Source of the DNA: Chitinophagales bacterium
Lineage (GTDB): Bacteria > Bacteroidota > Bacteroidia > Chitinophagales > JADJOU01
DNA length: 33,473 nucleotides
Assembly: GCA_025455685.1 (NCBI GenBank)
Contig: JALOMB010000011.1
Coordinates: forward strand, 1-33,473
Direction: 5' to 3'
The notes below the pieces were generated by a model, which searched no databases, was not told the DNA's origin, and saw nothing but the letters and a program-made list of their open reading frames with translations. The position numbers and the translations under genes were made by a program. Positions 1 to 33,473 of the stretch are shown here, in pieces. The first letter of the stretch is position 1. The number at the start of each line of letters is the position of its first letter.

Positions 1-15
1 TTTAATTTTTTAGAG

Positions 16-33
16 GCTTTTTTATTAAAAAGC
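16..33. terminator. AT-rich hairpin at left edge, possible terminator
   Basis: A perfect 7-bp stem (GCTTTTT at 16-22 with AAAAAGC at 27-33) closes a 4-base loop. It lies in the non-coding left edge. On the plus strand it is followed by TTT and then mixed sequence, so it is a weak intrinsic terminator at best. It could end a plus-strand gene lying left of the window. AT-rich hairpins of this size can occur by chance. Confidence 0.25.
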
Positions 34-81
34 TTTAGGGCTCTTTGTGGTTAAATGGTTTTATAACATTTCACAAAATAT

Positions 82-98
82 AAAAGCTTAAGGCTTTT
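82..98 (-). terminator. possible comEC terminator hairpin
   Basis: AAAAGC (82-87) and GCTTTT (93-98) form a 6-bp stem around the 5-base loop TTAAG, 12 bases beyond the comEC stop codon on the minus strand. The following minus-strand bases are AT-rich (ATATTTTG) but not a clean U tract. Position favours a role at the end of the pruA-ccmE-ccmF-fmt-comEC run; the short stem keeps confidence low. Apart from this hairpin and the one at 16-33, I see nothing in bases 1-110. Confidence 0.3.
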
Positions 99-110
99 CT
101 ACGCTATCGC

Positions 111-2102
111 CTATGGACGCTTTAACTCAAATTCATTGACCACATAATCCAAAGCTATATATGATGCTTTGATAGCTTTTGCGCGATTCTTATATTTTTC
201 CTGAAAATATAAACCTACCTGTGGCAAAAAAATATGAAAACCCTCACTAGGACTATTCAATTTAGCCCTCGATTTATCTACAATATGAAATGGTACCCCT
301 GATATTTTAAAATCAAATGATGGTGGAAAAATACGAACATACTTGATTTCTTTTTGAATGAGATAGCCTTGATAAAAGAAGTCTAAGTCACGAGCAGACA
401 AGTCATCACTGAAAATATAAGCAGTATCTTTTATCTTATAAGCATACATAAAAGAAGACGATTTAGCCTTGAAATAAAACCAAGTCTGATGATGTTCCTG
501 GATTTTGTGTCCCATCCGATATGCTATCAACCCCAATACAGATAGATAAAAACAATAACGATAAACCCTCTTCCTTTCTAAATACATAAGAAAACTACAA
601 AACAAAGCCAGAAAAGCTAATCCAAACATTATTTCATCAAAAAAAATCCTTTGGAAGCTCGCAAATGGAATATGAGCGAAGAAATGAATGATTTTATTTT
701 GCAATATCACCGAATACTCTAAGGCCAGATAGATATATTTGGCGACATAATCACAGAACTGTACAAAAAACAAATACCCAAAACCCAAGTACATCGTAAA
801 AGCTGATAATTGTACTAAAAAGAAATTCGATAAAAGCCCCAAAAAGGACATTTTATGAAAGTAAAATAGCGTAAAAGGCAAAGTGAATAGTGTCGCAGAA
901 CAAATTGTAATTAAATTATTGATAAAGAACTTGGAAATAGAATTTGAAATCTTATTGACATATTTTTTTGTCAAATCCGACGATAACATCAATCCAGATA
1001 GAGATACGAAGGTAAGCTGAAACCCTATGTCATAGACATTGTTAGTATCGAAAAGCAATAATATAAAAGCACAAAAATACAAGACATTGTAATTATTTGA
1101 TGATTTCTGATAAAAGGCACTATTCCAATCGATTAAAAAAAACATAAAGAAACTTCGCGCAATAGGTGGGCTAAACCCTGTCATAATAGCATAAAACATA
1201 AGTAAACTTTGTTTGATACCAAACCCCAAAATACTACCTTTGGGAAAAACAAAGCTAAAGAAAAAATTCATGACTATCATCAAAACGCCGAAATGAAGTC
1301 CCGAAATAGATAAAATATGAATAGCACCAGTATTACTATAATCATCATAAGTTTCTGGGCTGAGTTCAGTCCGCAAACCAATTAAGATAGCTTTAATGAT
1401 ATTTAAACTCTCTTTTTCTGAGGCGTGCAGTTCCAACTGACCTTCGAAATGATCTCTAATCTTTTTAGGAATGTATTTCCATGATTTACTATGTGAAGGA
1501 CTATCTAAAAGTTTGATTTCAGGGATAAAACCCGAATAGAATATATGGTTTCTATTGAGATATACTTGGTAATCAAAGTTCTTGTTTACTTGATTCGGTT
1601 GAACTTCATTAAGATAAATTTGACTTTGAATAATTTGTCCATACTTGAGTTTGGTGGTATCTTTGGTATAAAATATAGCAGATACATCAGGTCGATACTT
1701 CTGAGTATCTTGAGTTAAAATTTCTAAGATTTTAGTCTCTAATTTGATCGCATTTTTAGTTTTTTTAGGGATTTCTGTGATCTCCAAAGTGATCCAAACC
1801 TTTTGATTTTTTAATTTTTGCGCTAACTTTAAATGTTCTTTGATAGGTAGAATGAAAAATATACCATGAAAAACAGCTGCGATTAGCGCTATAAGCGAGT
1901 ATTGTAGAAAGTCCCTAAATAAACCTGTTTTAAAGGTGTAGAGCAAGGAAAAAAGATAAATCAAAGCTAGGAAGAAAACTACTGATACATTTAATTTATA
2001 GCATAAATTATCAGTCAAAGATATACCGAGAATTAACCAAATGGTAAATTTGAGAAAATTCACATGACTTAAAACAAATTTTTTGTTTAATACATGCTGC
2101 AT
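111..2102 (-). CDS. comEC: ComEC/Rec2 family DNA-uptake channel protein
   Basis: 663 residues. ComEC forms the inner-membrane channel that brings single-stranded DNA into the cytoplasm during natural transformation. The N-terminal part (about 1-95) holds several membrane segments, followed by a soluble DUF4131/OB-like region containing FDYQVYLNRN (176-185). The competence domain starts near 230 and carries the family signature GAIHILSISGLHFGVL at 259-274, then many hydrophobic segments to about 530. The C-terminal part (about 540-663) is soluble and shows no HxHxDH metallo-beta-lactamase motif, so this is the form without the nuclease-like domain, common in Bacteroidota. The ATG at 2102 is taken because membrane segments follow soon after. 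It is last in the minus-strand run, 51 bases after fmt, with no clear promoter in that gap. A comM homologue lies about 7 kb away. Family assignment is firm; actual competence is inferred. Confidence 0.9.
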   Translation of the reverse strand: MQHVLNKKFVLSHVNFLKFTIWLILGISLTDNLCYKLNVSVVFFLALIYLFSLLYTFKTGLFRDFLQYSLIALIAAVFHGIFFILPIKEHLKLAQKLKNQKVWITLEITEIPKKTKNAIKLETKILEILTQDTQKYRPDVSAIFYTKDTTKLKYGQIIQSQIYLNEVQPNQVNKNFDYQVYLNRNHIFYSGFIPEIKLLDSPSHSKSWKYIPKKIRDHFEGQLELHASEKESLNIIKAILIGLRTELSPETYDDYSNTGAIHILSISGLHFGVLMIVMNFFFSFVFPKGSILGFGIKQSLLMFYAIMTGFSPPIARSFFMFFLIDWNSAFYQKSSNNYNVLYFCAFILLLFDTNNVYDIGFQLTFVSLSGLMLSSDLTKKYVNKISNSISKFFINNLITICSATLFTLPFTLFYFHKMSFLGLLSNFFLVQLSAFTMYLGFGYLFFVQFCDYVAKYIYLALEYSVILQNKIIHFFAHIPFASFQRIFFDEIMFGLAFLALFCSFLMYLERKRVYRYCFYLSVLGLIAYRMGHKIQEHHQTWFYFKAKSSSFMYAYKIKDTAYIFSDDLSARDLDFFYQGYLIQKEIKYVRIFPPSFDFKISGVPFHIVDKSRAKLNSPSEGFHIFLPQVGLYFQEKYKNRAKAIKASYIALDYVVNEFELKRP

Positions 2103-2153
2103 GTCTTAGAAATAAATATATGAATGTATATTTATTGAAAATTGACACATAGA

Positions 2154-3080
2154 TTAAAATGAATTCCCATTGAGAAATTCTTTAATAGATAGCGTTTTTT
2201 TTCCTTCTAACTGAAGTAAATCCAAGCTTAATATACCTTTGTGACAGATTAGATGAGCATAAGATTTATTGTCACTAACTATGTTTCCAATATTAGAGAC
2301 ATTAGATTTATCGTCTATAATGCTAGTTTGTTTTAAGATTATTTTCTTGCCTTGGAAGAGGATATAGGGTGAATATATTGGGGCTAAACCACGAACAAAA
2401 TTATGAATTACTTTTGCATCGTCAAATGAGGTAATGGCTAATATGTCTTTCGTAATTTTCGGAGCAAGATGAATGGCTAAGTCAGGATTCTGAGGTTGTG
2501 GTTTTAAGGATTGATCGATAAACCCGCTAATGGTACGCAGCAATAAATCAGCCCCTTGAATTTTCATTTTATGATACAAGGACTCGAAATTATCTGAATC
2601 TTCAATTACAATCTTTTCTTGTAGCAAGATATTGCCTTCATCGATCGCTTCATCAATGAGAAAAGTGGTGAGTCCAGTAATTTTTTCCCCTTTGATAATT
2701 GCCCAGTTTATGGGCGCTGCACCGCGATAATTGGGTAAAAGGCTCGCGTGAAGATTTATTGTTTTATATCTAGGCATATCCCAAAGTAGCTTAGGCATCA
2801 TCCGAAAAGCAACAACAATATTCAAATCAATTTGATAAGAAGCGAATTCTTCTAAAAATTTAGGCGACTTTAAGTTATTTGGTTGGATTAAAGGCAAATT
2901 ATTTGCTAAAGCATATTCTTTGATGGGACTTCGGGAGAGTTTCTGACCTCTGCCTGAGGGTTTATCGACTGCCGTGATGACCAAAGCAATTTGAAAGTTA
3001 TTGTCATGACTTTTTTCATGCAAGAAGCACAAAGCTGCTAAGGCAAAGTCTGGTGTCCCAAAGAATGCAATTTTAATCAT
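2154..3080 (-). CDS. fmt: methionyl-tRNA formyltransferase
   Basis: 308 residues, close to the usual length. The enzyme formylates Met on initiator tRNA using 10-formyl-tetrahydrofolate. The N-terminal Rossmann-like domain begins with KIAFFGTPDFA (3-13), and GRGQKLSRSPIKE (44-56) matches the tRNA-contacting loop of the family. The catalytic core is INLHASLLPNYRGAAPINWA (108-127), giving N109 and H111; the catalytic Asp is D147 in IDEGN. The C-terminal OB domain spans roughly 205-308. The start ATG lies one base after the ccmF stop (TAG-T-ATG), so translation is probably coupled to ccmF. No peptide deformylase gene (the usual fmt partner) is adjacent. Assignment is firm. Confidence 0.97.
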   Translation of the reverse strand: MIKIAFFGTPDFALAALCFLHEKSHDNNFQIALVITAVDKPSGRGQKLSRSPIKEYALANNLPLIQPNNLKSPKFLEEFASYQIDLNIVVAFRMMPKLLWDMPRYKTINLHASLLPNYRGAAPINWAIIKGEKITGLTTFLIDEAIDEGNILLQEKIVIEDSDNFESLYHKMKIQGADLLLRTISGFIDQSLKPQPQNPDLAIHLAPKITKDILAITSFDDAKVIHNFVRGLAPIYSPYILFQGKKIILKQTSIIDDKSNVSNIGNIVSDNKSYAHLICHKGILSLDLLQLEGKKTLSIKEFLNGNSF

Positions 3081-3081
3081 A

Positions 3082-5529
3082 CTATGGATTTGCGTTAGAT
3101 TGAAGTTTTTTAAGATTAAAATAAAAGGACATAAAAGTAGCCAAGCACATCAGCACACATCCAAACCAAAGTAATCTAATCATAGGAAATTCTAAGACTT
3201 TTAAGATTATCCAGTCTTTTGATTCTTTGATTTGTTCGATTTCAAACTCGAAGAGCTGTTCTTCGGGATAAATTTTGTTGATTTTTATTTTTAGGCTACT
3301 ATCAGGGGTCATAGCTTCAGGATTATGGATACTACCATCTGATTTAATCGAATATGGGAGCTTCAAGGTCTCTACACCTTTTGGCCCTACATATTTAAGA
3401 GCGGCAGTAAAGCTTATGGATTTGTTTTGGTCGTTGAGGTCTGATACGTCATCAAAAATCATCATAGACTCCAAGGTATACATAGTGTCTTTAAGGGCTT
3501 TTTTGACTTTGGTGATTTTTTCACGATTAGCTGCTGCAGGTGGCACAGAAGTCACGTGAACGAAAATATCTTTGTGCCAAAAAGACCGTATAGAAGGCTC
3601 GGCATTAAGGCGTTTTTCAGTGCCTTCTTGTATATATTTCAATTCTACACGCATATTGAAGCTGTCCTGAGGCTTTTGAGTTTCATAAAAGGATAAATCA
3701 AAATAAGATACTTCAGATGAATCAATTCGATTGGAATAGTTAACTAAAAAATCTTTCATCTGCGTTTTTTCACCTTGCAAAATCAAAGTGTTGGAGCTGA
3801 GTTCTTCATCATCAAATTCTTTTCCAAAATTTACTCCCTGAATATTATTGCTCAAGGCTTTTTTGTTGAATTGAGACAATAATGCGCCTAAAATCACTAG
3901 GATAAATCCCATATGTGCTAATCTACCTGCTACGGCTTTATAGTTTTTTTGTTGTGCGAAATCCACGACCAAAATCGTCAAATATACAATTGAAAAGATT
4001 GAAACTGCAAAAAGAAAAGATTGACTTGAGATAAGATAAATCGAAAAAGAGCTTATTTTGAGCATTTGCCACCAAGGCAAAACACCAAAGCTGCATACTA
4101 AAACCCAGCCCAATACTCCAAACCCTAAGCTAATTAAAAGTTTTTTCTTGATTTTTTCCCAAGGTGTTTGTATAAATTTCAAATCATAGACGATGCTCAT
4201 GAGCGGAATTAAAAATATCGCTATCCAAATTTGAATAGAGTTATAATATTGATTGACTTGTATAGGAGGTGCGATTTCTAAACCAAAAAGTAAATTCCAT
4301 ACGGGGATAGATGTCGCATAGGTCAGCTGTATGGCAGATAAAATCATGATTAATATTCCGATTAACATCCAGAATTCTCTAGAACTAACTTTTTCATCTT
4401 GTTTTACTTTGGGCAATCCAGACCATAAAAAAGCCAAATAAAACAAAGGAGGCAAAATTAAACAGCCCATAAACATAAGTAAATGCATCTTCAAACCATT
4501 GTCGGTGAAGGAATGCACCGAGCTATCGCCTAAAATTCCAGAGCGCGTCAAAAAAGTAGAGTAAAGGGTCAAACCAAATCCTAAAATTCCCAAAAGTAAA
4601 GCCCATGGAAGGTTTCTTTGAGTAGCTTGGTATATTTTGACGCTGTGCAGGAAACCAATCATAATGATCCAAGGAACAAACGAGGCATTTTCTACAGGAT
4701 CCCAAGCCCAGAATCCACCAAAACTCAAGGCTTCATATGCCCACATACCACCCATGATGATACCAGTACCTAATGAGGCTGCTGCGAAAATTGCCCAAGG
4801 ATAAACTTGTTTTTTGAAGGTATCGAAGTCTTTGGTAAGTATTGCATATAATGTATAACCGAAAGGAATCGTCATAGAAGCGAAACCTAAGAATAACACG
4901 GGTGGATGAATGACCATCCAATAATTCTGTAATAGCAGGTTTAAACCATTGCCGTCTTTGATTTTGGAGAGATAGTCGGCTTGCTGCATGATAGGTGCTT
5001 GGATTTCTTCTCTGAGTAATATAAAAGGGTTTGAGCCCATTACTTCTCCAAAAATTTCCCAACCGCTAATCATCGTTCCAATCCAGAAATTTACAAAACT
5101 AAGTGTCGCTAAAACGATAAATGAAGCGTGTTTGGTGTCTCTAAGGAAATAAAATCCAAGAATACAATGCCATAAAGCCCATAAGATAAAGCTTCCTTCT
5201 TGACCTTCCCAAAAGGCAGATAAAATATAATACCAAGGCAAACTTAGAGATGAATGACGCCAAATGTAATGATATTCAAATCTATGAGAGAAAAACATAT
5301 AAATTATCAAAGCAAAGACTGAAATAATCGAAAAAGACTGTATATAGAAGAAAAACTTCGCTTCTTTTTCTAAATTTTTGTTCCGCAAAGCAGAAATGCT
5401 ATAAAAAATCGTAGCAAAGAAACTTGAAGTTAAAAATAAAAATAAAAGAAATTGCCCAAAATGTAAAAAAAATAACTGTTCGTTTTGGTAAAAATTTTCA
5501 GTAAAGCTACGTATATAAAATAAATTCAT
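3082..5529 (-). CDS. ccmF: cytochrome c maturation haem lyase CcmF (CcmF/CcsA superfamily)
   Basis: 815 residues, larger than E. coli CcmF (about 650). CcmF is the membrane subunit that attaches haem, delivered by CcmE, to apocytochrome c. Features seen: WEGQEGSFILW (107-117), the conserved periplasmic His in IHPP (H209), the tryptophan-rich WWD-type segment AYEALSFGGFWAWDPVENAS (264-283), and STFLTRSGILGDSSVHSF (324-341) with the second conserved His at H339. At least a dozen membrane segments cover residues 25-555. The stretch from about 560 to 780 is a long soluble, presumably periplasmic domain, followed by a last membrane segment near 785-805. It sits 3 bases after ccmE and 1 base before fmt. 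No ccmA, ccmB, ccmC, ccmG or ccmH is nearby, so the rest of system I, if present, is elsewhere. Confidence 0.92.
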   Translation of the reverse strand: MNLFYIRSFTENFYQNEQLFFLHFGQFLLFLFLTSSFFATIFYSISALRNKNLEKEAKFFFYIQSFSIISVFALIIYMFFSHRFEYHYIWRHSSLSLPWYYILSAFWEGQEGSFILWALWHCILGFYFLRDTKHASFIVLATLSFVNFWIGTMISGWEIFGEVMGSNPFILLREEIQAPIMQQADYLSKIKDGNGLNLLLQNYWMVIHPPVLFLGFASMTIPFGYTLYAILTKDFDTFKKQVYPWAIFAAASLGTGIIMGGMWAYEALSFGGFWAWDPVENASFVPWIIMIGFLHSVKIYQATQRNLPWALLLGILGFGLTLYSTFLTRSGILGDSSVHSFTDNGLKMHLLMFMGCLILPPLFYLAFLWSGLPKVKQDEKVSSREFWMLIGILIMILSAIQLTYATSIPVWNLLFGLEIAPPIQVNQYYNSIQIWIAIFLIPLMSIVYDLKFIQTPWEKIKKKLLISLGFGVLGWVLVCSFGVLPWWQMLKISSFSIYLISSQSFLFAVSIFSIVYLTILVVDFAQQKNYKAVAGRLAHMGFILVILGALLSQFNKKALSNNIQGVNFGKEFDDEELSSNTLILQGEKTQMKDFLVNYSNRIDSSEVSYFDLSFYETQKPQDSFNMRVELKYIQEGTEKRLNAEPSIRSFWHKDIFVHVTSVPPAAANREKITKVKKALKDTMYTLESMMIFDDVSDLNDQNKSISFTAALKYVGPKGVETLKLPYSIKSDGSIHNPEAMTPDSSLKIKINKIYPEEQLFEFEIEQIKESKDWIILKVLEFPMIRLLWFGCVLMCLATFMSFYFNLKKLQSNANP

Positions 5530-5532
5530 TCG

Positions 5533-5934
5533 TTAAGATTTTTTTTCGAGTCCGTTCAAAGATTCTTTGTCTTCATATTTTGAGGGACATTTCATAAGAA
5601 TTTTTTGTGCATGAAAAGCATTTCCATTATAGTTTCCAGCGATTACGATCTTTTCAGCTTGATCAAAGCCATCGGGCTTAACTCCTTTGTAGATTACCTT
5701 TTCAGCGTTTCCTTTATTGTCTATCATGACGAATACGAAATGATTTGGATCTTTTAAAGGGTCATAAATCTGAGATTTAGTTTTATCTAGATTGCCTACG
5801 ATATGGTAGTATTTATCTGTGTTTTCTTTTGAAGTTTGGAAATCTTCATAGCTTGTATTATCTTTGTTTTTGAATATCAAAAAACTCAATACAAATGCAA
5901 TTAAAAGAATACTAATAATATGTATGGGTTTCAT
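5533..5934 (-). CDS. ccmE: haem chaperone CcmE, CxxxY variant
   Basis: 133 residues. CcmE carries haem on the periplasmic side of the membrane from CcmC to CcmF. An N-terminal signal anchor (about 4-21) precedes a small OB-fold-like domain (about 42-115): HIVGNLD (44-50), then VIYKGVKPDGF (80-90), typical of CcmE's later strands. The haem-binding site, His-x-x-x-Tyr in most CcmE, here reads C116-P-S-K-Y120, so the covalent ligand position is Cys. A CxxxY form is known from Desulfovibrio-type Ccm systems, and I believe it is frequent in Bacteroidota, but I cannot check. The tail after Y120 is short and charged. The gene starts 4 bases after the pruA stop and ends 3 bases before ccmF. Confidence 0.88.
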   Translation of the reverse strand: MKPIHIISILLIAFVLSFLIFKNKDNTSYEDFQTSKENTDKYYHIVGNLDKTKSQIYDPLKDPNHFVFVMIDNKGNAEKVIYKGVKPDGFDQAEKIVIAGNYNGNAFHAQKILMKCPSKYEDKESLNGLEKKS

Positions 5935-5938
5935 TGAA

Positions 5939-7567
5939 TTAATTTTCTAAAAAAGGATATCTATAATCGGTTGGTGGATTTAGGGTTTCTTTGATGGTTC
6001 TTAGATTGACCCAGCGTAATAAATTCCATTTCGAACCTGCTTTGTCATTGGTACCGCTTTTTCTTCCTCCACCAAATGGCTGCTGACCGACTACTGCACC
6101 CGTAGGTTTATCGTTGATATAGAAGTTTCCGGCGCTATCTTGAAAGATTTTGCTTAGCTCCTGGATGACTTGTCTGTCTTGGCTAAAAATAGCTCCTGTC
6201 AATGCATAGTCTGAGGTTTCATTGAGCAAACTTGCGGTTTGTTTCCATTGAGCATCTGGATAAACGTAAATAGTGAGCACAGGACCGAAAATTTCTTCGC
6301 ACATAGTTTTGAATTTAGGATTCGTAGTCAATATGACTGTCGGCGATACGAAAAATCCTTGGGTGTCGTCGCATTCCCCACCGATGAGGATTTCTGCATC
6401 TGCATCTGATTTAGCAAATTCGATATAGTTTTTGATGCTGTCAAATGATTTTTGATCGATGACGGCATTGATGAAATTTCCCATATCATCTACTTTACCC
6501 ATTTTGAAGCTCTTGAGGTCAGTTAGAAGGTGTTCACGAACTTCCGCCCAAATGGACTCAGGAATGTAAGCTCTAGAGGCTGCGGAACATTTCTGGCCTT
6601 GATATTCGAATGCACCGCGAGATAAGGCTACGGAAACGGCTTTAATATCACAATTTGGATGTGCGAAGACGAAGTCTTTTCCGCCAGTCTCCCCGACAAT
6701 TCTAGGATAAGATTTGTATTTGTGGATATTGGCTCCGATACTCGTCCACATACTATTGAAGACTCCTGTAGAGCCAGTGAAATGAACGCCTGCGAAATCT
6801 CTATGTGCAAAACATATTTCTCCGACATCTTTTCCATCAGAATAAATCAAATTGATAACCCCATCAGGTAAACCGGCTTCTTTGAAGAGTTTCATGAGGA
6901 AATAAGCAGAGTAGATTTGACTATTGGCGCATTTCCATACGACCGTATTGCCCATCATGGCTGCGGAAGTAGGTAGATTGCCAGCGATTGCTGTAAAATT
7001 AAAAGGCGTAACAGCCAATACAAATCCTTCTAACGCTCTGTATTCCATCCTATTCCAAACGCCTTGAGGACTTATAGGTTGCTCTTGATAGATTTCAGCG
7101 GCAAACTGAACATTAAAATTTAAAAAGTCTATTAACTCACAGGCTGCATCAATTTCTGCTTGAAAGGCATTTTTAGATTGGGCGAGCATAGTAGCAGCCA
7201 ATACAGTCCATCGGTATTTCGTTCTCAATAGTTCTGCTGATTTCATAAATATCGCTAATCTATTTTCCCAAGCCATATTACTCCAGTTTTCTTTGGCCGC
7301 TAGAGCAGCGTCTATAGCTTGTGAAACGTGAGCCTTCTCACCTTTGGCCGCATAACCTAGGATGTGCATGCGCTCATGAGGCGGATGAAGTGTGTTTTTT
7401 TCTTGTGTAAAAACTTCTTCACTACCGATAAACATAGGAATTTCTACGGTTTTACTTTTGAGATCAGCCAAAGCACTTAAAAGAGCTGCTCTGTCAGGAC
7501 TTGATTTTTCGTATTGTTTTACGGGTTCGTTGACAGCATTTGGTACGCGAAAAAATCCATTAGCCAT
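5939..7567 (-). CDS. pruA: L-glutamate gamma-semialdehyde (1-pyrroline-5-carboxylate) dehydrogenase
   Basis: 542 residues from the ATG at 7567, the normal size of the stand-alone NAD-dependent enzyme that turns P5C/glutamate semialdehyde into glutamate in proline breakdown. An upstream in-frame ATG (7621) would add 18 residues unlike the family and would run over the best promoter, so I reject it. Family marks: VTPFNFTAIAGNLPT (186-200), cofactor loop TGSTGVF (264-270), catalytic Glu in VGETGGKD (E293) and catalytic Cys in GQKCSAA (C327). The C-terminal part holds CEEIFGP and QPFGGGRKSGTND-type motifs. It is first in the run leading to ccmE, ccmF, fmt and comEC. Proline dehydrogenase (putA/prodh) is not in the window. 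Assignment is firm. Confidence 0.95.
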   Translation of the reverse strand: MANGFFRVPNAVNEPVKQYEKSSPDRAALLSALADLKSKTVEIPMFIGSEEVFTQEKNTLHPPHERMHILGYAAKGEKAHVSQAIDAALAAKENWSNMAWENRLAIFMKSAELLRTKYRWTVLAATMLAQSKNAFQAEIDAACELIDFLNFNVQFAAEIYQEQPISPQGVWNRMEYRALEGFVLAVTPFNFTAIAGNLPTSAAMMGNTVVWKCANSQIYSAYFLMKLFKEAGLPDGVINLIYSDGKDVGEICFAHRDFAGVHFTGSTGVFNSMWTSIGANIHKYKSYPRIVGETGGKDFVFAHPNCDIKAVSVALSRGAFEYQGQKCSAASRAYIPESIWAEVREHLLTDLKSFKMGKVDDMGNFINAVIDQKSFDSIKNYIEFAKSDADAEILIGGECDDTQGFFVSPTVILTTNPKFKTMCEEIFGPVLTIYVYPDAQWKQTASLLNETSDYALTGAIFSQDRQVIQELSKIFQDSAGNFYINDKPTGAVVGQQPFGGGRKSGTNDKAGSKWNLLRWVNLRTIKETLNPPTDYRYPFLEN

Positions 7568-7594
7568 AAAATATATTTTAAGTTCTTTTTGGGA

Positions 7595-7622
7595 CAAATA
7601 TACATTATTTACCCTAATCAAA
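7595..7622 (-). promoter_or_regulatory. predicted pruA promoter (Bacteroidota type)
   Basis: On the minus strand TATATTTG (7602-7595) matches the Bacteroidota -7 consensus TAnnTTTG. A TTTG (7622-7619) lies upstream with a 16-base spacer, a little short for the usual -33 box. The start ATG is 27 bases further on. The element shares the 116-base divergent region with the amine oxidase gene. Confidence 0.45.
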
Positions 7623-7657
7623 ACACTAAATTTTCTGAATAGTTTAGAAAATTTATT

Positions 7658-7665
7658 TAAATTTG
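7658..7665 (+). promoter_or_regulatory. predicted -7 element for the amine oxidase gene
   Basis: TAAATTTG matches TAnnTTTG exactly and ends 18 bases before the ATG at 7684. No convincing TTG/TTTG box is seen at -33. It is back-to-back with the pruA element 55 bases away. Confidence 0.4.
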
Positions 7666-7683
7666 CAATTCAACTTTAAATAA

Positions 7684-9042
7684 ATGAATAGAAGGAAATT
7701 TATACAAAAATCCTTATTCGGCTTACCTATAGTTCTGACTGTGCCTTCTTTGTTTACACAATGTAGAAAAGAAAATTCCCCCAAACTTAATGGCAAATCC
7801 GTCATTATCGTAGGTGCGGGGATTTCGGGATTAGCTGCAGCCAAAAAACTGTATGAAAATGGCTTTGAAGTTATGGTATTAGAAGCTCAGGATAAAGTAG
7901 GCGGAAGACTCCGAACCAATCGAAGTCTAGGTTTTGCCTTTGATGAAGGCGCTAGTTGGATACACGGAGTAAATGGCAATCCGATTACCACACTTGCTCA
8001 GCAAGCAGGTATGACTTCGATTAAGACTGACGACGATAGTTTGATCGCTTATGATTTTGATGGTACAGAAATTACAGAGCAGCGGTTCAATCAAATCGAA
8101 ACCGAATACAACAACGTGATTAAAACACTAAAAAACAGTGGTTCGCTCAATCTTTCTTTTGAGGAGCTCTTCTCAAATCTTCATAATGATAAAGTATCAA
8201 ATAGGCTTTGGAAATTCTTTTTATCTACTTATCTCACCTTTGATACCGGTGATTTAAATCTTTTATCTTCTATAAATTATGATGAAGGTGAAAACTTGGG
8301 TGGAGACGAGCATATAGCTACCAATGGATATGACACAATTCCAAATTATCTCGCCAAAGGGATTAATATTAAATTAAATCAACGTGTCACTCAAGTAAAT
8401 TATCTAAGCGATAAAGTAATCGTAACCCATAATGGCAGCGAATCTAAGGCAGATTATGTAATCGTAACGGTTCCATTAGGCGTACTTAAGAAAAATCTAA
8501 TTGAATTTTCACCAGAATTGCCTCCATTTAAAAAAGAAGCTATCCAAAAAGTAGGCATAAATTGTGTCAATAAATTTTTAGTGACTTTTGACCGTATTTT
8601 CTGGGATGATGAGCAATATATAGCCTATACTCCTGAGATAAGAGATAAATTTAATTATTTCGTCAACCTAAATAAAATTAATCCCAATCTAAAAGCACTC
8701 ATGACATTCGCCTATGCAGACTATGCGCGACTAACAGAGTCTAAGAGTGATGCAGAGATTATTTCAGAAATTATGACTCATCTCAAAGCAATTTATGGCA
8801 ATAGTATTCCTAATCCTACAAATTTATTGAGAACTAAATGGAATTCTAATGAATTTTCTTATGGGTCTTATTCGTTTACTGCAAAAGAAACGGAAATCAA
8901 GCATTTTCAGAATTTGGGTCAACATTTACTCAAAAAAGTCTTTTTCGCAGGAGAGCATACACATGAAAAGTACTTTTCAAATGCACATGGCGCTTATCTC
9001 AGTGGAATAAGAGAAGCCGATACTATCATTGAACTACAATAA
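7684..9042 (+). CDS. FAD-dependent amine oxidase, Tat-exported
   Basis: 452 residues of the flavin monoamine/polyamine oxidase family, which oxidise amines to aldehyde, ammonia and hydrogen peroxide. The N terminus NRRKFIQKS (2-10) is a twin-arginine signal, followed by a hydrophobic stretch (11-25) and C27. The residue before C27 is Gln, so it is a poor lipobox and lipid anchoring is uncertain. The FAD-binding Rossmann motif VGAGISGLAAA is at 43-53, with VLEAQDKVGGRLRTN (65-79) and DEGASWIHG (87-95) as in polyamine oxidases. The C-terminal FAD motif FAGEHTHEKYFSNAHGAYLS starts near 421. Substrate cannot be told from sequence. It is divergent from pruA and convergent with comM. Protoporphyrinogen oxidase or a desaturase would be the alternatives; WIHG favours amine oxidase. 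Confidence 0.88.
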   Translation: MNRRKFIQKSLFGLPIVLTVPSLFTQCRKENSPKLNGKSVIIVGAGISGLAAAKKLYENGFEVMVLEAQDKVGGRLRTNRSLGFAFDEGASWIHGVNGNPITTLAQQAGMTSIKTDDDSLIAYDFDGTEITEQRFNQIETEYNNVIKTLKNSGSLNLSFEELFSNLHNDKVSNRLWKFFLSTYLTFDTGDLNLLSSINYDEGENLGGDEHIATNGYDTIPNYLAKGINIKLNQRVTQVNYLSDKVIVTHNGSESKADYVIVTVPLGVLKKNLIEFSPELPPFKKEAIQKVGINCVNKFLVTFDRIFWDDEQYIAYTPEIRDKFNYFVNLNKINPNLKALMTFAYADYARLTESKSDAEIISEIMTHLKAIYGNSIPNPTNLLRTKWNSNEFSYGSYSFTAKETEIKHFQNLGQHLLKKVFFAGEHTHEKYFSNAHGAYLSGIREADTIIELQ

Positions 9043-9067
9043 AACATGAGTTTCATTGAAAGCTATT

Positions 9068-9096
9068 CTAAATCATGAAATTTAGCTATTTTAGAA
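9068..9096. terminator. weak bidirectional terminator between convergent genes
   Basis: CTAAAT (9068-9073) pairs with ATTTAG (9080-9085), and an overlapping alternative pairs TTCTAAA (9066-9072) with TTTAGAA (9090-9096). Both stems are AT-only or nearly so. The 71-base gap between the convergent amine oxidase and comM genes has nothing else in it, so these are the only candidates for ending either transcript. Confidence 0.28.
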
Positions 9097-9113
9097 AATA
9101 AAATATTGCGTGT

Positions 9114-10661
9114 TTACGCTTTTGCCCAATTTTCTCTATCTAAACTTCTATATTGAATGGCTTGAGCTAGGTGCTCTACAAGTATTTTGTCTGATTGATG
9201 TAAGTCCGCAATAGTTCGAGAAACTTTGATAATACGATCATAGGCTCTAGCAGATAGATTGAGTTTTTCCATGGCTTTTTTGAGCAGAAGTTTACCTTTT
9301 TCATCAATATGACAAATTTGCTGCACTTCCTTTGAGCTCATTTGTGCGTTATAGTGGATGTCTGGATTGTCTTTGAATCTTTCTTCCTGAATCTTACGCG
9401 CTTGTATGATTCTATTTCGTATGTCTAAACTCGATTCGCTTTTAGTTTCTACAATGAGCTCATCAAACTCTAATGGCACCACTTCTACATGGAGGTCAAT
9501 TCTATCGAGCAGGGGCCCAGAAATTTTATTGAGGTATTTCTGAACGATTTGAGATCCGCAGACGCATTCTTTGTTTGGATGGTTATAGTAGCCGCATGGA
9601 CAAGGGTTCATCGACGCCACTAGCATAAAGCTCGAAGGATATGTCACATTAAACTTAGCTCTGGAAATAGTAATATTTCTGTCTTCTAGAGGCTGACGCA
9701 AGACTTCGAGTACTGATTTTTTAAATTCAGGCAACTCGTCCAAAAATAAAACGCCATTATGAGCTAAAGATATTTCTCCAGGTTGCGGGTGATTTCCACC
9801 ACCAACTAGTGCTACATCGCTAATGGTATGATGCGGCGCCCGAAAAGGCCGCTCGTAAACTAAGGATTGCTTGGGATCTAGAATTCCTGCTACGGAATGA
9901 ATTTTAGTCGTTTCCAAAGCTTCATGAAGAGATAAAGGCGGCAAAATAGTAGGCATTCGTTTAGCGAGCATCGTTTTACCGGCACCAGGTGGACCTATGA
10001 GAATAAGATTATGGCCGCCTGCAGCAGCTATTTCCATTGCGTTTTTGATGTTTTGTTGCCCTTTGACATCTGCAAAATCGTACTTGATATTTTTTTGATT
10101 TTCCGCAAACTCATCTCGAGTATCTACAAATACTGGTTTGATTTGATTTTTTCCTTCTACTAGATCAATCACTTCTTGAAGGTTTTGAACGCCATATACA
10201 TCGAGTTTATCTACGATACCTGCTTCTTTTTCATTATGTTTAGGCAAGATAAAGCCTTTGAAATTTTCTTTTCGAGCCTCTATGGCTATTGGCAAAGCAC
10301 CTTTGAGCTTTTGAATCGAGCCATCTAGAGACAATTCTCCTAAAAGAATGAAATTATCTAGTCCTATTTGATCAGAAATTTGTCCACTAGCGAGCAAAAT
10401 TCCTATTGCAATTGGTAAATCATAGGCTGAACCTTCTTTTTTTACATCTGCTGGAGCTAGATTGATGACAATTTTGGTTCGGGGCATTTTATAGCCTATT
10501 TGTTTTATAGCCGTTTCAATACGTTGCCAACTCTCTTTTACGGCATTATCAGGAAGTCCAACCATATAGTATTTCATACCGGTACTATCGACATCGACTT
10601 CAATGGTAATCGTCGTAGCGTTCACACCATAAACTGAAGATCCAAAAACTTTGACTAACAT
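9114..10661 (-). CDS. comM: YifB/ComM family Mg-chelatase-like AAA+ ATPase
   Basis: 515 residues, full length. ComM is a hexameric AAA+ helicase that helps branch migration when incoming DNA is integrated during natural transformation; YifB is the older name. Domains: an N-terminal ribosomal-S5/Lon-C-like fold (about 1-180), then the AAA+ domain with Walker A GPPGAGKT (223-230), RAPHHT (274-279), Walker B LFLDEL (305-310) and a zinc-binding-like set NPCPCGYYN...CVCG (cysteines 354, 356, 366, 368). LLDRIDL (384-390) is the arginine-finger region, and the C-terminal Mg_chelatase_C domain follows (about 400-505). Upstream is the small membrane-protein gene in divergent orientation; the two share a short AT-rich region. 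With comEC also present, it suggests transformation capacity, but dprA and pilus genes are not visible. Confidence 0.93.
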
Positions 10662-10683
10662 TGATTTTTTTTGATTATTTTTG
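10650..10683 (+). promoter_or_regulatory. predicted promoter of the small membrane-protein gene
   Basis: TATTTTTG (10676-10683) matches TAnnTTTG, with TTTG (10650-10653) 22 bases upstream as a -33 box. The ATG at 10703 is 19 bases beyond. The -33 box lies inside the start of the divergent comM gene. Confidence 0.4.
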
Positions 10684-10702
10684 TTTTTATAAAGTTCACT
10701 AT

Positions 10703-11029
10703 ATGATTTTCAAACAAAAATATAGAAAATATTATATCTTGACGATAATTTTATTAGTTTTAGTCAATTTAATCGCTATAGGATTCGCCATGCGTACCAA
10801 TAGAAAGCAAATCAAATCAGAAAAGCAGACCTATAAACTCAAGGATAAACTTTGGGAAATTCGTCAGAAAACCAAGGAGTTTGATGTTCAAAGTGATGAA
10901 CTTAAATCAGAAAATGAGCTTGAAATTTTAGCTATTAAAGCATGGGCAGATTCTATGATCACCTTAGAAGAATTCAATGCGTCCCAATCCGAGCAAATTA
11001 TAGCAACACATAAAGAAATTATCCAATAA
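10703..11029 (+). CDS. small single-pass membrane protein with coiled coil, unknown function
   Basis: 108 residues from the ATG at 10703. A longer frame back to 10661 exists, but it would overlap the comM start and cover the predicted promoter. Residues 1-10 are basic, 11-30 form one membrane segment ([20 protein letters not shown]), and 33-85 are rich in Lys, Glu and Asp with heptad-like spacing, suggesting a coiled coil. The tail ends [10 protein letters not shown] recognise no family. The basic N terminus suggests the long C-terminal part lies outside the cytoplasm (positive-inside rule). It converges on the deacetylase-like gene with 7 bases between stop codons. Confidence 0.6.
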
Positions 11030-11036
11030 GCACTGC

Positions 11037-12347
11037 TCACTGCTCTATGAATCGCTCAAATATTGCTCGATATGGTCGCCAAATGGCTGTCTTTAGGTTT
11101 GAGTTATGCCATAGAAATACAAAATTTCCGTTGTATTTCTTAGTTTCCAAGATGATTTGTTCTGATTTTTTCCAGAATTCATTAGGATTTATTTTGGGAT
11201 AATAGCCATCTACGGCAATTTCCATAAGACATAAAGGAAAAATTCTCAACATAGTTTTTTGATTGGCTCGAATATCAAACCAAGGATAGTCGTAGCATAT
11301 ACCACTGCGAAAGCCGATATGATGATGATACCCTAAACTATAATCTTCTGAAATGTCTTGAGAAATGGCGTCCTGATAAGTATTGGGAAATGTAATTTTG
11401 AGGAAATGAGCCCTCATTTTTTTAGGTTTGGGTTGAAATTTCTCTAGTTGAAGTTCTAATGAATGATTGCGAGCGAGATGAAGTCCAATGTCGTGGTGTC
11501 GACCTATCCCCTCCATTTGTGCTTGCACCTCAGGATGAGACAGTTCATAAGTCGCGTTTGCTGCGTCGTGGATAGGCAAAAAGAAAAAAATTCCTTCCAA
11601 TCCATTTGTTTTGAACATATCTGCCATTTCTTCCAAGCAGTCATAAGGGTCTTTTTTATTTTTGAAATATTGAATTTTATCTTTGATTAAGTCCCAGACC
11701 AAGGATAATCTAGCATTTTTAAATAGATATCCTATTTCTTTGAGACCACTAGTACTTTTGAGGTATTTGTGTCGCATATCTACATCTACCGTAGGTATAA
11801 CGCTAAACGACCTTAGATTTTTTGATGGTAACCCGAAATGTTTGAAGCAGTTTTCAACTAAAGTCATATAAATATTGACCCAAGGTTTTTCATGGAGCTT
11901 GTGTTTGATTAAAAATTGTTGGTCTTCATCTACTCTTTCATAAGCATCTCTTGATAGAAAATATTCCTCAATTCGTGTCAAGAAGAAGAAAATTGACCCA
12001 AAAATATCTATAGGGCAATGAATTTCTTTTTCCTTTACATCAAAATGCCTATCCATAGCGTATAATCCTATAATTTCTTCTTGGGTAAATGGATTTGTAT
12101 AAGATTTCGGATTTTGGGGTTGCAATTCATCCCAAAGAATTTGGTGGAATGTTTTAGGATATCGCTCGAAGAATATATCAGGCATAAACATAGTTTTATC
12201 TTCAAATTTCAAGAAAATTTCTTTTGCCTCGTGGATATGAATGGTGTATGAAATATCTAGGATTTCTGAAAAGCAGTAATCCCAAACATATTGCTTGGCA
12301 GAGAGATGAGAAGCTTGAGTCCAAATTTCAATTGTGTTTATAGCCAT
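11037..12347 (-). CDS. polysaccharide-deacetylase-like protein (DUF7033 type N terminus)
   Basis: 436 residues. It resembles Bacteroidota proteins with a DUF7033-like N-terminal half and a carbohydrate-esterase-4/polysaccharide-deacetylase-like C-terminal half. Key sites: TVDVDMRHKY (186-195), where the Asp pair and His recall the metal-binding DD/H of CE4; HHDIGLHLA (284-292), matching the H-x-x-H-like second metal motif; GYHHHIGFRSGICYDYPWFD (339-358), matching the conserved FR-G-D region; and FLWHNSN (411-417), near the last catalytic His. No signal peptide, so the protein is likely cytoplasmic. Its first 10 bases overlap the end of the acyltransferase gene, so the two are probably co-translated and act on the same product. 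Likely role: editing of a surface polysaccharide or its precursor; substrate unknown. Confidence 0.72.
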   Translation of the reverse strand: MAINTIEIWTQASHLSAKQYVWDYCFSEILDISYTIHIHEAKEIFLKFEDKTMFMPDIFFERYPKTFHQILWDELQPQNPKSYTNPFTQEEIIGLYAMDRHFDVKEKEIHCPIDIFGSIFFFLTRIEEYFLSRDAYERVDEDQQFLIKHKLHEKPWVNIYMTLVENCFKHFGLPSKNLRSFSVIPTVDVDMRHKYLKSTSGLKEIGYLFKNARLSLVWDLIKDKIQYFKNKKDPYDCLEEMADMFKTNGLEGIFFFLPIHDAANATYELSHPEVQAQMEGIGRHHDIGLHLARNHSLELQLEKFQPKPKKMRAHFLKITFPNTYQDAISQDISEDYSLGYHHHIGFRSGICYDYPWFDIRANQKTMLRIFPLCLMEIAVDGYYPKINPNEFWKKSEQIILETKKYNGNFVFLWHNSNLKTAIWRPYRAIFERFIEQ

Positions 12348-13138
12348 CTTGATTTAAATCTATACCAAGGATGAATGTTTTGATAGCGGTAAAAGGATTG
12401 TTTTTTATTCGTAAAGTTTTCGTAAAATCGCGCCACGGATTCCACAGAAGAGCCTTCGAAACTAAAATACGTAAACCCTTCTGATTTTAAATATGATAAA
12501 GTTCGCGCTATTAGAGCAGGGTAGCATCCGTTAGGAGATTTAGGATGGTAGCCGCCTACGAAATAATAAGCCTCTGTGTTATAAATAAAAATTAGCAATT
12601 GCGCTTGAATACCTGCTTCATCGTTTAAGCTAAATCCTCGGATATGTTTTTGGTTATTTTGATAGACTTTTTTGATAAAATAGAGTGGTGCAATTTTGCT
12701 GGCTTTATCGCTAAGATAAGGTTCCAAAAAATCTAATTCACTGTTTTCTGCTAAGATTAGCGCTTGATTTTTTTTGATATGCCTTGATAAACTTGATTTG
12801 AAATTCACTTCGTAGTCTTGGGTCAAATCCACAACATAGTTGTATTCTATTCGCTCGTTTTCTAAAGGAAGTTTTTCATGACTTTTGATATCGTAATACT
12901 TGAATTTTTTTAACCAGTCATGAATAGGCTTTAACCAAGATTTATAGTTAGGAGAATCAATAATTGCTTTTTCTTTTTTTAAACCATGAATTCCTGAAAA
13001 GTAAGGCGTATAAATTGTTTTAGGGAAATTCTGAAAATAAGCGACAAATTGTGCTTTCAATTCTATATTTTCTATATAGGCATTATGAAAGAATTGACTA
13101 TTTAGAGAAGTAATAAAATCTGGCTGATAATGAATCAT
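12338..13138 (-). CDS. GNAT/FemAB-like acyltransferase
   Basis: 266 residues. The C-terminal half has the look of a GNAT/FemAB fold: VNFKSSLSRHIKKN (111-124) resembles the family helix with S-x-x-R-R/K-x-I-x-K; AQLLIFIYNTEAYYFVGGY (about 179-197) resembles the strand carrying the acceptor site; and the segment TYFSFEGSSVESVARFYENF near the C terminus matches the F-x-G-S...I/V-x-x-F-Y/F-x-x-F pattern of Bacteroidota acyltransferases. The N-terminal half is less conserved. No membrane segment or signal peptide. It overlaps the following deacetylase-like gene by 10 bases. Its ATG lies 4 bases after a -7 element and the gene follows the tRNA-Arg terminator. The donor (acyl-CoA or aminoacyl-tRNA) cannot be told. 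Confidence 0.62.
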   Translation of the reverse strand: MIHYQPDFITSLNSQFFHNAYIENIELKAQFVAYFQNFPKTIYTPYFSGIHGLKKEKAIIDSPNYKSWLKPIHDWLKKFKYYDIKSHEKLPLENERIEYNYVVDLTQDYEVNFKSSLSRHIKKNQALILAENSELDFLEPYLSDKASKIAPLYFIKKVYQNNQKHIRGFSLNDEAGIQAQLLIFIYNTEAYYFVGGYHPKSPNGCYPALIARTLSYLKSEGFTYFSFEGSSVESVARFYENFTNKKQSFYRYQNIHPWYRFKSRWL

Positions 13139-13142
13139 GTAG

Positions 13143-13150
13143 CAAATATA
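13143..13150 (-). promoter_or_regulatory. predicted -7 element of the acyltransferase/deacetylase pair
   Basis: TATATTTG on the minus strand matches TAnnTTTG. Only 4 bases (CTAC) separate it from the ATG at 13138, so a transcript starting at the usual distance would have almost no leader. It sits directly beyond the U tract of the tRNA terminator. Confidence 0.42.
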
Positions 13151-13152
13151 AC

Positions 13153-13184
13153 AAAAAAAAATGGACTGTATTGCTACAGTCCAT
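13153..13184 (-). terminator. strong intrinsic terminator after tRNA-Arg
   Basis: ATGGACTGTA (13161-13170) and TACAGTCCAT (13175-13184) form a perfect 10-bp stem with loop TTGC (plus-strand view). On the minus strand it is followed by eight U (13160-13153). It starts 5 bases beyond the tRNA discriminator base and is the clearest terminator in the window. Confidence 0.85.
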
Positions 13185-13189
13185 TCATT

Positions 13190-13263
13190 CGTTCCCGTAG
13201 GGATTCGAACCCCAAACCTCCTGATCCGTAGTCAGGTGCTCTATCCAATTGAGCTACGGAAAC
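13190..13263 (-). tRNA. tRNA-Arg, anticodon ACG
   Basis: 74 bases on the minus strand, beginning GTTTCCGTAGCTC. Acceptor stem GTTTCCG/CGGGAAC pairs with one U-G; D stem GCTC/GAGC; anticodon stem CCTGA/TCAGG with loop CTACGGA, giving anticodon ACG, which after A-to-I editing reads CGU, CGC and CGA; T arm TGGGG-TTCGAAC-CCCTA. The discriminator base is G and the CCA end is not encoded. The 5' end is only 11 bases after the stop of the DUF5723 gene on the same strand, so it may be cut from that longer transcript. A TAAATTTG at 13326-13319 inside the end of that gene could be its own promoter, but this is weak. Confidence 0.97.
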
Positions 13264-13274
13264 AATATCCTAAT

Positions 13275-14654
13275 TTATTTAGAAGCAGCTTCTGTGTTTT
13301 TGCTTCTATTGCCAAATCCAAATTTAAGTCCTAAATGGAAATCGATCATTCTAGAGGAACTCGTCATCAAAGAAGAAAGAACTGTGTTTGAACCTAAATA
13401 TAATGGACCTAAACGCATTCCAGCTCCAATTGTCGTTCCAAATGTCGTGTTATAAGTTACAGGCGTGTATAATTCAAAGAAATTTAAGAAAAATCTTGGA
13501 ATAACACTATAATAATCTTGTGCTCTAATGGTATTGATATCATCTGCATTTACGAGTGATTTCTGCATGATGAAGGTAAAACCAAAGTTTTTAGCCATAT
13601 TATAATCAAAATTCAAGTTAAAAGCCATTGGTAATTTTACAGTAACATCAGTGCTTGAATCGAGCAAAGTAATTTGTCCTCCAGCTTTTAAGGAATCCAA
13701 AGATTCTTGGACACTACCATTTAAATATTTTGATATTTCTAAGTTGCTAGCATTCAAAGCATAATTATATCTTCTAGCATCTGCTTTGTCATAAGTCACA
13801 CTTCCGATATCGAGCAAAGATACACCTACTCTAAACACAGGAAGATTACCGCCACGACCATAATAAGCGTAGCTCATACCCATATCAAATCCAAATCCTT
13901 TTGGTGCACCCAAAAATGAGCTAAATAAGTCATTGGTATTGAGATTGCTTCCATAAAGTGCAGAAACAGTACCAGTTCCACTTTGCACTCTTACGTTATT
14001 ATTTGCAGTATCAACATTAATATCTAAGTTTCTCAAAGAAGCGCTTGCATAGATATTACTGAAGATAGCTTTACCAGTCAAGCCAAAGCTCATTTTGTGT
14101 TTTGGCATATCCATAAATCTATAAGAGGCACTTAAACCAATGTCAGTCCAGTTAAAGGCACTAATCGTATTGGCTCTATTTGATTCAATATTTATTGAAG
14201 GATTCGAAGTGAAATCAAATCCTTCAGCATAACCATCCAAAGTTTTTGCTAGATTCACATCCATGTCTGTAAGGCCTATGCTAACTCTAGCTCTAGTAGA
14301 TAAACCTACGGTAAGTTTTTTATTGACTGCGAAAGCAAACGAAGGACCCATAAGATCAAGTGCCATTTGGCCTGTAAAAGACTCTTTATTTAATTTACTA
14401 AATATTAAACCCTTAGGATCATCAACGAAATCTGAAAGATCTGAAGTGCTTAAAGGTGCAGCATCTGTAGCCAAATTTAAGTTTATACCGATTAAGTGAA
14501 TATCTACTTTTTGATCTACGAAAGATAAATTGGCAGGATTGATTTGTGTAGATAGAATTCCTGCTTTTCTAGAGGTATTAATCCCTTGATAAGACTGCGC
14601 ATAGGAATTTAATCCTATCATAAAGAGTGAAATTAATAAGAGTTGTTTTTTCAT
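13275..14654 (-). CDS. DUF5723-type outer-membrane beta-barrel protein
   Basis: 459 residues from the ATG at 14654. A longer frame to 14834 lacks a signal peptide at its start and overlaps the symporter gene, so it is rejected. Residues 1-20 (MKKQLLLISLFMIGLNSYAQ) are a clear signal peptide ending in YAQ, a common Bacteroidota cleavage context. The mature part opens SYQGINTSRKAG and has INPANLSF (37-44), then alternating polar/hydrophobic strands rich in Gly, Asn, Ser and aromatic residues, as in an outer-membrane barrel. No plug, OmpA or TonB-box motif is seen. Function unknown. A second member of the same type is at 26147-27610. The tRNA-Arg follows 11 bases after the stop. Confidence 0.7.
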   Translation of the reverse strand: MKKQLLLISLFMIGLNSYAQSYQGINTSRKAGILSTQINPANLSFVDQKVDIHLIGINLNLATDAAPLSTSDLSDFVDDPKGLIFSKLNKESFTGQMALDLMGPSFAFAVNKKLTVGLSTRARVSIGLTDMDVNLAKTLDGYAEGFDFTSNPSINIESNRANTISAFNWTDIGLSASYRFMDMPKHKMSFGLTGKAIFSNIYASASLRNLDINVDTANNNVRVQSGTGTVSALYGSNLNTNDLFSSFLGAPKGFGFDMGMSYAYYGRGGNLPVFRVGVSLLDIGSVTYDKADARRYNYALNASNLEISKYLNGSVQESLDSLKAGGQITLLDSSTDVTVKLPMAFNLNFDYNMAKNFGFTFIMQKSLVNADDINTIRAQDYYSVIPRFFLNFFELYTPVTYNTTFGTTIGAGMRLGPLYLGSNTVLSSLMTSSSRMIDFHLGLKFGFGNRSKNTEAASK

Positions 14655-14690
14655 TTGAATGAGTTTTTTGAGTTTAATTTTTTCGAAGTG

Positions 14691-14698
14691 CAAAAGTA
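14691..14698 (-). promoter_or_regulatory. predicted -7 element of the first DUF5723 gene
   Basis: TACTTTTG on the minus strand matches TAnnTTTG and lies 36 bases before the ATG at 14654, in the 73-base gap after the symporter gene. No clear -33 box is seen. Confidence 0.4.
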
Positions 14699-14727
14699 AA
14701 CAAAAATTTTTAAAAAACAGGTAAATT

Positions 14728-15951
14728 TCATAGATCCTGTAATTCGTTTTCTGTTTTGGCAATGACGCATGTAGCAAGACTATTTCCAATAATGTTTGTT
14801 GCGGTTCGCGCCATATCCATGAGCTCATCGACACCCAAAATAAGATAAATAGGTGCCAAAGGTAGATTCATACTAGCTGCCATACCCATTAAAATGACCA
14901 AAGATGCTCTAGGAACTCCAGCGACTCCTTTACTAGTGAGCATCAAGGTTAGTAAAATAGTAATTTGTTGCGTCAGCGTTAAATCAATATTGGACGCTTG
15001 AGCAATAAAAATTGTAGCCAAAGACAAATACAGCGTAGTGCCGTCCAAATTGAAACTATAACCCATAGGTACGACAAAAGAAGTAATTTTCTTGGAACAT
15101 CCAAATTTTTCTAAGGCTATCATGAGTTTGGGTAGTGCGGCGTCAGAGCTCGTAGTAGCAAATGCTATAGAAACTGGCTCTGCTATGTGCTGTGCTAGTT
15201 TTTTGATGTTGATTTTATAATATAGCGCAATAGGAACAAATACAAGTACAATTAAAGCAATTAAGGCAAAGTATAACGTAAAAACGAGTAAAAATAAATT
15301 CTTGAGAATTCCAATCCCGGTATGTGATACAGAATAAGCTAGAGCACTTCCGACTGCTATTGGTGCACAATACATAATTATCCTTGTCATTCCAAACATC
15401 ACTTCTGTAAGACTTTCCGAAAACTCCATTATAGTTCTTCTAGCCCGCTCTGGACTTAATGAAACACCAATACCAAAAAGCATTGAAAAGACCACAATTT
15501 GAAGCATATTATTTTCATAAATGGACTTTGCGATGTTTTCAGGAAAAATATTGAGCATATGATCTTGAAAAGTTTGGGGCTGCTTTATCTGTATTTGTTC
15601 TGTTTTAGTTTCGGAAGTTTCAGGTACATTGATGCCTTTACCAGCTTGTGTGATATGAATAGCTGCCAAACCAATAAATAAGGCTATGGTCGTAACTATT
15701 TCGAAATAAATAAAGCTTTTGAGTCCAATTTTGCCCAAATCTTTTAAATTAGTGTGATGCGCTATTCCTAGGACAATAGTGCCAAAAATTAAAGGGGCTA
15801 CTATTGATTTTATTAGTTTCAGGAAAATTTTGGAGACCAAATTCAGATGAATCCCAAACTCTGGTAAAAATATCCCAATCAAAAGACCAACGCCCATACT
15901 GATAAAAATCCAATGTGTTAAGGAAACATTTCTAAAAAGTTGGTGTATCAT
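14728..15951 (-). CDS. dicarboxylate/acidic amino acid:cation symporter (DAACS family)
   Basis: 407 residues, full length, an inner-membrane transporter with the GltPh/GltP fold (eight membrane helices and two hairpins). Hairpin 1 has TTSSDAALP (266-274); helix 7 has NLDGT (301-305), the cation-binding NMDGT motif with Met changed to Leu; hairpin 2 has KGVAGVPRAS (341-350); helix 8 has D375, D379, R382, T383 and N386 with the same spacing as the substrate-binding residues D390, D394, R397, T398 and N401 of GltPh. The Arg indicates an acidic substrate, glutamate/aspartate or a C4-dicarboxylate, rather than neutral amino acids. The loop at about 103-128 is long and polar. It is divergent from the E1 dehydrogenase gene. 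Exact substrate and coupling ion are not determinable. Confidence 0.93.
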   Translation of the reverse strand: MIHQLFRNVSLTHWIFISMGVGLLIGIFLPEFGIHLNLVSKIFLKLIKSIVAPLIFGTIVLGIAHHTNLKDLGKIGLKSFIYFEIVTTIALFIGLAAIHITQAGKGINVPETSETKTEQIQIKQPQTFQDHMLNIFPENIAKSIYENNMLQIVVFSMLFGIGVSLSPERARRTIMEFSESLTEVMFGMTRIIMYCAPIAVGSALAYSVSHTGIGILKNLFLLVFTLYFALIALIVLVFVPIALYYKINIKKLAQHIAEPVSIAFATTSSDAALPKLMIALEKFGCSKKITSFVVPMGYSFNLDGTTLYLSLATIFIAQASNIDLTLTQQITILLTLMLTSKGVAGVPRASLVILMGMAASMNLPLAPIYLILGVDELMDMARTATNIIGNSLATCVIAKTENELQDL

Positions 15952-15986
15952 ATGAATTATATTTTATACGTTTTGGTAAAAATAGA

Positions 15987-15994
15987 TAAATTTG
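15987..15994 (+). promoter_or_regulatory. predicted -7 element of the E1 dehydrogenase cluster
   Basis: TAAATTTG matches TAnnTTTG and lies 31 bases before the ATG at 16026, in the divergent gap with the symporter gene. No TTG box at a proper distance is seen. Confidence 0.4.
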
Positions 15995-16025
15995 CACAAA
16001 AATCATCTAAAAATGACAGTACTAC

Positions 16026-18017
16026 ATGGAACCTATTGATTTTAGTACATATAAAGCTTTTCTAGAAGACCGAAGAGCACTTGTAGAAATGTATCAAAAT
16101 CTAGTATTGCCTAGGATTATAGAAGAGCAGATGTTGCTGGCTTTGCGCCAAAATAGAATATCTAAATGGTTTAGCTCATGGGGTCAAGAAGCCATATCGG
16201 TAGGTGCAACAATGGCAATGGATAATGAGGATTTTATTTTGCCAATGCATAGAAATTTAGGAGTCTTTACGACAAGAAAAATTCCTTTGAATCGTTTGTT
16301 TAGTCAATTTCAAGGAAAGATGAATGGTTTTACCCAAGGCAGAGACCGTTCATTTCACTTTGGTACTCAGGAATTCAAAATAGTCGGTATGATATCTCAT
16401 CTCGGGTCTCAAATGGGTGTGGCTGATGGGATTGCCTTGGCTGAGCAAATGGGCTCGAAGCAATGTACCCTCGTTTTTTCTGGAGATGGTGGTGCGTCCC
16501 AAGGAGATTTTCATGAAGCTGTAAATGTAGCTGCAGTATGGAATTTACCCTTATTAATAATCATTGAAAACAATCAGTGGGGACTTTCTACACCTTCGAG
16601 TGAACAGTTTAAATGTGCCTCTTTTGTAGATAAAGGAATAGGTTATGGAGTAGAAGCGATTCGAGTTGATGGTAATAATATTTTAGCAGTATATGAGGCG
16701 GTAAGCAATTCTAGGAAAAAAGCCGTAGAAGAGCAGAGACCTATTATAATAGAATGCATGACTTTTCGGATGAGAGGACATGAAGAAGCTAGTGGGACAA
16801 AGTACTATCCTGAAGGGTTACAAAAAAAATGGGAAATTAGTGATCCTGTATCCAATTTTCAGAATTTTTTGATACAAGAAAGTATTTTGACACAAGAGTC
16901 TATAAATGAAATCCGTCAAATTATTTTACATGAAATTGAAGAGCAGTTTAATATGGCGCTTCAAGAGCCCAGTATTATTCCAGATTATGAAACTTCTCTA
17001 AACCAAGTCTTTGCGCCATTTAATCTAGCGCTAACGCAACCCAATGAAGAAAAAAAAGAAATGCGTATGATAGACGCAATTCGAGATGCTTTAGACTTAG
17101 CGCTCTCAAAACATCATAATTTAATCCTCATGGGCCAAGATATAGCTGCTTATGGAGGTGTTTTCAAAGCCACAGAAGGTTTAGTCGAAACCTATGGAAA
17201 AGAAAGAGTAAGAAATACTCCGCTTTGTGAAGCTGCTATAGTTGGTGCTTCTCAAGGCTTATCCATTAAAGGCATGAAAGCTATGATGGAATTTCAATTT
17301 GCGGATTTCGTGACCGAAGGATTTAATCAAATCATCAATAATGTCTCTAAATTACATTGGAGATGGGGACAGAATGTCGACATTGTCTTTAGAATGCCTT
17401 GTGGCGGTGGCGTTGCAGCAGGCCCATTTCACTCCCAAACCAATGAAGCCTGGTTTCTCAAATCACCTGGGATCAAGGTAATATATCCTTCCAATGCTTA
17501 TCAGGCCAAAGGATTATTGCTTAGAGCCTTTGAAGATCCAAATCCCGTGATGTTCTTCGAACATAAATTTCTCTACCGCAAAGCAATGGAGCTAGTACCT
17601 CAAGGATACTATACCTTGGATTTTGGAAAAGCAGAAATCACTCAATCTGGTTTAGATTTGACGATAGTGACTTATGGATTAGGAGTACATTGGGCAAAAG
17701 AAGTTTCAGAAGAAATATCTTATATTTCTATGGAGATAATAGATTTGGTGAGTTTGCAGCCTTTGGATATAGATACGGTAGTGTCTTCAGTTCGAAAAAC
17801 ACATAAGGCGTTGGTACTTCACGAAGATAGTTTGTTTATGGGCTTTGGCGCTGAGCTAGCAGCTCAAATTCAGGAGCGATGTTTCTTCGATTTAGATGCT
17901 CCGGTTATACGAGTTGGCTCTATGGATACACCTATTCCTTTTGCACCTCAGCTTGAAGCACAGTATATGGCCAAAAGTATTTTGGCTGAAAAAATTTTAG
18001 CGTTATTTCAATTTTAA
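16026..18017 (+). CDS. branched-chain 2-oxoacid dehydrogenase E1, alpha-beta fusion
   Basis: 663 residues, thiamine-diphosphate-dependent E1 of a 2-oxoacid dehydrogenase complex, most likely acting on branched-chain 2-oxoacids. The alpha half (about 1-335) has SWGQEAISVG (51-60), MHRNLGVF (74-81) and the ThDP/Mg motif from GDGGASQGD (153-161) to ENN (181-183). R248-MRGHEEASGTKYYP corresponds to the R-x-GH loop. The beta half begins near 345 (MRMIDAIRDALDLAL) with MGQDIAAYGGVF (369-380), the catalytic Glu in PLCEAAIVG (E402) and PCGGGVAAGPFHSQTNEAWF. Fusion of alpha and beta is common in Bacteroidota, so it is not a sequencing artefact. E2 and E3 are not in the window. Pyruvate or acetoin specificity cannot be excluded. 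Expression probably continues into the M20 and glycosyltransferase genes. Confidence 0.9.
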   Translation: MEPIDFSTYKAFLEDRRALVEMYQNLVLPRIIEEQMLLALRQNRISKWFSSWGQEAISVGATMAMDNEDFILPMHRNLGVFTTRKIPLNRLFSQFQGKMNGFTQGRDRSFHFGTQEFKIVGMISHLGSQMGVADGIALAEQMGSKQCTLVFSGDGGASQGDFHEAVNVAAVWNLPLLIIIENNQWGLSTPSSEQFKCASFVDKGIGYGVEAIRVDGNNILAVYEAVSNSRKKAVEEQRPIIIECMTFRMRGHEEASGTKYYPEGLQKKWEISDPVSNFQNFLIQESILTQESINEIRQIILHEIEEQFNMALQEPSIIPDYETSLNQVFAPFNLALTQPNEEKKEMRMIDAIRDALDLALSKHHNLILMGQDIAAYGGVFKATEGLVETYGKERVRNTPLCEAAIVGASQGLSIKGMKAMMEFQFADFVTEGFNQIINNVSKLHWRWGQNVDIVFRMPCGGGVAAGPFHSQTNEAWFLKSPGIKVIYPSNAYQAKGLLLRAFEDPNPVMFFEHKFLYRKAMELVPQGYYTLDFGKAEITQSGLDLTIVTYGLGVHWAKEVSEEISYISMEIIDLVSLQPLDIDTVVSSVRKTHKALVLHEDSLFMGFGAELAAQIQERCFFDLDAPVIRVGSMDTPIPFAPQLEAQYMAKSILAEKILALFQF

Positions 18018-18026
18018 ACTATTTTT

Positions 18027-19385
18027 ATGTCTTCATTTTCAACAAAAATCAAAGAAAATTTTCAAGATTATTTAACTGAATTATCTGATTTACTTGCTAT
18101 ACCTTCTGTATCAGCAGATCCTCAGTTTTCTAAATCTGTTCATCAATGTGCACATACTGTAGCAGACTTGCTGAGGAAATCAAGTTTGAATCACGTCGAA
18201 TTGCTCGAAACACCAGGATATCCTGTTGTATATGGTGAAAAATATGTAGATGAAAGCTATCCTACGATTTTAGTTTATGGACATTATGACGTTCAGCCTG
18301 CAGATCCTATAGAGTTATGGCATCAGGATCCATTTAACCCTGTAATCAAAGAAGGTAAAATTTATGCTCGAGGTGCCGCTGATGACAAAGGTCAATTTTT
18401 TCTGCATATCAAAGCTTTGGCCTTAGTGATTCAAGCCAACAAACTTAAATACAATATTAAGGTAATCATAGAAGGCGAAGAAGAAGTAGGCTCCAAGAAT
18501 TTAGAAGCATTTGCACTTCAATACAAAGAAAAATTAAAAGCTGATTTCATCTTAATTTCAGATACTTCGATGATTGCTAATGAACATCCTTCGATTACTA
18601 CAGGATTACGAGGTCTATGCTATATGGAAGTTGAAGTCATAGGACCGAATAGAGATTTGCATTCTGGCGTTTATGGTGGAGCCGTAGCCAACCCTATAAA
18701 TGAATTATGTAAAATGATTGCTAAATTGCAAGATGAGGAAGGTAAGATTTTGATTCCAGGCTTCTATGATCAAGTGGCCGAAGTCAGCGAATCAGAAAGG
18801 GCCCGTATGGCTCAAGCACCTTTTAGTATAGAAGACTATAAAAATCATTTGGATATCGAGGAAGTCTTCGGGGAAAAAGACTATTCTGTCCTAGAGCGTG
18901 TATCTATTCGTCCTACGATAGATGTCAATGGAATTTGGGGTGGTTATATTGGCGAAGGAGCCAAAACAGTGCTTCCGAGCAAAGCAAATGCAAAAATATC
19001 CATGCGTTTGGTGCCAAATCAAAATTTTCTAGATATCGAAAAAATCTTCGAAGATTACTTCAAATCTATCGCGCCTAAATCAGTCAAAGTCAAAGTTAAT
19101 GCGCATCATGGAGGACACCCTGCCGTGACTTCAATTACCTCTGAAAGCTATCAAATCGCTGAAAAGGCAGTTGAAAAGAGTTACGGCAAGAAACCAATCC
19201 CTTTGCGTACCGGAGGTTCAATTCCTATCGTATCGATGTTTAAATCTGTTTTGGGTATTGATACCGTATTATTAGGTTTTGGGTTGGATTCTGATGCGAT
19301 TCATTCTCCAAATGAACATTTCGGTCTTTTTAATATCGAAAAAGGTATAGAAACCCTTTGCTATCTCTATGCTAAGGAAGATTAA
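18027..19385 (+). CDS. M20 family dipeptidase/metallopeptidase
   Basis: 452 residues, the size of cytosolic non-specific dipeptidase-like M20 enzymes, which use two zinc ions to cleave dipeptides. Metal and catalytic residues are in place: YGHYDVQP (84-91) with H86 and the catalytic D88; ARGAADDKGQ (114-123) with bridging D119; GEEEVGSKN (150-158) with base E151 and ligand E152; D179 in ISDTSM; and the last His, H426, in AIHSPNEHFG. Residues about 195-370 form the dimerisation/lid domain, including DLHSGVYGG with its conserved His. No signal peptide, so cytoplasmic. It starts 9 bases after the E1 gene and its end overlaps the glycosyltransferase start by 17 bases. Confidence 0.92.
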   Translation: MSSFSTKIKENFQDYLTELSDLLAIPSVSADPQFSKSVHQCAHTVADLLRKSSLNHVELLETPGYPVVYGEKYVDESYPTILVYGHYDVQPADPIELWHQDPFNPVIKEGKIYARGAADDKGQFFLHIKALALVIQANKLKYNIKVIIEGEEEVGSKNLEAFALQYKEKLKADFILISDTSMIANEHPSITTGLRGLCYMEVEVIGPNRDLHSGVYGGAVANPINELCKMIAKLQDEEGKILIPGFYDQVAEVSESERARMAQAPFSIEDYKNHLDIEEVFGEKDYSVLERVSIRPTIDVNGIWGGYIGEGAKTVLPSKANAKISMRLVPNQNFLDIEKIFEDYFKSIAPKSVKVKVNAHHGGHPAVTSITSESYQIAEKAVEKSYGKKPIPLRTGGSIPIVSMFKSVLGIDTVLLGFGLDSDAIHSPNEHFGLFNIEKGIETLCYLYAKED

Positions 19386-20469
19386 AATTGGCTTCGATGC
19401 TAAAAGAGCATTTGTAAATACTACTGGTTTAGGCAATTATGCCAGGAATTTACTCTATACATTAATTGATAATCATCTCGATACGTTTGAAATTTATCTT
19501 TTTCATTCTGGCAAAAACCTTTACTTTGATGAAAATAGACTAAAACACTGCCACTGGATTAAGCCACAAAGTTTCTTAGAAAAATTGCTGTTTCGTCAGT
19601 TTGGCGTAAATTTTTCGATACAATCCTTATCTTTAGATATTTATCATGGTTTATCTATGGAAATTCCTTTGTTCATTCGCCATTTAAATCCCAAGGTTTA
19701 CGTCATAGCTACGATACATGATTTATTATTTTTCACCTTGCCCCGAGATTTTTCACTTTGGGATAGGACAATTCATCAATTAAAAGCCTTATATACCGGT
19801 CTTCATGCCAATCATATCATAGCAGTATCTTCTTACACCAAAAATGAAATTCAACGTATTCTAAATCCAATATCAAAAGAAATTTCTGTAATTCCTCCTT
19901 TTTTTCGTATTTCTTCTAAGATACCTTGTGAAGAAGCTTCCTTGACTTTGCCAAATAAATACTTTCTCTGTGTAGCGAGTTATATGAAAAGAAAGAATCA
20001 AGGGTTCTTAATGCAAACATTTTTAAATGAGGATTTTGAGCAAGATGTTTTTTTGATTTTAGTAGGACATGGCTCTGAAAGAGAAAGGCTAAAACAAGCG
20101 TTTCAAAGTCACCCCAAGTTTAAGCAATTGATTTTTATAGATTCCTTGACTAATGAACAAGTATCAACCCTAATGAATAAAAGTATAGCCGTAATTTATC
20201 CAAGTATCGACGAAGGTTTCGGCATGCCAATAATCGAAGCTAGTATTATATGTAAAAAAATCATCATCCCTGAAATACCCGTATTTTTTGAACTAAAAAA
20301 TGCATTCACTGTTTTTTATAAACCACAAGATTCAATCGATTTAGCTTCTAAAATGAAACTAATTCTAGAAGAATTTAATTCAAATAAAACGGATACATTG
20401 GGATTTGAATATCAGCTAGAACATAGCCTAAATGATTTGATCCATGTTTATAATGATTTTTCAACATAA
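19369..20469 (+). CDS. GT4-type (GT-B fold) glycosyltransferase
   Basis: 366 residues. Retaining nucleotide-sugar-dependent glycosyltransferase, probably cytoplasmic and peripheral to the membrane. The N-terminal domain opens KIGFDAKRAFVNTTGLGNYARNL-like sequence, where GLGNYA (20-25) is the acceptor-side loop typical of GT4. The C-terminal nucleotide-binding domain includes ASYMKRKN (203-210), LVGHGSE (231-237) and the E-x7-E signature DEGFGMPIIE with E282 and E290. The usual K in the R/K-x-x-K donor-phosphate site may be K207/K209. The start ATG lies inside the M20 gene (17-base overlap), so translation is probably coupled. The sugar and acceptor are unknown; the distance to the polysaccharide genes near 30 kb prevents a firm link. 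Confidence 0.85.
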   Translation: MLRKIKIGFDAKRAFVNTTGLGNYARNLLYTLIDNHLDTFEIYLFHSGKNLYFDENRLKHCHWIKPQSFLEKLLFRQFGVNFSIQSLSLDIYHGLSMEIPLFIRHLNPKVYVIATIHDLLFFTLPRDFSLWDRTIHQLKALYTGLHANHIIAVSSYTKNEIQRILNPISKEISVIPPFFRISSKIPCEEASLTLPNKYFLCVASYMKRKNQGFLMQTFLNEDFEQDVFLILVGHGSERERLKQAFQSHPKFKQLIFIDSLTNEQVSTLMNKSIAVIYPSIDEGFGMPIIEASIICKKIIIPEIPVFFELKNAFTVFYKPQDSIDLASKMKLILEEFNSNKTDTLGFEYQLEHSLNDLIHVYNDFST

Positions 20470-20492
20470 AATCAACTTAAATTGACATTAAG

Positions 20493-20554
20493 TAAACAAG
20501 TTTATAAACAGCTTGGATAAAAATAGTTTTCTAATACAACATTATCATGATTAT
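20493..20554. promoter_or_regulatory. inverted repeats upstream of the marR gene, candidate operators
   Basis: Two palindromic spots lie in the 113-base gap before the MarR gene. TAAAC-AA-GTTTA-TAAAC (20493-20509) contains two overlapping inverted repeats. ATTATCATGATTAT (20541-20554) is centred on a perfect ATCATGAT and would cover the -30 to -43 region of the predicted promoter. MarR proteins bind such short palindromes, often their own promoter. In AT-rich DNA these could be chance. Confidence 0.25.
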
Positions 20555-20569
20555 TTGATTTTTTTTTAT

Positions 20570-20577
20570 TAATTTTG
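20570..20577 (+). promoter_or_regulatory. predicted -7 element of the marR-thioesterase-yciO run
   Basis: TAATTTTG matches TAnnTTTG and ends only 5 bases before the ATG at 20583, so the transcript would be leaderless or nearly so. The next in-frame Met lies near residue 85, in the middle of the winged-helix domain, so the start cannot be moved. Confidence 0.42.
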
Positions 20578-20582
20578 CCGTC

Positions 20583-21020
20583 ATGAATCAAGATAACAAT
20601 CAAGTAAGTCAAGTTTTAAACATTATTTTTAGTTGGGATAAAAGTCTGAGAACGATAGAGCGGAAATTTAATCGTGATTTTGATTTAACAATCAATCAGT
20701 GTAGAATTATCCTCCATATTCAAGATAAACGATTTGTAGAGTTAAGTTATATCAATTCTTGGCTTAATGTCGATAAGAGCACTACTACTAGGATGATTCG
20801 TCCGCTTTTGGTTAGTGGTTTTGTAGAGAAATTTTATCAATTTGGGGATAAAAGAAAAATCTATTTGCGCATATCAGAGCAAGGTTTAGAAAAAGTTAAT
20901 TTAATCAAACAAGAATTTGATCAGCTTGCTTTACGTGTGATTCGAGTAATTCCTGCCGGTAAACGTGATTTAACTTTTCAGATGGTCAATGAATTTATCA
21001 AATCGATGCATGAGTTTTGA
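20583..21020 (+). CDS. MarR family transcriptional regulator
   Basis: 145 residues, typical size. Winged-helix DNA-binding protein that works as a dimer and usually represses neighbouring genes until a small ligand binds. Visible pattern: N-terminal dimerisation helix (1-25), TINQCRIILHIQ (36-47) as the first helix of the winged helix, LNVDKSTTTRMIRPLLVSGF (66-85) as the recognition helix region, and FGDKRKIYLRISEQG (92-106) as the wing with the conserved D-x-R. The C-terminal helices close the dimer. Its end overlaps the thioesterase gene by 11 bases (ATG-AGTTT-TGA). Likely autoregulates the three-gene run. Confidence 0.88.
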   Translation: MNQDNNQVSQVLNIIFSWDKSLRTIERKFNRDFDLTINQCRIILHIQDKRFVELSYINSWLNVDKSTTTRMIRPLLVSGFVEKFYQFGDKRKIYLRISEQGLEKVNLIKQEFDQLALRVIRVIPAGKRDLTFQMVNEFIKSMHEF

Positions 21021-21435
21021 GTTTGACCTTTTAGATTTTACTTATCATTGCCATGTACCTACCCGCTGGAAAGACGTGGATCAGTTTGGTCATGTCAATA
21101 ATGCGAATTATCTCACGATAATGGAAATGGCTCGATATCATTATTGTCTTGATGTCAATAATTGGGATTGGCAAAAAGATCAATTTATTATAGCTCAAGC
21201 CTCCATTGATTATCTAAGGCCTATTTTCTTCCCAGATCTTATCAAAGTATATCTCAAAGTAGCTGAAATCGGAGAAAAGTCTTTTGAGTTTCACTATATC
21301 TTGACTGTAATGCGCCAAGAGGTAGAAAAAATAGCTGCCAAAGCCAAAACAAAACAAGTAATGTATGATGTGCGAGAAGCTAAAACAGTACCTATCCCCT
21401 CGCACATTCTAGAGGCTTGGAAAAAATTAGAATAA
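21010..21435 (+). CDS. acyl-CoA thioesterase, 4HBT/YbgC-type hotdog fold
   Basis: 141 residues from the ATG at 21010; an earlier ATG at 20989 would overlap marR further and adds residues unlike the family. The signature is RWKDVDQFGHVNNANYL (19-35): the catalytic-type Asp D24, H28 and N30-N31 start the long hotdog helix. QASIDYLRPIFFPDLIKVYL-type sequence follows, with SFEFHYIL in the central strand. The family hydrolyses acyl-CoA thioesters; the acyl chain is not predictable. The stop TAA shares its last A with the ATG of the yciO gene (TAATG), so the two are translationally coupled. MarR may sense its substrate, which is an inference from the arrangement. Confidence 0.85.
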   Translation: MSFEFDLLDFTYHCHVPTRWKDVDQFGHVNNANYLTIMEMARYHYCLDVNNWDWQKDQFIIAQASIDYLRPIFFPDLIKVYLKVAEIGEKSFEFHYILTVMRQEVEKIAAKAKTKQVMYDVREAKTVPIPSHILEAWKKLE

Positions 21436-22052
21436 TGCCTTATGCCAAAGTTATCCGGGTAGATATGTTCAAACCTGACACTCGGAATTTATCTATTATT
21501 GCAGATTATCTCAATCAAGGAAAAATCATCATTTATCCTACGGATACCGTATATACCATGGGTTGTCGGATTGATCATATTGAAGGGTTTAAACGGTTGT
21601 GTCAGCTCAAGCAAGTAGACATGAAAAAAGCTAAGTTTTCTATTGTTTGTAGAGACTTTAGTCATTTATCAGATTTCTCAGCTCAGCTAGATAATGCGAC
21701 CTTTCGCTTGCTCAAGAAATATTTGCCAGGGCCATTTACATTTATTCTTCCTACCAATCGTCATTTTCATAAAATCATGCCAAATGCACCTAAAACAATC
21801 GGTATAAGAGTTCCAGATGTCCCTTTGGTTCAAGAAATAATTCTAAAAACAGAATCGCCTATTTTTTCTGCTTCCATTCTCATAGAAGATGAAGACCAAT
21901 ACGATAGTAAAGCGGATATTATCATTGAAAAATTTTATGAAAAAGTGGATTTAATCATTGATGGCGGAAACCTAGGTGAAATCCCTTCGACTATCGTAGA
22001 TCTAACTTCAGAAATACCCGAGATTATTCGTCAAGGCAAAGGTATTCTATAA
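21435..22052 (+). CDS. yciO: YciO/TsaC/Sua5 (YrdC domain) family protein
   Basis: 205 residues from the ATG at 21435; an in-frame TTG at 21417 is less likely because TAATG coupling explains the ATG. YrdC-domain proteins make threonylcarbamoyl-AMP for tRNA t6A modification; the YciO branch is a close relative whose role is less settled. Marks: IIYPTDTVYTMGC (32-44), LPGPFTFIL (97-105), TIGIRVPDVP (121-130) and STIVDL (185-190). The SxN motif of TsaC/Sua5 is changed to SASIL (146-150), as in YciO, and length matches E. coli YciO (206). It lies 1 base into the thioesterase stop and overlaps the convergent isochorismate synthase gene by 6 bases. Confidence 0.85.
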   Translation: MPYAKVIRVDMFKPDTRNLSIIADYLNQGKIIIYPTDTVYTMGCRIDHIEGFKRLCQLKQVDMKKAKFSIVCRDFSHLSDFSAQLDNATFRLLKKYLPGPFTFILPTNRHFHKIMPNAPKTIGIRVPDVPLVQEIILKTESPIFSASILIEDEDQYDSKADIIIEKFYEKVDLIIDGGNLGEIPSTIVDLTSEIPEIIRQGKGIL

Positions 22053-22994
22053 GGGCAAGAATTGTGTAAAAGTATTGATTTTTGTTTGCATTTCTAGTAA
22101 TTCAGAGTCAGCGTCTGATTTATCCAATAATCCTGCACCAGCATAAGCAATTGATTTATTTTGATAAAAGACCATAACGCGGATAATACCATAAGCCAGT
22201 TCAATTTCTTTAGTTTTGAGATGGATTAAGCCACAGTAAAACTCACGGTTGCTTTTTTCTACTTGCTTCAAAAATTCCAAAGCAGATAATTTTGGGGCGC
22301 CAACCAAGGCAGATGAAGGATGAATTTTATGAATGATTTCAGAAAACAAATTTTGGTCGTCAAGCGGAATTTGAAACTCTGAAACCAAATGTTTGATATT
22401 TGAATACTTTTCTTCCCTGAAATCAAGAGAGGGATGATGATAGGTTTTTAAAATTTGATAAATCTCCTGTTCTACTATATTTTGCTCTAATGTTTCTTTT
22501 GGTTCAAATGCCTCATTTAAATCTTTGGTGCCTGCGATAGCTATGGTTTTGAATTGTTTATCTTCTGATAAGCCTATGAGTTCAGGACTAGCCCCTATCC
22601 ATATTTTTCCTTCAAATCCAAAGAGATAAATCAGACAATCCGGAAAAGCCTGAATTAAGTTTTGGAAATAAGTGATCATGCTTTCTTTTTCTATGGTTGG
22701 AAATTCTTTTTGAATAAATCCTACTAGTTTCAGTAAATCCTTATGTGCTTTTAAATGCTCAATATAATGTTTGATTTCAAGTTTGCTATGCGCCTCATCA
22801 ATTATTATTTTATCAAAATCTAGGAGTTCAAAATCTTTGAATTTTGCGAAAAACTCATCTTGATTAGTTTGTGTAAGTGATAAAGCCTTGGATTTATTGA
22901 AATCATCAATAAATAATGAACTTGTCGATTCACCTTTTGATACGAAATAATGAATCTTTTTGATGGATTTGTGGTAAACTACCGCAAAACTCAC
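22047..22994 (-). CDS. menF: chorismate-binding enzyme, probable isochorismate synthase
   Basis: 315 residues, shorter than E. coli MenF (431), as is usual in Bacteroidota. Converts chorismate to isochorismate for menaquinone. Motifs: GASPELIG (134-141), AIAGTKD (152-158), QNIVEQEIYQIL (171-182), HPSSALVGAPK (225-235), REFYCGLI (250-257), YAGAGLLDKSDADSELLEMQ (284-303) with Mg-binding Glu at about E298 and E301. The Ala-x-Ala-Gly-Thr sequence fits isochorismate synthase rather than anthranilate or aminodeoxychorismate synthase. The strand normally reading KVVLSR is not clear; KLVGFIQ (89-95) is the closest, keeping K89 as the possible catalytic Lys. Its start overlaps the OmpA-like lipoprotein gene by 4 bases. 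No other men genes are nearby. Confidence 0.82.
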   Translation of the reverse strand: MSFAVVYHKSIKKIHYFVSKGESTSSLFIDDFNKSKALSLTQTNQDEFFAKFKDFELLDFDKIIIDEAHSKLEIKHYIEHLKAHKDLLKLVGFIQKEFPTIEKESMITYFQNLIQAFPDCLIYLFGFEGKIWIGASPELIGLSEDKQFKTIAIAGTKDLNEAFEPKETLEQNIVEQEIYQILKTYHHPSLDFREEKYSNIKHLVSEFQIPLDDQNLFSEIIHKIHPSSALVGAPKLSALEFLKQVEKSNREFYCGLIHLKTKEIELAYGIIRVMVFYQNKSIAYAGAGLLDKSDADSELLEMQTKINTFTQFLPL

Positions 22995-23869
22995 TTGTTT
23001 TCTCCGGTGTAGTATTTTTTATTTATTGCGAACCATTGAACTCGGACAATTCTTCTATTCTTATCATCTTGTCCATAAGTTTTGTCAGAAAATGGAAGTT
23101 CTTCGCCTTTTCCGACCTCGCGGATATCAAACTGAACTTTGTCACGGTTTACCAAGTTGACTTTGCGCTGCTCTAATAAATCTACCACTATTTTTCTAAT
23201 CTCTTGAGCTCTTTTTAGTGATAATTTCTCATTTATCAAATAACCCGGTGCATCTAAAGGTAGATTGAACTCTTCTATGAGTTTCAATCGTGTAGGAGAT
23301 GAGTCGCCAAAATGAGTCCCATCAGAGAAGCCTAAAATAGAAATGTGAACGACATATGGTACCGGTTTCTTTTTATTGGTCGCTACGATAATCTTGTCTA
23401 TGAGATACTTGTAGGCGTCCTTAACGGCAGGAAGGCTTGATTCTGGTATTTCATAGCCGCCTGGAGGAAAGGACTCGTCTAGCATGAAATCATTCATGAC
23501 ATCTAGACTTTTGACATCTTCATAATCATTGAGTAAATCATTAGAAACATTGATAAAATTATCAAGATTCTTATTGATCTTGACTATTACATTATTCTTC
23601 ACAAACACATTATTTGAATTCATAGCTTTGTCAAGATTTTTCATATAATCTGTTGACTGAGCCTCTAAGGAATTCAAAGTGTCTTGAAGTTTTTTACCCA
23701 TTTCAAGACTCAACTCACCTGTTTTGATTTTTTTATCTACATTTTTTTTAGCTAATACTAGACTATCATGACTAGACTGTACATCTTGTTTTATTTTAGA
23801 CAGTCTTTTATTTAAGCAACTTGACAGAGAAAATACAATAATCAATAAGAGTAAAACTTTTGTTTTCAT
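22991..23869 (-). CDS. OmpA-like lipoprotein with N-terminal coiled coil
   Basis: 292 residues. Signal peptide 1-17 with lipobox LSSC, so lipidated at C18 and probably held in the outer membrane facing the periplasm. Residues 20-85 are rich in Lys, Gln, Asp and Leu and look coiled-coil. The C-terminal part (about 170-280) follows the OmpA-like pattern: HISILGFSDGTHFG (175-188) in place of the usual G-H-T-D strand, LSLKRAQEIRKIVVDLL (216-232) as the typical L-S-x-x-R-A helix, and VGKGEELPF...DDKNRRIVRV (252-277) with the peptidoglycan-contacting N-R-R. It is longer than standard OmpA_C and carries an insertion around 189-212. The gene lies 17 bases after the small membrane-protein gene and overlaps menF by 4 bases. 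Confidence 0.75.
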   Translation of the reverse strand: MKTKVLLLLIIVFSLSSCLNKRLSKIKQDVQSSHDSLVLAKKNVDKKIKTGELSLEMGKKLQDTLNSLEAQSTDYMKNLDKAMNSNNVFVKNNVIVKINKNLDNFINVSNDLLNDYEDVKSLDVMNDFMLDESFPPGGYEIPESSLPAVKDAYKYLIDKIIVATNKKKPVPYVVHISILGFSDGTHFGDSSPTRLKLIEEFNLPLDAPGYLINEKLSLKRAQEIRKIVVDLLEQRKVNLVNRDKVQFDIREVGKGEELPFSDKTYGQDDKNRRIVRVQWFAINKKYYTGENK

Positions 23870-23886
23870 AGGTTTGGTTTAAATAA

Positions 23887-24282
23887 TTAATCTAGACTTG
23901 TTTTTGCTTCTTGTTCTATGATTTTTGGTTTTGAAGTATTATTTTCTTTTGATTTAGGCGCGGATGTTGATTTAGAACTATTATTTGAATTTGAAATTGC
24001 TTTTTCTTTCAAATTATTTTTAGCTAATTCAAACTCCTTAGAACGATTGATAGAGTCTTTTTTCAATGAGTCCAAAAGGCTAGCCTGCGAAGACTCAAAG
24101 ACACTTTTGTAATTTTTTAAATTTTCATTTAAATGCATATTGTCAATGTCGATGATTGCTTCAGTTTTGAAATAAGGTTCGTATTCGACTTGTTTTACTA
24201 AAATTTTATTGAATAGAACATAACCAATTCCTGCAAAGAAAAGGTTAAGTACGATGAAAAGCAATACATTAAGTTTATTCAT
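23887..24282 (-). CDS. small membrane-anchored protein with Ser/Lys/Asn-rich tail, unknown
   Basis: 131 residues from the ATG at 24282; the frame continues upstream to 24369 but this would cross the predicted promoter and bury the membrane segment, so I choose the inner start. Residues 4-24 (LNVLLFIVLNLFFAGIGYVLF) form one membrane anchor. The rest (25-131) looks extracytoplasmic and polar: LKNYKSVFESSQASLLDSLKK, then a Lys/Glu-rich probable helix, then a low-complexity tail with SNSNNSSKSTSAPKSK. I recognise no family. It is the first gene of a run leading to the OmpA-like lipoprotein and menF and is divergent from kbl, so a cell-envelope role with the lipoprotein is possible but unproven. 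Confidence 0.6.
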   Translation of the reverse strand: MNKLNVLLFIVLNLFFAGIGYVLFNKILVKQVEYEPYFKTEAIIDIDNMHLNENLKNYKSVFESSQASLLDSLKKDSINRSKEFELAKNNLKEKAISNSNNSSKSTSAPKSKENNTSKPKIIEQEAKTSLD

Positions 24283-24308
24283 TAATCTAATTACAGATTT
24301 TAATCTTG

Positions 24309-24316
24309 CAAAGATA
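24309..24316 (-). promoter_or_regulatory. predicted -7 element of the membrane protein - lipoprotein - menF run
   Basis: TATCTTTG on the minus strand matches TAnnTTTG, 26 bases before the ATG at 24282. The divergent kbl promoter starts 29 bases away, so the two could interfere. Confidence 0.42.
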
Positions 24317-24345
24317 ATATATTTTTTTTTAATGTTAAATATATG

Positions 24346-24377
24346 TTGAAATTTGAAAAAAAAAATCACTATTTTTG
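24346..24377 (+). promoter_or_regulatory. predicted kbl promoter
   Basis: TTG (24346-24348), 21-base spacer, TATTTTTG (24370-24377): a good fit to the Bacteroidota TTG/TAnnTTTG promoter. The kbl ATG follows 23 bases later, with AAAGGA (24394-24399), one of the few Shine-Dalgarno-like sequences in the window, just before it. Confidence 0.55.
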
Positions 24378-24400
24378 TTTATCAAAAAAAACAAAGGAAT

Positions 24401-25588
24401 ATGTCATCCAAATTTATCACCCATCTAAAAGAAGAGCTCGAACAAATAAACGCTCAAGGATTATTTAAAAAAGAAAGATTTATAGAAAGTCATCAAGGAT
24501 CAAAAATTCAGGTACAAGGCAAAGAGGTCTTAAACTTCTGCGCCAATAATTATCTCGGGCTTTCTGCTCATCCTAGCGTGCTCGAAGCAGCTAAAAAAGG
24601 CATAGATAAACGTGGTTTTGGTATGAGTTCTGTACGATTTATTTGTGGTACGCAAGATATTCATAAGACTTTGGAACGAAAAATTTCTGATTTTTTAGAA
24701 ACTGAGGATACAATTCTCTATGCTGCTGCATTTGATGCCAATGGCGGTGTTTTTGAGCCGCTCTTCTCGGAAGAAGACGCGATAATTTCTGATGAACTCA
24801 ATCACGCTTCTATTATAGACGGCGTAAGGCTCTGCAAGGCACAGCGATATCGCTATAAAAATAATGACATGACTGATTTAGAAGAAAAACTTAAATCTGC
24901 TCAAGCTCAGAGATTTCGAATTATCGTCACAGATGGTGTCTTTAGTATGGATGGCTATATCGCTCAGCTCGATAAAATTGTTCAATTAGCTCAAAGATAC
25001 GATGCCTTAGTCATGGTCGATGACAGTCATGCTACTGGTTTTTTAGGCAAGAGAGGCAAAGGCTCTATCGAATACTGTAATGTCTTAGGTCAAATAGATA
25101 TTATTACTTCGACACTTGGCAAGGCTTTGGGAGGTGCTTCTGGGGGATTTACTAGTGGAAGAAAAGAAATTATCGAAATGCTTCGTCAGCGTTCTAGACC
25201 CTATCTCTTTTCCAATACTTTGATGCCAGCTATCGTCGAAACTTCTATCGCTGTGCTTGATCTGCTAATGAATTCTACAGAATTAAGAGATACTTTGGAA
25301 TCTAATACGAGATTTTTTAGAAGTGAGATGTCCAAACTAGGCTTCGATATCCTACCCGGCTCGCATCCGATTACGCCTGTCATGCTTTATGACGCCAAAC
25401 TAGCCCAAGAATTCTCTAGAAGAATGCTAGAAGAAGGCATCTATGTAATTGGCTTCTTCTATCCTGTCGTACCAAAAGATAAAGCTAGAATTAGAGTGCA
25501 AATTTCAGCAGCCCATAGTCGAGAAGATATTATGAAATGTGTGGCTGCTTTCGAAAAAGTAGGCAAAGAATTGCATGTAATCTCTTAA
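24401..25588 (+). CDS. kbl: glycine C-acetyltransferase (2-amino-3-ketobutyrate CoA ligase)
   Basis: 395 residues from the ATG at 24401, matching E. coli Kbl (398). A frame start at 24353 would overlap the predicted promoter and lacks the AAAGGA site seen at 24394. PLP enzyme of the alpha-oxoamine synthase family; in threonine breakdown it splits 2-amino-3-oxobutyrate with CoA into glycine and acetyl-CoA. Residues: FCANNYLGLSAHP (46-58), RGFGMSSVRFICGTQDIHK (71-89), SDELNHASIIDG (130-141), PLP-ring Asp and His in VDDSHATG (206-213) and Schiff-base Lys K241 in STLGKALGGASGG. Long identity with Kbl-specific motifs (FGMSSVRFICG, LNHASIIDGVRLCKA) argues against serine palmitoyltransferase or BioF. 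Threonine dehydrogenase (tdh) is not adjacent. Confidence 0.93.
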   Translation: MSSKFITHLKEELEQINAQGLFKKERFIESHQGSKIQVQGKEVLNFCANNYLGLSAHPSVLEAAKKGIDKRGFGMSSVRFICGTQDIHKTLERKISDFLETEDTILYAAAFDANGGVFEPLFSEEDAIISDELNHASIIDGVRLCKAQRYRYKNNDMTDLEEKLKSAQAQRFRIIVTDGVFSMDGYIAQLDKIVQLAQRYDALVMVDDSHATGFLGKRGKGSIEYCNVLGQIDIITSTLGKALGGASGGFTSGRKEIIEMLRQRSRPYLFSNTLMPAIVETSIAVLDLLMNSTELRDTLESNTRFFRSEMSKLGFDILPGSHPITPVMLYDAKLAQEFSRRMLEEGIYVIGFFYPVVPKDKARIRVQISAAHSREDIMKCVAAFEKVGKELHVIS

Positions 25589-25593
25589 TTGCT

Positions 25594-26082
25594 ATGAAAG
25601 TTTTAATTCTCTATGATGATGAAGCGATATTTGAAGATTTATCCAAGCTATGTAGTGAAGTCAGCACCTTGACTATTACGCTTCATTATGTATATAACGC
25701 AGAGATTTTTATAGAAGAATTTAACAGTCAGTTTACACGGAAATTTTTTATTGTACTGACCTGTTTTCAAGCTCATTTTATCCATAATACTTATGCTATT
25801 TGTAATGCTATCAATAATTTGAATAGGCCTGAAGAATATGCTGTGAATCGCAATACGGTTTTTTTTAATGTATTTCTAGAAATTCCTAAGATAGTCGCGC
25901 TCTCTAATCGAGATGAACTCGAAAACATATCGGAATATAAACGAGTAGATGTATATGCACCTCATAACTATGCTTTGGCAAATTTATTTAATTCTAATAA
26001 GCAACAGTATTATATCTTGCATTATGATGTATATGAGAAATTTTCTAAAATGTTTCGTGAAATACTTCAATTATTGATGTAG
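25594..26082 (+). CDS. unrecognised 163-residue protein downstream of kbl
   Basis: 163 residues from the ATG at 25594; an earlier frame start would overlap kbl. It opens KVLILYDDEAIFEDLSKL (2-19), a beta strand followed by an acidic loop and helix, then TLTITLHYVYNAE-like strand and KFFIVLTCF (about 51-59) as a second hydrophobic strand. This could be a Rossmann-like alpha/beta fold, perhaps distantly like TIR or receiver domains, but no family motif is visible and I make no functional call. It has no signal peptide or membrane segment and several Tyr, Asn and Phe. It lies 5 bases after the kbl stop and is probably on the same transcript. Confidence 0.6.
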   Translation: MKVLILYDDEAIFEDLSKLCSEVSTLTITLHYVYNAEIFIEEFNSQFTRKFFIVLTCFQAHFIHNTYAICNAINNLNRPEEYAVNRNTVFFNVFLEIPKIVALSNRDELENISEYKRVDVYAPHNYALANLFNSNKQQYYILHYDVYEKFSKMFREILQLLM

Positions 26083-26118
26083 TTTGATGTTTTATGAATA
26101 TATTAAGTTTTTTTAGAC

Positions 26119-26126
26119 TATTTTTG
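26119..26126 (+). promoter_or_regulatory. predicted -7 element of the second DUF5723 gene and smpB
   Basis: TATTTTTG matches TAnnTTTG, 20 bases before the ATG at 26147. No good -33 box is visible. Confidence 0.4.
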
Positions 26127-26146
26127 CGTTCTATTTAATTTAAGAA

Positions 26147-27610
26147 ATGAAATCTCAGGGATATTTTTTGATAGTTTTAATCTTGTTGATGCGGTTAGAA
26201 GTAAAAGCACAATCCTATAGTGGTCTTCATCAATCAAATTTTTCAGGAAGTACGGCCTTACAATTTAAGCCAGACCAATTTGTCACTAGTGGACTACCTT
26301 TTGATATTAATTTCTTTGGATTTTCTACACATTTTTATAGTGATTATGGTCATGTCAAAAACGAATCCTTACTCGGTATCGCCACAGGCGAGTACAAAAA
26401 CTTCATCGTTCATGACGATTCATCCCAACTTAGAAAATTTGAAGGTCAAAGAAATCTCTTGATTTATCCCTATAACGGAAATAATAATAGTTTACAAGGC
26501 GTTTTATTTTCTTTTGCTGCCTATACGCCAAGTATAGCTCTTAGAATTACCCCAAATCTTAGCACAGGAATTCTCACCAAAATCGAAACAGGCATTTCAA
26601 TGATCAACCTCCCAAGTTTCTTTAATTATTACAATATCAATTTTATTGAAGATTCTCTAAAGTATCGCGTCAATCCTTTTTCTATACAAAATATGGCTTG
26701 GATGAGTATTGGGGGAAATGTAGCCTATCAATTCTCATTAAACGAATCCGCTAGTTTGAGTCTTGGCACAAATCTTAAATATTATCTTGGACTTGAAGCA
26801 GGTTATATTCAAAATAATGCCACTACAAATTTTACTAAAATTGGAGATAGTGCATATTATGACCAAGTCAATCTCGAAGCAGGTTCCTCATTAGATGATT
26901 ATCAAAGGAAATATGAATTTGCACCTAAAGGCAGTGGATTTGGTATAGATATCGGTGCGACTTATATCAAATGGGACGACCAATCGGATAAACATTTTCG
27001 ATCTTACCTATATAAAATTGGTGGAGGTATCAGAAACCTAGGAACACTTAATTTTACCGAAAACTCTGGACTCCATCAATATACTGGACTAAATGATGTG
27101 ATCAATTATCGCAATATCGAACGAAATAGTCAGAATAGATTCAGAACTACGTCTAGAGAGTTCTTTGGTGATACGAGCTCGCTTAGAGCCAAAGAAATAT
27201 CCATGGGATTGCCCACGCTATTTTATTTGAGTGCAGATTATAGAGTTTTTTCAAAGGTTTATGCCAATTTATATATTCAAAGAGCCTTGCCTATTTTTCA
27301 AAATTCTGTTAGAGCTACTCATATCTACACTTTGACGCCTAGATTTGAGCAAAAATTCTTGGAAGTCGGTATGCCTATTTCTATGATTCAAGATCAAAAG
27401 CTAACCCTTGGGGCATATCTTAGATTAGCTTATTTTACCTTAGGAACAGAATCTTTGGCCGGCTTGGTGCTCCCAGATGATAAACTCAATCAATTCTCCT
27501 TCTACTTTAACTTTAGATTTTTTCCATTTTGGAGAAAAGGAGGTGATGATGCCGGAAATCGATTTGGTTCAGGCAAAGATAGAAATAATTACGGATGTTT
27601 TACCATGTGA
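26147..27610 (+). CDS. second DUF5723-type outer-membrane beta-barrel protein
   Basis: 487 residues. Signal peptide MKSQGYFLIVLILLMRLEVKA (1-21) ends in VKAQS; the mature protein begins SYSGLHQSNFSGS, close to SYQGINTSRKAG of the protein at 13275-14654. Both have LPFDINFFG/VDIHLIGI-type first strands, a GFGIDIG/GFGFDMG segment mid-protein (about residues 264-271 here), a KIGGGIRNLG/RVGVSLLDIG strand and LTPRF/VIPRF near the end, so they are paralogues. Repeated aromatic-rich beta strands suit an outer-membrane barrel; the last strand ends FYFNFRFFPFWRKG before a glycine/asparagine tail. Function is unknown. The smpB gene begins 3 bases after the stop, so it is probably read from the same promoter. 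Confidence 0.68.
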   Translation: MKSQGYFLIVLILLMRLEVKAQSYSGLHQSNFSGSTALQFKPDQFVTSGLPFDINFFGFSTHFYSDYGHVKNESLLGIATGEYKNFIVHDDSSQLRKFEGQRNLLIYPYNGNNNSLQGVLFSFAAYTPSIALRITPNLSTGILTKIETGISMINLPSFFNYYNINFIEDSLKYRVNPFSIQNMAWMSIGGNVAYQFSLNESASLSLGTNLKYYLGLEAGYIQNNATTNFTKIGDSAYYDQVNLEAGSSLDDYQRKYEFAPKGSGFGIDIGATYIKWDDQSDKHFRSYLYKIGGGIRNLGTLNFTENSGLHQYTGLNDVINYRNIERNSQNRFRTTSREFFGDTSSLRAKEISMGLPTLFYLSADYRVFSKVYANLYIQRALPIFQNSVRATHIYTLTPRFEQKFLEVGMPISMIQDQKLTLGAYLRLAYFTLGTESLAGLVLPDDKLNQFSFYFNFRFFPFWRKGGDDAGNRFGSGKDRNNYGCFTM

Positions 27611-27613
27611 CCT

Positions 27614-28093
27614 ATGACTAAGAAGATAAAACCCAAAATGCCGAATTCAGTTTCGATAGCCAATAAAAAAGCCAATTTTTTATTCGAAATTGTCAAGAAA
27701 TTCCAAGCTGGACTTATCCTAACGGGCAGTGAAGTGAAGTCGGTGAAATTCGGTAGAGCAAGCATTTCAGAGGCCTTTTGTTATTTTCGAAAAGATCAAC
27801 TCCTCGTCAAAAGCATGAATATCGCTATATACGAGCCTGCAACCTATAATAACCATGAACCCACTAGAATTAGACAGCTTTTACTCAAGAAATCTGAGAT
27901 TACCACCCTTCAGAACAAAGTCAAAGAACGAGGGCTTACGATTGTGCCACTCGTGCTCTATGTCAATGAAAGAGGCTTGGTCAAGCTCGATATAGCCCTA
28001 GCTAAAGGAAAAAAAGTATTTGATAAGCGTGAATCGATTAAAAACCGAGACCAAAAGCGCAGTCTCGATAGGGATATGAAACGAAGAACATAA
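27614..28093 (+). CDS. smpB: SsrA-binding protein SmpB
   Basis: 159 residues, normal length. SmpB binds tmRNA and helps it free stalled ribosomes. The OB-fold shows ISVAN-like SIANKKANFLFEI (13-25), LTGSEVKSVKFGRASISEAF (36-55), the conserved NN-x-E-P-R core NNHEPTRIRQLLLKK (79-93), VPLVLYVNERGLVKLDIALA (about 111-130) and GKKVFDKRESIKNRD (132-146). The C-terminal basic tail (to 159) is the part that enters the mRNA channel. The ATG at 27614 gives a basic N-terminal extension, usual for SmpB; an inner Met at residue 9 is possible. The tmRNA gene itself is not in the window. Confidence 0.96.
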   Translation: MTKKIKPKMPNSVSIANKKANFLFEIVKKFQAGLILTGSEVKSVKFGRASISEAFCYFRKDQLLVKSMNIAIYEPATYNNHEPTRIRQLLLKKSEITTLQNKVKERGLTIVPLVLYVNERGLVKLDIALAKGKKVFDKRESIKNRDQKRSLDRDMKRRT

Positions 28094-28116
28094 CTGAATC
28101 AAGAGAAATCTCCTAA

Positions 28117-28146
28117 GATTTGCCATATATTTATTAGATTTGCCAA
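28117..28146 (+). promoter_or_regulatory. predicted -7 element with a 10-bp direct repeat, before the Cys/Met metabolism enzyme
   Basis: TAGATTTG (28135-28142) matches TAnnTTTG and lies 16 bases before the ATG at 28159. The sequence AGATTTGCCA occurs twice, starting at 28117 and 28137, exactly 20 bases apart (two helical turns), overlapping the -7 element. This arrangement could be an operator or a duplicated promoter. Confidence 0.38.
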
Positions 28147-28158
28147 AACCAATTTAAT

Positions 28159-29406
28159 ATGAGTAAAGAATTTAAGCCAGAAAGTTTGATGATGACTCAT
28201 GGTTATAAACCAGAGTGGAGTGAAGGCTCTGTAAAAATGCCCATTTTTCAAACCTCAACCTTTGTTTTTTCTTCTGCCGAAGAAGGAAAAGCACTTTTCG
28301 AACTCGTAACTGGTAAAAGAACCTTAAAAGAAGGAGAGTCTGGAGGTTTGGTATATAGTAGATTTAATAATCCAAATCTTGAAATCGTAGAAAGCAGACT
28401 AACCCTCTATGAAAAAGGGGCACAAGATGCTTGTATCTTCGAATCTGGTATGGCAGCTATATCTACAGCTATGCTTGAATTTCTTAGACCTGGAGATGTA
28501 GTGCTTCATTCTAATCCGCTCTATGGAGGTACCGATAGTTTTGTGAAAAATATTTTGTCTCGATATGGTATTCAGAGCCTAGGGTTTATGCCAGAAGATA
28601 CCAAAGAAGATATAATGAATTCCATTAAATCTAGTGGCTTTGATGGAAAAATTGCCATGGTATTTGTAGAAACTCCAGCAAACCCTAATAATGTATTGAT
28701 TGATATAGAAATGTGCGTATCAATAGCCAAAGAACTCTCTACCTCAGATAAAAAAGTCATTACCATGGCTGATAATACCTATCTAGGACCCATTTGGCAA
28801 AGCCCACTTTTATTAGGCTGCGACTTAACCGTATATAGTGCTACTAAATATATCGGTGGACATAGTGACATAGTGGCTGGAGCTATCATGGGTAGCAAAG
28901 AGCTCGTAGGACGAGTGAAAAAAATGAGAAATAATCTAGGCGGCATGAGTGGACCTCATACGGCTTGGCTTATGGCCAGAAGTTTGGAGACCCTCAAAAT
29001 TAGAATGCAGCGACAAGGCGATACTGCACAAATCGTCGCTAAATTCTTAAGAAGCCACGATAAAGTTGAAAAAGTGTATTATCTCGACCAATTTGACGAT
29101 GAAAACCAAGCGAGAATATTCAAAAATCAATGTACGCATACCGGAGCCATGATTTCTTTTGATTTAAAAGGCGGCGAAAAAGAATGTTTTGTGTTTTTAA
29201 ATCATTTAAAACTTATCAAATTAGCTGTTAGTCTTGGCTCTACGGAGAGTTTGATTCAGCATCCTTATTCTATGACGCATGCTGGCGTACCAGAAGACAT
29301 CAAACAAAAAATCAATGTAACCGATAAACTTATTCGTTTTTCCGTAGGTGTAGAAGATGCTGAAGATTTAATCACAGATTTAACGCAAGCCTTGTCAAAA
29401 ATATAA
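28159..29406 (+). CDS. Cys/Met metabolism PLP enzyme (cystathionine gamma-synthase / methionine gamma-lyase family)
   Basis: 415 residues, slightly longer than the usual 385-400. PLP fold type I. Marks: an acidic/basic insertion (about 45-62), VYSRFNNP (65-72) with Tyr66 and Arg68 touching the neighbour subunit's PLP phosphate, SGMAAI (96-101), YGGTDSF (122-128) with Tyr122 stacking on PLP, ADNTY (204-208) with D205, and Schiff-base Lys K230 in YSATKYIGGHSD. SLGSTESLIQHP and GVEDAEDL close the family pattern. Sequence alone does not separate cystathionine gamma-synthase, O-acetylhomoserine sulfhydrylase and methionine gamma-lyase; the Bacteroidota group with this insert is usually called cystathionine gamma-synthase family. 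The next gene (Wzz-like) is 15 bases away, in the same direction. Confidence 0.85.
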   Translation: MSKEFKPESLMMTHGYKPEWSEGSVKMPIFQTSTFVFSSAEEGKALFELVTGKRTLKEGESGGLVYSRFNNPNLEIVESRLTLYEKGAQDACIFESGMAAISTAMLEFLRPGDVVLHSNPLYGGTDSFVKNILSRYGIQSLGFMPEDTKEDIMNSIKSSGFDGKIAMVFVETPANPNNVLIDIEMCVSIAKELSTSDKKVITMADNTYLGPIWQSPLLLGCDLTVYSATKYIGGHSDIVAGAIMGSKELVGRVKKMRNNLGGMSGPHTAWLMARSLETLKIRMQRQGDTAQIVAKFLRSHDKVEKVYYLDQFDDENQARIFKNQCTHTGAMISFDLKGGEKECFVFLNHLKLIKLAVSLGSTESLIQHPYSMTHAGVPEDIKQKINVTDKLIRFSVGVEDAEDLITDLTQALSKI

Positions 29407-29421
29407 TAAATAATTGTTTTT

Positions 29422-30246
29422 ATGGAAATGCAACCTTATCAAGATGAAATTGATTTAAAAGAACTCGGCAAAAAAGTCGTCAAAGTAACGCAAAACAATA
29501 AAAAACGTTTCACGACTTTGCTTATTATTTGTTTAGGTTTATCTGGACTCTATTTAGCCAAACAAATGATTTGGCCGAAATACAAAAGTGAGTTTGTCGT
29601 GAAGTCTTTTCATATTAGAATGGATCAAATGAAATCTGTAGAAGACTTGATTAATAATTCCATTCAAAGTGAATTGTATCAAGACAAGACACTAGAAAAA
29701 TTAATCATTCAAAATGATTTGAGAAAAATCTCTATTCAAGAGATTAAGCCCGATATTACATCCCTAGACAAAGACGATAAAACCAAATTTTATAGATTTG
29801 AGTTTCTTCATCAATCCAAACCAAAACCAACTAGTATCATCGATTTTGATTCAATTGTCAGTAAAATTAAATTAGTTTATGCCAATAATAACGATATTCT
29901 AGAAGGTAAGCAAAGAGCTTTTGAGGCGTTTACTGAAATCGATTCTTTGGTAGAAATAGCTAAACTAGCAGGGCAAGAATTTAAACAAAGAGCTAATCCA
30001 AATGGTAATATGATGGTGATGAATGATTTATATCAGTCTCTTGGTGGTTTGCTCAATCAAAAAAATGCCTTAAAAAAGGAATACATGAACTATAAAGACG
30101 AAAACTTGCTCTATATAGCCTCACCTGTCGTACAGAGCAAAAAATTGCAAAATCCTTTTATTATTCCCTTAATCGGATTAGCTATTTGGGCACTTCTGTG
30201 TGTATTGATTATAGGCTTTGAGCTAGTGTTCAAAGATATAGAGTGA
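29422..30246 (+). CDS. Wzz-like polysaccharide chain-length protein
   Basis: 274 residues. Inner-membrane protein with a short cytoplasmic N terminus (DEIDLKELGKKV, 8-19), a first membrane segment at about 31-49, a periplasmic part of about 195 residues and a second membrane segment at about 246-267. This two-helix topology is that of polysaccharide co-polymerases (Wzz), which set chain length of O-antigen or capsule. The periplasmic domain starts with WPKYKSEFVVKS (51-62), a typical Wzz-like beta strand, and continues with several helices. No kinase domain or Walker motif is present. The proline-rich segment usual before the second helix is weak (NPFIIP, 244-249). It lies 45 bases before the initiating transferase, with which it probably works. 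Confidence 0.68.
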   Translation: MEMQPYQDEIDLKELGKKVVKVTQNNKKRFTTLLIICLGLSGLYLAKQMIWPKYKSEFVVKSFHIRMDQMKSVEDLINNSIQSELYQDKTLEKLIIQNDLRKISIQEIKPDITSLDKDDKTKFYRFEFLHQSKPKPTSIIDFDSIVSKIKLVYANNNDILEGKQRAFEAFTEIDSLVEIAKLAGQEFKQRANPNGNMMVMNDLYQSLGGLLNQKNALKKEYMNYKDENLLYIASPVVQSKKLQNPFIIPLIGLAIWALLCVLIIGFELVFKDIE

Positions 30247-30291
30247 TTTTTACTGTGTTTTTCCATTTTTAGTTGATATATCTGAAATAGA

Positions 30292-31632
30292 ATGCGATAT
30301 AAGTGGTGGTTTTTTATTGGAAGTTTATTGGGTATATGTATAAGTTCAAGCTTGTCCAATTGGATATATTTTGATAGCCTTTGGGTGGATGGTTGGTCTT
30401 ATCCTTCGCTATTTCTCGTAATTCTCTCCGCTTTTATTTTTAGTTTTTGGGCTTCTGATTTTCATAAAATATCTGCGCAAATCCAGATCTATCAATCGAT
30501 ATCTAGAATATTTGATTTTTTTATTTTGTTTTCTGTCTTTGTAATTTCCTACTGGTTTTGGGTAGATTCTCCATACTATGATGGTAAACATTTGATGACC
30601 TTTTATGGATTATGGGTTTTATTTTTTTTTATTTTTGATAGAGTTTATGTACATTTACTCAGAAAATTTAATATTCATCAAAATCTAAAAACTATTGTCA
30701 TTGTAGATAGAGAAGACGATATTCACTTTTTGAAAAATTATATTGATACTAATCCTTGGTTAGGGTTTAAGGTTTTAAAAATACTGCCCGTGTTTCAAAA
30801 AGAAGATATTTTTCAATTGGCAGAGGAATTCACTATAGATAAAGTTTTATTTAATGTAGATTTGGTGAGTTTTGAGTTGGAATTCAAAGACAAACTTAGG
30901 AAATTGTCAGAAAATAAATTAGTTAAAATGTACGGTTTCAGTGAGCTATACAGTTCTAAAGTCAAACGAGGTTTATTTGAACTGATAGATAAAACGCCTA
31001 TCATTTCTCTATTTGATTATCCTTTGGATTATGCATCCAATCAATTTATCAAACGGTATTTTGACATATTTTTTGCTTTGTTTATGCTGGTTTTTTTCTT
31101 GAGTTGGTTGATGCCGATACTTTCTATACTTATTTATTTTCAGAATAGAGGCCCAATCTTTTATCGTCATGAACGAATAGGTCTAAACAATAAATCTTTT
31201 CGCTGTTGGAAACTTCGCACAATGTACCAAAGTAAAGAATCAGAGCCATTTCAGCAAACTATCAAAAATGATGCTCGTATTTTACCTGTAGGACATTTCA
31301 TCAGAAAAAACAATATAGATGAGTTGCCTCAGTTTATCAATGTATTGCTCGGTGATATGAGTGTGGTAGGGCCTAGACCTATGATGATAGGGCATATCAA
31401 AGAATATGATTTAGAAATAGCCGAAATGTATTCTCGCCATATGATTAAGCCCGGTGTAACGGGACTAGCTCAGGTTTCAGGCTATCGTGGGGAAATAGAT
31501 TCCGTTCAAAAAATGAATGGTAGAATTCGCTTGGATCGCTTTTACATCCACAATTGGACTTTTATTTTAGACTTAAAAATCATTTGGTGGACTATCCGCA
31601 ATATGATTTTTGGTGATGAGCAGGCGATTTGA
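30292..31632 (+). CDS. initiating polyprenyl-phosphate sugar-phosphate transferase (WbaP/WcaJ type)
   Basis: 446 residues. Monotopic phosphoglycosyl transferase that puts the first sugar-1-phosphate on undecaprenyl phosphate to begin exopolysaccharide or O-antigen units. The N-terminal part (about 1-125) has four membrane segments, then a Rossmann-like domain (about 130-215) with TIVIVDREDD. The catalytic domain (253-440) shows IKRYFDIFFALFML, RHERIGLNNKSFRCWKLRTM (292-311), the catalytic Asp-Glu in NNIDELPQF (D343, E344), GDMSVVGPRP (354-363), KPGVTGLAQVSGYRG (386-400) and DRFYIHNW (415-422). Sugar preference (glucose, galactose or other) is not decidable. It lies after the Wzz-like gene and converges on the WecA-ligase fusion with 8 bases between stop codons. 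Confidence 0.93.
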   Translation: MRYKWWFFIGSLLGICISSSLSNWIYFDSLWVDGWSYPSLFLVILSAFIFSFWASDFHKISAQIQIYQSISRIFDFFILFSVFVISYWFWVDSPYYDGKHLMTFYGLWVLFFFIFDRVYVHLLRKFNIHQNLKTIVIVDREDDIHFLKNYIDTNPWLGFKVLKILPVFQKEDIFQLAEEFTIDKVLFNVDLVSFELEFKDKLRKLSENKLVKMYGFSELYSSKVKRGLFELIDKTPIISLFDYPLDYASNQFIKRYFDIFFALFMLVFFLSWLMPILSILIYFQNRGPIFYRHERIGLNNKSFRCWKLRTMYQSKESEPFQQTIKNDARILPVGHFIRKNNIDELPQFINVLLGDMSVVGPRPMMIGHIKEYDLEIAEMYSRHMIKPGVTGLAQVSGYRGEIDSVQKMNGRIRLDRFYIHNWTFILDLKIIWWTIRNMIFGDEQAI

Positions 31633-31640
31633 AATAAGGT

Positions 31641-33473
31641 TTATTCTATTTTTTTTATGATAATTTCGTTTGTTTTGACTCTCAATCTCGACTTGAGGAG
31701 GAAGAGGGAGTTGAAAATAGAAAAAAATACGATGCCAGATTGGTTGGCGAGGGTGGACTCGACCAATGAAAAGATAAGGGTAAGCAATAGAAATCCTTTG
31801 AAAAAATAATCTCTGGAGCGGAAGGCCATATAAAAAGAAAAAATATAGACCCCAAATAGCGCCAATACTCCCAAAATTCCCATTTCCAATAAAAGGTCGA
31901 GCCATTGATTATGGGCATTGGTCCTTGTGCCAGATTCTATAATAACACCATTGTAATTTGGATTTCCAAATAAATAGTCAGTCTTTATGATTGAAAATGC
32001 TTGCTGCCAAGCAGAAACTCTTTTTGACACCTCAACACTTGAACTAAAAATATAATTTGAATCTAATTTATTGAAATCAAAAAATTGAATAAAGAAGAAA
32101 ACACTAAAAAACATAAAAGCATAAAGCGTTTTGGGAAAATTTCTATATTGAGTCCATTGGATGATGGCAGCTACTATATGAATAAGCATCATCACCGCAA
32201 ATCCAATTTTGCTCTGTATCAATAGCATGGATATACCTACAAACAATGAAAATATAAATTGTACCCATTGATTTCTCAAAAGGTGTATTTCCGATTTTCT
32301 CAAATAAATACAGCTCATGAGCGCAAAGTTTAGAAACATTGCGTAGTAAATAGAAGGGATATGGCTCATCGTGAGCAATAAATCTTTAGATAAGAAAAAA
32401 CTTTGATATGCGCTTATTTTTAAAATAAAAATAACAATAGAAAACGTCATAAAGCTAGAGATACCAAGGATATAGAACGATAAAATGCTATACCATTTTT
32501 TTAGATCAAAATAATCTCTTTGGAGAAAAAGTACTACGGGAAAAAGTAGGAAAAGCCAACGTAGTTCTAGTTTTTTAGCTAATATGGAAAATTCTCCCAT
32601 GAAAGAATAATATAAAATACTAGCCCAAAAAATAAGAGAAGGTATCAAAATGTAATATTTGCCTGTTTTGAGGTTTTTGATACGAGAGATTTTGAAACTA
32701 ATCAACCAAAAGATAAAGAAAACTATAATAGGGATACTCGTAGACCATCTTTGGTATGGGAGCGCAAATGCTATAATGGAAAAAAATAAATACCAATTGG
32801 TAGCTACAAACTTCTGGAAATATTTGAAGGTGAGCATATTTTCGCGCTTTGATTTTAGTTTTTTGAGAATAAAAAATTCTAACAAGAAAAATACGAAAAC
32901 AAAAATCCCTGCCAATATTACTATCATCAGCGTATTGCCCAGCTCTTTTTGAAAAATCAAACAAAAAAGAAATATGGCAATATTTCCTACAATGAGCATA
33001 GAAGTAATATGATAGTGCTGAAAATGGAGCCGTAGGAAAAAATGGTGAATGTGCGTTTTGTCGGGAGAAAAAGGTGATTTTTGCTTGAGAATTCGGGCAA
33101 AAGCAACCCTAAAAGTATCAAAGAGTGGAATGAAAAAAAGTGCAATCTGAATACCATACATGGAGTTTATTCCCGCTTTTTGTCTCATATTTGGATTGTC
33201 GGTACTCATTGAGAGCATGAAAAATGCTGCGCACCAGCCTATCAATGTAGAGCCTGTATCGCCGAGGAAGATTTTTGGATTGATGATATTGTATCTAAGA
33301 AATGCTAGAAGCGAAGCTACAAGCGCCAAACAAATCTGCATAAATGCTATATTTCCAGTCTGATAAAAGTAATAGGAAAAGAAACTGAAATAAAGTATCC
33401 CAAGGCTAGCTGCCAATCCATTGACGCCATCTATTAGATTGAGTGCATTGATAAAAAGTATAAAAACAAACAT
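31641..33473 (-). CDS. WecA/MraY-type transferase fused to O-antigen ligase/polymerase (partial, 5' end off window)
   Basis: At least 610 residues in one unbroken reading frame; the Met at the window edge is internal, so the true start and roughly the first hundred residues of domain one are missing. Domain one (1-205 of the visible part) is a polytopic polyprenyl-phosphate sugar-1-phosphate transferase: INALNLIDGVNGLAAS (8-23), INPKIFLGDTGSTLIGW (64-80), PLFDTFRVAFAR (116-127) and DKTHIHHFFLRL (138-149), the WecA-type HIHH. Domain two (about 225-595) has about ten membrane segments and the Wzy_C/WaaL pattern with KRVSAWQQAF (484-493) and NAHNQWLDLLLEMGILG (519-535), H521 being the usual catalytic His. 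An inner Met (M213, base 32837) near the junction could allow separate translation. A fusion of these two steps is unusual; it may act in polysaccharide initiation and export/ligation. Confidence 0.85.
   Translation of the reverse strand: MFVFILFINALNLIDGVNGLAASLGILYFSFFSYYFYQTGNIAFMQICLALVASLLAFLRYNIINPKIFLGDTGSTLIGWCAAFFMLSMSTDNPNMRQKAGINSMYGIQIALFFIPLFDTFRVAFARILKQKSPFSPDKTHIHHFFLRLHFQHYHITSMLIVGNIAIFLFCLIFQKELGNTLMIVILAGIFVFVFFLLEFFILKKLKSKRENMLTFKYFQKFVATNWYLFFSIIAFALPYQRWSTSIPIIVFFIFWLISFKISRIKNLKTGKYYILIPSLIFWASILYYSFMGEFSILAKKLELRWLFLLFPVVLFLQRDYFDLKKWYSILSFYILGISSFMTFSIVIFILKISAYQSFFLSKDLLLTMSHIPSIYYAMFLNFALMSCIYLRKSEIHLLRNQWVQFIFSLFVGISMLLIQSKIGFAVMMLIHIVAAIIQWTQYRNFPKTLYAFMFFSVFFFIQFFDFNKLDSNYIFSSSVEVSKRVSAWQQAFSIIKTDYLFGNPNYNGVIIESGTRTNAHNQWLDLLLEMGILGVLALFGVYIFSFYMAFRSRDYFFKGFLLLTLIFSLVESTLANQSGIVFFSIFNSLFLLKSRLRVKTNEIIIKKIE

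Follow-up and report, generated by a model that had tools for sequence, protein, structure and literature searches.

A WecA-type transferase and a Wzy/WaaL-type protein joined in one reading frame: a rare fusion gene in Chitinophagales

The window, meaning the whole stretch of 33,473 nucleotides that was analysed, corresponds to the full length of contig C26, one of 161 contigs in a draft genome of 2.17 Mb, and its distal end is occupied by a WecA-Wzy/WaaL fusion gene on the reverse strand (31641..33473). Its frame was open for 610 codons, from 33473 to 31644, and was closed by a TAA at 31641-31643; 19 to 66 stops were counted in each of the remaining five frames of the same DNA. Because the window covers the entire contig, the gene is 5'-incomplete: the contig end removes its 5' end and, by comparison with complete homologues, about 140 N-terminal residues, the DD motif among them. 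Pfam models were matched above their curated cut-offs by both parts of the protein, Glycos_transf_4 over residues 1-89 (2.6e-20) and Wzy_C over residues 408-540 (2.6e-11). An earlier note on this DNA had proposed that a WecA/MraY-type transferase and a Wzy/WaaL protein share one frame here. The 610-codon frame, the presence of both Pfam domains and the occurrence of the same join in five genomes confirmed this proposal, and the GDTGS, HIHH and NAHNQWL motifs as well as the basic linker were all found where that note had placed them.

A second copy of the fusion was identified by a family search in genome G005, as a 758-codon open frame that is 50% identical over residues 1-601, and a search of the order yielded three more, in G051 (791 codons), G074 (784 codons) and G030 (778 codons). 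These four copies were full length and free of stops, with both Pfam domains above the cut-offs, and the G051 copy sits inside a contig of 124 kb. Possible objections raised at the outset were a domain search failing one of the two halves and a related genome with a stop or frameshift at the join; Pfam supported both halves, and no such interruption was present in the four other genomes. The domain combination is genuine but rare: a profile built from the five fusions detected it in 5 of 398 genomes of the order (the window's, G005, G051, G074 and G030), distributed over 4 genera and 3 families, namely f1 (window and G005), f5 (G074 and G030, loci L024 and L026) and f22 (G051). Among good-quality genomes of the order, the frequency was 2/352. 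Profile searches revealed no further fusions among 395 genomes of the class and 326 genomes of the phylum. In these searches, as in that of the order, 2 or 3 candidates per genome were fully scored under strict E-value limits, which divergent fusions could escape. Viral contigs scanned with the Wzy half gave no match and plasmid records gave none spanning both halves. Relatives of the WecA half in named loci were from Bacteroidota in 9 of 10 cases.

Two other long frames were considered and set aside. When the Wzy-half profile was applied to 299 genomes of the order and 295 of the class, the only other frame of sufficient length among those listed was that of G241 (L139:3631-6114, 828 codons), which is a different join, of Wzy_C with a Glycos_transf_1 glycosyltransferase, and represents another unusual fusion in its own right. 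A 613-codon frame in L057 consists of a WecA behind about 260 codons lying opposite a gene of the other strand and is not a credible fusion. G005 has another WecA, of which a contig end (L062:7681-7932) preserves the N-terminal 84 residues; these closely resemble the N terminus of the fusion of the same genome.

The N-terminal half of the window protein (32835..33473, reverse strand; residues 1-213) is of the polytopic polyprenyl-phosphate sugar-1-phosphate transferase type. Residue conservation was evaluated on 65 sequences, comprising the five fusions and 60 standalone relatives. The catalytic-type D15 of the NALNLIDG motif (residues 9-16; 33426..33449, reverse strand) and D72 of GDTGS (residues 71-75; 33249..33263, reverse strand) were both present in 65/65 sequences, hence in every fusion, as were the three His of HIHH (residues 141-144; 33042..33053, reverse strand) in 5/5 fusions. 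The DD pair was found in all four complete fusions; in the window copy its position is cut off by the contig end. The motifs of WecA/TagO-type polytopic phosphoglycosyltransferases (PGTs), that is DD, NxxxxxDG, GDTGS or GDNGS, and HxHH, are in this way all accounted for. The second Asp of NLIDGxD was replaced by Asn in 5/5 fusions and in 22/60 standalone relatives. NCBIfam model TIGR02380 matched the window half at 1.4e-24, below its cut-off, and the scores obtained with this model were 87-148 bits against a curated cut-off of 326; judged by these scores, the WecA half is a member of the family and not an equivalog of enterobacterial WecA. A profile of the five sequences matched MraY structures at about 1e-14, and the predicted model of the first half was fair (blocks mostly at 70-90 pLDDT), its best fold match being MraY at a non-significant level. 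The N-terminal half is predicted to transfer sugar-1-phosphate to undecaprenyl phosphate.

The C-terminal half (31644..32834, reverse strand; residues 214-610) belongs to the Wzy/WaaL family, and its profile matched the WaaL structure 7tpg at 7.8e-7 over about 150 residues. We take R191, R265 and H313 of 7tpg to be the catalytic residues of WaaL (2022 structure). In the alignment, along which these numbers were counted, S421-K422 (32208..32213) corresponded to T190-R191, R485 (32019..32021) to R265 and H521 of NAHNQWL (31911..31913) to H313, all on the reverse strand, so that the basic residue, Arg and His of the superfamily are all present in the window copy. Lys at the R191 position is shared by the window fusion and 37/60 standalone relatives, and Arg at the R485 position was found in 65/65 sequences. 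The His was present in 60/60 standalone relatives and in 3/5 fusions, those of the window, G005 and G051, but was replaced by Gln in both f5 fusions (L024 of G074 and L026 of G030, motif NAQNQFLE), which may therefore have an inactive second half. Genome G030 also carries a standalone Wzy, L053, with this His intact, in a locus with Polysacc_synt flippase-type, glycosyltransferase and possibly Wzz-like genes, which suggests a division of labour in f5. The predicted model of the second half, used to evaluate a GT-C fold, reached mostly 40-55 pLDDT and returned no significant fold match.

The two halves are connected by a basic linker (32799..32867, reverse strand; about residues 203-225) that was ungapped between the window and G005 copies, as was the whole of their alignment over residues 1-289. 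Across residues 195-240, amino-acid identity was 57% and identities at the three codon positions were 0.61/0.78/0.37, a pattern that points to selection on the junction as part of one protein. A separate start at Met214 was rejected, as this residue is not conserved and is Gln in G005. The linker was common to all three members of the f5/f22 trio. In the established topologies, the C-terminal end of WecA and the start of Wzy/WaaL proteins are both cytoplasmic, and the loop formed by residues 203-246 contains 8 K/R and 1 D/E; on both grounds, the suggestion that the short linker serves as a cytoplasmic hinge fits.

In a tree of the WecA halves, the five fusions formed one clade (support 96/94). 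In a tree of the Wzy halves they were distributed over two clades, the f1 pair on the one hand and, on the other, the f5/f22 trio together with the standalone L053 (L053:885-2216), the closest relative of the f5/f22 fusion halves; a single Wzy clade of fusions and L053 was not rejected (AU p 0.395). An origin of the fusion in one event and an origin in two are both compatible with these trees. Ahead of the first Wzy helix, L053 has a stretch of 43 residues, with an extra hydrophobic segment in the place expected for the last WecA helix; in the other listed standalone relatives this stretch is no longer than 28 residues. The extension could be what remains of a WecA half that was lost. In genome G205 (L135:436-2694), one TAA is all that separates a WecA-type gene, of another subfamily, from a Wzy gene in the same frame, and this arrangement is a natural pre-fusion layout.

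Within the window, the fusion is convergent with a gene for a WcaJ/EPS-type monotopic initiating transferase (30292..31632, forward strand; PF02397 at 6e-62, TIGR03025 at 1.2e-97, above cut-off), only 8 bases separating the two stop codons. The WcaJ-type gene is preceded by one for a Wzz-like protein of 274 residues with two TM segments (29422..30246, forward strand). This protein had no Pfam or NCBIfam match, but in L152 and L062 its homologues adjoin standalone Wzy genes and Wzx-type genes (Polysacc_synt), and on the basis of these neighbours it is likely a chain-length co-polymerase. The Wzz-like family was conserved in f1 at 40-43% identity; in three f1 genomes without the fusion (G001-G003), the Wzz-like gene is followed by one for a protein of 541-549 residues, with PMT_2 in the two that were scanned. 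An ArnT-like gene faces the fusion in G005. In G051 the fusion adjoins a second Wzy, and the cluster that holds both also comprises a Wzx-like gene, genes of glycosyltransferase type and an ORF of 273 aa with the layout of a Wzz-like protein, whose homology was not proven by BLAST. In the f5 genomes the fusion was found among non-glycan genes of the endonuclease III and HPPD/glyoxalase types. No Wzx flippase was present near the fusion within the window, the contig stopping at the fusion gene itself.

WecA is known to act on the cytoplasmic face of the membrane and Wzy and WaaL on the periplasmic face, with glycosyltransferases and the Wzx flippase operating in between. Against this background, there is roughly an even chance that the gene encodes one bifunctional membrane protein, in which a WecA-type initiator is tethered to a Wzy-type polymerase working with a Wzz-like partner. 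The WecA/TagO-type part would load sugar-1-phosphate onto undecaprenyl phosphate at the cytoplasmic face, and the Wzy-type GT-C part would act at the periplasmic face on the flipped undecaprenyl-diphosphate glycan, most likely polymerising its repeat units with the Wzz-like partner. Through the linker, initiation and polymerisation would be kept in the same location, close to the flippase and the cytoplasmic glycosyltransferases, and in a constant 1:1 ratio. The earlier note had considered that a single protein could channel its substrate. This idea found no support, since one active site faces the cytoplasm and the other the periplasm, elongation and flipping take place in between, and direct channelling is thus unlikely; a fixed location and ratio is the better guess at what might be gained. 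The sequences show the fusion, its conservation and the motifs kept in the window copy, whereas the activities of the halves, the preference for a polymerase and the benefit of tethering are inferred. A narrower form of the same reading, that of a working two-sided enzyme in which a glycan's initiating transferase and its polymerase are held together permanently in one complex, with the Gln copies as a derived regulatory form, is possible but tentative. If true, it would be nature's case of WecA-type initiation physically coupled to Wzy polymerisation across the membrane. Several observations weaken the interpretation as initiator and polymerase: the second initiating enzyme, of WcaJ type, next to the window fusion makes the glycan served ambiguous, the window has no Wzx flippase in the vicinity, although the contig stops at the gene, and the f5 fusions lie amid non-glycan genes and have Gln in place of H521.

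Another explanation, rather unlikely but not negligible, assigns the second half the role of O-antigen ligase (WaaL) or of protein O-oligosaccharyltransferase, transferring the finished glycan to lipid A-core or to protein. In its favour, WaaL 7tpg is the only solved relative of this half, and an O-glycosylation ligase model gives a weak hit to L051, one of the standalone relatives (1.1e-8, below cut-off). Moreover, the f5 fusions are not located in polysaccharide clusters, and the second Wzy beside the G051 fusion could be the polymerase there. On the other hand, the WaaL match is limited to some 150 residues, Wzy and WaaL are not reliably distinguished by sequence, and a polymerase is favoured, short of proof, by the Wzz-like and Wzx-like genes found close to fusions and to related Wzy genes. 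The description of the two halves as the first and last membrane steps of glycan assembly would hold for a ligase, and not for the polymerase preferred here.

It is improbable that a neutral fusion of neighbouring genes took place without functional coupling, the halves working as if apart or being cleaved. In favour of it are the layout in G205, although the WecA there is of another subfamily, and the rare and patchy occurrence of the fusion. It is nevertheless conserved across three families, with an ungapped and constrained junction in the f1 pair and a linker in common in the f5/f22 trio. More doubtful still is the idea that, in some members of the family at least, the second half serves as a scaffold or regulator and is not an active enzyme: the Gln of both f5 fusions at an otherwise invariant His, and the His-bearing standalone L053 of G030, would fit such a role, but the His is kept in the window, G005 and G051 copies and the Arg of R485 in all. 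Finally, an artefact, in which a missed stop, a frameshift, an assembly error or a chimera would have brought two ordinary genes together, can for practical purposes be excluded. Although the gene reaches the end of its contig in a draft assembly, it is whole in four other genomes, in one of them inside a contig of 124 kb, its junction is ungapped and constrained, Met214 is not conserved, and the same type of error would be needed in all five assemblies.

The tethered initiator and polymerase preferred here can be compared with known systems. In all tested active-site motifs, and in its profile match to solved MraY, the fusion resembles the WecA/TagO family, from which it differs by a second enzyme-type domain at the C terminus. 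With the Wzy/WaaL superfamily it shares the Wzy_C domain as well as the Arg and the His at the positions of R265 and H313, but it is fused behind a WecA, has Lys for R191 and, in two fusions, Gln for the His. To our knowledge, there is no bifunctional monotopic PGT (Bi-PGT) with a periplasmic polymerase or ligase. Bi-PGTs, in which an initiating transferase is fused to another functional domain (PMC10942596), are similar in that an initiator carries a further domain, but they are built on the unrelated monotopic fold, and polytopic PGTs were tabulated as 'PGT only' (Table 1, PMC10942596). Searches of open-access papers brought up no earlier description of a fusion of WecA with Wzy or with WaaL. 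The novelty lies in the domain architecture; both families are known, and the fusion does not represent a new kind of enzyme.

The enzymes of Wzx/Wzy pathways, from the initiating transferase and the glycosyltransferases to the flippase and the polymerase, may form a single complex; that an initiating transferase interacts with the chain-length regulator is a published hypothesis for which experimental evidence is lacking (PMC10030265). The fusion, as a natural covalent connection of an initiator to a polymerase or ligase, points to such a complex and offers one protein on which it can be tested.

Elsewhere in the window (11037-13138), a DUF7033 protein lies next to a protein with a weak, below-cut-off match to LPG_synthase_C, and the two are possibly a cell-envelope pair.
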